64,000 bases of DNA from an uncultured cyanobacterium (GTDB lineage Bacteria; Cyanobacteriota; Cyanobacteriia; Cyanobacteriales; Nostocaceae): assembly GCA_903848645.1 (NCBI GenBank), contig CAINGU010000041.1, forward strand, positions 1-64,000. Direction: 5' to 3'. Under the pieces are notes generated by a model. That model did no database searches. It saw nothing but the letters and a program-made list of their open reading frames with translations, and was not told the DNA's origin. This document shows positions 1 through 64,000 of this stretch, in pieces. Positions within the stretch are counted from its first letter, which is position 1; each line of letters begins with the position of its first letter. The position numbers and the translations under genes were made by a program.

Positions 1-329
1 ATCAAACTCTCCATTTTGGTTCGTCTGTTATAAGCTCTTTCTTAACCGTTTTTACAACCACGGTCAGGTTATTTTCTTTTTCTGACGCAGGGTACTTGTT
101 GTATTCTGGCTTTCAAACTATAATATTTTCAAGGTTCGGTGTGACTTTTGGCGGGGCGTTTGTTTCGCTTCGCTTCAGGCACTTATTTAATATATCGAAC
201 TTACTTTGCTTTGTCAACTACTTTTTTGAACTATTTTTTAGATTGTTTTTTATTCGTCTGAAAACTGCTCACTATGCTGGGTTTAGTCCACAATGGGTGA
301 AGAATTGTTGACTCAAGGAAGAGTAGATA
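1..329. other. Gene-free left edge and glyQ leader
   Basis: No convincing coding region is seen here; short open frames on both strands are T-rich and unlike known proteins. The last 15 bases hold a purine-rich AAGGAAGAG stretch about 7 bases before the GTG start of glyQ, which is the likely ribosome binding site. The stretch is probably an intergenic leader or promoter region. Confidence 0.5.
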
Positions 330-1208
330 GTGAATTTTCAGTCGGTAATAGCGATATTGCATGAGTTTTGGGGACAGCGTGGCTGCTTGATTGCCCAGCC
401 TTATGATATGGAAAAGGGCGCGGGTACTAAGAATCCTCATACTTTTTTAAGGGCTTTGGGTCCTGAACCTTGGGCTGTGGCTTATGTTGAACCTTGTCGT
501 CGTCCGACTGATGGACGTTACGGCGAAAATCCGAATCGGTTTCAGCATTATTATCAATATCAAGTTTTGATTAAGCCTTCACCTGATGATATTCAGGAAA
601 TTTATCTTGATTCTTTACGGGCGTTAGGGATTTGTCCTGAAGACCACGATATTCGGTTTGTGGAGGATAACTGGGAAGATGCTACTGTGGGGGCTTGGGG
701 TACTGGCTGGGAAGTTTGGTTGGATGGGATGGAAGTTACTCAATTTACATATTTCCAGCAATGTGGGGGTATTGATTGCCGTCCTGTATCTATTGAGATT
801 ACCTATGGTTTGGAGCGATTGGTAATGTATCTCCAGCAAGTGGAGGCAATTACTAAGATTCAGTGGACGGATAATCTTACTTATGGTGATGTTCATCTTC
901 AGGGTGAGATTGAACAGTGTACTTATAATTTTGAAGCGTCAAATCCTGAGATGTTGCTGACTTTGTTTGGTTTATATGAGCAGGAGGCTACTCAATTAAC
1001 TGAGCGAGGATTGGTTTTACCTAGTTTGGATTATGTGATTAAGTGTTCTCATGCTTTTAATTTGCTGGATGCTAGGGGGGTGATTTCGGTGACGGAACGG
1101 ACTCGCTATATTACTAGAATTCGGCATTTAGCGAGGACGGTGGCTCATTTATATGTTGAGCAAAGGGAAAAGTTGGGGTTTCCGTTGCTGAAAAATCCGG
1201 TTAGTTGA
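330..1208 (+). CDS. glyQ: Glycyl-tRNA synthetase alpha subunit
   Basis: Alpha subunit of the tetrameric (alpha2beta2) bacterial glycyl-tRNA synthetase, a class II enzyme that charges tRNA-Gly in the cytoplasm. The 292-aa protein has the usual family length and the typical N-terminus with an FWGQRGC segment, then a [10 protein letters not shown] stretch and an [17 protein letters not shown] class II motif region around residues 54-70. The AR..ISVTER tail is also characteristic. Translation starts at a GTG supported by an upstream AAGGAAGAG. The beta subunit (glyS) is not in this window, as is usual in cyanobacteria where the two genes are unlinked. Identification rests on clear whole-length family resemblance. 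Confidence 0.97.
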
Positions 1209-1246
1209 ACAGTCTATTATTTGTCGCTAGGATGTAACAATACGGA

Positions 1247-1265
1247 GGGCGCAGGGCCTGCGCCC
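1247..1265. repeat. GGGCGCAGG-N-CCTGCGCCC palindrome, copy 1
   Basis: Perfect 9-bp arms around one base, followed by CCTAC. It is the first of five copies in the window (others at 16740, 19257, 28108 and 40302). It sits 40 bases after glyQ in the gap before comEC. Confidence 0.85.
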
Positions 1266-1388
1266 CTACGGATTTTGCGATTTGCTGATTGGATCTGGCT
1301 CAATTACGTATCGTTATGGTAATCGGTATATACAAGTTGGAAAATGCTGTTTTAGGGTTGAATTTGGGTATTTATTTGTAATGTTGTG

Positions 1389-1476
1389 ATTGCCAAAGCT
1401 GCTAAAGATGAATTATATCTTTCCCAAGCAGGTTAAATATTTATGCGGTATTCTCTGAACTGGGTGCTTTGGCAAT
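1389..1476. promoter_or_regulatory. Inverted repeat before comEC
   Basis: ATTGCCAAAGC (1389-1399) and GCTTTGGCAAT (1466-1476) are perfect 11-bp inverted arms. The second arm ends 11 bases before the comEC ATG. It could pair in the leader RNA or be a pair of operator half-sites. A similar TTGCCAA/TTGGCAA pair precedes the gene at 11495. Confidence 0.3.
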
Positions 1477-1487
1477 TATTTTGATTT

Positions 1488-3866
1488 ATGATGCAGACGA
1501 GTGGAATAATTATCTGTCTTAGTTATATTTTGGGTTTGCTGTTTACGGCAATTCCTTGGGGTGGTGTATGGATTTTACTATTGGGTGTGCTTGGTGCGGT
1601 GTTATTTCGCCGAATATATACTAATCTGCGGAAATTTGCTCTTAAAAAAGAAGGTGCTGTTGGCAAAACTAAGGCTGTTGCTCATAACTGGACGGGTACT
1701 CCCCATCCTAGAATATGGTTAATAGCTGGTGTGGTGGGTTTTTTGGCTACTGTTTATTTGCAATTCCGAGTTCCTCAACCGGGAATTAAGGATATTAGTC
1801 AGTTTGTGGCTGGAGATAATAGCAATTTTGAACAATTAGTTATTGTGCGGGGGTTGGTGGATAGTAATCCTCGGTTAACTCGTAGTCAGCGAGGACAATT
1901 TTGGTTAGCAGCGACTCAGTTAGAGGAGGTGAAAAATGATAGCGAAGCGCTGCTACAAGCTGGTCAAAAACCTGCGGGAATTCCCAAGGGGGTGACGGGT
2001 AAGTTATATGTAACTGTGCCACTCCTTCAATCTACTGGTTTATATCCTGGACAACAAATTGCGGTGACAGGATTTTTGTATAAACCCACAGCGGCTTCAA
2101 ATCCTGGTGGTTTTGATTTTCAGAAATATCTGCGACAGGAGGGAACTTTTGCGGGTTTAGTGGGAAGACAGATTAATATTCTCGATGATGAACATCCTTG
2201 GGGATGGTGGCAAATTCGTGAGAAAATTGGGCGCTCGCAAGCTCGTTTATTAGGTGTTCCTGAAGGTCCCCTTGTCAGTGCAATGGTGTTAGGTAGTAAA
2301 GCTGTTGATTTACCTTATGATATCCGCGATTTATTTGTCAAAGCTGGTTTGGCTCATGCTTTAGCTGCTTCTGGTTTTCAAACTTCTCTAATTTTGGGTG
2401 TAATTTTACAGCTAACAAAACGTGCAAATAAGTCCACGCAGATTACCCTGGGTGGCTTGGGATTAATTACTTTTTTGTTTTTATCAGGTTTTCAACCTGC
2501 GGTATTAAGAGCCGTAATTATGGGTTTTGCGGCTTTGGTAGGTTTGGCTTTGGAAAGAAATGTGAAGCAATTGGGATCTTTATTAATAGCCGCAACTTTA
2601 TTATTGTTGTTTAATCCTCTATGGATTTGGGATCTAGGTTTTCAACTGAGTTTTTTAGCAACACTGGGATTAATTGTGAGTGCATCTGCAATCACTCAAC
2701 GTTTAGATTGGCTACCACCTGCGATCGCTTCTTTAATATCTGTACCTCTAGCAGCGACAATTTGGACTTTACCACGATTGTTGGAGTTTTCTAGTGTCAT
2801 TCCCATTTATAGTGTGCCTTTAAATATTCTGACGACACCATTTATTTCTATTATTAGTATTGGGGGAATGATTAGTGGTTTGGTAAGTTTGATCTCTCCA
2901 AATTTAGGTGGCACTTTAGCCAGTTTTTTATATTATCCCACCCATTGGTTAATTCAAATGGTGGAATTTTTTGCTAATTTGCCAGGTAGCTTAGTGGCAG
3001 TTGGGAGTATATCAATTTGGCAAATGTTAACTATCTATATATTAATTATTTTAGTTTGGTTAGTCCGGTGGTGGCAAAAACGTTGGTGGTTTGCGGGTTT
3101 AGTTGCAGTTGGTTTGGTACTTATTCCCGTTTGGCATTCTGCTAATAATTTGGTGAGAATTACTTTGTTAGATACTAGAAATGAACCTGTTTTAGTAATT
3201 CAAGATCGGGGCAATATTGCGGTAATTAATAGTGGTAATGAAGGCACGGGTAGATTTACTATTTTACCATTTTTAAGACAGCAGGGGATAAATCAAATTA
3301 ATTGGGCGATCGCTAGTAAGTTTCCTGGTTATACCCATGATGCTTGGATGGAAATTATGCAAAGTTTACCAATTAAAAATTTGTATGAATACACTCCTAA
3401 GTTAGAAGATAATATTGGCACTCAATTACTGCAACAGCAACTTCAAAAACAGCAAGGAATTTATCAAAATCTAGCAGTTGGACAACCTATAATTAATCCC
3501 ACAATTACGGCACAATTAATTAATGACCAAGTACCGATTTTAAAATTACAAATTTTTAATCAAAACTGGTTATTAGTAGGAAATATTAAATCCCAACAAA
3601 TTAAAGAATTGATTAAAAGCGGGGATTTATCTTCTCCCCAAGTGTTATGGTGTCCATCAGAATCTTTACAGGATTTAGTTTTAGCACTCAAACCACAAAT
3701 AGCTATCGCTCCTGATAATAATCTAGATAGTAAAGTATTATCTTCTTTGAGTAAAGGAGAAACAAAACTTTTCTTTACTGGTAAAGATGGTGCGATTCAA
3801 TGGACACCTAATGGGGATTTTCAAACTTTCATCCAAACAACAGAAAATAAATCTTCGGTTTTATGA
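1488..3866 (+). CDS. comEC: ComEC/Rec2-family DNA uptake channel
   Basis: Inner-membrane channel of the natural-competence machinery that moves single-stranded DNA into the cytoplasm. The 792-aa protein starts with two membrane segments, then a DUF4131-like extracytoplasmic/OB region (about residues 75-240), the multi-spanning Competence domain (about 255-510, with the HALAASGFQ motif) and a C-terminal beta-lactamase-like domain (about 565-790). The C-terminal domain lacks the HxHxDH zinc motif: at the expected place it reads ASKFPGYTHDAW, and the usual ID.G reads INSGN, so it is probably not a working nuclease. A short stretch at 1937-1964 resembles an interspersed repeat. Gene identity is solid; transport activity is inferred from the family. 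Confidence 0.9.
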   Translation: MMQTSGIIICLSYILGLLFTAIPWGGVWILLLGVLGAVLFRRIYTNLRKFALKKEGAVGKTKAVAHNWTGTPHPRIWLIAGVVGFLATVYLQFRVPQPGIKDISQFVAGDNSNFEQLVIVRGLVDSNPRLTRSQRGQFWLAATQLEEVKNDSEALLQAGQKPAGIPKGVTGKLYVTVPLLQSTGLYPGQQIAVTGFLYKPTAASNPGGFDFQKYLRQEGTFAGLVGRQINILDDEHPWGWWQIREKIGRSQARLLGVPEGPLVSAMVLGSKAVDLPYDIRDLFVKAGLAHALAASGFQTSLILGVILQLTKRANKSTQITLGGLGLITFLFLSGFQPAVLRAVIMGFAALVGLALERNVKQLGSLLIAATLLLLFNPLWIWDLGFQLSFLATLGLIVSASAITQRLDWLPPAIASLISVPLAATIWTLPRLLEFSSVIPIYSVPLNILTTPFISIISIGGMISGLVSLISPNLGGTLASFLYYPTHWLIQMVEFFANLPGSLVAVGSISIWQMLTIYILIILVWLVRWWQKRWWFAGLVAVGLVLIPVWHSANNLVRITLLDTRNEPVLVIQDRGNIAVINSGNEGTGRFTILPFLRQQGINQINWAIASKFPGYTHDAWMEIMQSLPIKNLYEYTPKLEDNIGTQLLQQQLQKQQGIYQNLAVGQPIINPTITAQLINDQVPILKLQIFNQNWLLVGNIKSQQIKELIKSGDLSSPQVLWCPSESLQDLVLALKPQIAIAPDNNLDSKVLSSLSKGETKLFFTGKDGAIQWTPNGDFQTFIQTTENKSSVL
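1937..1964. repeat. Repeat-like segment inside comEC
   Basis: The stretch GATAGCGAAGCGCTGCTACA and the bases after it closely match 22735-22758 (GATAGCGAAGCACTGCTGCA), a non-coding position. In comEC it is read in frame as NDSEALLQAGQ. It may be an interspersed repeat absorbed into the coding sequence. Confidence 0.4.
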
Positions 3867-3894
3867 GGTTTCCACAAAATAAATAGTAAAAAAA

Positions 3895-3924
3895 TGTAGA
3901 AACGTTTCATGTAACGTCTCTACA
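3895..3924. terminator. Hairpin between convergent comEC and tspO
   Basis: TGTAGA-A-ACGTT, a six-base loop, then AACGT-C-TCTACA. The stem has 11 pairs and one mismatch, and there is an A-run before it. It lies between two gene ends and would serve as a terminator, best for the minus strand because the A-run becomes a T-run there. Confidence 0.55.
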
Positions 3925-3949
3925 AGGGGTTTAGAAAAAGCATATTGCT

Positions 3950-4423
3950 TTAAGCATCTTGAGGATTAAGACGACTCATTTGCCATGTGGTGTATGTGCC
4001 TATGGGACTCCATAGTAAGTAAGGTAATAATAGTAATGCTGCCCCAGGGGAGACTGATAAGACTGCCAATGTGATTAACAGACAAATCAGTAATCCTGTA
4101 CCACCGAGGATTGTACCAACGATCAGACTACGAAAATGTAACATTACAGGGCTGTAAGCGATGGTAAATATCTCTAGTAGTAGGTATAAACCCATCATTA
4201 AGCGAGTTATTTCAGTATTTGGACTGTGTTCCCAAATGATATAAGCTGACCAAGCACCACAGATAAATATTACAGTCCAAATCAGGGGAATTGCTGATTC
4301 AAAGGTTAACCATTTAGGTCTTTGTAAATGCCGAAACCATTGACTCTGGTTCGGTGTAATCCAGTTGCCAGCGAAGCCTACGAAAAATGCTATACTGCCA
4401 ATTATCATCCAAGATTTAATCAT
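3950..4423 (-). CDS. tspO: TspO/MBR family tryptophan-rich sensory protein
   Basis: Small integral membrane protein of the TspO/translocator family, which binds tetrapyrroles and affects porphyrin or stress signalling. From the chosen ATG it has 157 aa, the usual size, with five predicted hydrophobic spans and the family's Trp-rich first half (WFRHLQRPKW, then IPLIWTVIFICGAWSAYIIW). The start at 4423 is preferred over a longer frame to 4477 because AAGGAAG lies just upstream and the next residues (MIKSWMIIGSIAFF) form the first membrane helix. It is convergent with comEC and lies 28 bases upstream of the era stop on the same strand. Ligand and role here are not shown. Confidence 0.88.
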   Translation of the reverse strand: MIKSWMIIGSIAFFVGFAGNWITPNQSQWFRHLQRPKWLTFESAIPLIWTVIFICGAWSAYIIWEHSPNTEITRLMMGLYLLLEIFTIAYSPVMLHFRSLIVGTILGGTGLLICLLITLAVLSVSPGAALLLLPYLLWSPIGTYTTWQMSRLNPQDA

Positions 4424-4505
4424 AACTTCCTTGGTGCTGACTTTGTGAAAGTCTGACGCAATGATATTACAATACAATATCCAGTTTATGGTAATTCGTC
4501 ATTAC

Positions 4506-5480
4506 CTATTCTTCGATCCGATAACCCAGTTCTGCTAACCGCACCCGTGAATGTCGCCATTTGGGTTGGACTTTGACAAATAATTCTAGATAAACTTTCC
4601 CAGCAATGAGCTTTTGAATTTGTTGCCTAGCTTCACTACCAACTGATTTTAGCATTGTCCCCCCTTTACCAATGAGAATCCCTTTTTGAGAATCTCTCTC
4701 AACATGGATTGTGGCGAGAACACGGGTAATTTTTGGGCTTTCTTCGACTAAATCAATGGCGATCGCTACGGAATGGGGAACTTCTTGACGGGTTAATAAT
4801 AATATTTGTTCTCGAATCAATTCACCCATAATAAATCGTTCTGGTTGGTCTGTGATTAAATCTGGGGGATAATAAAATGGTCCTGGTTCGAGATGACTAA
4901 TTAATATATCTTGGAGTTGCGATAATTCTGCCCCGGTTTTAGCGGAAAATTTCACACTTTGCCATTGATAACTATTAGCTAATTCCAGATAACTTTCATC
5001 TATTTTTTGAGCATCTTCTGGTTGTTGATCAATTTTATTGATTCCGAGAATTACAGGTGTTTGACTATTAATTAGTAATTCCGCAACATAGCGATCGCCT
5101 GGTCCACAAGCTACCGTGCCATCAACTACAAATAATATCACATCTACCGAGTCAATGGCAATTTTCGCATTTTTTACCAGGACTTCTCCTAATTGATGAT
5201 GGGGTTTGTGAATACCGGGTGTATCTACAAAAATTAACTGGGCTGTTTCTGTAGTTAAAATCCCTTTTAGACGATTCCGAGTAGTTTGAGATACTGGGGA
5301 AGTAATGGCTATTTTTTGCCCAACTAATTCATTCATCAAAGTGGATTTACCCACATTAGGACGGCCGATAATGCCGATAAAACCTGATTTAAATCCCGCA
5401 GGGGCTTGGGGAATCATTACCCCACCAAAATCAGTAAAAATATTATTATCAATATTAGAGACTTGTGATTCTACTTGCAT
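4506..5480 (-). CDS. era: GTPase Era (16S rRNA maturation)
   Basis: GTP-binding protein that chaperones the 3' end of 16S rRNA during 30S assembly. It has the G1 loop GRPNVGKS (about residue 39), the G3 DTPG and the G4 NKID. The C-terminal KH domain holds GKGGTMLKSVG and ends near VQPKWRHS. At 324 aa it has about 20 extra N-terminal residues compared with typical Era. An alternative ATG at 5417 (MIPQAPAGFKSG) would remove most of this extension and is preceded by GGTGGGG, so the true start is uncertain. tspO follows on the same strand after a short gap. Confidence 0.95.
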   Translation of the reverse strand: MQVESQVSNIDNNIFTDFGGVMIPQAPAGFKSGFIGIIGRPNVGKSTLMNELVGQKIAITSPVSQTTRNRLKGILTTETAQLIFVDTPGIHKPHHQLGEVLVKNAKIAIDSVDVILFVVDGTVACGPGDRYVAELLINSQTPVILGINKIDQQPEDAQKIDESYLELANSYQWQSVKFSAKTGAELSQLQDILISHLEPGPFYYPPDLITDQPERFIMGELIREQILLLTRQEVPHSVAIAIDLVEESPKITRVLATIHVERDSQKGILIGKGGTMLKSVGSEARQQIQKLIAGKVYLELFVKVQPKWRHSRVRLAELGYRIEE

Positions 5481-5675
5481 TGTTTACAGTTATGATTAAT
5501 AGATGATTTTGACTTTAATGGAAATTCTCTTTAAGACTAAGGATCGAGATACATTAATTATTGCATATTTATGGAAATGATAAAAAAGGACAAAGCAAAA
5601 TTCTACTATCCTTTCTGGCACAAATAGCAAACCATAATTATATTAAGTACAGTGTCTTTATCTAGCTCACTGACT

Positions 5676-7043
5676 ATGACCATAGCATCAACCGCAGTAA
5701 ATCCTTATTTAGAAGGCAACTTTGCCCCTATAAACACAGAAGTCAGCACTAATAACTTGGAAGTAATTGGACAAATCCCTCCAGAATTATCAGGGATGTT
5801 TGTCCGTAATGGACCCAACCCCCAATGGAGTCCCATTGGTCAGTATCACTGGTTTGATGGTGATGGAATGTTACATGGTGTACAAATTAACGACGGTAAA
5901 GCCACTTATCACAATCGCTATGTGAGAACTAGGGGATGGAATATTGAACATGAAGCTGGTAAAGCTGTGTGGAGTGGACTTTTAGAACCACCGCAAATAG
6001 ACAACCCCCACGGACCTGGGAAAAATACCGCTAATACAGCCCTTGTATGGCATAATCAACAGCTTTTAGCACTATGGGAAGGAGGTGCGCCCCATCACAT
6101 CAACACTGCTGACTTAGCGACTATTGGAGAATACACCTATAATGATAAACTAATTTCCGCCTTTACCGCCCATCCCAAGGTAGATCCAGTCACAGGGGAA
6201 ATGATGTTTTTTGGTTACGGTTTTAGACCACCTTATCTACAATATGGCGTAGTTTCAGCCCAAGGTGAGTTATTACGAACAGTACCCATAGATATACCAA
6301 TGGCGGTGATGATGCACGATTTCGCCATTACGGAAAATTATACCATTTTCATGGATTTACCTCTGACATTTAGTGTGGAAAGAATGCAGCGGGGAGAACC
6401 AATGTTGATGTTTGAGAGCGATCGCCCCAGTCGCTTTGGTATAATGCCTCGTCATGGTGACAACGGCAATATTCGCTGGTTTGAATGTCCTCCTTGCTAC
6501 GTCTTCCACACCCTCAATGCTTATGAAGCGGGAGACGAAGTGATTCTTATCGCTTGTCGGATGAATTCTACTAGTGTCCTGATGGCTGAAAATCCTCTGG
6601 AAGACACGCCTTTTTTACACCGTTGGCGTTTTAACCTTAGCACAGGTGCAGTTACAGAAGAAAGAATAGATGATGTACCTGGAGAATTTCCCCGTGTCAA
6701 CGAAAACTTATTAGGAAGAAAAACCCAATATGGCTATGTAGGAAAAATGGCACATAGTCAAAATCCATTATTTGATGGTGTAATCAAATACGATTTTGAA
6801 AATGGTAAATCCCAAACCCATGAATTTGGTAAAAATCGTTATGGTGGAGAAGCAGTATTTGCACCATGTCCTAATGCTACTGCTGAAGATGAAGGATGGT
6901 TGGTAACATTTGTTTATGATGAAAATTCCCAAACATCAGAACTCGTAATTATCAATGCTCAAGAAATTACCAGCGAACCTATAGCGCGCGTAATGATTCC
7001 TCAACGTGTACCTTATGGATTTCACGGTATTTGGATTTCCTAA
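5676..7043 (+). CDS. Carotenoid oxygenase (RPE65/CCD family)
   Basis: Non-heme Fe(II) dioxygenase of the carotenoid-cleavage family, cutting a double bond in carotenoids or apocarotenoids to give aldehydes. The four iron-ligating histidines are visible: FTAHPKVDP, MMHDFAITENY, FHTLNAYE and the final VPYGFHGIW. The FVRNGPNPQW motif near the N-terminus is also typical of the family. About 455 aa is normal length. An in-frame GTG at 5652 would add eight residues; the ATG at 5676 was chosen because the extra residues are low-complexity and neither start has a clear Shine-Dalgarno. A strong terminator follows at 7139. Substrate and cleavage position cannot be read from sequence. Confidence 0.92.
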   Translation: MTIASTAVNPYLEGNFAPINTEVSTNNLEVIGQIPPELSGMFVRNGPNPQWSPIGQYHWFDGDGMLHGVQINDGKATYHNRYVRTRGWNIEHEAGKAVWSGLLEPPQIDNPHGPGKNTANTALVWHNQQLLALWEGGAPHHINTADLATIGEYTYNDKLISAFTAHPKVDPVTGEMMFFGYGFRPPYLQYGVVSAQGELLRTVPIDIPMAVMMHDFAITENYTIFMDLPLTFSVERMQRGEPMLMFESDRPSRFGIMPRHGDNGNIRWFECPPCYVFHTLNAYEAGDEVILIACRMNSTSVLMAENPLEDTPFLHRWRFNLSTGAVTEERIDDVPGEFPRVNENLLGRKTQYGYVGKMAHSQNPLFDGVIKYDFENGKSQTHEFGKNRYGGEAVFAPCPNATAEDEGWLVTFVYDENSQTSELVIINAQEITSEPIARVMIPQRVPYGFHGIWIS

Positions 7044-7138
7044 TTCAGTAGCGACTGTCTTGATTGTCACTATTGTGAAATTTACATCAAATCACTGATC
7101 AAAAAGCAAAATCCCAACTCTTCTCCTTCCTTTTCAGT

Positions 7139-7160
7139 CCCGGTTTTCACCGGGTTTTTT
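7139..7160 (+). terminator. Rho-independent terminator after carotenoid oxygenase
   Basis: CCCGGT, loop TTTC, ACCGGG, followed by six T. This is a canonical intrinsic terminator about 95 bases after the stop. Confidence 0.88.
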
Positions 7161-7257
7161 ATGCTGAATATGAGTAAAAAATATTACTAATTGCTGTGAA
7201 TGCTGTAAACAGTGGAAGACCCATTTATAAAAGTAGATACTCCTCAAGAGAGTAAGT

Positions 7258-7288
7258 TTGATTGTATTAGTAATGATATAACTATAAT
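7258..7288 (+). promoter_or_regulatory. Possible promoter of sucrose-phosphate synthase
   Basis: A perfect TATAAT (7283-7288) lies 51 bases before the GTG start. The closest -35-like element is TTGATT (7258-7263) with a long 19-base spacer, so the -35 assignment is weak. Confidence 0.35.
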
Positions 7289-7339
7289 AAATCAGGCAAA
7301 AATGTTTGATTTATTGCCAATTATGGAGGAATCAGCACT

Positions 7340-9526
7340 GTGTCAAACAACTCAGGGTTGTACATTTTGCTCGTCAGTGTTCATGGTTTAATTCGTGGTC
7401 ATAATCTAGAGTTAGGTAGAGATGCTGACACTGGTGGACAAACAAAATATGCAGTTGAACTTGCTTGCACATTGGCTAAAAATCCCCAAGTAGAAAGGGT
7501 TGACCTAGTAACGCGGTTGGTAAATGACCCAAAAGTTAGTCCTGACTATGCTCAACCAGTGGAAATTCTTGCAGATAAAGCCCAAATTATTCGCATTGCC
7601 TGTGGTCCCAAACGCTACCTCCGCAAAGAAGTTCTCTGGCCACATTTAGATACCTTTGCAGACGAATTACTCAGACATATTCGCAAAGTTGGCAAAATTC
7701 CCCATATTATTCATACACATTACGCCGATGCCGGATACGTAGGTTCTAGAGTTGCCGGGTGGTTAGGAATACCCCTAGTACATACAGGTCACTCCCTGGG
7801 ACGCATCAAACAACAAAGATTATTAGAACATGGGACTAAACAGAAAACCATAGAAGAAAATTTTCATATTAGTACCAGAATAGAAGCCGAAGAAATCACC
7901 CTGGGTAGTGCAGCCTTAGTCATAGCCAGCACTCATCAAGAAGTTGAAGAGCAGTATAGCGTTTACGATCACTATCAACCAGAACGCATGGTAGTCATCC
8001 CTCCAGGAGTTATCTTAGAGCGTTTTTACCCAGCCCCAGATAATTGGCAAAACCCACCTATTCAAGAGGAATTAGCAAAATTTCTCCAAGACCTGCAAAA
8101 GCCCATAATTATGGCGATTTCCCGCCCAGCTATGCGGAAAAATGTCAGTAGTCTCATTAAAGCTTATGGAGAAGATCCCAAACTGCGCCAATTAGCCAAC
8201 CTGGTACTAATACTAGGAAAGCGGGAAGACATCCTGACTATGGAATCCGGTCCGCGTCAGGTATTTATGGAGATATTACAATTAATAGATCGCTACGATT
8301 TGTATGGTCATATTGCTTATCCTAAACACCATAATGCGGATGATGTGCCAGATTTATATCGGTTAACAGCAAAAACACAAGGAGTATTTATTAACCCAGC
8401 CCTGACCGAGCCATTTGGACTAACATTAATAGAGGCTAGTGCCTGTGGTGTCCCCATAATTGCCACTGCTGATGGTGGTCCTAGAGATATTCTAGCGGCT
8501 TGTCAGAATGGATTATTGATTGATCCTTTAAATATTCAAGATATCCAAAATGCTTTGCGAATATCTCTCACTAATCAAGAACAATGGCAACAATGGTCTA
8601 AAAATGGACTGATCAATGTTTGCCAACATTTCTCTTGGGATAGTCACGTAGAGCATTATTTAGCACAAGTCCGCCGATTATTGCCCCAAAAACGCATTCA
8701 ATCTCTGTTGAGTCCCCTAGACAAATCTCCCGCAGATCAACATCCCGACTGGAATGTACCCAAAACCAATCACCTACCAACAGCAGATCGGTTTCTGGTG
8801 TGTGAAATTGATAATACCCTCTTAGGTGATCAAGAAGCTTTAGAAAAGTTAATTCAGAGAATTCGTAATGAAGGTAATACAACTGGAGTTGGTATTGCTA
8901 CAGGTCGCAGTCTCAAAAGTACCTTAAGTATGTTAGAAGAATGGCGCTTCCCCATGCCAGATTTATTGATTACATCAGCAGGAAGTTCTATTTACTATGG
9001 TCCGCAGATAGTCACAGATACAAGTTGGCAAAGACACATTGCCTATAATTGGCGACGCTCAGAAATTCGCAAAGTTATGCAGGATATACCGGGGGTGGAA
9101 TTGCAACCTCCTGATGCTCAAGGCAAATTTAAGATCAGCTATTTTGTTGATGAGGCAAAATCACCTAGTTTTCGAGAAATTATCCGTCGTCTGCGTCAAA
9201 ATCACCTCCATGTCAAAGGAGTTTACAGCCATAATATGTATCTAGATTTAGTGCCTATCCGCGCTTCCAAAGGAGATGCTATTCGTTATGCAGCTTTAAA
9301 ATGGGGTTTACCAGTTCACCGCTTCTTAGTCGCTGGGGCTTCAGGTAATGATGAATCAATGTTAGCGGGTAATACTCTAGCGGTTGTGGTGGGAAATCAC
9401 AGCCAAGAAATTGAAAAGCTGCGCGGCTTACCACAGATTTACTTTGCCCAAGGAAATTATGCTTGGGGTATCTTAGAAGCATTAGATCATTATGACTTTT
9501 TCGGTAACTTGTGTCCAACACCATAA
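7340..9526 (+). CDS. spsA: Sucrose-phosphate synthase with inactive-looking phosphatase domain
   Basis: Makes sucrose-6-phosphate from a nucleotide-glucose and fructose-6-phosphate; sucrose is a compatible solute and the carbon carrier to heterocysts. The 728-aa protein has an N-terminal glycosyltransferase-B part (residues 1-460: HGLIRGHNLELGRDADTGGQTKY, and the TEPFGLTLIEASACG E-x7-E motif) and a C-terminal HAD phosphatase-like part (about 485-725). In the latter, the catalytic DxDxT reads E489-I-D-N-T and the later GDSGND reads G-A667-S-G-N-D, so two acidic catalytic residues are changed and the domain is probably structural or regulatory. The lysine-containing RASKGDAI is kept. Start is GTG with GGAGGA nine bases upstream. 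A separate phosphatase gene should exist outside this window. Confidence 0.94.
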   Translation: MSNNSGLYILLVSVHGLIRGHNLELGRDADTGGQTKYAVELACTLAKNPQVERVDLVTRLVNDPKVSPDYAQPVEILADKAQIIRIACGPKRYLRKEVLWPHLDTFADELLRHIRKVGKIPHIIHTHYADAGYVGSRVAGWLGIPLVHTGHSLGRIKQQRLLEHGTKQKTIEENFHISTRIEAEEITLGSAALVIASTHQEVEEQYSVYDHYQPERMVVIPPGVILERFYPAPDNWQNPPIQEELAKFLQDLQKPIIMAISRPAMRKNVSSLIKAYGEDPKLRQLANLVLILGKREDILTMESGPRQVFMEILQLIDRYDLYGHIAYPKHHNADDVPDLYRLTAKTQGVFINPALTEPFGLTLIEASACGVPIIATADGGPRDILAACQNGLLIDPLNIQDIQNALRISLTNQEQWQQWSKNGLINVCQHFSWDSHVEHYLAQVRRLLPQKRIQSLLSPLDKSPADQHPDWNVPKTNHLPTADRFLVCEIDNTLLGDQEALEKLIQRIRNEGNTTGVGIATGRSLKSTLSMLEEWRFPMPDLLITSAGSSIYYGPQIVTDTSWQRHIAYNWRRSEIRKVMQDIPGVELQPPDAQGKFKISYFVDEAKSPSFREIIRRLRQNHLHVKGVYSHNMYLDLVPIRASKGDAIRYAALKWGLPVHRFLVAGASGNDESMLAGNTLAVVVGNHSQEIEKLRGLPQIYFAQGNYAWGILEALDHYDFFGNLCPTP

Positions 9527-9697
9527 CTTTTGAAGTTGTAATACAAAGAAATTCTCTGTCAAACTGCTCAAAATGAGGAAATCCATGAATTAATCCATCT
9601 TCATCTGCGTTTATCTGCGGTCAATAATTCTTGAAATCTGATTAATTTGTATTACACAGGTTTTTTGAGAAAATAAAATTTTACATAGCAATTCACT

Positions 9698-9722
9698 ATA
9701 AAATCTAAAATTTAAAATCGAA
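9698..9722. repeat. Short 7-bp-period repeat before malic enzyme
   Basis: AAATCTA-AAATTTA-AAATCGA is three degenerate heptamer units ending about 10 bases before the ATG. It is the same unit as the array at 12265. Confidence 0.55.
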
Positions 9723-9731
9723 ATTAGCACA

Positions 9732-11123
9732 ATGACAAATCTTACTCCAAACTCTAGTTTTAGTGTTACCCTGCGTTTACAGATTCCCAATCGGGTGGGG
9801 ATGTTAGCATCTGTTACCCAAGCGATCGCTACAACTGGTGGTAATCTGGGACAAATTGATTTAATTGAACAAAGCCGACAAGAATCTATCCGTGATATTA
9901 CAGTTGATGCCGCTAGTACGGAACACGCGGAAACCATTGTGCAAGCGGTAAAAGAATTACCAGATATTAAAGTAATTGATGTATATGACCGTACCTTTAA
10001 TTTACATCGCGGTGGCAAAATTAGTATTGTCAGCAGAATTCCGCTCAAAAGTGTTTCCGATTTAGCAATGGCTTACACTCCTGGAGTCGGTCGGATTTGT
10101 AAAGCGATCGCCGAAAATCCAGAGGAAGTGTACAATCTGACTATCAAACAAAACACCGTTGCTATTGTCACTGATGGTAGTGCTGTCCTCGGTTTGGGTA
10201 ATTTGGGTCCAGAAGCAGCTTTGCCGGTGATGGAAGGGAAAGCTATGCTGTTTAAGGAATTTGCTGGACTTGATGCTTTTCCTATCTGTTTGGATACTCA
10301 AGATACCGATGAAATTGTCAAAGCAGTTAAAAATATCGCCCCTGTATTTGGTGGTGTAAATTTAGAAGATATCGCTGCACCCCGCTGTTTTGAAATTGAA
10401 AAAAGACTGCGTGCAGAATTAAATATCCCGATTTTTCATGATGACCAACATGGTACAGCTATTGTTACCTTGGCAGCATTATTTAATTCTTTGAAACTTG
10501 TGCAAAAATCCATTGCGGACATCCGCATCGTCATTAATGGTGCTGGTGCGGCTGGGGTAGCGATCGCTCGGTTACTTCGCAAAGCTGGTGCAGAAACCAT
10601 TTTAATGTGCGACTCCAAAGGGATTATTTCCACAAATCGCAGTGATTTAACCGCCGAAAAACTAGAATTTGCTGTTAAAGCCCAAGGAACTTTAGCCGGT
10701 GCGGTTCAAGGTGCAGATGTCTTCATTGGTGTCAGCGCACCGGGAGTTTTAACCTCAGAAATGGTACAAGGAATGACGAAAGATGCAATTGTATTTGCAA
10801 TGGCTAATCCCATTCCCGAAATTCAACCAGAATTAGTGCCTAAAAACGTCGCTATCATGGCTACTGGTCGGAGTGACTACCCCAACCAAATCAATAACGT
10901 CCTGGCGTTTCCTGGGGTGTTTCGTGGGGCTTTAGATTGTCGGGCTAATACGATTACGACTAATATGTGTTTAGAAGCTGCCAGTGCGATCGCTTCTTTA
11001 GTTAAACCCTCAGATTTGAATCGGGAACATATTATTCCTTCTGTCTTTGATAAACGTGTTGCTACCGCTGTAGCTGCTGCTGTCCAACAAGCCGCACGGG
11101 AAGAAGGTATTGCTCAGAGTTAA
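9732..11123 (+). CDS. Malic enzyme with N-terminal ACT domain
   Basis: Oxidative decarboxylation of malate to pyruvate with NAD(P)+. The 463-aa protein begins with an ACT-like ligand domain (residues 8-85, LQIPNRVGMLASVTQAIA), followed by the malic N-domain with AYTPGVGRICKAI, GKAMLFKEFAG and HDDQHGTAIV. Next comes a Rossmann domain with INGAGAAGVA. The ACT domain suggests allosteric control by a small ligand, possibly an amino acid. The size and architecture match the cyanobacterial malic enzyme family. Cofactor preference is not clear from sequence. A hairpin at 11130 follows the stop. Confidence 0.93.
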   Translation: MTNLTPNSSFSVTLRLQIPNRVGMLASVTQAIATTGGNLGQIDLIEQSRQESIRDITVDAASTEHAETIVQAVKELPDIKVIDVYDRTFNLHRGGKISIVSRIPLKSVSDLAMAYTPGVGRICKAIAENPEEVYNLTIKQNTVAIVTDGSAVLGLGNLGPEAALPVMEGKAMLFKEFAGLDAFPICLDTQDTDEIVKAVKNIAPVFGGVNLEDIAAPRCFEIEKRLRAELNIPIFHDDQHGTAIVTLAALFNSLKLVQKSIADIRIVINGAGAAGVAIARLLRKAGAETILMCDSKGIISTNRSDLTAEKLEFAVKAQGTLAGAVQGADVFIGVSAPGVLTSEMVQGMTKDAIVFAMANPIPEIQPELVPKNVAIMATGRSDYPNQINNVLAFPGVFRGALDCRANTITTNMCLEAASAIASLVKPSDLNREHIIPSVFDKRVATAVAAAVQQAAREEGIAQS

Positions 11124-11129
11124 TGGTGT

Positions 11130-11171
11130 AGGTGTCTAGGGCTGTAAAGGTGTAAACCCCTAGACACCTAG
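11130..11171 (+). terminator. Hairpin after malic enzyme
   Basis: TAGGTGTCTAGGG (11130-11142) pairs with CCCTAGACACCTA (11159-11171), 13 perfect pairs around a 16-base loop, starting seven bases after the stop. There is no T-run, so it may be a repeat-derived RNA stabiliser. The following bases repeat the unit TAGACACC. Confidence 0.5.
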
Positions 11172-11494
11172 ACACCTAAATTACAATTCATCATTGAACG
11201 TGACATACTCCACACCTCCCTGCTTGCTGATCCATGTTACTTGAGCTATCCGCTATGGTGAAAGCTAACTCTTTTGGTAACGTCGCTTGTAGTATTAATG
11301 TAATATATATATTTCCTGTTGTCAATGGGGTAGAGAAAGATTTCTTTTCTTAGTGTCATTTATTACTTGTTATCTGTTTCAGTAGCTTTTGCCGAATAAT
11401 TGACGACATTTTTGCCAAAAAATACAAACAAATGTCCAAATTTTTGCCAAGATATAAATATTATTTTGTAAAAATTCACTTGGCAAAAATCAGC
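11172..11494. other. Intergenic region with TTGCCAA half-sites
   Basis: No gene is seen. The right end holds TTTTTGCCAAAAAA (11409-11422), TTTTTGCCAAG (11441-11451) and its inverse CTTGGCAAAAA (11479-11489). The last two form perfect 11-bp arms ending five bases before the ATG at 11495. They are candidate operator half-sites or a leader hairpin. Confidence 0.4.
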
Positions 11495-12223
11495 ATGAGT
11501 GAAAAAACCATAGAAAATTACGGCAAAAGTTTTCTCGTTCTCATTTTGCCGTTATCTTTTTTGATTGTTTTTCTGGTCAATACCTGGAAAGTTTTGTTGG
11601 TAATCTTAGGACTGCTAATGGTTTTCAATCTTTGGCAGCAATACAGGTGGGAAAAGTGGTGTAACCAGGTTAACCCGCTTTTTTATCAGTTAATTCGGGA
11701 AAACCAGGGAAAAATTACACCAATGGATTTAGCAATCAAGGGTAATTTTTCTGGACAGGTGGCAAAACGCTATTTAGATGGTAAAGCTAAGGAATTTGGC
11801 GCTAGTGTACTAGACTCGGAAAATGAGGATCAATCGTACTACTTTATTACTGCCAGTATTCTCGGCGATATTCTTGATAGTAGTGAATCATTAGAAAAAC
11901 TCCCGGCTCAACCAGTTACTAAAATTGCCCGTTCGTTTTTAGCTCCCCCTCCACCAATAGCCCAGGAGGAGGAAACAGAAACTGAATCTGAATCCTTACC
12001 CGAACCTACCCATGAGGAAGTCAAAAAACCTTTAGAAGAACAGTTAGTTTTTGGTTCACTGATTCAATCTGAATTAGCCAAACGGCTAAATGTCTATTCC
12101 AGTACGGTTTACAAACGACGTAATGATCCAGATTTTGCCGAGTGGTGTCGTAGCCGTGATCCTGATGGTATCGCTTGGTCTTATTCTCGTAAGTCTAAGG
12201 AGTTTTTCCCAATTCAGGAATAG
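11495..12223 (+). CDS. Membrane-anchored protein of unknown function
   Basis: Family not recognised with confidence. From the ATG at 11495 it has 242 aa. A strongly hydrophobic region at residues about 9-45 (FLVLILPLSFLIVFLVNTWKVLLVILGLLMV) would form one or two membrane helices. Next is a soluble region where PMDLAIKGNFSGQVAKRYLDGKAKEFGA looks like a winged-helix-type domain, then a Pro/Glu-rich linker. The C-terminal part (QSELAKRLNVYSSTVYKRRNDPDFAEWCRSRDPDGIAWSY) resembles a small HTH. A longer start at 11432 is possible, but it overlaps the inverted repeat 11441-11489. The two DNA-binding-like stretches on a membrane anchor suggest a regulator, which is inference. Confidence 0.65.
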   Translation: MSEKTIENYGKSFLVLILPLSFLIVFLVNTWKVLLVILGLLMVFNLWQQYRWEKWCNQVNPLFYQLIRENQGKITPMDLAIKGNFSGQVAKRYLDGKAKEFGASVLDSENEDQSYYFITASILGDILDSSESLEKLPAQPVTKIARSFLAPPPPIAQEEETETESESLPEPTHEEVKKPLEEQLVFGSLIQSELAKRLNVYSSTVYKRRNDPDFAEWCRSRDPDGIAWSYSRKSKEFFPIQE

Positions 12224-12264
12224 GTAACAGGGAAAAAATTTTAGATTGGAGTTAATTGCATACA

Positions 12265-12299
12265 ATCCAAAATCTAAAATCCAAAATCTAAAATCGAAT
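12265..12299. repeat. Heptamer tandem array (ATCYAAA)
   Basis: Five units of seven bases alternating ATCCAAA and ATCTAAA, between the stop of the 11495 gene and the stop of pyrD. An inverse copy, ATTTTAGATTGGA, lies just to the left, so the region can fold as a hairpin between the convergent genes. Confidence 0.75.
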
Positions 12300-13438
12300 C
12301 ACCTATTACCCATCCCTATTGCTTGACTGATGGATGTTAAGCCGTTTTCTTCTAGTTTGCTTAATAAACCGGCAAGAATGCGGCGTACCATCATTGGTCC
12401 TTCATAAATCCAGCCTGTATAAGTTTGGATGAGGCAAGCTCCCGCTGTGATTTTTTCCCAAGCATCCTCAGCAGTAAATATACCACCTACGCCAATGATG
12501 GGCATCTGTCCTTGGGTTTGTTGGTAAATAAAGCGAATTACTTCTGTGGAGCGATTTCGCACAGGTTTGCCGCTAATTCCTCCTGCTTCTTCCTGGGGGG
12601 ATTTACCAGTTTTTTCAATGATTTGGGTTTGTAGTCCTTCCCTGCTAATGGTGGTATTGGTGGCGATTAAACCAGCGATTTGGTAGGTTTTAGCCAGAAC
12701 AATAATGTCAGATATTGCCTCCCATTCTAAATCGGGGGCTATCTTGACGAATATAGGTTTTTGTGTGTTGTTTTCTTGTTGTAACAGATCCAAGATATGA
12801 CTGAGCATAGCAGCGTCCTGGAGCGATCTTAATCCTGGTGTATTGGGAGAGGAAACATTAACTACAAAATAATCACCTAAATCTTTCAGTAATCGAAAAC
12901 TCTCTAGATAATCCTGTGCGGCTAGTTCTAAGGGTGTTATCTTAGATTTACCTAAATTGATTCCTATGGGTATGGGTACTGGATGAATCAGGTGTTGTTT
13001 TCCTTCTATCAATCTTTTTGCCATTGCGACTGCACCAGAATTGTTAAAACCCATTCTGTTAAGTGCTGCTTTATCTAAAGGCAAACGAAATAAACGGGGA
13101 GGAGGATTTCCTGGTTGTGGATGATAGGTAACTGTACCCAATTCGGCAAACCCAAAACCAAAATTATGCCAAATACTAGCACCAACGCCGTCTTTATCAA
13201 ATCCAGCAGCCAAGCCTAGAGGATTGGGAAATTTTAATCCCCACAAAACTTGTTCTAATCGCGGATCATTTAGAGATAAATGTTCCTGAAGGAGGTTATT
13301 TAACCATTTAGTAGAAGGATAATAGCTGGTTTTTGCAAGCCAGTTTAAACTACCAATGGTTTGTTTGTGTAACCACTCCGGCTCGGTTTTTACCAGAGTA
13401 AATAAAAAATGACTAACTACTGCTTGATAAATATCCAA
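12299..13438 (-). CDS. pyrD: Dihydroorotate dehydrogenase (quinone), class 2
   Basis: Oxidises dihydroorotate to orotate in pyrimidine synthesis, passing electrons to membrane quinone through FMN. The 379-aa protein has the class 2 N-terminal helical extension (about residues 1-55) for membrane contact. It then shows [32 protein letters not shown], the catalytic-serine segment [14 protein letters not shown] and the FMN-phosphate loop [13 protein letters not shown]. Length and motif order are standard. It is convergent with the unknown gene to its left and divergent from the GAF sensor to its right. Confidence 0.96.
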
Positions 13439-13531
13439 TTTAGGTTAACATCTACCAATTATTAACAGATACCAGGAACACAATCCATGAGGAAGGTTGA
13501 TCAGGTATCCTAAAATATATTACTACAACCT

Positions 13532-16459
13532 ATGTCAAACGATGATCAAAATGGGCAGCTAAAAAACCCTAAAGCCGCCGAACAACAAATCCTATCCTTG
13601 GGGCAACTTCTCCAGAACATGAGAGAAGATGATAATGTTGATACGCTGATTAAAACTACTATTACTTATCTTAAAGAACGGTTTGATTACGCATTTATAT
13701 GGATTGCTCTTTATGATGAGAGTAATAAAACTTTATATGGGAAAGGGGGATTAACTCCTGACGGAGAAACAAGTTATTTAAGAAGATCCATTGTTATCAA
13801 GCCTGGGAATTTTTTGGAGAGAGTAGTTACTCAATTATGCCCTTTGGGTATAGCAAATTTAAGAGGGGAATCCCGCGCCTTTGAATGGCAAGAAGTCGCC
13901 ATCAAATATAATATTCAAGGAACTATTCTATTACCAATTCGCTATAAAGAAAACTGTTTAGGGCTGGTGTTACTGGGTTCACAACGCTGGGGCTATTTGT
14001 TAACTGGAGATGCTAGAGCCAAGTTGTTAATCGTGATAGGTGAACTAGGGATATTACTGGATAAAAAGACTAATGATAATAAACAATATAAGTCAGAGCA
14101 AACTCCAACTGAACCATTATTACAACTATTAGAAAATATCCGATCTGTTAATGATCTTAATAAAAGATTAGAAGCAGTAGTAGATGCTACTCATAAATTT
14201 GTTTCCCCTAGTCGTACAAATATTTACTGGTTGGAAAGGGAAGGAAATTACTGTTGGTGTCGAATGAGCAATCATTTAGTCAATATTAATAGTGTAGACA
14301 ATCATCAACCAGGTGCAGTTGGTATTACCGTCCAAGAATTGAGCGATGTTTATTATGCTTTATCTGCTAATCAAGTGGTGTGGATTAGTGAAACAAGTAG
14401 TTCTTTGAAAACCAATGTTAACGCTAAACTATTGCAACGTCTAGGAGTAAAAACACTATTAGCCGCGCCTATTATCTGGCAAAAAGATTTACTAGGTTTT
14501 CTATCTGTAGAAAGTCATGAATTACGAAATTGGATGGAATCAGAAAAACATTTTGTTCAAGGTGCAGCAGGATTGATATCTTTAGTTGCTCCTAATGAAA
14601 TTCTTGAGGGGAAAATTAGACAAGTTCAACAGGATACTCAACTCACAAATCAAGTTGCTCAAGCTATTTACAGAGAGAAAGATTTAGATTCATCTTTACA
14701 TATTTGTGCTGGAAGAATTTTAGAAAGGCTAACTGCGACACGATTTTTATTATTACAGCACAATCCCAACCAAAATATTTATCAAGTTATTTTCCAGAGT
14801 ATACGTCATAATCGCCGCCTATGGAAATTTGATCTCCAGGAATTAGCAGAAATTGATATTCAGCTTTTGCAAAATGCCAAACAACCTTTAGAAATTGAAA
14901 ACTTTGAAGCAGATTTACGTTTCTTAAATTGGCGACGACAGTTATTAGATAATGGTGTGCGATCGCTGTTAATATGTAACTGCTCTCAAGGTAGAAAACC
15001 AGAATTACTATTGCTCATTACCCATGAAACTAACCGATCTTGGCAAACCTTAGAAAAAGAATTATTATGGGTTTTCAGTCAAAACATTGGTGTAGTAGTT
15101 CATCATTGGCAACTACGTGATAGTACCAAGGATCAACAAAAAATTTCCCAAAGATTTAAAGAATACCTCAATATCCTCACACACACTCAAAGCGATGCAA
15201 AGACAACTGAAGTAGCCGCTCTTCAACAAATAGCGTCTATATTAGAATCTCCCCTAGCTATTATCCTCTTCTGTCATCCTGGGCAAGATTGGGCAGAGAT
15301 TATTCCAGGGGTAATGTCTGATCCTCAGTTTGAGGTAGTTACAGATTTTCATGTTCCCTGGGAGAAGGATGTGCTGACGGAGTTAGCATTAGCACATAGT
15401 AGTTACTTGATTCTCAAAGCTTATGATTTACCACCAGAAACTAGGCAATGGTTAACAATTCCTGACAGAAGCAAAGTTTTGGTGATGGCATTACGGACAA
15501 GTGCTGAGTACAAACCCACAACTATTGTAATTTTGGCGGATTATGAAGAAAATAATTGGAAAGAAACTAGTTTAGATGCTACAGCTACTCTTATTTATCA
15601 ATTAGCATGGTGGCAACATCAACGGCAAATTATTCAACAACTAGAATCTAATAATGAAAATTTACGCAAACTCAATTGGTACAAACATCGTCGTCTAGAA
15701 GAAATTCATAGAATGGCTAAACTTGTACTGGGGCAAATCCGGGATTTAGGTATACCTGCTAATGAACTAACCCAAATGCGGTATAAACTGCTATTGCGAC
15801 AATTAGACTATATCACTAGTTCCATGACAGGCATGATTAAACAGGAGCAGTGGGATTTGCATACAAGTGTAGAAACCATGTCTATTTCCAGTTTATTGAA
15901 GCGAGCAGTAGAAAGAGTTGATAATTTTGCTAAACAGCAACAATTATGGATAGGTATACATGGTGTGGGAGAATCTAGTAATAATCGGGAATTATCCCCA
16001 TCCTCAACACCCGCTTTACCTGGAGAACAAGCTAATATTCCTGGTTCTACATTAGCTACCACTGGCGACATTGTGAAAATTGAATTAGTTTTTCATGAAT
16101 TATTAGTTGCAGCTTGTCAACGCTCTCCTATTGGGGACAGAGTAGATATTTGGTGTCGTCCCGTAGATGATCACTGTCTAGAAGTTTCAATTACAGATAA
16201 TGGCATCGTTGAACCACAGTTATTAGCAGAACTCAATCAATCCCTCTCTCCAGATCCACTTTCTATTTCTCACCTTAGCAAACCCCCAGGTTTACATCTA
16301 TTGATTTGCAAAAATATGATGCAACAATTGGGTGGAGAATTACAGATATATCAATTACCAGATCAAAGGGTTGTCAGTCGCTTATTATTGCCTTTAGCAT
16401 CTCAAAATCCTGACGGTAATACATTGGGTAGCACTTCACCGTTGACGGGTAATTGGTAA
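13532..16459 (+). CDS. Multi-GAF sensor protein with degenerate histidine-kinase ATPase domain
   Basis: Large (975 aa) soluble signalling protein. The N-terminal region holds two or three GAF-like domains (about residues 25-190, 205-370 and 380-540, for example FDYAFIWIALYDESNKTLYGK and LLAAPIIWQKDLLGFLSVE). A middle region (about 560-720) looks like another GAF. The C-terminus (about 800-960) is like a GHKL ATPase, with ITDNG (G1 box) and PPGLHLLICKNMMQQLGGEL (G2-like). No HisKA HE.RTP box is present, and the N-box, normally containing an Asn, reads FHELLVAACQRSP. Autophosphorylation therefore looks unlikely. It starts 93 bases from the pyrD start, divergently. Ligand and partner are unknown. 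Confidence 0.8.
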   Translation: MSNDDQNGQLKNPKAAEQQILSLGQLLQNMREDDNVDTLIKTTITYLKERFDYAFIWIALYDESNKTLYGKGGLTPDGETSYLRRSIVIKPGNFLERVVTQLCPLGIANLRGESRAFEWQEVAIKYNIQGTILLPIRYKENCLGLVLLGSQRWGYLLTGDARAKLLIVIGELGILLDKKTNDNKQYKSEQTPTEPLLQLLENIRSVNDLNKRLEAVVDATHKFVSPSRTNIYWLEREGNYCWCRMSNHLVNINSVDNHQPGAVGITVQELSDVYYALSANQVVWISETSSSLKTNVNAKLLQRLGVKTLLAAPIIWQKDLLGFLSVESHELRNWMESEKHFVQGAAGLISLVAPNEILEGKIRQVQQDTQLTNQVAQAIYREKDLDSSLHICAGRILERLTATRFLLLQHNPNQNIYQVIFQSIRHNRRLWKFDLQELAEIDIQLLQNAKQPLEIENFEADLRFLNWRRQLLDNGVRSLLICNCSQGRKPELLLLITHETNRSWQTLEKELLWVFSQNIGVVVHHWQLRDSTKDQQKISQRFKEYLNILTHTQSDAKTTEVAALQQIASILESPLAIILFCHPGQDWAEIIPGVMSDPQFEVVTDFHVPWEKDVLTELALAHSSYLILKAYDLPPETRQWLTIPDRSKVLVMALRTSAEYKPTTIVILADYEENNWKETSLDATATLIYQLAWWQHQRQIIQQLESNNENLRKLNWYKHRRLEEIHRMAKLVLGQIRDLGIPANELTQMRYKLLLRQLDYITSSMTGMIKQEQWDLHTSVETMSISSLLKRAVERVDNFAKQQQLWIGIHGVGESSNNRELSPSSTPALPGEQANIPGSTLATTGDIVKIELVFHELLVAACQRSPIGDRVDIWCRPVDDHCLEVSITDNGIVEPQLLAELNQSLSPDPLSISHLSKPPGLHLLICKNMMQQLGGELQIYQLPDQRVVSRLLLPLASQNPDGNTLGSTSPLTGNW

Positions 16460-16504
16460 AAGTCAATAGGCAATAGTTTTTTTAATTTTTAATTTTTAAT
16501 TATT

Positions 16505-16666
16505 ATGGGGCGCGTTCGTTCTAAATCTGATTTACCTGAAAAAATCTGTGTAGTATGTCAACGTCCGTTTGCTTGGCGGAAAAAATGGCAAGATTGTTGG
16601 GATGAAGTAAAATATTGCTCAGAACGTTGCCGTCGTCGTCGTTCTCACGCTAAAAATGAGAGTTAA
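16505..16666 (+). CDS. DUF2256 small zinc-binding-like protein
   Basis: A 53-aa protein translated from the ATG at 16505. It reads MGRVRSKSDLPEKICVVCQ, then RPFAWRKKW, then a CSERCRRRR segment. The CxxC and CxxxC pairs (Cys15, Cys18, Cys38, Cys42), Trp-rich middle and Arg run match the short DUF2256 family, which often sits next to cryptochrome/photolyase-type or unrelated genes and has no proven role. The cysteines suggest a single zinc site. It follows the GAF sensor by 45 bases, separated by a TTTTTAA heptamer tract, and could be co-transcribed with it. Confidence 0.85.
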   Translation: MGRVRSKSDLPEKICVVCQRPFAWRKKWQDCWDEVKYCSERCRRRRSHAKNES

Positions 16667-16773
16667 ACCAACTAGATCAACCAATAAATACATGAGCGCA
16701 GTAAATACATGGGCGCAGTAAATAAATGAGTAAATACATGGGCGCAGGCCCTGCGCCCCTACTGGTAAAATAA
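16667..16773. repeat. Partial and complete GGGCGCAGG palindromes (copy 2)
   Basis: Two abortive units (AAATACATGRGCGCAGT) precede a complete GGGCGCAGG-C-CCTGCGCCC palindrome at 16740-16758, which ends 15 bases before the next ATG. The partial units have the same left flank as the full copy, so the flank and left arm were repeated in tandem. Confidence 0.8.
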
Positions 16774-17718
16774 ATGAGATTACAAATGCAACCTAAATTA
16801 ATTATTCATGGTGGGGCTGGTAGTTCTCTTCAAGGGAAGGGAGGATTGATAGCAGTACGGAACTCCCTTTCTAAAATTGTTGAGGAAGTTTATGCTCTCT
16901 TGCTGACGGGTGCAAGTGCGAGTGAGGCTGTAGTTCGGGGTTGTCAAATGTTGGAAGATGAACCTCGCTTTAATGCTGGGACTGGTTCTGTTCTCCAATC
17001 TGATGGACAAATCCGCATGAGTGCTTCCATGATGGATGGGACAACTGGGCGGTTTAGTGGTGTAATCAATGTGTCACGGGTGAAAAATCCGATTGAAATG
17101 GCGCTATTTTTACAGAATTCCGATGATCGGGTATTGTCTGATTACGGTGCGGCTGAGTTAGCGCGGGAGTTGGAAGTTCCTATTTACAATGGTTTAACTG
17201 ATTTGCGCTTGAAAGAATGGACTCTAGAACGCCAGGATAACTTTAAAAGAACCATGGCTGGGGTAGTCGCAGAACCAGAAATGGCAGAAAATGCCGGTAG
17301 GGGGACTATTGGTGTTGTGGCTTTAGATGGCTATGGTAAATTAGCTGCTGGTACTTCCACCGGAGGCAAAGGTTTTGAACGGATTGGGCGAGTCAGTGAT
17401 TCCGCGATGCCAGCGGGCAATTATGCGACTAGTCAGGCAGCGGTTAGTTGTACGGGCATTGGGGAAGATATTATTGATGAGTGTTTAGCCGCTAAGGTAG
17501 TGGTGCGTGTTACTGATGGAATGTCTCTACAAGAGGCAATGCAGCGATCATTTACAGAAGCAAAGAATAATAACCGAGATTTTGGGGCGATCGCACTTGA
17601 TGCCACTGGTGCGATATCCTATGGTAAAACCTGTGAAGTATTACTAGCTGCTTACCATAATGGAGAAAGCATTGGTGATACTTTGGAATGGAATAATCAA
17701 GAACTAATTGGTAATTGA
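16774..17718 (+). CDS. Isoaspartyl peptidase / plant-type L-asparaginase
   Basis: N-terminal-nucleophile hydrolase that removes isoaspartyl residues from dipeptides and can hydrolyse asparagine. In cyanobacteria it also completes cyanophycin breakdown by splitting beta-Asp-Arg. The 314-aa precursor has the IHGGAGS N-terminus and EPRFNAGTGSVLQ. The autocleavage site is RGTIGVVALD, with Thr178 as predicted nucleophile, followed by GTSTGG and RVSDSAMPAGNYA. The protein would be split into alpha (1-177) and beta subunits. A second ATG at 16786 (MQPKLIIHGG) is an equally good start. A cyanophycinase-like gene lies at 57605 but is not linked. Confidence 0.93.
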   Translation: MRLQMQPKLIIHGGAGSSLQGKGGLIAVRNSLSKIVEEVYALLLTGASASEAVVRGCQMLEDEPRFNAGTGSVLQSDGQIRMSASMMDGTTGRFSGVINVSRVKNPIEMALFLQNSDDRVLSDYGAAELARELEVPIYNGLTDLRLKEWTLERQDNFKRTMAGVVAEPEMAENAGRGTIGVVALDGYGKLAAGTSTGGKGFERIGRVSDSAMPAGNYATSQAAVSCTGIGEDIIDECLAAKVVVRVTDGMSLQEAMQRSFTEAKNNNRDFGAIALDATGAISYGKTCEVLLAAYHNGESIGDTLEWNNQELIGN

Positions 17719-17770
17719 CAAGGGACAATGAACAATTGACAATTAATAATTAACAATTGTCAATTCGATC

Positions 17771-19216
17771 ATGAATCTCCCAATTACACAATCTTGGCAA
17801 GATGTTCGCGCAGCATTAAAAGCAATTTGGGGATATGACGATTTTCGTCCCCCCCAAAAAGAAATTGTTAATTGTTTAATATCACAAAAAGATTCGCTAA
17901 TTATCATGCCCACAGGTGGGGGAAAGTCAATTTGTTTTCAACTTCCCGCCCTACTACAAACAGGATTGACTTTAATAGTTTCTCCATTAGTAGCACTAAT
18001 GGAAAACCAAGTTGAGGAATTACGTCAACGACAGCAAAAAGCGGCACTTTTACACAGTGAGTTACCTCCATTTCAACGCCAGGCAACTTTGCAAGCTTTG
18101 GAAAAACAGCAATTAAGATTATTGTATTTATCACCAGAAACCTTACTCAGTCCAGCAGTATGGCAAAAGTTGTGTCATCCTCAACTTAAAATTAATGGTT
18201 TGATTCTAGACGAGGCACATTGTTTAGTGCAGTGGGGTGATAGTTTTCGTCCAGCTTATCGGCGATTAGGGGCTGTGCGTGAAGCGTTGTTAAGATCAAA
18301 ACCACCGGGAACAAAAATTAGTATAGCGGCTTTTACGGCCACTGCTGATCCTCTAGCCCAAAAGATTATTTCTACAGTTTTAAAATTAGATAAACCTGAG
18401 ATTTTTCGGATTAATCCCTATCGAGAAAATTTAAATCCTATTGTCCGAATTGCTTGGACTCCTAAAGGGAGAAAAGAACAATTATTAAAGTTTATTCAAA
18501 ACCGACCAAATCAAGTTGGTTTAATTTATGTAAGAACTCGAAGAGATAGTGAAAATTTAACCCAGTGGTTAACAGAAAATGGCTTCCATACTGCTAGTTA
18601 TCATGCGGGTTTAAGTCCAACAGAACGCCGCAATATTGAAGCTAGTTGGTTAGGTGGCAAAATCCTTTTTGTGGTGTGTACTTGCGCTTTTGGCATGGGG
18701 ATAAATAAATCAGATGTCCGCTGGGTTGTCCATTTTCATGCGCCACATTTATTATCTGAATATGTGCAAGAAATAGGCAGGGCTGGAAGAGATGGAAAAC
18801 CCGCTGATGTTTTAACTTTAATAAGTGAACCGACGGGATTTTTAGATGCTGAGGATAAGCAAAGACAGAAATTTTTTGAAGAACAAATGAAATTGCAACA
18901 AGAAAAAGCCCAAAAATTAGCGAAACAATTACCACCCCAAGGAGAAATAAATACTGTAATTAAAGAATTCCCCAATAGTGCTGTGGCACTTTCTCTTCTC
19001 CATAGTAATGGACAACTGAAATGGCTTGATCCTTTTCATTATTCTATTTCGTCAACATCAGGAAATCCACCAGTTACACAATTACAAGCTGCTAAACAAA
19101 TGAGTGAATATCTCACTACTAAAAGGTGTCGTTGGCAGTTTTTATTAAATGCTTTTGGGTTTGAAACAGCAACTATTAATTGGCGTTGTGGACATTGTGA
19201 TAATTGTGGAAATTAA
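17771..19216 (+). CDS. recQ: RecQ-family ATP-dependent DNA helicase
   Basis: 3'-5' DNA helicase of the RecQ family acting in recombination and replication-fork repair. The 481-aa protein shows Walker A MPTGGGKSICFQLP, the DEAH box LILDEAHCLVQWG, the SAT-like motif AAFTATADPLAQ and motif VI QEIGRAGRDGK. The C-terminal zinc-binding part has KRCRWQFLLNAFG and WRCGHCDNC at the very end. It stops right after the zinc motif and lacks the winged-helix and HRDC domains of E. coli RecQ (about 600 aa), a short form. The gap to the preceding gene is a heptamer-like (AATTGAC) repeat. Confidence 0.93.
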   Translation: MNLPITQSWQDVRAALKAIWGYDDFRPPQKEIVNCLISQKDSLIIMPTGGGKSICFQLPALLQTGLTLIVSPLVALMENQVEELRQRQQKAALLHSELPPFQRQATLQALEKQQLRLLYLSPETLLSPAVWQKLCHPQLKINGLILDEAHCLVQWGDSFRPAYRRLGAVREALLRSKPPGTKISIAAFTATADPLAQKIISTVLKLDKPEIFRINPYRENLNPIVRIAWTPKGRKEQLLKFIQNRPNQVGLIYVRTRRDSENLTQWLTENGFHTASYHAGLSPTERRNIEASWLGGKILFVVCTCAFGMGINKSDVRWVVHFHAPHLLSEYVQEIGRAGRDGKPADVLTLISEPTGFLDAEDKQRQKFFEEQMKLQQEKAQKLAKQLPPQGEINTVIKEFPNSAVALSLLHSNGQLKWLDPFHYSISSTSGNPPVTQLQAAKQMSEYLTTKRCRWQFLLNAFGFETATINWRCGHCDNCGN

Positions 19217-19256
19217 TCATCAGGATCATGATTTTTGGGCGCAGTTCATACATTTT

Positions 19257-19275
19257 GGGCGCAGGCCCTGCGCCC
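19257..19275. repeat. GGGCGCAGG-N-CCTGCGCCC palindrome, copy 3
   Basis: Perfect 9-bp arms around one C, followed by CTAC. A partial copy (TTTTTGGGCGCAGTTCATAC) lies just upstream. It lies between the recQ stop and the stop of the convergent lipoprotein gene. Confidence 0.85.
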
Positions 19276-19283
19276 CTACCTCC

Positions 19284-19775
19284 TCAATTTTTAATTGATC
19301 CTTCTTGGCTACAATATTTATTTAATTCAACGCCTAGAGCATCTGATTCTTTACCAGCAGTTTTGGCAGCAGTTGTTAATGCCGAATCAATTTCTTTTCT
19401 AGCTTGTTCAATTTTTCCCCTACCATCTTTTGATGATGCTTCTGCCTTTTTCGTGTCCCCAAGTGCGTTTGATGCTTTGGCTATGGCTTCACTGAGATGA
19501 TCAAAGATTTTGATAAAACTAGTTTCAAATTCTTTCAGTTTTGGGTCTTTTAAATTTAATTCCTGAATAGATTTGGTGACATTTTTCAAATCCTTAGATA
19601 ATTGCAAGCTGGTTGATACCTGCTGACCTTTTTTTGTGTCAATCAGTGATGTACCTTGATTAACAACTGTAATCAATCGCTGACATTGGGCGGTTTTAGT
19701 CTCGCTGCAACTGGTAATTAACAAAGCGATGCTCAGGCTAACAGGAGCAATTATTCTATAACGGGAAAACAACAT
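19284..19775 (-). CDS. Small helical lipoprotein of unknown function
   Basis: A 163-aa secreted protein with a signal peptide and lipobox: hydrophobic APVSLSIALLITSC, with Cys23 predicted to be lipidated. The mature part is charged and helical (LQLSKDLKNVTKSIQELNL, then AIAKASNALGDTKKAEASSKDGRGK), with coiled-coil character, and ends near a second Cys (KYCSQEGS). Two further Cys are in the first 35 residues. It resembles other cyanobacterial lipoproteins of this size, but no named family is recognised. It is convergent with recQ and monocistronic. Confidence 0.75.
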   Translation of the reverse strand: MLFSRYRIIAPVSLSIALLITSCSETKTAQCQRLITVVNQGTSLIDTKKGQQVSTSLQLSKDLKNVTKSIQELNLKDPKLKEFETSFIKIFDHLSEAIAKASNALGDTKKAEASSKDGRGKIEQARKEIDSALTTAAKTAGKESDALGVELNKYCSQEGSIKN

Positions 19776-19915
19776 TTAAAAATTTAAAATTAAAGACAGT
19801 TGGAAACGGGGATTTAAACCCCGAATGTAACAAGATAGAGTAGAGGAGGCGTATTAAACCTGTTAAGCAAAATTTGGTTGTTGTGATGCAATTACAAATT
19901 TCTGTGTTGAGTAAT

Positions 19916-20680
19916 TTACCAATCTACTGGCAAACCTAATCTATCTAAGGTTTTTCCATCTTGCAACAGTGGTTGAATGTTGCTATCTATTTGGATTTTA
20001 CCAGTAGATAGGACTAAAGCCCGTTGGGTTACTTTTCCGAGCCAATGCAGGTCATGGGATGCTATTAACATTACCTGTACGGGCAATTTTAATAATACTT
20101 GGGCTAAGTGTCGCCGCCATGCTGGGTCTAGTCCGTTAGTTGGCTCATCTAAGATGAGAATAGCAGGATCTAGGGCTAAAATCGCAGCTAGGGCGGCTAA
20201 ACGTCTTTGTCCTCCAGAAAGTTCATGGGCTGAACGATGGGCGTAGGACTCTAATCCAAAGTCTGCTAATAGTTGATGGGCTTTATCTTTAGCGGCTATG
20301 GGTGAGACCCCATAATTAAGGGGGCCAAAGGTAATATCTTCTAAGATTGTGGGCATAAATAATTGGTCGTTAGCATCTTGAAAGCTAAAACCAATTTGTT
20401 GCCGGATTTGCGGCAGGGTATTTGGCAATATGGGGATACCATTAATCCAGATTTTACCGCTTTGGGGATGTTTTAAGCCAATCAGGTTTTCTAGTAAGGT
20501 GCTTTTTCCTGAACCTGTAGCACCCATTAAAGCGACGCGATCGCCTGTTTGTAAGCTAAAAGAAATTTCTTGTAATATAGGTTGCTGGTGGGAATAGGCA
20601 TATACGAGATTTTGAACTTCAACGACATTAGTATGCGGTTGAGAGAGGGAAATTTGGGGATTAGAAGTTAAGGATGTCAA
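19916..20680 (-). CDS. cbiO: Energy-coupling ABC ATPase for Co/Ni uptake (CbiO-like)
   Basis: ATPase of an energy-coupling-factor importer for cobalt or nickel. The 254-aa protein has Walker A GATGSGKST, a Q-loop region FSFQDANDQLF, signature LSGGQRRLAALAAIL, Walker B AILILDEPTNGLD and the switch His in IASHDLHWLG. It is the last gene of a cbiM-cbiQ-cbiO unit, 10 bases after the cbiQ stop. The metal is not certain: genomes with cobalamin synthesis or Ni-hydrogenase/urease/Ni-SOD use closely related systems. Confidence 0.93.
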   Translation of the reverse strand: MTSLTSNPQISLSQPHTNVVEVQNLVYAYSHQQPILQEISFSLQTGDRVALMGATGSGKSTLLENLIGLKHPQSGKIWINGIPILPNTLPQIRQQIGFSFQDANDQLFMPTILEDITFGPLNYGVSPIAAKDKAHQLLADFGLESYAHRSAHELSGGQRRLAALAAILALDPAILILDEPTNGLDPAWRRHLAQVLLKLPVQVMLIASHDLHWLGKVTQRALVLSTGKIQIDSNIQPLLQDGKTLDRLGLPVDW

Positions 20681-20690
20681 GATTCACCAC

Positions 20691-21356
20691 TCAAATAACA
20701 GTAAAGTAGGAACTGAGGGTTAAACAAGTAGCTGTCACCCCAGTTATTAACAAGATAAAACGTTCTTTTGGTTTGAGGGGGGAATCTATGGGTAATTGTC
20801 CGTTATATCCACGGGCTACCATAGCCGCATAAACTCTTTCGGCTCTGTCGAGGGTGCGGAGATACAAAGCCCCAATCATGGAAGCACTGGCATAGCGCAA
20901 CCATCCCGCTGTACCGTTCAAACCACGCAATTGGGCGCTGCGCTGCATTTGCGTCACTTCCAAAAGTAATATTTCTAAATATTGCGCGGCTAAGATTAGG
21001 TTTTCCTTTAATGGTGCAGGTATTGGTAAGCTTTTGAGGGCAATACCCAAACTGTGGGGGGGTAAGGTTAATAAAAAACTATTCATGGCAATTAAACAAA
21101 TTAGGGAACGCAGCAGCAAAAAACTAGCTCGTTCCCATCCCAATGGTAAAGCCACCAATGATAGAAAAATTAATTCTGTCCCCAGTAAACCGCCTAATTT
21201 ACGAATGGGTACTTGTAATATACAAACCCATAAAAGTGCGATCGCCCCATATATAACCAAGTAATTCCAACTTTCTGGCTTTAACAAAGCAGCGCCAATT
21301 ACAATCATTAGGGATAGATGTAAGCGTAACGGCAAGGAAATTTTAATTTTAAGCAT
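20691..21356 (-). CDS. cbiQ: Energy-coupling factor transmembrane protein (CbiQ-like)
   Basis: Membrane T-component linking the ATPase to the substrate-binding component. The 221-aa protein has several hydrophobic spans (for example IGAALLKPESWNYLVIYGAIALLWVCIL) and the coupling-helix regions SAQLRGLNG and ERVYAAMVARGYNG (the typical A-R-G motifs). Its start overlaps the cbiM stop by 8 bases, which indicates translational coupling in the operon. Confidence 0.9.
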   Translation of the reverse strand: MLKIKISLPLRLHLSLMIVIGAALLKPESWNYLVIYGAIALLWVCILQVPIRKLGGLLGTELIFLSLVALPLGWERASFLLLRSLICLIAMNSFLLTLPPHSLGIALKSLPIPAPLKENLILAAQYLEILLLEVTQMQRSAQLRGLNGTAGWLRYASASMIGALYLRTLDRAERVYAAMVARGYNGQLPIDSPLKPKERFILLITGVTATCLTLSSYFTVI

Positions 21357-22272
21357 TTTTCGGTTTTACCACGTTGGCAATTCCAAAGGCGACACCGAAA
21401 GCGACACCAGATCCTACGAGTCCAGCAATACTGGTGCTGATTTTACCATCCACACCTTGAACTTTGTAATCAGCTAAAGGAGTAGGAATCTTGACAATCG
21501 TAGTTTCTTTGTCTTTAAAGCGGTATTTTTCGGCTACTGAGTCTAATCCATCAGGCCAAGTTGAGGCAAACAAGGATAGAACACCGGCAATAATCAAAAT
21601 ACTTACTACTGGAACTAACCATTTTTGTAATTGTGGTTGTTCTCCAGGTAATAAGTCTGGTCTGACTTTGATCAGATAAGTTAACACACTACCAGTAATT
21701 AGTCCTTCGCCAATACCAATCAAAATATGCACACCAGCCATGGCTGGTAAACCGATATTCAGCGGTATTGTTCCAGAAATAGCCAGTTCAATGGTACAGG
21801 CGATGGATGCGGCTACAACACTGATTGCGGCTGCTATGCCTGCTGCCAGTGGTAAGCGTCCTTTAGAACCGCCTAAAAGTCGTTGTAATGGTTGAAATAG
21901 CCACCAACCAACCCAGATTCCCACTAGCCCCATATTAAAAATATTTGCCCCTAATGCGGTGATGCCCCCGTCAGCAAATAGGACGGCTTGAATTACAAAA
22001 ACTGTGGCCATAGCTAGACTTGCAGCCCAAGGACTGCCTAAAATAATCGCTGCTAATGTCCCTCCTAATAAGTGACCGCTAGTCCCTCCCGCTACGGGAA
22101 AATTAATCATTTGCGCGGCAAATATAAAGGCTGTGGTTAAGCCGAGAATGGGGGCGCGACGATTGCCAAAAGCTGTTTGCGATCGCTCAAAAGCCACAAA
22201 TAAAGCGGTTGCACTGGCTAAACTGGTGGCTACTGCAACTGGCACTGAAATAAATCCATCGGGTATGTGCAT
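21349..22272 (-). CDS. cbiM: Co/Ni-binding membrane component CbiM with fused N-like domain
   Basis: Substrate-capture component of the ECF metal importer. It begins MHIPDGFIS, the family hallmark in which the N-terminus and His2 bind the metal, and has conserved PVAGGTSGHLLGG and FADGGITALGANIFNMG. The 307-aa protein is longer than CbiM alone: from about residue 225 it continues into a PDGLDSVAEKY segment and a final membrane span. This is a fused NikN/PDGLE-type partner, so no separate cbiN is expected. It is the first gene of the operon. I looked for a cobalamin riboswitch in the leader and saw none. Confidence 0.92.
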   Translation of the reverse strand: MHIPDGFISVPVAVATSLASATALFVAFERSQTAFGNRRAPILGLTTAFIFAAQMINFPVAGGTSGHLLGGTLAAIILGSPWAASLAMATVFVIQAVLFADGGITALGANIFNMGLVGIWVGWWLFQPLQRLLGGSKGRLPLAAGIAAAISVVAASIACTIELAISGTIPLNIGLPAMAGVHILIGIGEGLITGSVLTYLIKVRPDLLPGEQPQLQKWLVPVVSILIIAGVLSLFASTWPDGLDSVAEKYRFKDKETTIVKIPTPLADYKVQGVDGKISTSIAGLVGSGVAFGVAFGIANVVKPKNA

Positions 22273-22826
22273 GAAATTGGTGTTTTTTTTAATGTGTTTT
22301 TGGCAAACTAATTGTAAGTAATATAACGACTAACAAAATTAATAGCAAACTAAAATTTATCTCTTTTGACAATACCCTATTGATAGATGTTTGGGAATTT
22401 TATTTAGGGTATTTCTGTAATAAAAAATACGTCAAATTATATATTTATTTTGTAAATTATTAACATTTATAAATCTTTATAACATATTCTCATATTTCCA
22501 ACTACTTCAAGAAATTAGAAATCTAAAGCTTTGGTAATTTAAGCTTGAATCATGCAGACATTTTTACAATGTGGATTTTTACTTTTGATTACAACTATAG
22601 GAATCCGGTTTGATTCCTGAATTTTCCTACGTAGGAGGGCAAGAGGCAAACTTCCAATTTAAAAAATATCCCAAAATTTCTTGTAGTGCGGGCATCTTGC
22701 CCGCTAATAATACCAGGACGGGCAAGATGCCATTGGATAGCGAAGCACTGCTGCAAGCAGTTCATCTTTTTTGTGGAGTTCTCTTAGTCTCAAATCCAAT
22801 CAGATTTTTAGTCCATAATAATGGTT
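22273..22826. other. Intergenic region with hairpin repeat
   Basis: The first 330 bases are AT-rich, probably the cbiM promoter region, with no clear riboswitch. At 22691-22703 / 22719-22731 lies a perfect 13-bp inverted repeat, GGCATCTTGCCCG ... CGGGCAAGATGCC. At 22735-22758 is the GATAGCGAAGCACTGCTGCA repeat also found in comEC. No gene is seen; a 92-aa open frame across this stretch is repeat-derived. Confidence 0.6.
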
Positions 22827-23798
22827 TTACTGCACAACTTGACGAGGTTTATATTGAGGACCACGAATTTGATTGCGTAGATTGTTGATCCATAGGTAAA
22901 CAGCAGGAATATAGGATGCAGCGGTAAAAATGAGTTTTTGAGATTTACTTAGATACGGCCAAGCTAACTGTAAAACCCTCTGACGTGCGTCGAACTTCTG
23001 GAGGTTGATGGATTTGCTGGCTAGGGTTTTGGCTTTTCCTGCGAGAATTCCTAAAGAGATATCATAACGATCTCGTAAAGACTGAAATGCTCGAAAATTT
23101 GCAGTTAGTCCCTCTTCATCAAGTGCGAATTTACGGGAGTGACTATCAGGATTATTGCATCTGTAGTAACTAGAAGGAATCGGATCGTAAGCTAAAGTAT
23201 GATTATAAACCGCACGCATGATCATTTCCATATCTTCGGCTCCCCGAAACTCCGGTTTAAATCCACCAACTTCCATCAATAGATGTCGAGCAATAGCTGA
23301 GGAAGATAACTCCAAAAGACCGTGTTTTTGATATAACTCGAAGTAAGTACAGTGATCTATGTTCCTTTGGAGGGTGTCAAAGGGAGAATCGGATCGGGAG
23401 ACAACACGGTTAATGTTAATAGAAAAGTGTTCTGCGGCGGCCAGATATACCAAATCACCTGATGTTTCAATGGCGGTGTAAATTCTTTCTAAATGTTCAG
23501 GTTTCCACCAATCATCAGCATCCAGGAAAGCAATCCAGTCCCCTATGGCAGCTTCAATGCCTAAATTACGCGCACCAGCCGGTCCGAGATGATCGCTTTG
23601 GAGGACAAGGATTGGAACAGGACTGGTTTTGGCAAAAGTTGTAATCAAATTGAGAGAGTCATCACTAGAACCGTCATCAATCACAAACACTTCATGCGGT
23701 GGAAGGGTTTGGGCTATAACACTTTCTAAAGTCCCTATAATCCAGGTATCAGCATTGTAACAGGGTATAACAACTGAAAATTGGATACTTGGTCGCAT
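22827..23798 (-). CDS. Family 2 glycosyltransferase
   Basis: Inverting GT-A glycosyltransferase adding sugars to polysaccharide, lipid or protein acceptors. The 323-aa protein shows FSVVIPCYNADTWI at the N-terminus, VIDDGSSDDS near residue 40, the metal-binding DAD in WIAFLDADDWW near residue 92 and GAEDMEMIMRAV near residue 180 as the acceptor/base region. No membrane helices are evident, apart from a weakly hydrophobic stretch near the C-terminus (LIFTAASYIPAVYLWI). It stands alone between the metal importer and the iron module, so its substrate cannot be inferred. Confidence 0.88.
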   Translation of the reverse strand: MRPSIQFSVVIPCYNADTWIIGTLESVIAQTLPPHEVFVIDDGSSDDSLNLITTFAKTSPVPILVLQSDHLGPAGARNLGIEAAIGDWIAFLDADDWWKPEHLERIYTAIETSGDLVYLAAAEHFSININRVVSRSDSPFDTLQRNIDHCTYFELYQKHGLLELSSSAIARHLLMEVGGFKPEFRGAEDMEMIMRAVYNHTLAYDPIPSSYYRCNNPDSHSRKFALDEEGLTANFRAFQSLRDRYDISLGILAGKAKTLASKSINLQKFDARQRVLQLAWPYLSKSQKLIFTAASYIPAVYLWINNLRNQIRGPQYKPRQVVQ

Positions 23799-23983
23799 AA
23801 AATTTGGGAGAAATTTACTGTATCAGGCTTTATTTAAAATATTATACACTAAGTAGATTTTATAAAATAACGCGCCTTTGCGGTTTTTGTTGGTATAGCC
23901 GCGATTTATAATCGCTTTTACTTGCTATCCTTAGCATCTGTTCTGTAGTTAACGGTAAACAAACTAAAAATTATTTTTCAAAG

Positions 23984-24015
23984 TTATTGACAATAATTCC
24001 TAAGTTGTATAGGAT
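23984..24015 (+). promoter_or_regulatory. Promoter with overlapping 6-1-6 palindrome before multicopper oxidase
   Basis: TTGACA (23987-23992) and TAGGAT (24010-24015) are spaced by 17 bases. The -35 box is inside the perfect palindrome TTATTG-A-CAATAA (23984-23996). A 6-1-6 AT-rich palindrome over a -35 box in front of iron genes is the form expected of a Fur operator, though it matches the consensus only in outline. Confidence 0.4.
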
Positions 24016-24075
24016 ACCTAAAGCTAATTGCAAATAATTCGCAATTTTCCACATACGCATATCCCTATTAGTCTC

Positions 24076-25101
24076 ATGTCTGACAACTTTACTTTCAGTA
24101 AAGATAAAATTTGGAGTCGTCGTCAATTACTGCAACTGGGATTTTCCGGTGCTGGATTAATGGGTGCGGGCGCAATTTGGCAGATATTGAATGTCAAAAA
24201 TCATGCCAGTGTCAGAGTTCCACCGATGGAAATGCCAGTATCTAATGGTGCTACGAACCCCATGCAGGTGTTACGAGATTTTGATTATGGGACAGTTAAG
24301 CAGGAAAATGGGCGCACAGTCCGCGAATTTCAGTTAACCGCTGGTACTTCCACCATTCAGCTTAATAGTGCTGTCTCCTATAACATTTGGGATTTAAATC
24401 GGCGGATTCCTGGACCAACACTTCGGGCTAAAGAAGGTGAAAGAATAAGAATACTTTTTCTCAATAATGCTGGACATTCCCACTCTTTACATTTTCATGG
24501 AGTTCATCCCGCTGAAATGGATGGAATAAAACCTGTGAGTAATGGTAAAGCGACTATATACGAATTTGATGCCGAACCCTATGGCGTTCATTTGTATCAC
24601 TGTCACGTTGCTCCGGTTACTCGTCACATTGCCAAGGGCTTATATGGGATGTTTATTATTGACCCTCCTCAACCCCGTCCCCCGGCTGATGAAATTGTTT
24701 TAATCATGTCTGGGTATGACATAAATGATGATAACCGCAATGAATATTATGCTTTTAATGGTGTACCACATCATTATATGCACCATCCCATTCAGATTTA
24801 TCAAAATCAGTTAATTCGGGTCTATGTTCTCAATATTATTGAATTTGATCCGGCTGTGACGTTTCATCTTCACGCTAATTTCTTTGATGTTTATCGTTCC
24901 GGTATGACAATGACTCCCAGTGAAAAAACTGATGTTTTAACAATGGGTGTCGCAGAAAGGCACATTTTAGAGTTTGCTTTTCGCTATCCAGGAAAATATA
25001 TGTTTCATCCTCATCAAGATGCTATTGCTGAAAATGGTTGTATGGGACAGTTTGAAGTAATCGCAGACAATGACTCCAAAAACCAGGTCAAGAAATCGTG
25101 A
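24076..25101 (+). CDS. Two-domain multicopper oxidase (putative ferroxidase)
   Basis: Periplasmic copper oxidase. From the ATG it has 341 aa, with a Tat-like leader (SRRQLLQLGFSGAGLMGAGAIW). Domain 1 (about 45-195) has HSHSLHFHG and VHLYHCHVAPVTRH...GM, which supplies a full type-1 copper site plus type-2/3 histidines. Domain 2 (about 200-330) has VTFHLHANFF and MFHPHQDAIAENGCMG, keeping HxH ligands, but the cysteine of the HCH motif is Pro. So type-1 copper occurs only in domain 1, the pattern of 'type C' two-domain oxidases. Followed by a lipoprotein, a ferritin-like protein and an FTR1 permease, it is most likely a ferroxidase, by analogy with yeast Fet3/Ftr1. A TTG at 24028 could extend it but would precede the Tat motif awkwardly. 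Confidence 0.88.
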   Translation: MSDNFTFSKDKIWSRRQLLQLGFSGAGLMGAGAIWQILNVKNHASVRVPPMEMPVSNGATNPMQVLRDFDYGTVKQENGRTVREFQLTAGTSTIQLNSAVSYNIWDLNRRIPGPTLRAKEGERIRILFLNNAGHSHSLHFHGVHPAEMDGIKPVSNGKATIYEFDAEPYGVHLYHCHVAPVTRHIAKGLYGMFIIDPPQPRPPADEIVLIMSGYDINDDNRNEYYAFNGVPHHYMHHPIQIYQNQLIRVYVLNIIEFDPAVTFHLHANFFDVYRSGMTMTPSEKTDVLTMGVAERHILEFAFRYPGKYMFHPHQDAIAENGCMGQFEVIADNDSKNQVKKS

Positions 25102-25200
25102 CAAAACTGAAGAGAATTTGTAACTTAGTAAAATCCAAATTTAGCAATATCTGAGATTTACCTACTTAATTTATACTTAATGTTTTAGAAAAAATAGTTG

Positions 25201-25258
25201 ATAAATATTTGCATTTATGATAAATCATCATCATATCTAAAACCAAATATTTGCAAAT
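25201..25258 (+). promoter_or_regulatory. AT-rich operator-like repeats before the iron lipoprotein
   Basis: AAATATTTGCA occurs twice in direct orientation (25203-25213 and 25245-25255). The first sits in ATAAAT-N6-ATTTAT and the second in the palindrome ATTTGCAAAT (25249-25258). The site is about 60-110 bases before the ATG of the lipoprotein gene, where a regulator could bind. Confidence 0.3.
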
Positions 25259-25313
25259 TTATCTACTGCTAAATCCTTAAATTACCAACATTAACAGTTT
25301 ATCAGGAGCAAAA

Positions 25314-26333
25314 ATGATCAAATTACGTTACTTATTTTTATCTATCGCTGCTTGTGCCATGATTTCTCTAAGTTCTTGTACCAGCGACTCACAAAAAGCA
25401 GATATTCAATCAACACCAAATACAGCCCAAGTTACAGAAACTAGCGGTCATAGTGGTAAAGCTAAAATTAATATCAATAATGCAATTTTATCGCAGTTAG
25501 ATAAATTAGAAGCTACATTAGGAATTCCGGCTTTATCCAACAAAATACAAGCTAATCGTCCCTACGCTAATCCAACGGATTTAGTCAGTAAAAAAGTTAT
25601 TACTCAGCCACAGTTTGACCAAATTAAAGACATGGTGACAGTTGAAGAAGTGGTACTTACAGGTGAAGCCAAAGATATTGACTACATGACCAAATTAGGA
25701 TTAATGAAAGGACATCTTTTAGTAGCCAAAGAACTATTAGAGCAAAATCAACCCAAACAAGCTCAACCCCATATTGGACATCCAGTAGAAGAAATTTATG
25801 TTGATGTTGAAGAACAACTAAATGAGCGCAATGTGAAAGAATTTAAAAGCAACTTGGTCAGTTTAAACGATTTAGTTAAATCTAATCCCAATGATGCCAA
25901 AATAAAAACTAACTTTACCACTTCTGTGCAAGCTGTTGATAATGCGATCGCTATTTTACCAACCGAAGAACGTAGCAAACCCGCATTTATTGTCCAAGTA
26001 ATCAACGGTTTACTAGATGCTGCTAACTCAGAATATGGTGCAGCAATTGCCAATGGCAAAATTACCGCCCCCATTGAATATCAAGATTCCCGTGGTTTTA
26101 TAGTCTATTCTCAAGAACTATATAAAGGGATTTCTAGTCAAATGGCTCAAAAAAATCCTGAAGAACACAAAGTCATAGATACAGCTTTCGGGGAATTGGT
26201 GAAAGTTTGGCCTACTGCTATTCCACCAGCGCAAGCAGTCAAAACTAGAGAAGATGTTACCAAGCTAATAAAAACCATAGAGGAAAACACTCAAAAAGTG
26301 CGAGAAAAAACTAGCACTAAAGCACAAAATTAG
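25314..26333 (+). CDS. Helix-hairpin-helix lipoprotein of the iron module
   Basis: A 339-aa exported lipoprotein (signal ACAMISLSSC, lipid-anchored Cys22). Residues about 50-115 form a ComEA-type helix-hairpin-helix unit (KININNAILSQLDKLEATLGI..ANRPYANPTDLVSKKVI). The C-terminal 200 residues are all helical, with conserved-looking metal-ligand candidates (MKGHLLVAKELL, QAQPHIGHPVEEIY, EYQDSRGFIVYSQELY), reminiscent of the helical imelysin/EfeO iron-binding fold although not clearly the same family. An AGGAG lies before the ATG. Placed between a multicopper oxidase and ferritin/FTR1 genes, it is probably a periplasmic iron-binding or handover protein. That role is inference. Confidence 0.75.
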   Translation: MIKLRYLFLSIAACAMISLSSCTSDSQKADIQSTPNTAQVTETSGHSGKAKININNAILSQLDKLEATLGIPALSNKIQANRPYANPTDLVSKKVITQPQFDQIKDMVTVEEVVLTGEAKDIDYMTKLGLMKGHLLVAKELLEQNQPKQAQPHIGHPVEEIYVDVEEQLNERNVKEFKSNLVSLNDLVKSNPNDAKIKTNFTTSVQAVDNAIAILPTEERSKPAFIVQVINGLLDAANSEYGAAIANGKITAPIEYQDSRGFIVYSQELYKGISSQMAQKNPEEHKVIDTAFGELVKVWPTAIPPAQAVKTREDVTKLIKTIEENTQKVREKTSTKAQN

Positions 26334-26513
26334 TATTTTCACACCATTGGAAGTACAGAAAAAGAAGTTTAACATAGTAGATAAGAGAGAAAATAGTTAA
26401 AAACTAAGAGTGAAGATAGGTTGGTTTTTCAAAACCTGAAAAAAGTATAACTGCTCACTAATAATTGGTAGCTAAAAACTCTCCTCATGTAATTTTGCTC
26501 AACTTAACAACTA

Positions 26514-26948
26514 ATGCAAGAACTCGACCATAAAAAGACAATTGATATTCTCAATTCCATCATGGAATTTGAACTAGCAGGGGTAGTTCGCTACACCCAT
26601 TATTCCTTAATGGTAACAGGTCCAAATCGTATACCTATTGTGGCATTCTTCAAAGCGCAAGCCACAGAATCCTTACTTCATGCTCAACAAGTAGGAGAAA
26701 TTCTCACAGGTTTAGAAGGACATCCTACTTTGAGAATTGCCCCAATGGAAGAAACTTTCAAGCATAACGTTAAGGATATTTTGCAAGAAAGTTTATCTCA
26801 TGAAAAGAAAGCTTTAGATATGTACAAAAGTCTTCTAGAAGTTGTCAATAATGCCAGTATCTATTTAGAAGAATTCACCCGTGGTATGATCGGACAAGAA
26901 GAGATGCACAATCTCGAACTCAAAAAAATGTTACGCGATTTCAGCTAA
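26514..26948 (+). CDS. Ferritin-like (bacterioferritin-type) protein
   Basis: A 144-aa four-helix-bundle protein of the ferritin-like superfamily that oxidises and stores iron, or protects DNA as a mini-ferritin. The di-iron ligand set is intact: EFELAGVVRY (helix A), TESLLHAQQ (ExxH, helix B), LSHEKKALDMY (helix C) and GQEEMHNLE (ExxH, helix D). It resembles the bacterioferritin/DUF892-like branch more than classical Dps. A haem-ligating Met is not obvious. It is the third gene of the iron module, 180 bases after the lipoprotein and 87 bases before FTR1, with a perfect hairpin in between. Confidence 0.88.
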   Translation: MQELDHKKTIDILNSIMEFELAGVVRYTHYSLMVTGPNRIPIVAFFKAQATESLLHAQQVGEILTGLEGHPTLRIAPMEETFKHNVKDILQESLSHEKKALDMYKSLLEVVNNASIYLEEFTRGMIGQEEMHNLELKKMLRDFS

Positions 26949-26958
26949 TAGATCATTA

Positions 26959-26987
26959 GTAGGGGTTTAGCAATGCTAAACCCCTAC
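26959..26987. repeat. Perfect 13-bp hairpin between ferritin-like gene and FTR1
   Basis: GTAGGGGTTTAGC, loop AAT, GCTAAACCCCTAC. There is no T-run, so it is more likely a palindromic repeat or an mRNA processing/stabilising hairpin than a full terminator. It could make FTR1 expression differ from that of the upstream genes. Confidence 0.7.
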
Positions 26988-27035
26988 ATAAATTAGGAGA
27001 AGCAAAAATCTACAACTAATAAATAACTAATAAAT

Positions 27036-27995
27036 ATGAATTTTAGTACCGCTTTACCTACTTTTGTAATTACCCTCAGAGAAGGTGTAGAAGCCGCTCT
27101 AGTTGTGGGTATTGTCCTCGCATTATTAAAAAAAGCTCAACAATCTCGACTGAATACTTGGGTTTATGCTGGTGTTATTGTCGGTATTATTGTCAGTGGT
27201 TTAATAGGTATTTTATTTACGGGGATCATTAAATTCTTAGGAGCAATTAATCCTCAATATACCTCTGTAGTTGAGCCAACATTAGAGGGTGTATTTAGTG
27301 TTTTAGCAATAGTCATGCTCAGTTGGATGCTTATCTGGATGACAAAACAAGCCAGATTTATGAAAGCACAAGTTGAGGGAGCAGTCACCGACGCACTGGG
27401 AAAAAATTCCAATGCTGCTTGGGGAGTTTTTAGCTTAATTTTAGTCGCCATTATCCGCGAAGGCTTTGAAACTGTTTTATTTGTTGCCGCTAATTTTCAG
27501 CAAGGTTTATTACCCACTTTAGGCGCACTTGGTGGTTTAGCAACCTCCGCAGCAATTGGCGTTCTATTATTTAAATGGGGTGTGAAAATTAATATCCGCC
27601 AATTCTTCCAAGTCATGGGCGTTTTATTAATATTAATTGTTTCTGGTTTAGTAGTTTCCGGCTTACAACATTTTGATGAAGCTATAGCTAATCTAGCTTT
27701 GAGTAGTCGTTCTTCAGAAAATCTTTGTTTCTATTACGAACACTTTACCAGAATTCATTCTTGTATCTTAGGTCCCATAGTTTGGAATACTGAAAAAATC
27801 TTATCTGATGAACAGTTCCCCGGCATCATTCTCAAATCATTATTTGGTTATAGAGACAAAATTTATATTGTTCAAGTTGTGGGATATTTAGTATTTGTTA
27901 CCAGTATTGGTGGACTATACTTCCGCAGTATCACAGGTGGAAATAATCAAAATACCAAAAATAAAGTGATGACTACTACCACAGAGCGGAATTAA
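27036..27995 (+). CDS. FTR1-family iron permease
   Basis: High-affinity iron permease of the FTR1/EfeU family. The 319-aa protein has seven predicted membrane spans and both REGxE iron-channel motifs: LREGVEAALVVG near residue 15 and IREGFETVLFVAAN near residue 143. In yeast the permease works with a multicopper ferroxidase (Fet3). Here a multicopper oxidase lies 3 kb upstream on the same strand, with an iron lipoprotein and a ferritin-like gene between, so the four genes are likely one iron-uptake unit. The loop after the third quarter contains a Cys-rich stretch (NLCFYYEHFTRIHSC). Confidence 0.93.
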   Translation: MNFSTALPTFVITLREGVEAALVVGIVLALLKKAQQSRLNTWVYAGVIVGIIVSGLIGILFTGIIKFLGAINPQYTSVVEPTLEGVFSVLAIVMLSWMLIWMTKQARFMKAQVEGAVTDALGKNSNAAWGVFSLILVAIIREGFETVLFVAANFQQGLLPTLGALGGLATSAAIGVLLFKWGVKINIRQFFQVMGVLLILIVSGLVVSGLQHFDEAIANLALSSRSSENLCFYYEHFTRIHSCILGPIVWNTEKILSDEQFPGIILKSLFGYRDKIYIVQVVGYLVFVTSIGGLYFRSITGGNNQNTKNKVMTTTTERN

Positions 27996-28742
27996 AAATT
28001 AAGTAAGAATTCAGATATAGGATTCAAAATGCTTATGAGATAAGAATTGCCACAATATAGCGATTTTCAAATCAGTGAATTACAGCTTGAAATCGTCAAC
28101 ACCGTAGGGGCGCAGGGACTGCGCCCTAAATCGTATAGAAACTGCGCCCTCCCACCTGCATTCTACTCAGAAACCCGAAAAGTAGAACTAATCACAGGAC
28201 TCGACATTTCAGAAAGAGGTGAGACTGCCTTGGGGTGTATTGAATTAGTATTATTCAATACGGTGATAAGTTGCAATAAAAATGTAATAAAGGCCGCTTG
28301 TATAAGTTTTTCTAGCATAATACCCCTCTCTTTATTTATATGGATGGGACTTCCATAGGAACTTGTTATTCTAAATACACTTTGTATTATTGGTTTATCG
28401 GATGCGGTAAATATAATTTGAGAATATCCCAGAAATATGTTGAAAAATGTGATCTAGCTCTCTCTTTATATATACCTAAAAACTTGGACGTTTATCTTTC
28501 TAAAAAAGTGTCCTAAAAATACAAGTTTATTTTCAAGTTTCTAGTAATAGCTAATTGTTTTAACCCAGGCACTCAATTATCAATAACCGTAAAAATACTT
28601 ATATTGACTGTCGGATATATTTCTTTACATAAGCTTCTAGCTGCTCTCTTGACCCTGCTTGTCCTAATGTTAATTGGCAATTTCAACACAATCAGCCGTT
28701 GTCACCGATAGAATAAATGAAAAATAGCTAAAAACACGCTAA
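27996..28742. other. Long intergenic region before clpP with repeat copy 4
   Basis: No convincing gene. A 103-codon open frame at 28047-28358 is crossed by a fourth GGGCGCAGG palindrome (28108-28126, in inverse orientation with one arm mismatch) and a partial arm (ACTGCGCCCT, about 28141-28150), and its translation resembles no known protein. It may be repeat-derived or a decayed gene. The remaining 380 bases before clpP are AT-rich leader or promoter DNA with no clear structure. Confidence 0.5.
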
Positions 28743-29348
28743 ATGATTCCTATCGTTATTGAACAATCGGGTCGAGGCGAACGCGCCTTTGATATCTATT
28801 CACGGCTGTTGCGTGAGCGGATTATTTTTTTGGGAGAACAAGTTGATAGCAATCTGGCTAACTTGATTGTTGCCCAACTGCTGTTTTTAGATTCTGAGGA
28901 CGCGGAGAAGGACATATATATGTACATTAATTCTCCTGGTGGTTCAGTGACAGCGGGAATGGGCATTTTTGACACAATGAAGCATATCCGCCCCGATGTC
29001 TGTACAATATGTACTGGCTTGGCAGCGAGTATGGGAGCTTTTCTCCTCAGTGCCGGTACAAAGGGTAAGCGCATGAGTTTACCCCATTCACGGATTATGA
29101 TTCACCAACCTCTCGGTGGCGCTCAAGGACAAGCAACTGATATAGCAATTCAAGCCCGGGAAATTTTGTATCACAAGCAGCGGCTGAATCAATATCTCGC
29201 TGACCATACTGGTCAACCTTATGAGCGGATTTCTGAAGATACCGAACGTGATTTCTTTATGTCTCCAGCCGAAGCCAGAGAATATGGCTTAATTGACCAA
29301 GTAATTGACCGTCATGCCGCTGGTAGTCGTCCTGTAGCTCTCGTTTAA
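28743..29348 (+). CDS. clpP: ATP-dependent Clp protease proteolytic subunit
   Basis: Serine protease subunit of the Clp barrel that degrades unfolded substrates delivered by ClpC/ClpX. The 201-aa protein carries the catalytic Ser in [15 protein letters not shown] and His in [12 protein letters not shown], plus the Asp-containing C-terminal region ([11 protein letters not shown]). The N-terminus [23 protein letters not shown] is typical. Cyanobacteria have three or four clpP paralogs plus clpR; the intact triad shows this is a ClpP, not ClpR, but which paralog is not decided. No clpX follows, unlike clpP2-clpX operons. Confidence 0.95.
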
Positions 29349-29349
29349 T

Positions 29350-29427
29350 TATTAGTTATTAGTCAGTGGTCAGTAGTCAGTGGTAAAGAAAAAACAACTG
29401 ACGACGAACAACTGACCACTGACTATT
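29350..29427. repeat. Heptamer-type inverted repeat between convergent genes
   Basis: Units of AGTCAGT/GGTCAGT on the left and ACTGACC/ACTGACT on the right form an imperfect hairpin spanning the whole gap between clpP and the unknown gene at 29428. It may double as a bidirectional terminator. Confidence 0.7.
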
Positions 29428-30144
29428 CTAAAATCCCGCAATTGGATCTGGTTGAGATTTGAGGTAAGTAAGAAAATTCCGTAATTCTTCTTCACTAAGT
29501 AGAGAACGTCCTCTTTTACCGTAGGTTTTCACTAGATAATCTTTTCCTTGTTCTGGGGTCCAGCCTAATCGTTCGATTTCTACATCTGTTTGAGCAATGA
29601 CATCAGATAAATTGATTGGTTCGTTGTGTCTCTTTTTCTTACCCACGGCTGACTGGACACCAACATCCTCATAAGGGGTATAACTACGAGGGGTAAAGGG
29701 TGTAACGTTACTCAGCGGAACTTCTGATAAAGGTTGATATTCTGGTTCTTGACTAGGAAATATTTCTGGTTTTATAACTTTGGTATCAATCTGCTCTTCT
29801 ACGACAGGTGGTGTATATACCTGTGTGTTATTGACAGAAGAAATAGGTTTTAATTCATCTGATCTAGATTTGATTGGTGGTGAAACAACCGATGGTAAGG
29901 CAGATTTTGTGACTTCCCCTGGTATATCCTTGATGCCTAAAACCGTCAATGCTCGATTTCTGGCTTGGTCTTCTGCTGCTTCTACCGTTTCTGCTCCTGC
30001 GATCCCCGTTGCACGAGTGATACCTTCAAGTTGTACACTGACACGGACGATATATTTCCCTTGAAAAATTTCTATTAATTCTGAGATAATACTGCCGTTG
30101 GGGTACAAATTCTGGAACTGCGCCAACATCATACTTTCAACCAT
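29428..30144 (-). CDS. Conserved cyanobacterial protein, unknown function
   Basis: A 238-aa soluble protein. The N-terminal 70 residues (LAQFQNLYPNGSIISELIEIFQGKYIVRVSVQLEGITRATGIAGA, then AEDQARNRALTVLG) look like an alpha-beta domain with the pattern of Rad52/dsRBM-like nucleic-acid-binding folds. The middle is a Pro/Ser-rich, probably disordered linker. The C-terminal 45 residues (LGWTPEQGKDYLVKTYGKRGRSLLSEEELRNFLTYLKS) form a small helical unit often seen at the end of cyanobacterial DNA-handling proteins. DNA binding is inference from this look. It stands alone, convergent with clpP. Confidence 0.65.
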   Translation of the reverse strand: MVESMMLAQFQNLYPNGSIISELIEIFQGKYIVRVSVQLEGITRATGIAGAETVEAAEDQARNRALTVLGIKDIPGEVTKSALPSVVSPPIKSRSDELKPISSVNNTQVYTPPVVEEQIDTKVIKPEIFPSQEPEYQPLSEVPLSNVTPFTPRSYTPYEDVGVQSAVGKKKRHNEPINLSDVIAQTDVEIERLGWTPEQGKDYLVKTYGKRGRSLLSEEELRNFLTYLKSQPDPIAGF

Positions 30145-30914
30145 TTTTATCTAAATTCTCGTAATAATGTAAGTTGCTAGTCAAGGGAACAGGGAACAGG
30201 GAACAGGGAATATGGGGCAAGTCAAGAATTTTTCTCCATTACCAATTACCTATGACCAATTACCAATCCTCTAGACAAAACCCCATATTTCAATATAAAG
30301 TCTTACTGAGAACTAAGCACTCATGACATTAAATATGTCCTGATACTAGCAGTTCTTGATCACAAATTGTCGTCTTCCCTTAAATGCTATACTAATTACC
30401 CAATTAGATATCTAGAAGTATTTTTAAAGAAGTGCGCTCTAAATCTACAATAATAAAGATAAGGTTCGCCCTCACTGCTTGTGTTTTACTGCTTACCTAA
30501 TTGTTACCGATTCTACATTATGGGAGAATTGGGTTTATTGGCAGTTTCTCCTAGTTAAGACATGGCTAGTGCCACGCTATGCTATCAGAAGATGATGGCG
30601 TAAAATTACCTTTGATCTAAACAATCAAACACCTGTGGTTAAATCGGTTTATAGCTTCTGGGTGGTATGGAAAGTTATCCAAACCAAGTCTCTTGTCCAA
30701 CCCATTACCTATTTACCTAGTGGTTAATCACTGAGTATCAGGAGTGCATGATGAGTATTGTTTAGATCAAGCTAGGGGTCACGCAAGCAAATTCTGAGAT
30801 TGTCGTCCAGTAAGAAGTCGGAGCAGGGACTTCCTCCTACCGTACCGTGACCGCAACTAGTAAAGAACCAGATTCGACAAAAAATGATGTTTTGACCAAA
30901 GGTCGGTTCACTGC
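30145..30914. other. 770-bp gene-free region before the RNase-family gene
   Basis: No coding region is supported. Near its left edge is a GGGAACA heptamer array (30185-30211, four units). The rest is of mixed composition, less AT-rich than other gaps, and contains several short hairpin-capable stretches (for example around 30830-30870, GTCGGAGCAGGGACTTCCTCC). It could hold a long 5' leader of the following gene or a small RNA. Nothing matches tRNA, tmRNA, RNase P RNA or SRP RNA as far as I can tell. Confidence 0.4.
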
Positions 30915-33263
30915 ATGGAATTTTCAATCGCTACACTTCTTGCCAATTTTACAGATGATAAATTGGTAGCTCGTAAAGTCCTAGAAAAGAAACTTGGTTG
31001 TGAGGATGAAGAAAGTCTAGAAAAACTGCAAATTACTCTGGATGTTCTCGAAAAAATTGGGCTTTTGGTGAAAGAACGGGGGAAATACCGCCGCATTACC
31101 GAAGAAGGCTTGATAGAGGCTAAACTGCGTTGTTCTAGTAAGGGCTTTTGTTTTGCGATTCAAGATAGCGAAGGCTCAGAGGATATTTACATCCGCGAAA
31201 GTCATTTGAGTAACGCCTGGAATGGCGATCGCGTTTTAGTCAGAGTCCTCAAAGAAGGTAGTCGTCGGCGCTCACCAGAAGGCGAAGTGAAGTTGATTAT
31301 GGAGCGGTCTAATCATACTTTACTAGCCAGAATTAAGCAGGTAGAGGGGGGTTTTCGGGCTGTTCCTTTAGATGACAGATTGCTGTTTGAACTGAAACTA
31401 CAACTCAACAGCATGAAGTTGGAAGAAGCGATTGATCACTTAGCTCATGTAGAAATCCTCCGTTATCCTCTGGCACAATATCCCCCCTTGGGTCGAGTGG
31501 TGCAAATCCTTGGTAGTGATGCCGAAGCCGCAGCGGATATAGATTTGGTAACTTGTAAACATGATTTATCCCGAACTTTTCCCGATTCTATCCTTGATGC
31601 AGCGGCGAAGTTACCCAAGAGACTCCTGAAAGCAGACCTGAAAAATCGTCTAGATTTACGTGATGTTTTTACCTTCACGATTAAGAGTGGTAACAGTGAT
31701 GAGTCAGTAGTAGAAAATGCCTTTAGTCTGGAAAAAACCACTGCTGATAATTGGCGATTACTATTTCACATTACGGATGTTTCCCACTATATCCAACCAG
31801 ATGAAGCCCTAGACAGGGAAGCACTGAAGCGGGGTAAATCAGTGTATCTGGGAGAATTGTTACTGCCAATGTTGCCACCAGTGGTGACAGAACGGTGTTC
31901 TTTAGTCCCTGGTAGCGATCGCTTGGCGCTTTCCTTTGTCATTACCATTAACCCCCAATCAGGAGCAGTGGAGGAATGGGAAATTCAGCCTAGTGTTATT
32001 AATGTAGATGTAGCTGTCAGTCAAGTAGATACACAAAGCATTCTCTCTGGTGAAGCCACGAAAGTAGCAGTGGAAGTCCAAGAGAAAATCCAAGATTTAC
32101 AGACTTTGGCTATTGCTATTAAGCAGGTACGCTTACAGCGTGGCAGTTTACAGTTGAATCTCCCACCTAGCCAAAATCCTTACTATGACGAGGGATCAAT
32201 GGGATCGGTGGTGGTGAATGACTTACCTGGGCGATCGCTGATTACCGAGTTGGTTATATTAGTTAATCAACTTATGGCCAATCACCTCAGCGCCCTGGGA
32301 GTTCCCAGTTTATGGAGAGTCCAAGGTACACCTGATCCCGAAGATGTTCAGGAAATGCTCAAACTAGCCGTTAATTTAGGTGTGGAATTAGGACTAGATC
32401 CAGAACTGGAAATCCAACCTCTAGATTATCAACACTTGACGGGGGCTTTTGCTGATTCCCCATCGGAACAAGTTCTCACCTATTTGTTACAGGACACACT
32501 CAAGCCTTCTTTATATAGCATTACCAAGAGTTCTCACTTTGGACTAGCTTTGTCGCAATATGTCCACATTACCGCCCCCTTACGTCGTTATCCAGATATT
32601 CTCTTGCAACGGGTGTATAATAACTTGCTAGAGTATGGACGGGATCGGCGGAATACCCGCGTTAAAGAACGGATTAATCTCCGCCATTCCAATTGTCACG
32701 AAGAAATTAATTGGAACGTTCTTCCCCCAGAACTTCAACAAGAAATGCAAAGTGACTTAACCAGAGTCATTGTGCAAATTAATGATCGGGAAAAAGAAGT
32801 CCAAGAAGCTGAAGCTGATTTAGCAGGACTACAAAAAGCCTCCTTGATGAAACAACGCATTGGCGAAGTATTTCCAGGAGTAATTACTGGTGTTCAATCC
32901 TACGGCTTCTTTGTAGAAATTGAAGTCCCTGTAGAATTGCCGACAGAAAGCAATCTAGCTAATACCTTACGGGTAGAAGGACTAGTTCACGTCAGTTCCC
33001 TCAAAGACGATTGGTATGAGTATCGAGCTAGACAACAGGCTCTATTTGGGCGGAAAAATCGGGCTTCCTACCGACTGGGCGATAGCTGTATGGTGCAAGT
33101 TAAGAGTGTTGATTATTACCGTCAACAAATTGATTTAGTGACAGTTGGTGCTGATGGTTTACCCAAAGGCATGGGTGCAAATAGTGGTAATGAGGATACA
33201 GGAGATATTTATTCACCTAATAAAACCGACTCTTTTGACCAAGAACCCTATGATCAGGAATAG
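30915..33263 (+). CDS. RNase II/R-family protein with altered catalytic site (Zam-like?)
   Basis: A 782-aa protein of the RNB exoribonuclease family, which degrades RNA 3' to 5'. In order: N-terminal winged-helix/cold-shock-like region (1-230), RNB domain (about 240-600) and C-terminal S1 domain (about 645-750, FPGVITGVQSYGFFVEIEV). The RNB catalytic Asp cluster, normally T-I-D followed by D.DDA, reads TIK257SG then V-V-E267-N268-A, so the four metal-binding Asp are not conserved. The HITAPLRRYPDILLQRV segment is kept. Length and altered site suggest the cyanobacterial Zam-type paralog rather than a working RNase R, but that assignment is from memory of the family. ubiX follows 94 bases downstream. 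Confidence 0.85.
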   Translation: MEFSIATLLANFTDDKLVARKVLEKKLGCEDEESLEKLQITLDVLEKIGLLVKERGKYRRITEEGLIEAKLRCSSKGFCFAIQDSEGSEDIYIRESHLSNAWNGDRVLVRVLKEGSRRRSPEGEVKLIMERSNHTLLARIKQVEGGFRAVPLDDRLLFELKLQLNSMKLEEAIDHLAHVEILRYPLAQYPPLGRVVQILGSDAEAAADIDLVTCKHDLSRTFPDSILDAAAKLPKRLLKADLKNRLDLRDVFTFTIKSGNSDESVVENAFSLEKTTADNWRLLFHITDVSHYIQPDEALDREALKRGKSVYLGELLLPMLPPVVTERCSLVPGSDRLALSFVITINPQSGAVEEWEIQPSVINVDVAVSQVDTQSILSGEATKVAVEVQEKIQDLQTLAIAIKQVRLQRGSLQLNLPPSQNPYYDEGSMGSVVVNDLPGRSLITELVILVNQLMANHLSALGVPSLWRVQGTPDPEDVQEMLKLAVNLGVELGLDPELEIQPLDYQHLTGAFADSPSEQVLTYLLQDTLKPSLYSITKSSHFGLALSQYVHITAPLRRYPDILLQRVYNNLLEYGRDRRNTRVKERINLRHSNCHEEINWNVLPPELQQEMQSDLTRVIVQINDREKEVQEAEADLAGLQKASLMKQRIGEVFPGVITGVQSYGFFVEIEVPVELPTESNLANTLRVEGLVHVSSLKDDWYEYRARQQALFGRKNRASYRLGDSCMVQVKSVDYYRQQIDLVTVGADGLPKGMGANSGNEDTGDIYSPNKTDSFDQEPYDQE

Positions 33264-33357
33264 TCAGTGGTCAGTTGTTCTTTGTCCGTTGCTAGTTGTC
33301 CGTTGTTAGTTGTCCATTGCTATTAACTACTGACCACTGACCACTGACTACTAACTA
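33264..33357. repeat. Heptamer-periodic spacer between RNase-family gene and ubiX
   Basis: The whole gap reads in steps of seven: GTCAGTG, GTCAGTT, GTTCTTT, GTCCGTT, GCTAGTT and so on, then the inverse ACTACTG, ACCACTG, ACCACTG, ACTACTA. The array runs directly into the ATG of ubiX, so this gene has no normal Shine-Dalgarno. Confidence 0.8.
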
Positions 33358-33978
33358 ATGACTAATAACACAAAACCTTTAATCCTGGGCGTAACAGGTG
33401 CATCTGGTCTAATTTACGCCGTTCGCGCTCTTAAATTTCTCTTAGCAGCAGAATATCAAATTGAATTAGTAGCCTCTAAATCTACTTACACAGTTTGGCA
33501 GGCAGAACAGGAAATCCGAATGCCAGGAGAACCAGATAAACAAGAGCAATTTTGGCGAGAACAAGCAGGAGTCTTATCCCAAGGTAAACTCCGCTGTCAT
33601 CCTTGGAGTGATGTTGGTGCTGGTATTGCCAGCGGTTCTTTCCGCACTTTGGGGATGATCATTATGCCTTGTAGCATGAGTACAGTTGCCAAACTCGCTG
33701 GAGGACTAAGTTCCGACTTACTAGAACGAGCCGCAGATGTCCAAATTAAAGAAGGGCGTAAACTGGTAATTGTCCCCAGAGAAACCCCCTTTAGCTTAAT
33801 TCACCTCCGAAACTTAACAACCTTAGCAGAAACTGGAGTCAGAATAGTCCCCGCTATTCCTGCTTGGTATCACAACCCTCAAACCATTGAGGATTTAGTT
33901 GATTTTGTGGTTGCTCGCGCTCTAGATCAATTAGATATTGACTGTATACCAATTCAGCGATGGCAAGGTCATTTATAG
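33358..33978 (+). CDS. ubiX: Flavin prenyltransferase UbiX
   Basis: Joins dimethylallyl phosphate to FMN to make the prenylated flavin cofactor used by UbiD-type decarboxylases, a step linked to quinone synthesis. The 206-aa protein has the N-terminal GVTGASGLIYAVRALKFLL, the active-site ASGSFRTLGMIIMPCSMSTVAKLAGG and VPRETPFSLIHLRNLTTL. These are standard for the family at standard length. The start is the ATG that ends a heptamer repeat tract. It belongs to a run of plus-strand genes (RNase-family, ubiX, lapA-like, aroK). Confidence 0.95.
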   Translation: MTNNTKPLILGVTGASGLIYAVRALKFLLAAEYQIELVASKSTYTVWQAEQEIRMPGEPDKQEQFWREQAGVLSQGKLRCHPWSDVGAGIASGSFRTLGMIIMPCSMSTVAKLAGGLSSDLLERAADVQIKEGRKLVIVPRETPFSLIHLRNLTTLAETGVRIVPAIPAWYHNPQTIEDLVDFVVARALDQLDIDCIPIQRWQGHL

Positions 33979-33993
33979 CAATTAAAAATTCAC

Positions 33994-34038
33994 AATTAAA
34001 AATTAAAAATGGAATAACTAAATTTTTAATTTTTAATT
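33994..34038. repeat. AT heptamer inverted repeat after ubiX
   Basis: AATTAAAAATTAAAAAT (33994-34010) and its exact inverse ATTTTTAATTTTTAATT (34022-34038), each two units of a TTTTTAA heptamer, form a 17-bp stem with an 11-base loop. Confidence 0.75.
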
Positions 34039-34101
34039 CTGTTTTGCTCTTCTGTTTCTCCCTACTGTATTCTCAATTCCTGCTGCAATTTTGAATTCTT
34101 T

Positions 34102-34737
34102 ATGGTTGTAATTCGCTTAATTATATTGGTGACGGTAATGTTAGGACTAATAATAATATTAGTCCAAAATTTGTCGCCCTCACTTCCTTTAGTGTTTTTG
34201 GGAATGCGAACTCAAGCATTACCATTAGCATTGTGGATTTTATTAAGTATCACTGCTGGTATTTTCACATCTTTAATAATTAGCACGGTGTTAAAATCTG
34301 CTATTTACTTAAGTTCACAAGAACAACAACCTATTCCTAAACCAATTCCGACTCCACCCCGTGTCAGGCAAAATACCCCACCTCCTAGCAGTCCCCCACC
34401 CCCAGTTAGTCAATTTAATGATGAATTTGACGATTGGGACACAAATCGAAATCAGGATGATTGGGATGATGGAGAAAATTCACAACCAGTAGAAGAAACT
34501 TCCCCAAATCAAAAAAGTTCTCATTCCCGGACTAGTTCTGTTTATTCCTATAGTTCCCAAGAACCGAAAAATACTGGTGTGGGTAAAACTGAATCCGTTT
34601 ATGATGCTGATTACCGGGTAATTATTCCTCCTTACCAAGCATCAGGAAAAAATCAAGCAACGGATGATGATGACTGGGATTTTTTTGAAGATGATGATTT
34701 TGAGGATGATGCCGAAAATAAGCCACAGAAACGCTAA
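34102..34737 (+). CDS. LapA-domain membrane protein with acidic tail
   Basis: A 211-aa protein with two N-terminal membrane helices (IRLIILVTVMLGLIIILVQN and ALPLALWILLSITAGIFTSLIIS) matching the LapA/DUF1049 domain. The remaining 140 residues are soluble, Pro-rich then strongly acidic (DDDDWDFFEDDDFEDDAE at the end), and probably disordered. The domain occurs in E. coli LapA of the lipopolysaccharide-assembly control system; the role in cyanobacteria is unknown. A shorter relative is at 51717. It stands between ubiX and aroK. Confidence 0.82.
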   Translation: MVVIRLIILVTVMLGLIIILVQNLSPSLPLVFLGMRTQALPLALWILLSITAGIFTSLIISTVLKSAIYLSSQEQQPIPKPIPTPPRVRQNTPPPSSPPPPVSQFNDEFDDWDTNRNQDDWDDGENSQPVEETSPNQKSSHSRTSSVYSYSSQEPKNTGVGKTESVYDADYRVIIPPYQASGKNQATDDDDWDFFEDDDFEDDAENKPQKR

Positions 34738-34785
34738 TTTAAGCTTAAATAATAATAATTAATAATTTTGCAGGAGAAAATACTA

Positions 34786-35322
34786 GTGACTAATTTATTA
34801 AAAGGAGTGAACCTCTATTTAATTGGCATGATGGGAGTTGGTAAGACAACAGTAGGAAAATTACTAGCAGAAGAAATTGGTTATAGATTTGTAGATACAG
34901 ATGAAGTGATAGTCAAAGCCGCAGGTAAATCTATCAACGAAATATTTGCCGAAAATGGTGAAGCAGAGTTTCGGAAATTAGAGAGTGATGTCTTAGCTCA
35001 AGTTTGTGCTTATACTAAATTGATTGTAGCTACTGGTGGCGGTATTGTCATACAGCAGCAGAATTGGAGTTATCTCCATCATGGTTTGATAGTTTGGTTA
35101 GATGCACCAATACCAATAATATTACAGCGATTAGCGGCAGATAATACCAGACCACTTTTACAAGATGCTGATATGGAAAGTAAATTGAAATCGCTTTTAG
35201 AACAACGTCAACCAATGTACTCCCAAGCTGACTTACAGATTACCATTACTGCTACCGAAACACCAGAAGAAATTGCCACACGCATTCTAGCCACAATTCC
35301 CAGTATTCTCAAACCACAATAA
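34786..35322 (+). CDS. aroK: Shikimate kinase
   Basis: Phosphorylates shikimate at the 3-OH using ATP in aromatic amino acid synthesis. The protein has Walker A GMMGVGKTTVG, substrate Asp in FVDTDEVI, EFRKLE, the shikimate-binding ATGGGIV and the lid region ADNTRPLLQ. The start was placed at GTG 34786 because an AGGAG lies 9 bases upstream (34772-34776). A TTG at 34768 would put that ribosome site inside the gene. This gives 178 aa, the usual size. Confidence 0.95.
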   Translation: MTNLLKGVNLYLIGMMGVGKTTVGKLLAEEIGYRFVDTDEVIVKAAGKSINEIFAENGEAEFRKLESDVLAQVCAYTKLIVATGGGIVIQQQNWSYLHHGLIVWLDAPIPIILQRLAADNTRPLLQDADMESKLKSLLEQRQPMYSQADLQITITATETPEEIATRILATIPSILKPQ

Positions 35323-35689
35323 TTCGTTCTGGGAATCGGGAATGATATAAACTTTTCTAGTCTAATTAAGTGCAAATTTATCTGCGTTTATCTGCGTCCA
35401 TCTTCTTCCATCTGCGGTTAATTATTTCTTGTTGTACCTCACTTGAATAGGAATTGCTATATAAACCCTGTCCAATTTGAAACCTGGAGTAATGGGAGCA
35501 TCTTGCTCGCTACTCATCCAAGATGTTCCCACTACTTTCAATAACTATGGCGCTCAAAATAGACTTGGTATATCTATAAAAAGGAATAGAAAGCAAGTAA
35601 TTTCTTGTCAAAAGAAAGATGCAGAATTCTCTCATCAAGAGTTGAATTGAATCTATATTCTTTAGTTATCCTAGCTGTGGATAAAATCT
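35323..35689. repeat. Intergenic region with two interspersed repeat types
   Basis: At 35380-35425 is a run of ATCTGCG units (TTTATCTGCGTTTATCTGCG, then CCATCTGCGGTTAATTA), also present at 9600-9630. At 35494-35530 is a GCATCTTGC hairpin: GGGAGCATCTTG pairs with CAAGATGTTCCC with one mismatch, related to the hairpin at 22691. No gene is seen. Confidence 0.65.
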
Positions 35690-36856
35690 ATGACTATATT
35701 TTCTCTTGATGAACTCAAAAGTTTAGTCCAAAATCCTCAGTATCCATGCGTTTCTCTGTATCTACCTACGGAAAAAATAGGAGAAGAGACGCGACAAAAT
35801 CCGCTTCGGTTTAAAAATTTAATTCGAGAAGCTGAAAATCGCTTAGATGAAATAGGATTGCGCCATACTGAGACTATAAATTTGCTCAAACCAGTAATGG
35901 AATTAGACAATACTGATTTTTGGGAAAATCAAAAGCAGGGATTAGTAATTTTTATTTCCCCCAATCTATTTCGTTACTATTGTTTACCAATTTCTTTTCC
36001 CCAATTAGTGGTTGTTGGCAAGAATTTTCATATCAAACCCTTATTAAATGTGATTAATAATGATGGAAAATTCTACATTTTGGCTTTAAGTCAAAATCAT
36101 GTCAAATTATACTCAGGAACGCGCTACCAACTCAATGAAGTCCAAGTAGAAAATATGCCTCATAATTTGGAGGAAACTCTCTTAGAAGATGAATTCCAAA
36201 AAGGCATACAGCATAGAGTTGGCATAGCTAGAGGTGCAACTTCTGCTGCTCAACAACCTGGTTCTGTGCATGGGCAAGGTAGTCCAGATCGAGAGAAACA
36301 TGAAGAAGATATTCTACAATTTTGTTATGCTGTTGATAGTGCATTACATAAAAAAATCCGAAGTGAAAAAGCACCTTTAATATTAGCAGGAGTAGAATAT
36401 TTATTACCAATTTACCGACAAGCTAATACTTATCCATATCTAGTAGAAACAGGTATTACTGGCAATGTAGAACTTTTCAAAACACAAGAATTAAATTGTG
36501 CCGCATGGGAAATTATTGCCCCTTTATTTCAACAAGAATATGCAGATTTAATGGCTATTTATTTGCAACTTGCTGGGGAAGAAAGTAGCAAGATTGCCAA
36601 TGATATTAAAGCAATTATCCCGGCTGCATATTATCAAAGAGTTGATACTTTGTTTGTCCCTCTAAAACAACATATATGGGGTAAATTTGATTTACCAACT
36701 GCCACAGTTGAGTTACATCCAGAACCAGCACCAGATGATGAAGATATGTTAGATTTGGCTGTGATTCACACCATATTAAATGGTGGTAAGGTTTATACTC
36801 TTGAACCAGAAGCAATGCCTCGTGGAGTCAAAGTAGCGGCTATTTGCCGATATTAA
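35690..36856 (+). CDS. Bacterial archaeo-eukaryotic release factor-like protein (baeRF7 type)
   Basis: A 388-aa protein resembling the bacterial families related to eukaryotic release factor eRF1. It shows CVSLYLPTEKIGEETRQNPLRFKNLIREAENRL at the start, GLVIFISPNLFRYYCLPISFPQLVVVGKNFHIKPLL in the middle and a C-terminal domain ending in HTILNGGKVYTLEPEAMPRGVKVAAICRY, the L7Ae/eRF1 domain-3-like pattern. Such proteins are proposed to act at stalled or hibernating ribosomes; the function in this branch is not known. Its stop overlaps that of the convergent PEP-synthase-like gene by four bases. Confidence 0.75.
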   Translation: MTIFSLDELKSLVQNPQYPCVSLYLPTEKIGEETRQNPLRFKNLIREAENRLDEIGLRHTETINLLKPVMELDNTDFWENQKQGLVIFISPNLFRYYCLPISFPQLVVVGKNFHIKPLLNVINNDGKFYILALSQNHVKLYSGTRYQLNEVQVENMPHNLEETLLEDEFQKGIQHRVGIARGATSAAQQPGSVHGQGSPDREKHEEDILQFCYAVDSALHKKIRSEKAPLILAGVEYLLPIYRQANTYPYLVETGITGNVELFKTQELNCAAWEIIAPLFQQEYADLMAIYLQLAGEESSKIANDIKAIIPAAYYQRVDTLFVPLKQHIWGKFDLPTATVELHPEPAPDDEDMLDLAVIHTILNGGKVYTLEPEAMPRGVKVAAICRY

Positions 36857-39177
36857 TTTTTTGAGTCGCTAAGTTGTCGCCGTGCTGCTGCTAAAATTAA
36901 TCGTTGTTCAGCACGAGCGATCGCTTGGTAAGTTCTTTCTACAGCTTCCGGTTCTACAGAAATAGAAGTAATCCCCCATTCTATTAATTTATCAATCATT
37001 TCTGGATAAAGCACCGGGGCTTGACCACAGATAGAACAGGGAATACCTCCAGCTTGAGACATTTTAATTAATTGAGATATTGCCCCCATTACTGCTGGAT
37101 GACTTTCATCAAATATTGTTCCGAGTTTTCCCTGTTCTCGATCTACTCCTAATAGTAATTGAGTCAAATCATTTGTGCCAATAGAAATACCTGCCACACC
37201 AGCTTTAATATATTCAGGTAATAGAAATAATATACTAGGAACTTCTGCCATTATCCATAATTGAAACTGGGATATTTGCGTTAACCCGGCTTGCTCAACT
37301 TTTTGACGACAAAATATAAATTCTTCAACACTACGGACAAAAGGTAATAGCAAATTAATATTTCTATAACCAGAAGCTTGAACCATCGCTAAAGCTTGCA
37401 ATTCCAAGGCAAAAACCGCCGGATTTTGCATATAGCTAAAAACACCCCTTTCACCAAGAATTGATGACTGTGATAATGGGGAATCTGCACTCAATAATGG
37501 TAAATTACGGGGTAGGTAATCTAAAGACCGATAAAAAATAGGTCTAGGTGAAAAAGCGCGAGTAAATTGCCTAATCTGCTCAGATAATAACTCCAATAAT
37601 TCCGACTGTCTTCCTGCTATTAACCATTCTTGAGGATGTTTTCCCTCCAGAATATTTAACATCATCAATTCTGAACGTAATAATCCTACCCCATCTACAG
37701 GTAAACATTTTACTTGTTCAATTAATCGTCCTTGACTCAAATTTATGAGTAACTTAGTGGCAATTATTGGTAAATTTGTTGGCTGATAACTGACATTTTT
37801 TTCCTCCTTGATTAATGCTTCCAACTCCTCACTAGGAAACTCTTCCTCATCTTCTGTGAGCCGATATATTTCTCCCTTATCACCATCTAATAATAACTTT
37901 TCACCTGCTTGTAAAAGAGTGGTTGCACCAGTGGCACTCACCACCGCAGGAATACCCAACTCCCTGGCTAAAATCGCCCCGTGACTAGTTAATCCCCCTT
38001 GTTCTGTAATAATCCCAGCAACTCCTTGTAGTAAGGGTAAGCAATCAGGAGTAATTACCGGTGCAATGAGAATTACTCCTTTAGGAACTTGTATTATTTT
38101 TTGTGATGAATTAAAAATATGGGCGTTAGCAATAATTCTGCCTCTAGCTGCTCCAACACCTTGAATAAATTGGACACTCTTCTTGACAGGTTGGGGAACA
38201 GTGACTTCTGTAATGTAGAGTTTAGTAGACAAAGATTCTTGGGCAACTGTCCATTTCATCGTTAAAGTTGCACCCAATTCACCAACTATTTGATTCCCTA
38301 CCGCAATTAATTCTTGTAAATATTCTTCTGGTAAAGCATATTTTTGTTGTTGAGATTCTTCCAGAAGATAAGCCAGTAAAAAATTAGTATCTAATGTTGG
38401 TTGCAGTTGTTCAGCAGAGAAATCAGTTCCATGATGAAGACGATACGCCAACATTTTATTACCCAATTGTCGTTCTATGACTACGCCAGTTTTTGGTTCT
38501 ATGTAGTAAACATCTGGTAATACTTCACCGTTGGTAATTGCCAATCCCAAACCCCAAGTAGCCTCAATATCCCATGTTGATAATTTAGTATTTATAACAC
38601 CAGAAGCGATCGCATTGTCAACTGGTTGCACTAATACCCCTAAATTAATTTTTGGCAAACTAATACCGATACTTTGCCAATATAGTAAACTTCTAGCCCG
38701 GAATAATTGACTCCAAAGCAGTTTTAAAGCAACACCTATTTCCTCCTCTTCACAAGGACAAAATACTGGTTCTAATAACCCAGATATATTTTTCATTTCT
38801 TGGTTAGTTGATATTGCCAAACTGGGACGCAAAATTAAACTACTTCTTTGCCATTGTCTCGCAGCTTGAAAAATTGTCCTCACCCAATGGTTTGGTACAT
38901 TAGCCGAGATAATTTCCTGACGTAAGCGTCCAGCTACCTGTTGAAGTTGTCGCCAATTATGTACATCTAAATGTAAGGAAGAATGGGGGAAATCAGCAAT
39001 TAACGACTCTGAACTATGGAGATTTTCTAGAAATCGCCGCAAAACATCCGCTTCTACAACAAAACCCGGTAAAACAGGATAGCCCCGTTGTTTAATTTTG
39101 CTTAAATAAAACGCTTGAACGCCAACTTTGGCGCGGTCTTCTAGTTTAATTTGGTCAAGCCAATAGAGTTTATCCAC
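36853..39177 (-). CDS. PEP synthase-like phosphotransferase with eroded N-terminal domain
   Basis: A 774-aa protein of the PEP-utilising family. Order: ATP-grasp-like N-terminal domain (1-330), swivelling phosphohistidine domain (about 365-440, GGLTSHGAILARELGIPAVV with the phospho-acceptor His) and a PEP/pyruvate TIM barrel (about 475-760, GISIGTNDLTQLLLGVDREQ and the catalytic Cys in SICGQAP). In the N-terminal domain two ATP motifs deviate from PpsA: VGGKN is VGVQA and the RSS(A/T) segment is ILRPSLAIS, so ATP use is doubtful. Genuine PEP synthase is usually a little longer (about 800 aa). It may be a paralog with a different donor or a regulatory form. No neighbouring gene points to a pathway. 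Confidence 0.82.
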   Translation of the reverse strand: MDKLYWLDQIKLEDRAKVGVQAFYLSKIKQRGYPVLPGFVVEADVLRRFLENLHSSESLIADFPHSSLHLDVHNWRQLQQVAGRLRQEIISANVPNHWVRTIFQAARQWQRSSLILRPSLAISTNQEMKNISGLLEPVFCPCEEEEIGVALKLLWSQLFRARSLLYWQSIGISLPKINLGVLVQPVDNAIASGVINTKLSTWDIEATWGLGLAITNGEVLPDVYYIEPKTGVVIERQLGNKMLAYRLHHGTDFSAEQLQPTLDTNFLLAYLLEESQQQKYALPEEYLQELIAVGNQIVGELGATLTMKWTVAQESLSTKLYITEVTVPQPVKKSVQFIQGVGAARGRIIANAHIFNSSQKIIQVPKGVILIAPVITPDCLPLLQGVAGIITEQGGLTSHGAILARELGIPAVVSATGATTLLQAGEKLLLDGDKGEIYRLTEDEEEFPSEELEALIKEEKNVSYQPTNLPIIATKLLINLSQGRLIEQVKCLPVDGVGLLRSELMMLNILEGKHPQEWLIAGRQSELLELLSEQIRQFTRAFSPRPIFYRSLDYLPRNLPLLSADSPLSQSSILGERGVFSYMQNPAVFALELQALAMVQASGYRNINLLLPFVRSVEEFIFCRQKVEQAGLTQISQFQLWIMAEVPSILFLLPEYIKAGVAGISIGTNDLTQLLLGVDREQGKLGTIFDESHPAVMGAISQLIKMSQAGGIPCSICGQAPVLYPEMIDKLIEWGITSISVEPEAVERTYQAIARAEQRLILAAARRQLSDSKN

Positions 39178-39391
39178 TCAATTTATTTGGTGTCAGTTTT
39201 CAGTTGTTAAATATGGTTAATCGGGAAGTCAGTATTAATGATGTGTTTCATGAATTTTCTAAAATTGGATTACTCCCAGCGTTTATTTTGATCTGATTAT
39301 GAAATAATATTTATTTATTGCATACTAATTGTTACTATATTAACAATTAGTTCACATATTCCCCTGTCAAACTATTTACTACCAACAGAAC

Positions 39392-39850
39392 TTGATAAAC
39401 CCTTACTATGTTGCCAGTAGTGACTGGCTAAACACTGGTCTTCGTCTGTGTTTCGCCTTGTTTATTGGAGCTATAATTGGCTTAGAACGACAACTAAAAA
39501 ACAAACCGGCTGGTTTGAGAACCCATATGTTAGTAAGTTTGGGTTCAGCCGTCTTTACTCTCATTACTATCCAAACAGGTGGGACACAACTTAGTCCTGA
39601 TTCTCTTAGTCGCGTAGTTCAAGGTATTGCCGCTGGAGTGGGATTTTTAGGGGCTGGAGAAATTTTGCGTGAATCTTCCCAATCATCAAAATCACCAGAA
39701 ATTCATGGTTTGACCTCCGCAGCCGCGATTTGGGTAGCTGCTGCTTTAGGAATTGCTGCTGGGTGTGGTCTATGGCAATTGGGATTAATGGGTGCTGTTC
39801 TCACTGTAATTATTCTACACATATTTAAAAGATTAGAAAAATTTTATTAG
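39392..39850 (+). CDS. MgtC/SapB family membrane protein
   Basis: A 152-aa protein with four predicted membrane helices and the MgtC signature: LIGAIIGLERQLKNKPAGLRTHMLVSLGSAVFTL, followed by GIAAGVGFLGAGEIL. The family is linked to magnesium limitation and P-type ATPase regulation in pathogens; its cyanobacterial role is not clear. The start is a TTG at 39392, as no ATG or GTG precedes the first conserved helix. The C-terminal ACT-like domain of longer MgtC proteins is missing. A Ca-type P-ATPase is 2 kb away on the other strand. Confidence 0.85.
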   Translation: MINPYYVASSDWLNTGLRLCFALFIGAIIGLERQLKNKPAGLRTHMLVSLGSAVFTLITIQTGGTQLSPDSLSRVVQGIAAGVGFLGAGEILRESSQSSKSPEIHGLTSAAAIWVAAALGIAAGCGLWQLGLMGAVLTVIILHIFKRLEKFY

Positions 39851-39885
39851 TTTAGTTGTTAGTTGCTATTGATAATAAATAAACT

Positions 39886-40287
39886 TTAAAATAAAGCTAG
39901 TGCTTTGACAAAAATTGCTTCTTCTGGTCTGGTTCGGAGAATTGATTTTACTAAATCAATAAATTCTCTATCTGAGTCATGATCATTTTTAACGGTTTTA
40001 CTAGCTGCATAAAAACTAACATCATCAATATTTAATTCATTAGTAATACCAGTTTTAAACAAAGGCTTATTGATACACCAAGATAAGGATTTTCCCCGTA
40101 ATGTAAATTGAAACCAAGTTATTTCATGATTATTTAATTCAAAAAACATATCAAAATAAGGTTCTCCTCCTTGAAACCAAACTCTAATTTTACCCTCTTG
40201 CGGACTTTGTTTCAGTAATTTTGGTGCAATTGCTCTTAATGATGCACCTAAAGACGTAATTTCATTTTCAGTTAAAATATAATTCAT
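39886..40287 (-). CDS. Hypothetical protein
   Basis: A 133-aa acidic-to-neutral soluble protein, family not recognised. The start is placed at ATG 40287. A longer frame up to 40425 would add only translated repeat (the GAAGAAA array and the GGGCGCAGG palindrome), giving a Phe/Leu/Ser-rich leader that is clearly artefactual. Visible features: FFELNNHEITWFQFTLRGKSLSWCI (beta-rich) and a C-terminal helical part, DREFIDLVKSILRTRPEEAIFVKALALF. It follows recF on the same strand; the repeat tract lies between them. Confidence 0.6.
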   Translation of the reverse strand: MNYILTENEITSLGASLRAIAPKLLKQSPQEGKIRVWFQGGEPYFDMFFELNNHEITWFQFTLRGKSLSWCINKPLFKTGITNELNIDDVSFYAASKTVKNDHDSDREFIDLVKSILRTRPEEAIFVKALALF

Positions 40288-40301
40288 AGTCGAGGAGGTA
40301 G

Positions 40302-40320
40302 GGGCGCAGGTCCTGCGCCC
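40302..40320. repeat. GGGCGCAGG-N-CCTGCGCCC palindrome, copy 5
   Basis: Perfect 9-bp arms around T, inverse orientation (preceded by GTAG). It is 14 bases upstream of the start of the hypothetical gene, where it would form a hairpin in the leader. Confidence 0.85.
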
Positions 40321-40339
40321 AGTCAGGAGTGAGGAGTCA

Positions 40340-40383
40340 GAAGAAAGAAGAAAGAAGAAAGAAGAAAGAAGAAAGAAGAAAAT
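40340..40383. repeat. GAAGAAA heptamer array
   Basis: Six tandem units of AAGAAAG, between recF and the hypothetical gene. Confidence 0.85.
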
Positions 40384-40421
40384 TACCCAGTCCCCAGTCC
40401 TCAGTTCCCATTCTCCAATTG

Positions 40422-41537
40422 TCAATTATCAATTTTTCCGGCATTTACATATAAAATCTGGGAAGATTTTAGCCATTGAGCATCAAAAGCACCCAAATGA
40501 GTGGTAGTAATCAAGGTTTGAAATCGGTCTTGAATAGCATCAAGTAATTGATTTTGGCGAGATGGATCTAATTCAGCTAAAACATCATCTAATAATAGTA
40601 AAGGTGGTTCATTAATAACTTCTTCAATTAATTGTAATTCTGCTAATTTTAAAGCTAAAACTAATGTTCTTTGTTGACCTTGAGAACCATATTGACGCGC
40701 AGGAGTTTGATTAATAATTAATTCTACTTCATCGCGGTGTGGTCCAACTAAAGTTATACCTCGATGTAATTCTGCGATCGCTCTTTGTTGAAGTTTAGCA
40801 AAAAAAGCTGCTTGCAATTCTTGAGGAGAGGTTTTTTCCAGGGGAATATGAGAAGCATAATTGATTTGCAGAACTTCAGATGCTCCACTAATACTAGCGT
40901 GCCAGGCTGAAGCTATGGGGGATAATCTTTTAATAGCTCTATCTCTTCTAATAATTACCCTTGTTCCCGCAGTTACTAATTGTGCATCCCAGATAGCTAA
41001 TTCTGATTGTAGAGATTTTTCTGATGTATTTATGTAACGTTTTAAAAAAGCATTGCGTTGGCGTAAAACTTGGTGATATTGGTGCAAAATATGAGCATAC
41101 ACTGGTTCTAATTGAATTAAAAGCGTATCTAGCCAGTTGCGACGACCCTCTGGACTACCGCGCACCAATTCTAAATCCAAGCTAGAAAACTCCACTGCAT
41201 TGAGAACACCGAGAAAGTCCATTTGTTTGGGGACTATTTGCCCATTTATAGCCACGGTGCGACGCGCTTGATGACGGAGTGTAAGAGTTAAATCACTATG
41301 GCTATGAATCCGTTCTAGAGTGCCATGAATTTGGGCTGTAGATTCACCTTCCTTAATTAAATCACGATCGCGTGCCATACGGTGCGATCTCAATGTTGCC
41401 AATAACTCCACAGCCTCCAACAAATTCGACTTTCCCTGAGCATTATTACCCACTAAAATTGTTTTAGCAGCGGTAAATTCAACTTTTTGGTTTTGGTAAT
41501 TCCGAAATTGTCTGAGGTGTAAAGTTTTTAAGTACAT
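40422..41537 (-). CDS. recF: DNA replication and repair protein RecF
   Basis: SMC-like ATPase that helps load RecA at gaps and restart forks. The 371-aa protein has the N-terminal LRQFRNYQNQ, Walker A GNNAQGKSNLLEAV, signature SQGQQRTLVLALKLAEL and Walker B LLLLDDVLAELDPSRQNQLLDAI. These are standard for RecF in order and length. It is downstream of the P-type ATPase on the same strand, separated by a 107-bp palindromic element, and not next to dnaN/gyrB as in E. coli. Confidence 0.95.
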   Translation of the reverse strand: MYLKTLHLRQFRNYQNQKVEFTAAKTILVGNNAQGKSNLLEAVELLATLRSHRMARDRDLIKEGESTAQIHGTLERIHSHSDLTLTLRHQARRTVAINGQIVPKQMDFLGVLNAVEFSSLDLELVRGSPEGRRNWLDTLLIQLEPVYAHILHQYHQVLRQRNAFLKRYINTSEKSLQSELAIWDAQLVTAGTRVIIRRDRAIKRLSPIASAWHASISGASEVLQINYASHIPLEKTSPQELQAAFFAKLQQRAIAELHRGITLVGPHRDEVELIINQTPARQYGSQGQQRTLVLALKLAELQLIEEVINEPPLLLLDDVLAELDPSRQNQLLDAIQDRFQTLITTTHLGAFDAQWLKSSQILYVNAGKIDN

Positions 41538-41551
41538 ATTAATTACTAAAT

Positions 41552-41658
41552 GTCAGAATCAGGATGTCCAGGATTAAAGGATGAACAGGATGAAAAAATA
41601 CAAAGATCATCAAATTAAATCCTGTTAATCTTCAAATCCTGTAAATCCTGATTCTGAC
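41552..41658. repeat. 107-bp palindromic element between P-ATPase and recF
   Basis: Perfect 14-bp ends GTCAGAATCAGGAT (41552-41565) and ATCCTGATTCTGAC (41645-41658). Inside are further AGGATTAAAGGATG and AATCCTG units in opposite orientation, giving a long imperfect hairpin. Non-coding; a MITE- or REP-like repeat. Confidence 0.75.
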
Positions 41659-41668
41659 AATTTAGCCA

Positions 41669-44539
41669 TTAAACGGTTTTTTTGCCCATAAAGCGGAAGA
41701 ATATCTTTTCCCCTTCAATCCAAACAAACATTAAAGCACTAAATCCAATACAAATCATCAATTCTGAAAAACTGAGTTCATGAGTCCCAAAGAAACTTCG
41801 CAGAGGTGGAACATAAATTAACATCAATTGCAAAATTGTGGTGACAATCACAGATCCCAAAACAAAGGGATTAGAAAAGGGATTCATTTCGATGGTAAGT
41901 CTATTATTAGAACGAATAGCGATCGCATGACCCATTTGCGCTAGACATAATGAAGTAAATACCATTGTTTTCCAAGAATCTGGATCTCCTTGATAGCCGG
42001 TTGCATGAGAATGATTGTAAGCCCACTCCATAAGAATAATTGTAATGATGGCAAAAACAATCCCAATGCGAATCATGTAAGAACCTAAACCCCTAGCAAA
42101 AATACTTTCACGGGGACTAAAAGGGGGACGTTCCATGACATCAGGTTCTGGTGGTTCTACAGCTAATGCTAAAGCTGGTAAACCGTCTGTTACCAAATTC
42201 ATCCAGAGAATTTGCAAAGGACTCAGGGGAACACCACCCAAACCTAATAATGGTGCAGCCGCAATGGTGAGAACTTCCCCAATATTACTACCCAAAATGT
42301 ATTTAATAAACCTGCGAATATTGGTATAAACAACTCTACCTTCCTTAGTTGCGGCTACTATCGTAGCAAAGTTGTCATCTAGAAGGATCATATCGCTGGC
42401 TTCTTTGCTCACATCTGTACCTGTGATGCCCATGGCAATGCCTATATCAGCTTGTTTGAGGGCAGGAGCATCATTAACACCATCGCCTGTCATAGCCACA
42501 AATCGCCCACGACGTTGCAAGGCTTGGACAATTCTTAATTTGTGTTCTGGGGAAACTCTCGCGTAAATACTAACTAAGTCTACCTGTTCCTCTAATTCCT
42601 TGTCACTTAGCAGTTGTAATTCCTTCCCAGTCAGGACTCTATCACCTTCTTGGGCAATTCCCAAATCAATAGCGATCGCCTGAGCAGTTAATTGATGGTC
42701 GCCAGTAATCATTATGGGACGGATTCCCGCATGACGACATTCTTGTACAGCCGCCCTCACTTCTGGACGAGGCGCGTCTAGCATTCCCACCAACCCCAAC
42801 CAAACCAAATCCACTTCAGATGTATCTTCTGAACCATCTGGGGGAACTTCCGTGAGCGGTTTATAGGCAAAACCTAACACCCGCAGACCTTTACCTGCCA
42901 TTTGGTCATTAGCTACCACAATTTGGCTGCGGTGTTCGTCATTAATAGGAACTGCGTGATTACCTAAATGGATTTTTGTACACCTTTCCAAAGTTAATTC
43001 TGGTGAACCCTTTGTAAACATCAGATATTGTTCCGATTCCACAAAACCAGCAATAGCCGGGTCAATAGCTGTGAGGGAAGATTCTCCAGTAGCCACAGCT
43101 TCTAATTGACAAATCACACTCATGCGTTTCCGTTCTGAAGAAAAGGGAAATTCCCAAACGCGAGGTAATTTACTACTCCATTGGTCTTGTTCAATTCCCC
43201 CTTTTCCTGCCAAAGTGACTAAAGCCCCTTCGGTGGGGTCGCCTAAAATTGCCCATACTCCTTGTTGTTGTTGGATAACAGCATCATTACAAACAGCACA
43301 GGGAATAAGCAAGGCGGAAATTTCTGGGACTTCATCTAAATTGGCTTTTTCACCATTTAACTGAAAATCGCCAATGGGAGTATAACCTTCTCCAGTGACG
43401 CGAAAGGTAGAATTATTAGTGTACACAGACTGTACCACCATTTTATTTTGAGTCAGTGTCCCGGTTTTATCAGAACAAATAGTAGTTACAGAACCAAGAG
43501 TTTCTACCGCTGGGAGTTTGCGAATTAAGGCATTATGCTTAACCATACGCTGAGTTCCCAAAGCCAGGGTAACAGTAATTACCGCAGGTAAACCTTCAGG
43601 AACTACCGCCACTGCCATACTTAAAGAAACTTCTACCAGTTCTTGTAAATTCTTCCAACCTATTCCTTTAGTTAGATCGTGAATCAGTCCACCACCAACT
43701 ACTATGGCTACAAGAATTAAAGAACCAGTAACGAGGACATTACCCAATTGGGTCATGCGTTGCTGTAAAGGTGTAGGTTCACTGTCCACAGACTGCAACA
43801 TGGCGGCAATTTTGCCCAGTTCTGTTTGCATTCCGGTGTGAGTTACCAGTACCTTAGCCCGGCCTTGGAGAACTTCCGTGCCTTGAAAAACTGAATTGAG
43901 GCGATCGCCTAATGGTGCATCTTCTGGTAATGTGAGTATGGCTTGCTTATTGACAGCTTCGGCTTCACCAGTTAAAGCCGATTCTCGCACTTGTAAATTA
44001 GACTGTTCTATTAAGCGACCATCTGCGGCTATTTGCACTCCAGCTTCCAGCAGCATCACATCCCCCGGTACTAGCTCCTTAGCCGCTACATCCCCCAGTT
44101 TACCGTCACGCAGGACTCGCACTGAGGGAGAAGATAGTTTTTTTAAGGCTGCTAGAGCTTTTTCAGCCCGGCTTTCTTGCACATAGCCCAAAATACCATT
44201 GAGGATAACTATGGCCATAATGGCAATGGTGTCTTTAAATGGCACTTCACCAGGTTTCAATGTCCCCCCAGTCAAAGCCAGTAAATCCAAAAAGCCAGAA
44301 ATGAAGGCAACGGCAATCAGCATCAATAACATGATATTGGTAAACTGATCTAGCAAAATTTGCCAAGGGCTACGTCCTCCATGTTCTTCGAGTTCATTGA
44401 GTCCATACTTTTGGCGACGCTGTTCAACTTCTGGGGACGTTAAGCCGCTGTTTGCGTCACTATCCAGCATTTCTAAGGCTTTATCAACTTCCAAACCATG
44501 CCAGATATTGGTAGATTCAGGTAAAGAATGAGCAGACAT
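41669..44539 (-). CDS. P-type cation-transporting ATPase, type IIA-like (Ca2+)
   Basis: Membrane pump driven by ATP; the closest kinship is with cyanobacterial PacL and calcium ATPases. The 956-aa protein has the N-terminal cation ATPase domain, the actuator TGEAEAV, the [15 protein letters not shown] ion-binding helix 4, the phosphorylation motif [30 protein letters not shown], and [20 protein letters not shown] in helix 6. Ten membrane spans are expected. Ion specificity (calcium versus other cations) is inferred from PEGLPA and NLVTDGLPA only. The next gene on its 3' side is recF. Confidence 0.93.
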
Positions 44540-44607
44540 CGTGTAGGTTACAGGAAATGGTTACAAAATTCGATCATAATTTAGTGATGTCCGAAAATGT
44601 GGAATTG

Positions 44608-44737
44608 GTCAGTTGTTAGTTGTTAGTTGTTAGTTGTCAGTTGTCAGTTGTCAGTTGTTAGTGGTAAAAATATTGTTCCCTGTTCCCTGTTCCCTGGTCC
44701 CTGTTCCCTGTTCCCTGGTCCCTGTTCCCTCTTCCCT
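44608..44737. repeat. Two adjacent heptamer arrays (GTYAGTT and TTCCCTG)
   Basis: About eight units of GTTAGTT/GTCAGTT (44608-44663), then after a short AT spacer nine units of TTCCCTG/GTCCCTG (44676-44737). They fill the gap between the divergent P-ATPase and transglutaminase genes. Confidence 0.9.
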
Positions 44738-44752
44738 AATAAATAATAATTT

Positions 44753-46444
44753 ATGACTAATATGCTCAATAGTATGAGTGTTCCACTACCCAGTTTGACG
44801 GTGAGCCAGATGTTTGGGCAAAAAATAATCAGACCAGTTACTGCTGCTACCCTCTACGGTATTGCTTTCATTAAAGATAGACTTATTGCTATTGATACGG
44901 TTAAAGGTCATTTATTAGAAATTGACCCCCTTACCGATAACAGCAAAATTATCAATCCCCACCAAGTCCGCGAATTTCAAGAAGTTACTGGTTTAGCTGT
45001 GTGGGAAGATCATCTTTGGGTGACTCGTGGGAACAGTGTATATTTATGTAAATTGGCATCTTTAGGTTTAGAGCATTTTGTGACTTTACCCTATCCTGCT
45101 GATGGTGTTGCAGTTTGGGAATCTACCGTTTATGTTAGTTGCCAAAGACTTGGCTATATTTTGATTTTTGACCGGGATACCCGCAAGGAAATCACCAGAT
45201 TTTATGCCCCTGGTGTCGGTATCCAAAACTTGGCAGTTAGTAAAGAAATTTTGTGGGTATGCGATCGCACGGAACAAACAGTTTACTCTATGGATAGGGC
45301 AACTGGAGAAGTCCGTTTCAGTGTTCTCACGCCCTTTGATTCTCCTACAGGCATTGCAGTTCATGGACAGGATGACACAGGCAAAGATCGTATTTATGTG
45401 GCATACTCCAGCGAAGAACCTTATATTCGGGATAATCCCAACGCTGACCCCTGTTTTGAATTAACCTACCGCGATCGCACATTCATTCATTCTCTACAAT
45501 ATCATTACCAGGAGGATAAACGCTACGCCCTGTCTAATGGTTATCTGATAGAAATGTCTTATGTTGAAGAAATTTCCCCCCTTGATGAAGTTTACTTAGC
45601 CGATATAGAATGGCGCATTGCTCTACCCTCAGAAACCCAACGGCAAAAAGTCCAACAAGTTGAACATATTGGTTTACCTTTCACAGAAGAAATCATTGAC
45701 GGACAACGGGTAGCCGTTTTTAAATTTGATAGTCTTGCCCCCGGTGAACGTCATATATTTGGCTGGAAGGCATTAGTAGAAGTACGTGGGATAAAACATC
45801 GCATCACGCCTAAAGATGTCGAAGATGTTCCAGAACTGTCACCAGAATTAAAAACCCGCTATCTGGTAGATGATGATGACTTAGCAATGGATACCGATAT
45901 TGTCATCCGTGCAGCCCGGACAGCCGTTGGTACAGAAACCAATCTGTTACGGAAAATGTACAGTATTCGCAACTATGTCTATGATCAATTATCTTATGCC
46001 ATTAAACCCCATATTGACTCACCCGATATCGCCTTAGATCGGGGTACTGGTTCTTGTGGAGAATATGTAGGTGTATTACTAGCACTTTGCCGCCTTAATG
46101 GCATTCCTTGTCGTACCGTTGGTAGATATAAATGTCCAGTTTATGCTGAACATCAGGGAATTCCTCTACAACCCGATTTTAATCATGTTTGGTTAGAGTT
46201 TTATATTCCTGGCATTGGTTGGTTACCAATGGAATCTAATCCTGATGATCTCGAAGAAGGTGGACCATATCCTACACGGTTCTTCATGGGTTTATGCTGG
46301 TATCATATCGAAATTGGTAAAGGTATAACCTTTGAAACCTTAACCAGAAATGGAATTCGCTTAAATAAAGAAGAGGTTTCATTGGGTGACTTGGCTATTA
46401 ACCATATTCGATTTACAATTCTTAAAGAATTACCACCTTTTTAA
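44753..46444 (+). CDS. Beta-propeller/transglutaminase-like fusion protein
   Basis: A 563-aa cytoplasmic-looking protein without a signal peptide. Residues about 20-240 form a repeat series (GIAFIKDRLIAIDTVKGHLLEIDP, EVTGLAVWEDHLWVTRG, ADGVAVWESTVYVSC, QNLAVSKEILWVCDR) typical of an NHL/SMP-30-type propeller. A beta-rich linker follows. The C-terminal third (about 400-520) is a transglutaminase-like cysteine protease core: Cys435 in GTGSCGEYVGV, His in FNHVWLEFY and Asp in PMESNPDD. It may act as a peptidase or amidase on a bound partner. The substrate is unknown; the propeller fusion is unusual. It is divergent from the P-ATPase, with a repeat tract between. Confidence 0.8.
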   Translation: MTNMLNSMSVPLPSLTVSQMFGQKIIRPVTAATLYGIAFIKDRLIAIDTVKGHLLEIDPLTDNSKIINPHQVREFQEVTGLAVWEDHLWVTRGNSVYLCKLASLGLEHFVTLPYPADGVAVWESTVYVSCQRLGYILIFDRDTRKEITRFYAPGVGIQNLAVSKEILWVCDRTEQTVYSMDRATGEVRFSVLTPFDSPTGIAVHGQDDTGKDRIYVAYSSEEPYIRDNPNADPCFELTYRDRTFIHSLQYHYQEDKRYALSNGYLIEMSYVEEISPLDEVYLADIEWRIALPSETQRQKVQQVEHIGLPFTEEIIDGQRVAVFKFDSLAPGERHIFGWKALVEVRGIKHRITPKDVEDVPELSPELKTRYLVDDDDLAMDTDIVIRAARTAVGTETNLLRKMYSIRNYVYDQLSYAIKPHIDSPDIALDRGTGSCGEYVGVLLALCRLNGIPCRTVGRYKCPVYAEHQGIPLQPDFNHVWLEFYIPGIGWLPMESNPDDLEEGGPYPTRFFMGLCWYHIEIGKGITFETLTRNGIRLNKEEVSLGDLAINHIRFTILKELPPF

Positions 46445-46899
46445 TGCTCCCCATAAATACGGAGTAGCTTCTTGCTGGGTTTTATACTCTAGAGGCTGCT
46501 TCGTAAAACTTTGTATTGAATAGTTTATGAATCTTTTAGTATAACTTATTTTTATTACAGGTAACCTGATAAGTAAATTTACGCATTACTTTAGGATATC
46601 TACACCTGCTCTTACAGGATACTGTCAGCTTTTCACGAATTTTGATGATTACTATTTATTTAGTGATCGTAGTCACCGATGTTTCTTTATAAAAAGTTTA
46701 AACTTGGACAGTAAAAATTCATTTCCACTTTATTTTTGAAGTTACGTAAGTTGCCATCTAGCATGATAAAATTATTATAAGAATATCGAATATCCTAAAT
46801 TTATAAATATAGAGATATTAGTAAGACTGTGTTTTTACGGTTGACAATCATAAAAAAGTACCAAAAAATACATTTATACCCGGTTGTAGGTAATAAAAA
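46445..46899. other. Gene-free AT-rich region
   Basis: No gene. A TTGACA at about 46842 may be the -35 of the next gene, but no good -10 is at 16-18 bases. The first 60 bases after the stop hold a weak hairpin (TACGGAGTAGCTTC...GGCTGCTTCGTA). Confidence 0.4.
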
Positions 46900-48261
46900 G
46901 TGAGTAATCATATTGGCTATGATAGAGAAAAAACAGCCCCGCCAGCACATTCGGCCAAAATAATTGGCGGTAGATTAGACTATGGTTATAATTACCATGA
47001 CTGTTATCATGAAGAACAGTTAATTTATCAGCATTTATTACAATTGGTGCAAAAGGAATCTCCTCATCAAATGATTGATAGATTCCGGGCGCTATTTATT
47101 GAAAGAGCTAATTATCCTGAGCCAGATATTATTCCCATTTTAGATAAAATTACTGCATCTAAAACTGCCCCTGAAGAATTTAAGTTTTTCCTGAATCGGT
47201 GTTGCCATATTCTCATCAACTGCTGGCACATGAAATTCCAAGTGCATGATGAGATTGCTCAGTTAATCAGTTTGTTTGATGCTATACCTACTAATTATAG
47301 AGTCACTAATTTACGTTCCCGCGAAATTAACCGTCTTCGTGAATTAGTTAAACAGTTTGTTAACAGTGAACAGTATTTAATTTTACGACGGTTTACTCAA
47401 GTAGTAAATCAGACTCCCAGCGCAGGGAAGAGACAAGATAATCAGCCACTAATGACTTTAATTCGTCGTTATCCTTATTTATATGAACATTGTTTAATTA
47501 GCGAAGATTCTACTTTTGAACAAAAAGAAACTGTTAGACATTTTCAGTCACAGGTGCAAAAAAAATTTGAAATTGATTTATCACAATATGTAACTTATAA
47601 AGTGCGGCGAATTCAGATGTTGAAAAATACTTCATCCGCTGAAGCAAATCGGATTTTGCGCCCTATAAATAACCCTACATTGTTAACTGATAGTGAACTA
47701 TACACCACTTTAAGGCATTTTGTTGGTAAAGTTGAACATGGTAATACATATCATGAATCAGCCCAACAATTCATAAAATATGGCGGACAAGCTGCGAATT
47801 TCCGCGATTTTAAAGATGATTTATATGAATATTTAATATCTTCTGTAGACGGACAATACGGGAAAAAGCAATTTAATCAAAAACTATATAAATATTTACA
47901 AAATATCTTGCCTCAAGCAGATGAGCAGAAAATTAATGATTTATTATTAGTGAGAACTTGTAGTAATTTATTAAACTTTTTAGTTGTTAATAATCAATCA
48001 TCACCACAGCATTTTGTGTTCTTAGATTTAATTAGTAATCAAGGTACAGTCCCCACTATGGGCTTATTATTAAAAATTGTCTTGATTTGTGGTAAAGTTA
48101 AACCCTACTTAGAAAGAAAATTTGCAATTTTATTTAATCACTATGAAGCATCTAGCACTGATTCTGTTAGTTGGTTAGTGGGAACTTTGGAACAATTGAA
48201 TATTGCTTTTAGTATTAATTTTGGTAATATGGATTTATCATTCTTTAAGCGATTTTGTTAA
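46900..48261 (+). CDS. Conserved cyanobacterial protein of unknown function
   Basis: A 453-aa soluble, mainly helical protein starting at GTG. The N-terminus is rich in His/Tyr/Cys (LDYGYNYHDCYHEEQLIYQHLLQL). The centre contains NRCCHILINCWHM and LRSREINRLRELVKQFV, and the rest is a long helical array with SSAEANRILRPINNPTLLTD and KYGGQAANFRDFKDDLYEYLISSV. No enzyme motif or membrane segment is evident. I do not recognise the family beyond recalling that similar proteins occur in many filamentous cyanobacteria. It is alone in a 450-base-flanked position. Confidence 0.6.
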   Translation: MSNHIGYDREKTAPPAHSAKIIGGRLDYGYNYHDCYHEEQLIYQHLLQLVQKESPHQMIDRFRALFIERANYPEPDIIPILDKITASKTAPEEFKFFLNRCCHILINCWHMKFQVHDEIAQLISLFDAIPTNYRVTNLRSREINRLRELVKQFVNSEQYLILRRFTQVVNQTPSAGKRQDNQPLMTLIRRYPYLYEHCLISEDSTFEQKETVRHFQSQVQKKFEIDLSQYVTYKVRRIQMLKNTSSAEANRILRPINNPTLLTDSELYTTLRHFVGKVEHGNTYHESAQQFIKYGGQAANFRDFKDDLYEYLISSVDGQYGKKQFNQKLYKYLQNILPQADEQKINDLLLVRTCSNLLNFLVVNNQSSPQHFVFLDLISNQGTVPTMGLLLKIVLICGKVKPYLERKFAILFNHYEASSTDSVSWLVGTLEQLNIAFSINFGNMDLSFFKRFC

Positions 48262-48463
48262 AAACAAAACATTGAGGATGCGCCAAATACCCGCATCATT
48301 AAAATACAGCACTACAAGAGTGTTATGAGGTCAATATCTAGCGGGCAAGATGCGCGCACTACAAGAGTTTCATGATTCAACTTTGTACCTCATAAGAGCG
48401 GAAACCGCTGTATATAGGTTTTTGGTTTATTCGCACCACAGGAGTTTTATCGAACAGAATTCA

Positions 48464-48635
48464 GGAGTCACCGAGTCAGAATTCTTAAATGTTGTCTGAA
48501 CGAAAAAGCGGATGAATAAACGGCGTTTTTGCACCCCCACCAAATCGTATATTTGGTGGTCTTTAATCAGTCGCAGGTCTGTAGCTTGCTTCCCGCAGGG
48601 TATCCTCGACTGATTGATTCTGACTCGGTGACTCC
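48464..48635. mobile_element. MITE-like element with nested palindromes
   Basis: 19-bp perfect inverted ends GGAGTCACCGAGTCAGAAT (48464-48482) and its inverse (48617-48635). Inside are two further perfect 9-bp stems: CCACCAAAT/ATTTGGTGG (48537-48559) and AATCAGTCG/CGACTGATT (48565-48615). Non-coding, 172 bp. The same end motif, GACTCGGTGACTCC, recurs near 62230. Confidence 0.55.
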
Positions 48636-48692
48636 TTCTTCAACATTAATATTTGTACCTTATAGCAGCGGGAATTGGCGTATATAGCTATT

Positions 48693-48717
48693 AAAAAAGA
48701 CAGAGAAAATCTCTGTC
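48693..48717 (-). terminator. Terminator of the RRM protein gene
   Basis: On the minus strand: GACAGAGA, loop TTT, TCTCTGTC, then six T (from the A-run at 48693-48698). A canonical intrinsic terminator. Confidence 0.85.
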
Positions 48718-48753
48718 CTAAAAATATTATACTTAGAGTCTTGGTGCTAAAAC

Positions 48754-49068
48754 TTAGTAACGGTTGCGTCCACCACCACCACCACCACCATATCCACCTC
48801 GTCCTCCACCACCACCACCGCGGTCTTCTTTGGGTTTAGCTTTGTTAACTTTTAAGCCACGTCCCATCCATTCAGCGCCGTCAAGAGCTTCAATTGCTGC
48901 TGTTTCTTCTGCGTCTGTTCCCATTTCTACAAAGGCAAAACCTCTCATCCGACCAGTTTCCCGGTCAGTGGGTAGTTGGACTCTCTTCACAGTTCCATAT
49001 TCTGCGAAAACCCCACTAAGGTCATTTTCTGTCACATCATAGGACAAATTACCGACATAAATTGACAT
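48754..49068 (-). CDS. Gly-rich RRM RNA-binding protein (Rbp type)
   Basis: A 104-aa RNA-binding protein with one RRM: RNP2 IYVGNLSYD at residues 3-11 and RNP1 RGFAFVEM near residue 43. A short linker (KAKPKEDRG) follows and then a Gly-rich tail of about 20 residues. In cyanobacteria such Rbp proteins are often cold-induced and bind U/G-rich RNA; they help mRNA localisation and chilling survival. The leader region upstream (49069-49231) may carry cold-responsive structure, but none was identified. A strong terminator follows the gene. Confidence 0.93.
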
Positions 49069-49231
49069 TGAATAACTCCGGAAATTAAAAAATGGACTTT
49101 CAGACTATTAACATGAGGAATGCCTCAACTATATAATACCCATAATTAAGGTTTATTTTTTAATTGGGCATTGAAATTTCTTTCATAAACGCAGGAGACA
49201 GATCCCAAAGTGGTCGAATAAGTTAGGGGTC

Positions 49232-50101
49232 TTAAGAAGATGTAGATGCAGGGTGAGATTTTGTAATTGGCATCGAATAAGATTTTGGTAGTTTTAAATC
49301 AGCGAATTCACAGATAGAACTAAAAGCACAAAAACGGCAATGGTTTCCGGGATTAGGGGGAAATATTTGACTAAAGTTGCTATTTTTAGCTTCATATTGC
49401 TGTAAGTCTTCTTGATGTTGATGGGCAATATTTGCTAACTCAGCTTCTAAAGCTTTAAACTCACTATTACTAATAGTAATTAATTCCGATTTTTTGCCAA
49501 TTTCCAAATTATAAAAAGAGGCAACTGCGGGTTTGCCAGGATAAAGATAACGGGCTGCAAGTAAATAAACCAATGCTTGTCTGTGGTCAAAAGCCGATCT
49601 ACCAGTTTTAAAATCTAAAATATGTAAGGTGCTATCAGACTCAATAAATATACAGTCCATAGCGGCATATAACCGAAAACAATAATCTTGTTTTTCAATC
49701 ACAATCGGTTTAGGAAAACCTTCATCACCTGAAGTTAATTCCAGAATCCGCTTACCTAATAATAAAGGGGCATTTTGATATTTTCGTAAAATTTGCAATA
49801 CTCGATATTTAACTGTTTCATGGGTATGACTCAATCCCAATAACCGAGCAACTTTTTCCACACCATCAACCTGAGTTAACCAATGATGATGATGATGAAA
49901 CTCGTATACACCTTTTTGGGCAAGAATACCAATGCGCTGTGGTGGGGTAGCTGTTGCCAATAAAGCTTTAACTTGGGGTTCGTGTTGTCGCGCTTTAATA
50001 AATCCTCTTCTCATTTGGCAATGCCAATGCTCCTGTCCCCTGCTGGGGGCAAATAAAGACCAAAGGTGGTAACTAACAAAGGGTCTATCGGGGGTTGACA
50101 T
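49232..50101 (-). CDS. PD-(D/E)XK nuclease with C-terminal Cys cluster (Cas4/RecB-like)
   Basis: A 289-aa protein with a RecB-type nuclease core: the motif HILDFKTGRSAFD near residue 165 supplies the D-x-K catalytic pair, and QALVYLLAARYLYPGK follows as motif IV-like. The C-terminus has CRFCAFSSICEF, a CxxC-x5-C group similar to the Fe-S cluster ligands of Cas4 and AddB. No CRISPR array or cas genes are nearby, so it is a stand-alone nuclease (PDDEXK_1 type). A natural HHHHH stretch lies near residue 70 (EFHHHHHWL). Confidence 0.85.
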   Translation of the reverse strand: MSTPDRPFVSYHLWSLFAPSRGQEHWHCQMRRGFIKARQHEPQVKALLATATPPQRIGILAQKGVYEFHHHHHWLTQVDGVEKVARLLGLSHTHETVKYRVLQILRKYQNAPLLLGKRILELTSGDEGFPKPIVIEKQDYCFRLYAAMDCIFIESDSTLHILDFKTGRSAFDHRQALVYLLAARYLYPGKPAVASFYNLEIGKKSELITISNSEFKALEAELANIAHQHQEDLQQYEAKNSNFSQIFPPNPGNHCRFCAFSSICEFADLKLPKSYSMPITKSHPASTSS

Positions 50102-50223
50102 TGCTCATGTAGAGTGAGAGAAATTACCTTGGGGATACTTGCGGCTTAGTGGCTATTCCACAGCTTTGCGGGATGCTTCCTAATAGTAAATAGTCATAAT
50201 AATTCACGGGAGAGAGTGGCAAT

Positions 50224-51651
50224 ATGAGTAACCCTAGCAATTCCGGTGAGATCAAGTTTGGGACTGATGGATGGCGCGGAATTATTGCTGATGATTTTAC
50301 TTTCCCGAATGTGCGGAAAGTTACCAGAGCAATCGCTAGTTATCTGGAAACTGCCTATAGTAAGGACAGATCAGTGTTAATCGCCTACGATACCAGATTT
50401 TTAGCTGACGAGTTTGCGCGGACATCTGCCGCTGTTTTGGCAGATTTGGGTTGGAATGTAAAAATTACAGATCGGGATTGCCCTACCCCAGTAATTGCCT
50501 ACAATGCCCGTCTTCTCAATTCCGCAGGGGCGTTGATGTTTACGGCTAGTCATAATCCTGCACCTTATTGTGGGATTAAATATATTCCCGATTATGCGGG
50601 GCCTGCGACTCCAGAAATTACTGATACTATTGTGGCCAATATAGAAACGGCATCGGATGAGTTACCTGGAAGTAATCCATCTGGGACAATTTCTACTTTT
50701 GATCCCAAGCCCGATTATCTGAATTTTATCTACACCTTGTTGGATGTGGAAAAAATTAGAAGTGCGAATTTAAAGGTGAAGTATGATGCCCTTTATTCTA
50801 CCTCCCGTGGCTATTTAGATGAAGTCCTGCAACACTGTGGTTGTCAATTAGAAAGTTTCCACACCTGGAGAGATGTGCTGTTTGGGGGTGGTATGCCTGA
50901 ACCCAAAGGGGAACAGTTAGTTGAGTTGGTGGAGGCCGTGAAGGCTGATCATGCGGATTTGGGTTTGGCTACCGATGGTGATAGCGATCGCTTTGGTATT
51001 GTTGATGAACAAGGTAATGTTCTGACTCCCAATACAGTGCTGTTAGTTCTAGCACGGCATTTGATAAAAAACAAGGGTAAAAGTGGTGCGATCGTTCGGA
51101 CTGTGGCAACTACGCATTTATTAGATAATTTTGCTGCTAAGTATGGCTTGCAAATTTATGAAACTGCGGTAGGTTTTAAATACATTGGTGAAAAAATGCG
51201 GGAAACCGCTGTTTTGATTGGTGGAGAAGAATCCGGTGGTTTGAGTATCATTGGGCATATTCCTGAAAAAGATGGGGTTTTAGCAGATATGCTAGTGGCT
51301 GAGGCGATCGCTTATGAAGGTAAGCCTTTGAGTCAGTTGGTACAGGAAGCTATTGCTGAAGCTGATGGGCCTTTGTATAACAATCGCTTGGATTTACACC
51401 TGACTGAATCTCACAAAGTTGCAGTGATTGATGCTTATACCCAAAATCCGCCTTCAGAAGTGGCAGGAATCAAGGTGAAAGAGGTGGGAAGGAAAGATGG
51501 TATTAAACTGTATTTAGAAGAGGGTAGCTGGGTGTTGCTGCGTCCTTCTGGGACAGAACCTTTGGTGAGAGTGTATATGGAAACTAACTCACCGGAAAAA
51601 CTTAGCCAGATTGCTAAATTCATGGAAGGTGAAATTGCTAAGTTAGGATAA
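50224..51651 (+). CDS. Phosphoglucomutase/phosphomannomutase family
   Basis: Alpha-D-phosphohexomutase interconverting sugar 1- and 6-phosphates, feeding glycogen, sucrose and cell-wall precursors. The 475-aa protein has KFGTDGWRGI at the start, the catalytic phosphoserine in TASHNPAPYCGIKY, the metal loop DGDSDRFG, the substrate loop GGEESGGLS and the phosphate-binding RPSGTEPLVRVY near the end. Substrate (glucose, mannose or glucosamine) is not decided; the short family form (about 475 aa) is common in cyanobacteria. A GC-rich hairpin follows the stop. Confidence 0.92.
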   Translation: MSNPSNSGEIKFGTDGWRGIIADDFTFPNVRKVTRAIASYLETAYSKDRSVLIAYDTRFLADEFARTSAAVLADLGWNVKITDRDCPTPVIAYNARLLNSAGALMFTASHNPAPYCGIKYIPDYAGPATPEITDTIVANIETASDELPGSNPSGTISTFDPKPDYLNFIYTLLDVEKIRSANLKVKYDALYSTSRGYLDEVLQHCGCQLESFHTWRDVLFGGGMPEPKGEQLVELVEAVKADHADLGLATDGDSDRFGIVDEQGNVLTPNTVLLVLARHLIKNKGKSGAIVRTVATTHLLDNFAAKYGLQIYETAVGFKYIGEKMRETAVLIGGEESGGLSIIGHIPEKDGVLADMLVAEAIAYEGKPLSQLVQEAIAEADGPLYNNRLDLHLTESHKVAVIDAYTQNPPSEVAGIKVKEVGRKDGIKLYLEEGSWVLLRPSGTEPLVRVYMETNSPEKLSQIAKFMEGEIAKLG

Positions 51652-51665
51652 AACCCCACCCCTAA

Positions 51666-51689
51666 CCCCTCCCCGCAAGCGAGGAGGGG
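51666..51689. repeat. CCCCTCC/GGAGGGG hairpin after the phosphohexomutase
   Basis: CCCCTCC (51666-51672) pairs with GGAGGGG (51683-51689), followed by ATTATCTTTATTT. It may act as a terminator; the sequence (CCTAACCCCTCCCC...) is a common cyanobacterial interspersed palindrome. Confidence 0.55.
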
Positions 51690-51716
51690 GATTATCTTTA
51701 TTTAAAGATTTAAATT

Positions 51717-51995
51717 ATGATTTGGAAAATATTGGCGAATTTTTTAATATTACTAATTATAGCTGTTTGGGTGGTGGCGATCGCTCTGATTTCTGTTCAA
51801 AATGCGACTCCTATATCTTTACGATTTTTGGGTTTTCAATCAATACAAATTCCCTTTGGTTTGATGTTAGCTTTTAGTGTGGCTATGGGTTTGTTAGGTG
51901 TCGCAGTTTTGCAGCCTTTATGGGGAAGAGAAGAAGAATTTCAGTCTATGGCGGAGGAAGATACGGAATTTTTTGTTGATGATGAGGATTTTTAG
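51717..51995 (+). CDS. Small LapA-domain membrane protein
   Basis: A 92-aa protein with two membrane helices (ILANFLILLIIAVWVVAIALIS and GLMLAFSVAMGLLGVAVL) around a short loop with SVQNATPISLRFLGFQSIQIPF, the LapA/DUF1049 signature. It ends in an acidic tail (EEDTEFFVDDEDF). It is the core of the longer LapA-like protein at 34102. It follows the phosphohexomutase by 65 bases and is followed by a GC-rich hairpin. Confidence 0.85.
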   Translation: MIWKILANFLILLIIAVWVVAIALISVQNATPISLRFLGFQSIQIPFGLMLAFSVAMGLLGVAVLQPLWGREEEFQSMAEEDTEFFVDDEDF

Positions 51996-51998
51996 TAG

Positions 51999-52017
51999 GG
52001 GCGGGGTTTCCCCGCCC
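51999..52017. terminator. GGGCGGGG-TTT-CCCCGCCC hairpin
   Basis: Perfect 8-bp GC-rich stem directly after the LapA-domain gene, without a clear T-run. Probably a terminator-like or interspersed repeat hairpin at the border of the accessory region. Confidence 0.6.
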
Positions 52018-52061
52018 TCGATTGTATTACATCCGAATGATAATCAGCCGATTCCGATTAA

Positions 52062-52871
52062 TTAATTTTCATGAAGATTTAACCAAGTTACTAAATCAGA
52101 GATTTCTGAAAAATCTAGCAATGCTTCTGCTAAATCATCTAACTTTTCAATTGTTAGCATTTTGACTCTATCAAGTAATGATGAATCTATTGCAATAAAT
52201 CGGCGATTAAGCTGACGGATAATTGTCCGTTGTTCACCTTTTTGTAAAATATCTTGATAAATTACTGATTCTTGCATAATTTCCTCGCTTAACAATTGAC
52301 GAATCAAGTTTTTCTCAAACCGTAAACCGGCTAAAATCTCTGTGTAAGCTGCAATATCTTGTTTAGTCTCTCTATCTGAAATTTTAGCAACATTTTCAGA
52401 AACTTGCGATAACAGGCTTTGGGGTGAATTTGTGTGGGTTAATGGTGCTAAGGGTAATAATCCAGGATTATTGAGAAATAAAGCAGAATCTTGTTCCCAC
52501 ATTCTGATAACACGATAGCGGTGAATCGTTGTTTCACTGCTGTATGCTTCTATAAAAACCTCTTTTTCATTTGTTTCTTGCAAGAAAATTACTACTTGGA
52601 TCACAGGAACTTTATATTGGCGTGTTAATCTGACATAATAATCTAACATCCGTAAAGGAATAGGCGTTTTAGATGTTGCTTTAGTCTGAAATTCAATATG
52701 TAAAATTCGATTTTCTGTTTGCAGAAATGTCAGAAAATCAGCCCGAATTGGTTCAAGACTCAATTCAGTTTTTAACACTTTGATTTCTCGCGGTTCTTCT
52801 GGTAGTAACCATCGGGCAAAATCAAGGGGATATTTTTCAGCTAATAGTTTACAAACGTTGTCAAAACTCAC
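52062..52871 (-). CDS. Rpn-family PD-(D/E)XK nuclease-like protein, copy 1
   Basis: A 269-aa protein of the Rpn/transposase-like nuclease family, whose E. coli members are RecA-independent recombination-promoting DNA endonucleases. The core is visible: Asp in EPIRADFLTFL near residue 44, then the E-x-Q motif in RILHIEFQTKATS. The central ETNEKEV region and C-terminal DUF4351-like helices (LIRQLNRRFIAIDSSLLDRVKML) follow. Start is GTG. A paralog is encoded on the opposite strand at 53559; the two share most of their length (MLDYYVRL vs MLDYWLRI, PVIQVVIFLQETN vs PVQQVVIFLQETN). No transposase ends are visible. Confidence 0.85.
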   Translation of the reverse strand: MSFDNVCKLLAEKYPLDFARWLLPEEPREIKVLKTELSLEPIRADFLTFLQTENRILHIEFQTKATSKTPIPLRMLDYYVRLTRQYKVPVIQVVIFLQETNEKEVFIEAYSSETTIHRYRVIRMWEQDSALFLNNPGLLPLAPLTHTNSPQSLLSQVSENVAKISDRETKQDIAAYTEILAGLRFEKNLIRQLLSEEIMQESVIYQDILQKGEQRTIIRQLNRRFIAIDSSLLDRVKMLTIEKLDDLAEALLDFSEISDLVTWLNLHEN

Positions 52872-52880
52872 GATTTTATC

Positions 52881-52964
52881 AAAGTTAAAAGGTTGTCTTA
52901 CGCAAAGAGGAAAAGAAATTTTTTATTAGTCGGTTTAAAGCGACTTTTGCTTTTAGACTCTTAA
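52881..52964. repeat. 84-bp direct repeat, left copy
   Basis: Matches 54370-54453 in the same orientation at 74 of 84 positions with no gap. Both contain a GTCGG...CGAC hairpin and ACTTTTGCTTTTAGAC. The two copies bracket the ParE/RHH pair and the second Rpn gene. Confidence 0.85.
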
Positions 52965-52976
52965 TTTATTCCCTGG

Positions 52977-53255
52977 TTATTCTGGATAGCGTTTTGATGT
53001 GTGCAAAATTCGGATAATTTCTACAGATTCATCCTTAACTCGGTAAATAAGAATATAGGGTGAATTAGAAATTATCAATTCTTTTGTACCTTCAACTCTT
53101 CCAGATTTACCCATAAAGGGATAATTTTCTAATTGATTAGCAGCATTTTGAATCTTGATTATTAATTCCTGTGCTGCGGTAGGATTTGCTGGGAAAACGT
53201 AATTACGCGCTTGTTCTAAGTTACGCAGCGCCCGATGTAGCCATTTAACCTGCAT
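52977..53255 (-). CDS. RelE/ParE-family toxin
   Basis: A 92-aa type II toxin of the ParE/RelE superfamily. From ATG 53255 it begins MQVKWLHRALRNLEQA and ends EIIRILHTSKRYPE, with the typical basic beta-sheet segment YILIYRVKDESVEIIRI. ParE-like proteins poison gyrase and RelE-like ones cleave mRNA; the sequence (GKSGRVEGTKELII, HTSKRYP) is more ParE-like. An upstream in-frame start at 53270 would add five residues. The start codon lies inside the last codons of the antitoxin, an 11-bp overlap that ensures coupled translation. Confidence 0.88.
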   Translation of the reverse strand: MQVKWLHRALRNLEQARNYVFPANPTAAQELIIKIQNAANQLENYPFMGKSGRVEGTKELIISNSPYILIYRVKDESVEIIRILHTSKRYPE

Positions 53256-53487
53256 GGTTAAGTTTAGCAAATGTAGCGTTTACTTCTTCATCACTGGCAA
53301 AATCTCCAGCATCCGCTTCAGCAATACCTTTTTGGATTTCTTCGATTTGCCATTGATACATCTCTAAATAAGCGTTGACTGCTTCATTGAGAATATAACT
53401 TCTATCTCGGTTTATGCCTTTTGCTAATGCGTCTATAGCGGATTTTTTGCTGCTGTCTATTCTAAATGTAATGTTTTCTTTACTCAT
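53245..53487 (-). CDS. Ribbon-helix-helix antitoxin
   Basis: An 80-aa antitoxin of the CopG/ParD-like RHH family. The N-terminal strand ENITFRIDSSKKSAIDALAKGINRDRSYILNEAVNAYLE is the DNA-binding dimer domain. The C-terminal tail (QIEEIQKGIAEADAGDFASDEEVNATFAKLNHAG) would wrap the toxin. Upstream, between it and the divergent Rpn gene, is an 18-bp perfect palindrome that overlaps TATAAT boxes, probably the autoregulatory operator. Confidence 0.88.
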   Translation of the reverse strand: MSKENITFRIDSSKKSAIDALAKGINRDRSYILNEAVNAYLEMYQWQIEEIQKGIAEADAGDFASDEEVNATFAKLNHAG

Positions 53488-53514
53488 GGTTTTGTGAAAA
53501 TCATTTGTATTGCA

Positions 53515-53532
53515 TTATATTATATAATATAA
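53515..53532. promoter_or_regulatory. 18-bp perfect palindrome in the divergent promoter
   Basis: TTATATTATATAATATAA is exactly self-complementary and includes TATAAT on both strands. It lies in the 71-bp gap between the RHH antitoxin start (minus) and the second Rpn start (plus). One RHH dimer pair could repress both genes from here. Confidence 0.55.
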
Positions 53533-53558
53533 CAATGTTAGATATTTACTAAAAACCT

Positions 53559-54377
53559 TTGGCTTACGATAATATTTGCCGATACCTCACGGATACTTAC
53601 CCGTTATCTTTTGTGCAATGGTTAATTGCAGAAGATATAAATGAAATTGAGGTGCTACCTACCGAGTTACCTATTAACCCCATTCGTGCTGATGCGTTGT
53701 TTCGACTACCAAAATTAAACCGCATTTTGCATTTGGAAATTCAAACTACACCAAAATCTGATACTCCCATGCCTGTGAGAATGTTAGATTATTGGTTGAG
53801 GATTTATCGTAAATATTTATGTCCTGTACAACAGGTAGTAATTTTTCTCCAGGAGACAAATTCACCTGATGTTTTTGTTGATAGATTGATAGTGGGGAAT
53901 ACACGACATCAATATCAAGTAATTAGAGTATGGGAAGAAGACAGCGAAATACTTTTAAAATCTCCTGCTTTATTACCTTTAGCGGTTTTAGCCAGGACAG
54001 ATGAACCAGATAAATTACTTCAGCAAGTTGCTTTGGAAATAGATAAAATAGAAGAACAAGCACAACAAAATACTATAGCTGCTTGTGTGGAATTATTGGC
54101 TGGTTTAAAGTTTGAGAAACAGTTGATTAAACAATATTTTCGGGAGGAAACTATGGAAGAATCAGTGATTTATCAAGAGATTATTCAAAGAGGTGTGAAA
54201 AGTGGGAAATTAGAGCTTGTTATACGCCTGTTGAAGCGTCGTATTGGGGAGATTTCGGCAAAGTTAGAGTCACAAATTAAAGAGTTATCAGGTGAAAAGT
54301 TAGATGAGCTTTCGGAAGCTATTTTGGATTTTTCACAGCCTGATGATTTGGTAAATTGGATGGCGAATCAAAGTTAA
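53559..54377 (+). CDS. Rpn-family PD-(D/E)XK nuclease-like protein, copy 2
   Basis: A 272-aa paralog of the gene at 52062, on the opposite strand. The Rpn core is present: Asp in NPIRADALFRL, the E-x-Q motif in RILHLEIQTTPKS, RMLDYWLRIYRKYL and PVQQVVIFLQETN. The C-terminal DUF4351-like region (LLKRRIGEISAKLESQIKELSGEKLDELSEAILDFSQPDDLVNWM) is complete. The start is a TTG, the only codon before the conserved AYDNICRYL. It shares a 71-bp divergent promoter region with the toxin-antitoxin operon, so the two may be co-regulated. The last codons belong to the 84-bp direct repeat. Confidence 0.85.
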   Translation: MAYDNICRYLTDTYPLSFVQWLIAEDINEIEVLPTELPINPIRADALFRLPKLNRILHLEIQTTPKSDTPMPVRMLDYWLRIYRKYLCPVQQVVIFLQETNSPDVFVDRLIVGNTRHQYQVIRVWEEDSEILLKSPALLPLAVLARTDEPDKLLQQVALEIDKIEEQAQQNTIAACVELLAGLKFEKQLIKQYFREETMEESVIYQEIIQRGVKSGKLELVIRLLKRRIGEISAKLESQIKELSGEKLDELSEAILDFSQPDDLVNWMANQS

Positions 54378-54453
54378 AATATTTTCTCACGCAAAGAGGA
54401 AAAGATATTTTTTATGAGTCGGTTTTAACCGACTTTTGCTTTTAGACGTTTAA
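54370..54453. repeat. 84-bp direct repeat, right copy
   Basis: Starts within the last eight bases of the second Rpn gene (AAAGTTAA). It includes the hairpin GTCGGTT-TT-AACCGAC and ends 12 bases before the terminator. See the left copy at 52881. Confidence 0.85.
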
Positions 54454-54465
54454 CACAATAAACCA

Positions 54466-54487
54466 AGCCTGAGAAAACAGGCTTTTT
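54466..54487 (+). terminator. Rho-independent terminator after the second Rpn gene
   Basis: AGCCTG, six-base loop, CAGGCT, then TTTT. Between the Rpn gene and the convergent membrane protein gene. Confidence 0.8.
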
Positions 54488-54507
54488 ATGTCACATACAT
54501 TAAACCC

Positions 54508-55065
54508 CTAACTTTTAGATGGTGGTAGTCCTCTTGCTTCAGATAATATGTCTATGACAAGTTTGTAAGCATCACTGATTGAAAGTTCGCCTTTTTCAAC
54601 AAGTTCCATTAATTTTTGGGCATCTTCAGAACTAATAATATCAAGCTTTAATGGCTCTTTTAAGAAACTATAAAACTCAGTTTTGTCTTTGTCGCTAATA
54701 GTAGATTTTCTTTCCTCGGTTTCTATTTCTCGTAGTTTATCTTTGAACTGTCTCAGCATTTCTTCTTGCTTACCTTGCCGAGATGTTCCATCTACTAGAA
54801 ACCTTTTAGCACCAAAAAGTGCCGCTCCACCTAATACGGCTGCTCCAGCAACTACCCCTATTGGTGCTGCAACTGGTAAAGCAATTAATCCAAATAAAAT
54901 AGAAGCTGTTGTTCCTCCAAATGCAAATGCAGCCGCACCTGCTCCAATAGCACCAACACCAATAGCACCAATATCTGCTAAAAAATTGATTCGATCATGA
55001 GGATTCTTTTCTAGCTGCTCAATTGCTTTTAGCAATTCTTCTTTACTAGGTTTCTTTTTTGTCAT
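54508..55065 (-). CDS. Gly/Ala-rich membrane protein of unknown function
   Basis: A 185-aa protein with an N-terminal charged helix (MTKKKPSKEELLKAIEQLEKN), then a hydrophobic, glycine-dense region at residues about 28-87 (GAIGVGAIGAGAAAFAFGG, PVAAPIGVVAGAAVLGGAALFGA) made of GxxxG repeats. The C-terminal 90 residues are soluble, helical and charged (EEMLRQFKDKLREIETEERK, SDAYKLVIDILSEARG). Glycine-zipper regions allow tight helix packing and pore formation. Start has GGGGGA six bases upstream. It is the second gene of a two-gene unit with 55097-55603 (31-base gap). No homolog is recognised, so a toxin, pore or stress protein are all open. Confidence 0.7.
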   Translation of the reverse strand: MTKKKPSKEELLKAIEQLEKNPHDRINFLADIGAIGVGAIGAGAAAFAFGGTTASILFGLIALPVAAPIGVVAGAAVLGGAALFGAKRFLVDGTSRQGKQEEMLRQFKDKLREIETEERKSTISDKDKTEFYSFLKEPLKLDIISSEDAQKLMELVEKGELSISDAYKLVIDILSEARGLPPSKS

Positions 55066-55096
55066 AAAATCCCCCGGTTTAAATGTTTGAGTAAAT

Positions 55097-55603
55097 TTAG
55101 CTAAAAACTACTTCATAAGAAATTGCACTGAAAACATCAATTAAAAGTTGGAAAAACTCGGTTGCAACTTCAACAATATTTTGTGCTACATCTGCATATT
55201 TTTTATCAAGTGTATGTCCTATAACTGCTCCAGTGACTACAATACCAATTCCTAAAGCCCTAGCCACAGGTTCTAATAACTGACCTAAAAATGGAACCGA
55301 AACTATTAAACTGTATATGGCAGACGCTACAACAGCAGATATTCCAATACTTGTGATTAAGAAAGGGTGTGCTTTAACAAACTCAATAATTTTTAGTATT
55401 ACTACCTTACCTATGGAAACAACTTTTTGACCAACTTTTATAGTATTGCTAATAAGCTGGTGTAATCTCGTCACAACTTCTTCAGGTAAACCAATCTCTT
55501 GTAAATATAAGTATAAATCACTACTTGAAGTAGACTCTGCTTCGGCATTCCAAAGGGTCATTTTTAACTTCGCTTGTCCTACAGACATCTTTCCAGCTTG
55601 CAT
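55097..55603 (-). CDS. Membrane protein of unknown function, partner of 54508
   Basis: A 168-aa protein starting at ATG 55603, with AAGG six bases upstream; an in-frame GTG at 55609 is also possible. Residues 1-60 are soluble and helical (LQEIGLPEEVVTRLHQLI). Residues about 63-140 are strongly hydrophobic, with three likely spans (VVSIGKVVILKIIEFV, FLITSIGISAVVASAIYSLIVSV, ALGIGIVVTGAVIGHTL). The end is amphipathic (VEVATEFFQLLIDVFSAISYEVVF). It is the first gene of the unit. Both proteins combine a soluble end with a membrane core. Function unknown. Confidence 0.7.
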   Translation of the reverse strand: MQAGKMSVGQAKLKMTLWNAEAESTSSSDLYLYLQEIGLPEEVVTRLHQLISNTIKVGQKVVSIGKVVILKIIEFVKAHPFLITSIGISAVVASAIYSLIVSVPFLGQLLEPVARALGIGIVVTGAVIGHTLDKKYADVAQNIVEVATEFFQLLIDVFSAISYEVVFS

Positions 55604-56103
55604 AAGCACCTTCCCCTTAACTGTTCAAATCTCAGATGAACATTATACTAACATGGTCTAGTCAAAAGCCGTAACAGTAGAAATACTGATTTACTGCAAT
55701 ATTAAACTACAGATAAACATGAATTTAAGGGTAACAAGGTAACATACACGATATTATATTGTTGATAATGATTTAGTTTGATAGAGAGAGGTTGCTTACT
55801 AAAACCTTTACGTTCCTTATTCTTTGCGTCTTTACGTCGAACAAAAAAAGAGCGTCATCTCAAACGTTAAAATAGAAAACCCAACCAACTCTTAAAGAAT
55901 ATGCAAAGTATCACCTGCATTTTATACAAAGACCAGATTCAAGATCATTAGTTTTTGCTAAACAACAATAACAATGCTCACGCCTCAAAATTGTAATCAC
56001 TTCATTTTTTATAAATGTAAGTTTCGATACTATATATACGGTTAGCCTAGTGATGTCTATCGGTAAACGCTAAAATAGAAAACAAACCCTACCTTTAAAC
56101 AAT
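55604..56103. other. Intergenic region with a decayed duplicate of the DUF433 leader
   Basis: Sequence 55862-55905 (AAACGTTAAAATAGAAAAC...ATATGCA) matches 56065-56108 (AAACGCTAAAATAGAAAAC...ATATGCA) at 36 of 44 bases; the latter is the leader and start codon of the DUF433 gene. After the left-hand ATG the reading frame stops after 16 codons. It is probably the remnant of a duplicated leader or toxin-antitoxin gene. The rest shows no gene. Confidence 0.55.
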
Positions 56104-56328
56104 ATGCAGTATCAAAATATAATTACCATCGAACCAGGAAAACGAGGAGGTAAACCTTGTATTCGGGGGATGAGAATTACAGTATATGATGTATTATCAT
56201 ATCTTGCATCTGGCATGACTTATGAAGAAATACTGAATGATTTTCCTTATTTAACACAAGAAGATATTTTAGCTTGTCTTAGCTATGCTGCTGATAGAGA
56301 AAGACAAATGCTGATGGTGCAAGCATGA
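56104..56328 (+). CDS. DUF433 antitoxin
   Basis: A 74-aa protein of the DUF433 family, HTH-type partners of DUF5615 toxins. Residues ITIEPGKRGGKPCIRGMRITVYDVLSYLASGMTYEEILNDFPYLTQEDILACLSYAADRE match the family pattern, with the winged-helix-like DNA-binding core. Its stop overlaps the toxin ATG (ATGA). Confidence 0.88.
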   Translation: MQYQNIITIEPGKRGGKPCIRGMRITVYDVLSYLASGMTYEEILNDFPYLTQEDILACLSYAADRERQMLMVQA

Positions 56329-56657
56329 AGTTATTATTTGACCATAATCTATCACCCCGGTTAGTAGATAAACTCGTTGCTATTTACCCCAACTCTCAGC
56401 ACGTTTTTCTCTTAGGTTTAGATCAAGCTGATGATAGAATTTTGTGGGAGTATGCAAAACAAAATGAATTTATAATTGTTACCAGGGATGCTGATTTTAA
56501 TGAATTAAGCATCCTCCGTGGATATCCACCTAAAGTGATTTGGGTTAGACGTGGTAATTGTTCAACTAAGCAAATAGAGGAAATTTTGCGAGGAAATTTA
56601 GAAGATATCCAAGCCTTTTCTGAAAATATTGATTTAGGAGTTTTGACACTTTATTAA
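56325..56657 (+). CDS. DUF5615 PIN-like toxin
   Basis: A 110-aa PIN-like nuclease partner of DUF433. Acidic residues of the active site are visible: MKLLFDHNLSP (Asp6) and TRDADFNELS, plus AKQNEFIIVTRD typical of the family. Likely an RNase toxin, by family analogy with VapC/PIN toxins. The ATG overlaps the antitoxin stop by four bases, giving coupled expression. Confidence 0.88.
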   Translation: MKLLFDHNLSPRLVDKLVAIYPNSQHVFLLGLDQADDRILWEYAKQNEFIIVTRDADFNELSILRGYPPKVIWVRRGNCSTKQIEEILRGNLEDIQAFSENIDLGVLTLY

Positions 56658-56684
56658 ACTAATTTTATTATAAAAATTAAAACA

Positions 56685-56978
56685 ATGAGAATTATTGCTC
56701 GGAGTACCCTAAGAGAATATTGGCAAAAACATCCTGATACAGAACAGCCTTTAAAAGCATGGTTTGATGATGCTTCCCGTGCAAATTGGCAAAATCCATC
56801 AGATATTAAAGAAGTTTATGCTAATGCCAGTATTATTGCCAATAACCGAGTAGTTTTTAATATTAAAGGTAATAATTATCGTTTAATTATCCATATTCGT
56901 TATGAAATTGGTATTGTTTTTATTCGCTTTATTGGTACTCATCAAGAATATGAAAAAATTGATGCTACAATTGTTTAA
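56685..56978 (+). CDS. higB: HigB-type mRNA interferase toxin
   Basis: A 97-aa toxin of the HigB (type II, ribosome-dependent mRNA cleavage) family: RIIARSTLREYWQKHPDTEQPLKAWFDDASRANWQNPSDIKEVYANASIIANNRVVFNIKGNNYRLIIHI is the family pattern, with the late GTHQEYEKID. It lies 27 bases after the DUF5615 gene on the same strand. As usual for this family, the toxin gene comes before the antitoxin gene. Confidence 0.92.
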   Translation: MRIIARSTLREYWQKHPDTEQPLKAWFDDASRANWQNPSDIKEVYANASIIANNRVVFNIKGNNYRLIIHIRYEIGIVFIRFIGTHQEYEKIDATIV

Positions 56979-56992
56979 GGAGGTTTGATATT

Positions 56993-57289
56993 ATGAACTT
57001 AAAACCCATTAGAACAGAAACAGATTATCAACAGACATTAAAAGAACTTGAACAAATTTTTGATGCTCAACCTCATACACCAGAATATGAAAAATTAGAT
57101 ATTTTAACGACTTTAGTAGAAGTCTATGAACAAAAAAATTATCCTATTGATCCTCCATCTCCTATCGCAGCCATATTATATTATTTAGAAAGTCGTAATC
57201 AAGGAGTTTCTACTTTTATTGAAAATTTAAAACATCATGGAGTTAGTGAAGAAATAATTAATATAGCTTTAAATGAAATGACTCACTAA
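56993..57289 (+). CDS. HigA-like antitoxin without recognisable HTH
   Basis: A 98-aa protein in the antitoxin position after higB, with AAGGAGG eight bases before its ATG. The N-terminal 63 residues (MNLKPIRTETDYQQTLKELEQIFDAQPHTPEYEKLDILTTLVEVYEQKNYPIDPPSPIAAIL) match HigA. Normal HigA then carries a Cro/C1-type HTH (LTRKDLEP.IGSRSRVSEVLN...). Here the tail is YYLESRNQGVSTFIENLKHHGVSEEIINIALNEMTH, which lacks that motif. Neutralisation may work without DNA binding, or the gene may be decayed. No frameshifted HTH was found downstream. Confidence 0.75.
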   Translation: MNLKPIRTETDYQQTLKELEQIFDAQPHTPEYEKLDILTTLVEVYEQKNYPIDPPSPIAAILYYLESRNQGVSTFIENLKHHGVSEEIINIALNEMTH

Positions 57290-57340
57290 TGATTGATTAT
57301 CATGTCATCAAATAATTGTAGTCAGAGGTAAATTAAATTT

Positions 57341-57514
57341 ATGACCACAACCTATCAAACAGATTTCAATATGTGGGTTGAAGAAACAGCCAAATTATTA
57401 CTAGAAAATCGCTGGCAAGAAATAGATAAAGAACATTTAATTGAGGAGATTTCTGACTTGGGTAAAAGTGAACGACGGGCAATTTATAGTCAATTAATTC
57501 GCCAAAGTTTGTAG
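57341..57514 (+). pseudogene. DUF29 gene truncated by a palindromic repeat
   Basis: ATG at 57341 opens MTTTYQTDFNMWVEETAKLL, then LIEEISDLGKSERRAIYSQL, an exact DUF29-type N-terminus (family size about 140-150 aa). The frame stops after 57 codons at TAG 57512-57514, within a repeat that begins at 57511. The bases after the repeat do not restore a DUF29 reading frame. Most likely broken by repeat insertion or by recombination at it. Confidence 0.7.
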
Positions 57515-57556
57515 TGAGGAATTTAGTCCGAATTTGAGGGCTTAAGCCCTCACTAC
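57511..57556. repeat. 46-bp palindromic repeat at the end of the DUF29 remnant
   Basis: Ends GTAGTGAGG (57511-57519) and CCTCACTAC (57548-57556), with an internal perfect palindrome GAGGGCTTAAGCCCTC (57536-57551). This form is an interspersed repeat of cyanobacterial genomes. Confidence 0.8.
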
Positions 57557-57604
57557 GAACCAGATGAGTGGGCTAATGAGGCTGATTTGTGTAGAGAAAT
57601 GGTA

Positions 57605-58651
57605 TTAATAAGGATCGGAATCAAATCTCCCGCGCTTCACACTTCTGAGATAATAACCCCGTGAAGGTAATTTATTTAAATCGAAAGTGTCACCTCTAGG
57701 AACTCGCCAAATTTTGTAGTCGTGATATGTGAGAGGACTACCTTTTTCACAAATTTCTGGGGGATGATCTCCTAACACAAAATACGCTGAACCTTTACCC
57801 ATAACTTTAGCAATACCGTATTTATCAACCAGTAAAGATGTTTGTTCACTAATTGCTATACCTAAAGCCTTTGAAGATACACCATCTTGAATTTGCCTAG
57901 CAATAAAAACCATAATTCTCCCCATTCTTTTGCGTTCATCAAAGTGGGTATCAATGATAGTTCCGCGCAAATACTTCCACTGGAAAAAGTTATAGGTAAA
58001 GGTAATATTTCCGTAGGGATCATCAAGGGCTTCATGAGTTTCAATACTATCTTCACAAGCACAAGAATCATAAACATATTCACTTTGAATCATCGCCCCG
58101 GCACTTGTGCCACCAATAGCGCCACCTTTATCGTAAACTGACTTAATAGCAACTTCTAATTTAGTGTTTTTCCAGTGGCGAATATATTCACATTGATCAC
58201 CACCAGCAAAGAAAATTACACCAGCATTTCTGACTTTATCAAAAATATCTGTTCTGTTAGCTTCATCACGATTCCGAATGATGAGAGTTTCTACATACTT
58301 GACACCTCTCATGCGATAAATTAGCTGATTGTAATCATCGTTACCAGCAGCACGAATGACTAAAACATTAACTTTAGCGTCGCTGTTACTACTTCCCCTG
58401 ACTTGATTAATCATCCACTGAATAGCGTCATCAACATCAGGACCACCACCACCTAAGTTATGAACAGGACCAGCTAATTTAGGTAGTTTATAAGCCGGTT
58501 CAGATGTGGGGGGCTGGGTATCGGTGATAATATCCTCAAAGAACCGTTTTAACTTGGCTGTTAAACGATCTAGGATTCGGTTTACCATCTTCAACAAGCT
58601 ATTTGTTGCATTCTGCAAACGCTTGGATATATTTGGGAATGCTTTTATCAT
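57605..58651 (-). CDS. Cyanophycinase-like peptidase (family S51)
   Basis: A 348-aa serine peptidase of family S51, whose members degrade cyanophycin to beta-Asp-Arg. The nucleophile elbow is IGGTSAGAMI near residue 181. Other conserved parts are FFAGGDQCEYI, GTIIDTHFDERKRMGRIM and GIAISEQTSLLV. Compared with CphB (about 270 aa) it has an N-terminal helical extension of about 60 residues (MIKAFPNISKRLQNATNSLLK...) and a changed N-terminal motif, LGGGGPDVDDAI. It is therefore called cyanophycinase-like; the substrate may differ. The start is the ATG at 58651. No cphA is nearby. Confidence 0.85.
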   Translation of the reverse strand: MIKAFPNISKRLQNATNSLLKMVNRILDRLTAKLKRFFEDIITDTQPPTSEPAYKLPKLAGPVHNLGGGGPDVDDAIQWMINQVRGSSNSDAKVNVLVIRAAGNDDYNQLIYRMRGVKYVETLIIRNRDEANRTDIFDKVRNAGVIFFAGGDQCEYIRHWKNTKLEVAIKSVYDKGGAIGGTSAGAMIQSEYVYDSCACEDSIETHEALDDPYGNITFTYNFFQWKYLRGTIIDTHFDERKRMGRIMVFIARQIQDGVSSKALGIAISEQTSLLVDKYGIAKVMGKGSAYFVLGDHPPEICEKGSPLTYHDYKIWRVPRGDTFDLNKLPSRGYYLRSVKRGRFDSDPY

Positions 58652-58816
58652 ATTAAAATCTTGTCAAGCAAACAGCAATCATTTCTAACTGTCGCATTTC
58701 CCAGGGGTAAATTCCCAGCGTACAGGGTTTGTACTGTTTTTTCACGGCAAATTATCAGAGTAATCTTTAATTCTCATTATTACTCTGAGAAAAGCTAATT
58801 TCTATGCCGTTTTTTA

Positions 58817-60004
58817 CTACCAGTCAATTTGCCATCGCTCTTTCACTACTCTTTCATAAACCATTTCTGTTTGCTTACCTAATTTTGGCCAGCTAAATCT
58901 TTTTTCTAAATCTGCATAAGCGTTATTTACCAACCACTGACAATAATCTGGGTTTCGCAAAACTTCTAAAATTCCCCAAGCTACAGAGTCAGGATTGTTT
59001 ACCCAAGTGGTAATTCCCGTTTTTGTATGTTGAACTACTTCAGGAAAACCACCAGTATCAGAAACTATCACTGGTACGCGAGAGGCGAAACTTTCTAAAG
59101 CAACAATCCCAAAGGGTTCATAAAGACTAGGGAAAACAGCACAGTCCGCAATAGTTTGAAATTTATCCAAGTATGTATCGGCTAGGAATCCAGTAAAGTA
59201 ACACTTATCCCAAATCCCCAAATCCCAAGCTTGACGTTTAAGATGCTCTGTATTACCACCACCGACTATGACAAATTTAACATTACCTCCCATTTCCCAA
59301 AGCACCTTGGGAGCAGCATTAAGTAATACAGGTACACCTTTTTCATAGGTCATACGACCAAGATAATAAACAATTTTTTCATAATCTGCGGCAAATTGAC
59401 GGCGAAAATCTTGAGCATGAAAATCTTTGTTATGTATTTTCTTTTCTGCACGAATACCATTATAAATTACGTCAATTTTATCACTAGAAACATATAGTGA
59501 TCTCACTAATTCCTGACGCATATATTCAGTACAAACTATGACCCGCCAAGCATTGTGAGCTAGTGCATATTCTTTCTCATGAATATAGCGTTGGGTATCA
59601 TTGTGAATACCGTTGTAGCGTCCGTGTTCTGTGGCGTGAATTGTGGCAATCAGGGGAATTTTAAAGGTATGCTTGAGAGCGATCGCTGCATCGCTAACTA
59701 ACCAATCATGGGCATGAATGAGATCAAATGGCCCTGCTTCCATCAGCAACTTACCACCATGAAATCCCATACTCTCATTTAAGTTCACCACCCAGTGAAA
59801 AAAATCGTTACTGGCAGCTACTTCTACACGATGGATGTGAATGCCTTCAACTACTTCATACAAGGATGCTGGACCAAATTCAGGGGTAATCAGGTGGATG
59901 TCATGGCCTAGCTTGATGAGTTCCGGGTACAACTCAGCAACGTGACGAGCAATTCCCCCAACTATTCTCGGTGGAAATTCCCAACTCAGCACTAATATCT
60001 TCAT
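58817..60004 (-). CDS. Family 4 glycosyltransferase
   Basis: Retaining GT-B glycosyltransferase resembling glycogen-synthase-like and trehalose/sucrose-related GT4 enzymes. The 395-aa protein has the N-terminal LSWEFPPRIVGGIARHVAEL, the central IHAHDWL, the nucleotide-sugar region YLGRMTYEKGVPVLLNA and the E-x7-E catalytic motif PSLYEPFGIVALESFASRVPV. Full-length family match; the acceptor is not known. The next gene on the same strand, 226 bases upstream, is lepA, from which it is separated by a strong terminator. Confidence 0.9.
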   Translation of the reverse strand: MKILVLSWEFPPRIVGGIARHVAELYPELIKLGHDIHLITPEFGPASLYEVVEGIHIHRVEVAASNDFFHWVVNLNESMGFHGGKLLMEAGPFDLIHAHDWLVSDAAIALKHTFKIPLIATIHATEHGRYNGIHNDTQRYIHEKEYALAHNAWRVIVCTEYMRQELVRSLYVSSDKIDVIYNGIRAEKKIHNKDFHAQDFRRQFAADYEKIVYYLGRMTYEKGVPVLLNAAPKVLWEMGGNVKFVIVGGGNTEHLKRQAWDLGIWDKCYFTGFLADTYLDKFQTIADCAVFPSLYEPFGIVALESFASRVPVIVSDTGGFPEVVQHTKTGITTWVNNPDSVAWGILEVLRNPDYCQWLVNNAYADLEKRFSWPKLGKQTEMVYERVVKERWQIDW

Positions 60005-60160
60005 TGACTTGACTCCCCGATGATTTACAAAAATCTAAAAAAGTTGAAAAACTATATTTATAGCAGGGAACAGGGAATTAAAAATTAAAAATTAAAACTT
60101 AAAACTTAAAAATCAAGAAAATGCTCACCAATTACCCCTTTTTTGGGTGATTTCAACAAT

Positions 60161-60204
60161 AAACTCGCCTGTAATTTCCCTCACGATTGCATACAGGCGA
60201 GTTT
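60161..60204 (-). terminator. Terminator of lepA
   Basis: 13-bp perfect stem AAACTCGCCTGTA (60161-60173) / TACAGGCGAGTTT (60192-60204) with an 18-base loop. On the minus strand it is followed by a T-rich tail (TTTATTG). Confidence 0.8.
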
Positions 60205-60230
60205 TTACAAATAGACCAAAAATCTGGGAA

Positions 60231-62042
60231 TTAACTTTGATCTAGCCGCAAGACAGCCATAAAAGCCTCCTGGGGTACATCTACCGTACCTATAGACTTC
60301 ATCCGTTTTTTACCTTTGGCTTGCTTTTTCAACAGTTTCTTCTTCCGGCTGATGTCGCCCCCGTAGCATTTAGCCAGGACATCTTTCCGCATCGCCGATA
60401 TACTTTCACTAGCGATAACTTTCGCGCCAATAGCAGCTTGAATGGGGACTTTGAATTGATGACGGGGAATTAATTCTTTGAGTTTTTCCGCCATGGCTCT
60501 GCCGACATTGTAAGCCTTATCTCTGTGGACAATCATGGCTAAGGAATCCACTGGATCACCGTTAATCATAATGTCCAATTTTACCAAGGGATTTTCCCGG
60601 TAGCCAATCAGATGATATTCCATACTGGCGTAACCGCGAGAACGAGATTTCATTTGATCAAAAAAGTCGGTAACAACTTCCGCTAAAGGTAACTCATAGG
60701 TGAGTGTAGTCCGTCCTTGGGTGAGATATTTCATGTCTTTGAAGATGCCCCGGCGGTTTTGAGACAACTCCATTAAAGAACCAACGTAGGTTTCGGGAGT
60801 AATCATTTCTACTTTGACATAGGGTTCTTCGATTCTGTCGCGCTCATTCGGTCCAGGTAAGCGGCTAGGATTATCAATATACAGTTCTTCACCTTTGATG
60901 GTGACGACTTTGTAAACCACGGAGGGGGCGGTAATGATTAAATCTAGGTTATACTCACGTTCTAAGCGTTCCTGGACAATTTCCATGTGCAGTAATCCCA
61001 AAAACCCGCACCGGAAACCAAAACCCATGGCACTAGAAGTTTCTGGTTCATACTGTAATGCCGCATCATTGAGTTCGAGTTTTTCTAAAGCTTCCCGCAA
61101 GTCTTCAAACTGATCTGCGTCTATGGGGAACATCCCACAAAATACCATGGGATTGGCTTCAGCGTAACCAGGTAAAGCTTCTGTGGCTTTGTTTTTGCAC
61201 AGGGTAATGGTATCTCCTACTCTGGCATCAGCTACGGCTTTAATAGCTGCTGCAAAATAACCTACTTCCCCGGCATGAAGTTCTTCAACTTGCTTTTGAG
61301 TGGGACAGAGAATGCCTAATTCATCAATGACATATTCTTTCTCTGATGCCATTAAGTAAACGCGATCGCCTTTTTTCACAGTTCCATCCATCACCCGGAA
61401 ATAAACAATTACACCCCGGTAACTATCATAATAACTATCAAAAATTAACGCTCGGAGCTTTTCATTGACAGTGTTCGCCGGTGCGGGAACTCGTGCGACA
61501 ATTGTTTCTAAAATCTCAGCAATGCCAATTCCCTCTTTTGCTGAAGCTAAAATTGCCCCACTACAATCTAAACCAATAATTTCTTCAATTTCGCCAATTA
61601 CTCGCTCTGGTTCAGCCCCTGGTAAATCAATTTTATTTAAAACCGGGATAATTTCTAGATTACTCTCTAGAGCTAAATACACATTTGCTAGGGTTTGCGC
61701 CTCTACACCTTGGGACGCATCCACAACCAATAATGCTCCTTCACAAGCAATAAGGGAGCGTGACACTTCATAGGAAAAGTCTACGTGACCAGGAGTATCA
61801 ATTAAATTAAGAACATACTGCTGACCATCCTTAGCAGTATAATTCATCCGGGCAGCTTGCAGCTTAATTGTAATGCCGCGCTCCCGTTCCAAATCCATGT
61901 TATCAAGAAACTGCTCTTTCATCTGTCTATCTTCTACAGTCCCAGTCGCCTGTAGTAAACGATCAGCGAGAGTTGATTTCCCGTGGTCAATGTGAGCAAT
62001 AATACAAAAGTTGCGAATGCGATCTGCGGGAACGTCAGTCAT
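60231..62042 (-). CDS. lepA: Elongation factor 4 (LepA)
   Basis: Ribosomal GTPase that back-translocates or assists ribosomes under stress. The 603-aa protein has G1 [15 protein letters not shown]3 DTPGHVDF, G4 NKIDLPGA, the EF-G-like domains, [17 protein letters not shown] and the LepA-specific C-terminus ([44 protein letters not shown]). Length and order are standard. Confidence 0.97.
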
Positions 62043-62403
62043 ATACTATCTTTGCTTAAAGCAAACCAAAGTGAAAGCTATTTACTTCATGTATTTTAAT
62101 GCTTTCTGAGGTAATAAGGCAAAAGGGAAAAGGCAAGAGGGGAATGGGTAATGGGTAATGGGTAATCGGTAATGGGTAATGGGTAATGGGTAAGGGAGGA
62201 ATCTTCTTTCTTCTTCAATAACTCCTGACTCGGTGACTCCTTTCTTCTGTATGGCAACTTAGGCTATTATTTAAAATCTATTTATAGCTCCTAGTGTTGA
62301 TGACCTAGCAGCTTACAATTAAATAGACTGAACTATAAATATCATAACTGCCATAACTGCTTGACAACGGTTTCAATAAAACAATTTCAGAGTATTTAAA
62401 ACT
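62043..62403. repeat. lepA upstream region with GGGTAAT heptamer array
   Basis: Seven units of ATGGGTA (62144-62192, one ATCGGTA) followed by a CTGACTCGGTGACTCC segment (about 62226-62241), which is the end motif of the MITE-like element at 48464. No gene is seen in this gap. Confidence 0.75.
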
Positions 62404-62640
62404 ATGAATATGCAAGAACAACCTAATGGTGCAGATAACAAACGCGCTGATAAAACAGAAATCGCCCTTAATCTAGATTCGGAATTAATAGAACAAATTC
62501 AACATCTTACCAATGACCCTAGTAAAGTGATTGAGGTGGCTATCCGTCAATGGTTGCGGGGTGATTCTAATAGAGATGATGAGTTAACTCGTACACCTAT
62601 ACGGACACCTATTCCGCCCCGTGGTGAATGGAATGATTAG
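62404..62640 (+). CDS. Small RHH-like protein
   Basis: A 78-aa acidic protein. Its centre (KTEIALNLDSELIEQIQHLTNDPSKVIEVAIRQWLRGD) has the strand-helix-helix layout of CopG/CcdA-like DNA-binding proteins. The tail has repeated TPIRTPIPPRGEW. A toxin partner is not obvious downstream (62641-62814 shows no gene). It may be an orphan regulator. Confidence 0.6.
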   Translation: MNMQEQPNGADNKRADKTEIALNLDSELIEQIQHLTNDPSKVIEVAIRQWLRGDSNRDDELTRTPIRTPIPPRGEWND

Positions 62641-62814
62641 AATTACTTGGCAAGTATCAAAGAATGATAAGAAATGTAAAAATTAATGCCTTAAATGCCA
62701 GAAAAGTCAAAAATCCACAATTAAAAAATGTGAAAGATGTAAAAGTTTATGCAAAAATTTAAGTAGCTTTAGTATAAGCACGGTGGGAAGCCCTTTGTCT
62801 ATCCAACTCGATTA

Positions 62815-64000
62815 ATGACTATTACTGCCAATACCCAATTGCCGAATTTAATTCCTCAAAATCTGGAATCTACTACCCACAGTACAAATGGTTCATCAAC
62901 AACTCTGGAAGCGGAGTTGGTGTATACACAAGATGGATCTGGTCGCTATCTGACATTCTATTGGCAGCACAGCGAATACTTAGCGTGTGATACCCAGAGG
63001 ATAGTTGATGTACTCAATGAAAATGATAGCTTTGCGCCAGTAGATAAAGTTGTTTATCTAGAACATTTACACCGGATTTTGAGCAGTTCCGTGCCGGAAA
63101 GGGTGAAATGTTGGTTTAAATGCCCAAATATTGAATTATTAGAGTTGGAATTGACAATTACGCCGATTCTGCCGCGGGTTGGTCAGCCGACAACTACGGT
63201 TTTAGTAATAGGTAGGCTGTTACCATCAAAAATTAGCCCTCCCGAAGTGAATCAGGCACTAAAACTGCCGACAGCACTGGAGTTAGCTTTACGATTGCAG
63301 CAACACCAAAAGTTATTAAACAGAATCACCAGAAATATCCGCCGAACACTGGATTTAGATATTATTTGGCAACAAACAGTTGATAGTTTGGGAAAAACAC
63401 TCCAGCTAGAACGCTGTATTATCTGTCCTTATGAACCATCTAATACCAAAGTTCGGGTAATTGCTGAGTATCATCAGCCAGAGCAAATTTCTATACTTGG
63501 CTCAGAAATAGACATATCTTCTGAGCCAGCTTTTGCTGAGGCTTTGGCTACTTTAGAACCAGTAGTCATGGCAGTTCCATGTAATCACCAATCTCCACAG
63601 TATAAAGTTCTGGTTGTTGCTACTTGTTACAAAGATAAGGCTAATGGTTTAGCTGCTCTTACCTTTGTTAATCAGTGCTATCCATTGACACAAGCAGAAT
63701 TAGAATTAGCTAAGGAGGTAGCAGATCAGTTAGGAACAGCGATCGCTCATGCTACTTTATATAAAGAACTAGAAGAATCCCGCCAAAAAGCTGAAGAAGC
63801 TTCCCGGTTAAAAAGCGAATTTCTGGCTAATGTTTCCCACGAAATTCGCACTCCTCTAAATGGCATGATTGGCTTCTTAAAGCTAATTTTAGAAGGAATG
63901 ACAGATGATCCAGAAGAACAACATGAGTTTATTTCGGAAGCTCATCAATTGTCTTTACATCTGTTAAATATCCTTAATGACATTTTGGACATTGCCAAAA
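62815..64000 (+). CDS. GAF-domain sensor histidine kinase (truncated by window edge)
   Basis: An open frame from ATG 62815 through the end of the window (395 codons seen). Residues about 145-315 hold a GAF domain (ILPRVGQPTTTVLVIGRLL is the entry; QQTVDSLGKTLQLERCIICPYEP is the GAF core). A linker helix (EESRQKAEEASRLKSEFLA) leads to the HisKA box NVSHEIRTPLNGMIGF, with His342 the predicted phospho-acceptor. The ATPase domain and any receiver domain lie beyond the edge. A further N-terminal part (30-130) may be another sensory domain. It is the only clear two-component histidine kinase in the window. Confidence 0.9.
   Translation, partial: MTITANTQLPNLIPQNLESTTHSTNGSSTTLEAELVYTQDGSGRYLTFYWQHSEYLACDTQRIVDVLNENDSFAPVDKVVYLEHLHRILSSSVPERVKCWFKCPNIELLELELTITPILPRVGQPTTTVLVIGRLLPSKISPPEVNQALKLPTALELALRLQQHQKLLNRITRNIRRTLDLDIIWQQTVDSLGKTLQLERCIICPYEPSNTKVRVIAEYHQPEQISILGSEIDISSEPAFAEALATLEPVVMAVPCNHQSPQYKVLVVATCYKDKANGLAALTFVNQCYPLTQAELELAKEVADQLGTAIAHATLYKELEESRQKAEEASRLKSEFLANVSHEIRTPLNGMIGFLKLILEGMTDDPEEQHEFISEAHQLSLHLLNILNDILDIAK

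Follow-up and report, generated by a model that had tools for sequence, protein, structure and literature searches.

What does a protein of the RNase II/R family do after the aspartates of its active site have been lost? The question is raised by a gene of an uncultured Nostocaceae cyanobacterium, located at positions 30915–33263 (forward strand, as are all zam features below) of the window, that is, of the whole stretch of 64,000 nucleotides analysed here. The open frame is full-length, starts with ATG and codes for 782 amino acids; based on the ORF list, Pfam matches and alignment, it is zam, encoding a cyanobacterial relative of RNase R. Pfam recognizes the domains OB_RNB (residues 70–127; 31122–31295), CSD2 (best stretch, residues 174–223; 31434–31583), RNB (residues 245–573; 31647–32633; 276 bits) and S1. 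S1 is matched weakly (33.1 bits, best over residues 646–674); the S1 region at residues 646–741 (32850–33137; Pfam, NCBIfam, conservation) is well conserved among Zams. The best NCBIfam match, to the RNase R equivalog TIGR02063, stays below its cut-off (441.8 versus 597.85 bits), and so do the RNase II models TIGR02062 (72.2 versus 641.9) and NF003455 (95.4 versus 542). In the alignment, the four catalytic aspartates that mark RNase R and RNase II are absent, and the traits of Zam are present, i.e., the OB-CSD-RNB-S1 architecture, a degenerate RNB site, and the redox cysteines C73 (31131–31133) and C79 (31149–31151) of the first OB domain (alignment; PMC9145284, accessible parts). In trees with long outgroup branches, the window protein groups with other Zams, nearer to RNase R than to RNase II. 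An AlphaFold model built from 42 Nostocales Zams was too poor for use (mean pLDDT 43, pTM 0.35).

The former active site (residues 255–269; 31677–31721) reads T255-I256-K257-S258-G259 ... V265-V266-E267-N268-A269. Alignment with RNase II and RNase R of E. coli K-12 places K257, V265, E267 and N268 at the positions of D201, D207, D209 and D210 of RNase II, respectively. The original prediction had read this motif with exact numbering; the loss of the catalytic aspartates is confirmed, and the possibility raised there that other aspartates fill the metal site came out negative in the alignment. Among the contact residues, Y311, R557 and E633 are retained as equivalents of Y253, R500 and E542 of RNase II, and Y313 is replaced by Q370. 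The RRYPDI segment (residues 557–562), part of RRYPDILLQR (residues 557–566; 32583–32612) with R557 at the R500 position, is intact and an S1 domain was found, both as predicted. The invariance of E267-N268 in the alignment of the 42 Nostocales Zams, the window protein included, together with purifying selection (see below) indicates that the altered active site is no sequencing slip. In E. coli RNase II, replacement of Asp209 by Asn abolished activity and left RNA binding unaffected, and D209 was called the most critical position (PMC3293843, accessible parts). The residue at the D209 position in the window protein, E267, is still acidic. Judged from its sequence, the RNB site has decayed so far that the catalytic metals should not be held; loss of hydrolysis is supported by these replacements and by the Asp209-to-Asn exchange in E. 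coli.

Zam has been described as forming a cyanobacterial clade within the RNase II/R family, with the same domains and a degenerate active site (Thomas and others, 2022; PMC9145284, cited here and below from the accessible parts of the article). Its authors came to a conclusion like that of the original prediction, which had proposed a Zam-type, inactive RNase homolog kept for another task, and architecture, C73/C79 and tree position of the window protein fit this proposal. Redox switching and a photosynthesis phenotype were published for Synechococcus PCC 7002: C73 and C79 are redox-responsive and required in vivo, phycocyanin and photosystem phenotypes were reported, with loss of Zam lowering phycocyanin synthesis, and Zam was concluded to link the redox state of cyanobacteria with their RNA metabolism (PMC9145284). 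Purified Zam of PCC 7002 showed neither nuclease nor RNA-binding activity, with a warning on aggregation, and deletion of rnb in this strain was lethal despite the presence of zam (PMC9145284). The RNA-binding role included in the prediction exceeds the evidence, the one preparation reported to lack it being aggregation-prone, and so does the suggested function opposed to that of the paralog. The same article identifies Alr1240, an RNase E partner from Anabaena PCC 7120, as Zam. As far as the accessible part of a review goes (PMC10989914), Alr1240 binds and stimulates RNase E and is said to degrade unstructured RNA like RNase II. An inactive Zam from PCC 7002 and an active exonuclease from Anabaena PCC 7120 are therefore in conflict in print.

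By the published description (PMC9145284), the Zams of Synechocystis PCC 6803 (Sll1910) and Synechococcus PCC 7002 have the architecture, the missing RNB aspartates and the C73/C79 numbering in common with the window protein, whose Lys at the D201 position and Glu-Asn at D209-D210 are set against them on the same basis. Alr1240, compared through published descriptions, differs from our reading of the window protein in being reported as an active exonuclease (PMC10989914). Since the lost site, the redox behaviour and C73/C79 were published in PMC9145284, the central point of our finding is already in print; to the known family and its lost active site, the present analysis adds a decay series, a linker, Zams without the cysteine pair, one genome that apparently lacks Zam, and a sharper statement of the conflict. 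No Zam-centred article besides PMC9145284 was found in a search of mostly openly accessible papers.

The explanation we favour, with a probability of roughly 70%, is that Zam is a catalytically dead, redox-gated degradosome accessory, acting without hydrolysis via its OB/CSD domains, linker and S1 domain. The OB/CSD and S1 domains, together with a linker found only in Zams, would bind RNA or the degradosome, this binding would change RNase E-dependent RNA turnover, and the C73–C79 pair, where present, would switch Zam with the photosynthetic redox state. The analysis itself established which gene this is, that its site is lost, that it is under purifying selection, that conservation is concentrated outside the RNB site, and that relatives show a series of partly decayed sites. 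By analogy with the published relatives, the window ortholog presumably acts as they do, and binding of RNA or of RNase E may be the step that is switched. Points against a dead, redox-gated protein are the reported activity of Alr1240, the lack of RNA binding by the aggregation-prone Zam of PCC 7002, cysteine-free Zams of family f23, and the acidic E267.

For comparison, 179 full-length Zams were taken from fetched loci, and 171 were kept after removal of eight whose first 400 residues repeat those of another; as this set leans to Nostocales, 53 representatives with less than 70% identity were used in addition. E. coli RNase R is the closest active relative tested, all 171 Zams scoring better with it than with the RNase II of E. 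coli or that of the window's own genome; it has the four aspartates. Besides zam, the own genome has a single RNB gene, found on contig C70 as two adjacent matches in the same frame; its active site reads TIDDESTTEIDDG and is intact. The own RNase II has the RNB fold in common with Zam and, in contrast to it, an intact TID...EIDDG site. At the D207 position, Glu was found in eight and Asp in four of the 12 non-Zam RNB rows (RNase II-type and others) taken from these genomes. Rows of the RNase II type align with Zam only over about residues 194–603.

Pairwise comparison with eight Nostocales Zams gave dN/dS values of 0.053–0.082 for the whole protein, indicating purifying selection, and of 0.013–0.045 for OB/CSD (computable in seven of the eight) versus 0.081–0.130 for RNB (all eight), values which are rough because dS exceeds 1 in five of the eight comparisons. 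Over the 53 representatives, conservation was likewise highest in the OB and S1 regions and low in RNB, the same pattern as in PMC9145284. Between RNB and S1, all 171 Zams carry a linker of 29–31 residues (residues 574–603 of the window protein; 32634–32723; defined by conservation and alignment columns), as compared to 10–23 residues in 14 other rows, among them E. coli RNase R with 19 and the own RNase II with 13 residues in these columns. According to the alignment columns, G575 and W600 each occur in 170 of the 171, and 168 have Lys or Arg at position 584. G575, R578, K584 and W600 occur together in 127 only, because position 584 is Arg in 37 Zams; a regular expression for the linker matched 128. 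The linker persists in seven Zams (L133, L134, L135, L136, L140, L141, L143) whose RNB domain is about 50 residues shorter (274–286 residues, as compared to a median of 329). We found no description of the RNB–S1 linker in the accessible parts of PMC9145284.

The peak of conservation in the OB and S1 regions would also suit an action on RNA or ribosomes that bypasses RNase E, such as protection of 3' ends against RNase II and PNPase, or contact with the small ribosomal subunit like that of Bacillus RNase R. The best solved-structure match by sequence is RNase R 8cdu chain C (E 5.6e-90), which we take to be part of a ribosomal complex, and the lowered phycocyanin synthesis upon loss of Zam is compatible with such a role. 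We nevertheless regard it as unlikely, since RNase E is the only partner reported in the accessible parts of PMC10989914 and PMC9145284, and the purified protein did not bind RNA (PMC9145284).

For the favoured accessory role, the cysteine pair would be the switch. Both C73 and C79 are present in 166 of the 171 Zams; both are absent from L129, L134, L140 and L141, all of the Thermostichus-like family f23, and L165 lacks C79. The pair was called invariant in PMC9145284; redox gating is not universal, given the f23 Zams without both cysteines. Another f23 zam (L137, G233:C1:735597–737596), outside the set of 171, also lacks both. In this Thermostichus-like genome the gene is split into two overlapping frames of 281 and 475 amino acids; in the congeneric genomes G079 and G322, zam is a single frame of 699 amino acids.

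None of the 171 Zams has the four aspartates, and none has an acid at all four positions. The D207 column never contains Asp, and Glu occurs there in four Zams, all without the D209-D210 pair. Many different residues are found at the D201 position (E 62, A 20, K 17, T 16, others), and the commonest site patterns are E-V-E-N (41 Zams) and K-V-E-N (13). The equivalent of R500 is Arg in only 14 of the 53 representatives, contact residues being lost outside the window's clade. At least two aspartates remain in eight of the 171, seven of which have the D209-D210 pair (L149, L150, L151, L155, L157, L161, L188). In a search with the RNase R model, four of 388 class genomes exceeded the cut-off, as compared to none of 194 genomes in a smaller phylum-wide sample. 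The 30 loci kept from this search, a biased pick of best scorers in which L217 is the place of L150 again, are all Zams with C73/C79 and the R500 equivalent; none has the four aspartates, the site patterns being K-S-D-D (15), D-V-D-D (11), K-G-D-D (2), K-T-D-D (1) and D-A-D-D (1). The four loci over the cut-off (L212–L215) lack the first two aspartates.

In a carefully built tree of 50 rows, the 29 Zams lacking the D-D pair fell into a single group (support 100/97), with the 20 pair-bearing Zams outside it, on the RNase R side; a quick tree of 69 rows had the same outline, with 48 pair-less Zams in one group and seven D-D Zams outside. Some caution is needed, as the root depends on a single, very long branch, and Gloeobacter-like rows (family f45) form long branches inside the decayed group although the Gloeobacter lineage is held to be deep. 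The seven D-D Zams are ranks 1–7 of 171 in similarity to E. coli RNase R, and ranks 1–5, 7 and 8 when the site is masked. L175, with two aspartates (D-I-D-R), ranks 137 of 171 with the site masked, and over all 171 Zams the number of retained aspartates did not correlate significantly with similarity to RNase R (Spearman 0.11, p 0.16). The similarity of the D-D Zams to RNase R and their place outside the supported pair-less group suggest that the site decayed step-wise, with the second aspartate lost first, the first one next in some lines, and the last two later. A wider reading of this series, which we consider doubtful, would take Zam as a graded record of the change from RNase R to a regulator: the second aspartate would have been lost in the common ancestor, the least decayed forms (D-[V/A]-D-D, R500 equivalent kept) may be slow, perhaps redox-gated, ribonucleases, and the window form would be a pure binding protein working through its OB domains and the Zam-only linker. 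The decay series names natural test proteins, i.e., partly intact, fully decayed, cysteine-free and RNB-shortened Zams, and comparing these variants could tell hydrolysis, redox switching and binding apart without design work.

Continued hydrolysis of RNA through an altered site, for example with E267, other acids and R557, would account for the reported RNase II-like activity of Alr1240 (PMC10989914) and agree with the retained Y311, R557 and E633 and the invariant E267-N268 of Nostocales. This appears quite improbable in view of the free variation at the D201 position, the T-V/L-E-N sites of the Zams L021, L022 and L026 from genus g2, presumed to be near PCC 7120, the inactivity of purified PCC 7002 Zam (with the caveat of aggregation), and the lethality of the rnb deletion (PMC9145284). 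Activity in vitro could stem from carried-over E. coli RNases.

A phylum-wide search with the window protein gave matches in 146 of 291 genomes; five of the 146 lie outside the class and match weakly (G004, G010, G018, G035, G230), and G004, G035 and G230, examined with the RNB family, carry other RNB genes. Within the class, 387 of 388 genomes match, at least G292 and G327 among them through RNase II alone. A decaying pseudogene, which the degraded RNB site might suggest, can be dismissed in view of this distribution, the full-length open frame and the low dN/dS in eight comparisons. Zam was found in every cyanobacterial genome searched in PMC9145284. Four genomes of the class with weak or no matches were examined more closely. 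G327, a single contig with 99% completeness, has one RNB gene, of the RNase II type, and no Zam, and looks like an exception to universal presence. RNase II alone was seen in G292, RNase II plus a Zam end of 52 positions on a different contig in G449, and no RNB gene in the genome G468; these three assemblies have 850–1150 contigs, so that absence there means little. The Gloeobacter-like genome of L131 (G320:C77) contains a third RNB gene, a frame of 635 amino acids without blastp match to Zam. Downstream of zam in L153 (G121:C6), a separate frame of 177 amino acids (7966–8499) shares 61% identity with Zam residues 611–746 and resembles a stand-alone copy of the C-terminal end.

On the forward strand of the window, zam is followed by ubiX of the flavin prenyltransferase family (33358–33978; Pfam, NCBIfam, synteny), a syntenic, membrane-type gene whose product has hydrophobic stretches near its N terminus and belongs to no Pfam family (34102–34737), presumably 'LapA-like', and a shikimate kinase gene (34768–35322; Pfam, synteny). 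As some loci have short flanks, the following counts are lower bounds: ubiX lies downstream of zam on the same strand in at least 78 of 80 Nostocales and 34 of 69 other loci, the membrane-type gene does so in at least 74 and 16, and the opposite strand carries an slr1353-family gene in at least 73 and 24, respectively. In the picocyanobacteria-like locus L203, the order is a CxxCxxCC protein, two GDT1 proteins, zam, ubiX, a membrane-type gene, DUF2996 and a protein of diiron type (Pfam Rubrerythrin), which we take to be AcsF. This setting fits a relation to photosynthesis and is no proof of a role. A promoter and terminator scan of 29900–34200 gave no excess over shuffled sequences (10 versus a mean of 8.8, and 2 versus 2.9).

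The order zam-ubiX-membrane-type gene would fit the unit alr1240-alr1241-alr1242 of Nostoc PCC 7120, which is opposed by the nitrogen-induced antisense transcript TU00785 (PMC10287535, accessible parts). No NtcA-type box (GTA-N8-TAC) occurs on either strand of window positions 30101–35400. Among 69 Nostocales loci, 29 have such a box opposite zam at one offset and 16 at a second; antisense control by NtcA was dropped as a candidate, as conserved coding sequence could explain recurring offsets. Further downstream in the window, genes coding for a baeRF-family protein (35690–36856) and a PEP synthase-like protein (36853–39177), both assigned by Pfam, are convergent and overlap by four bases.
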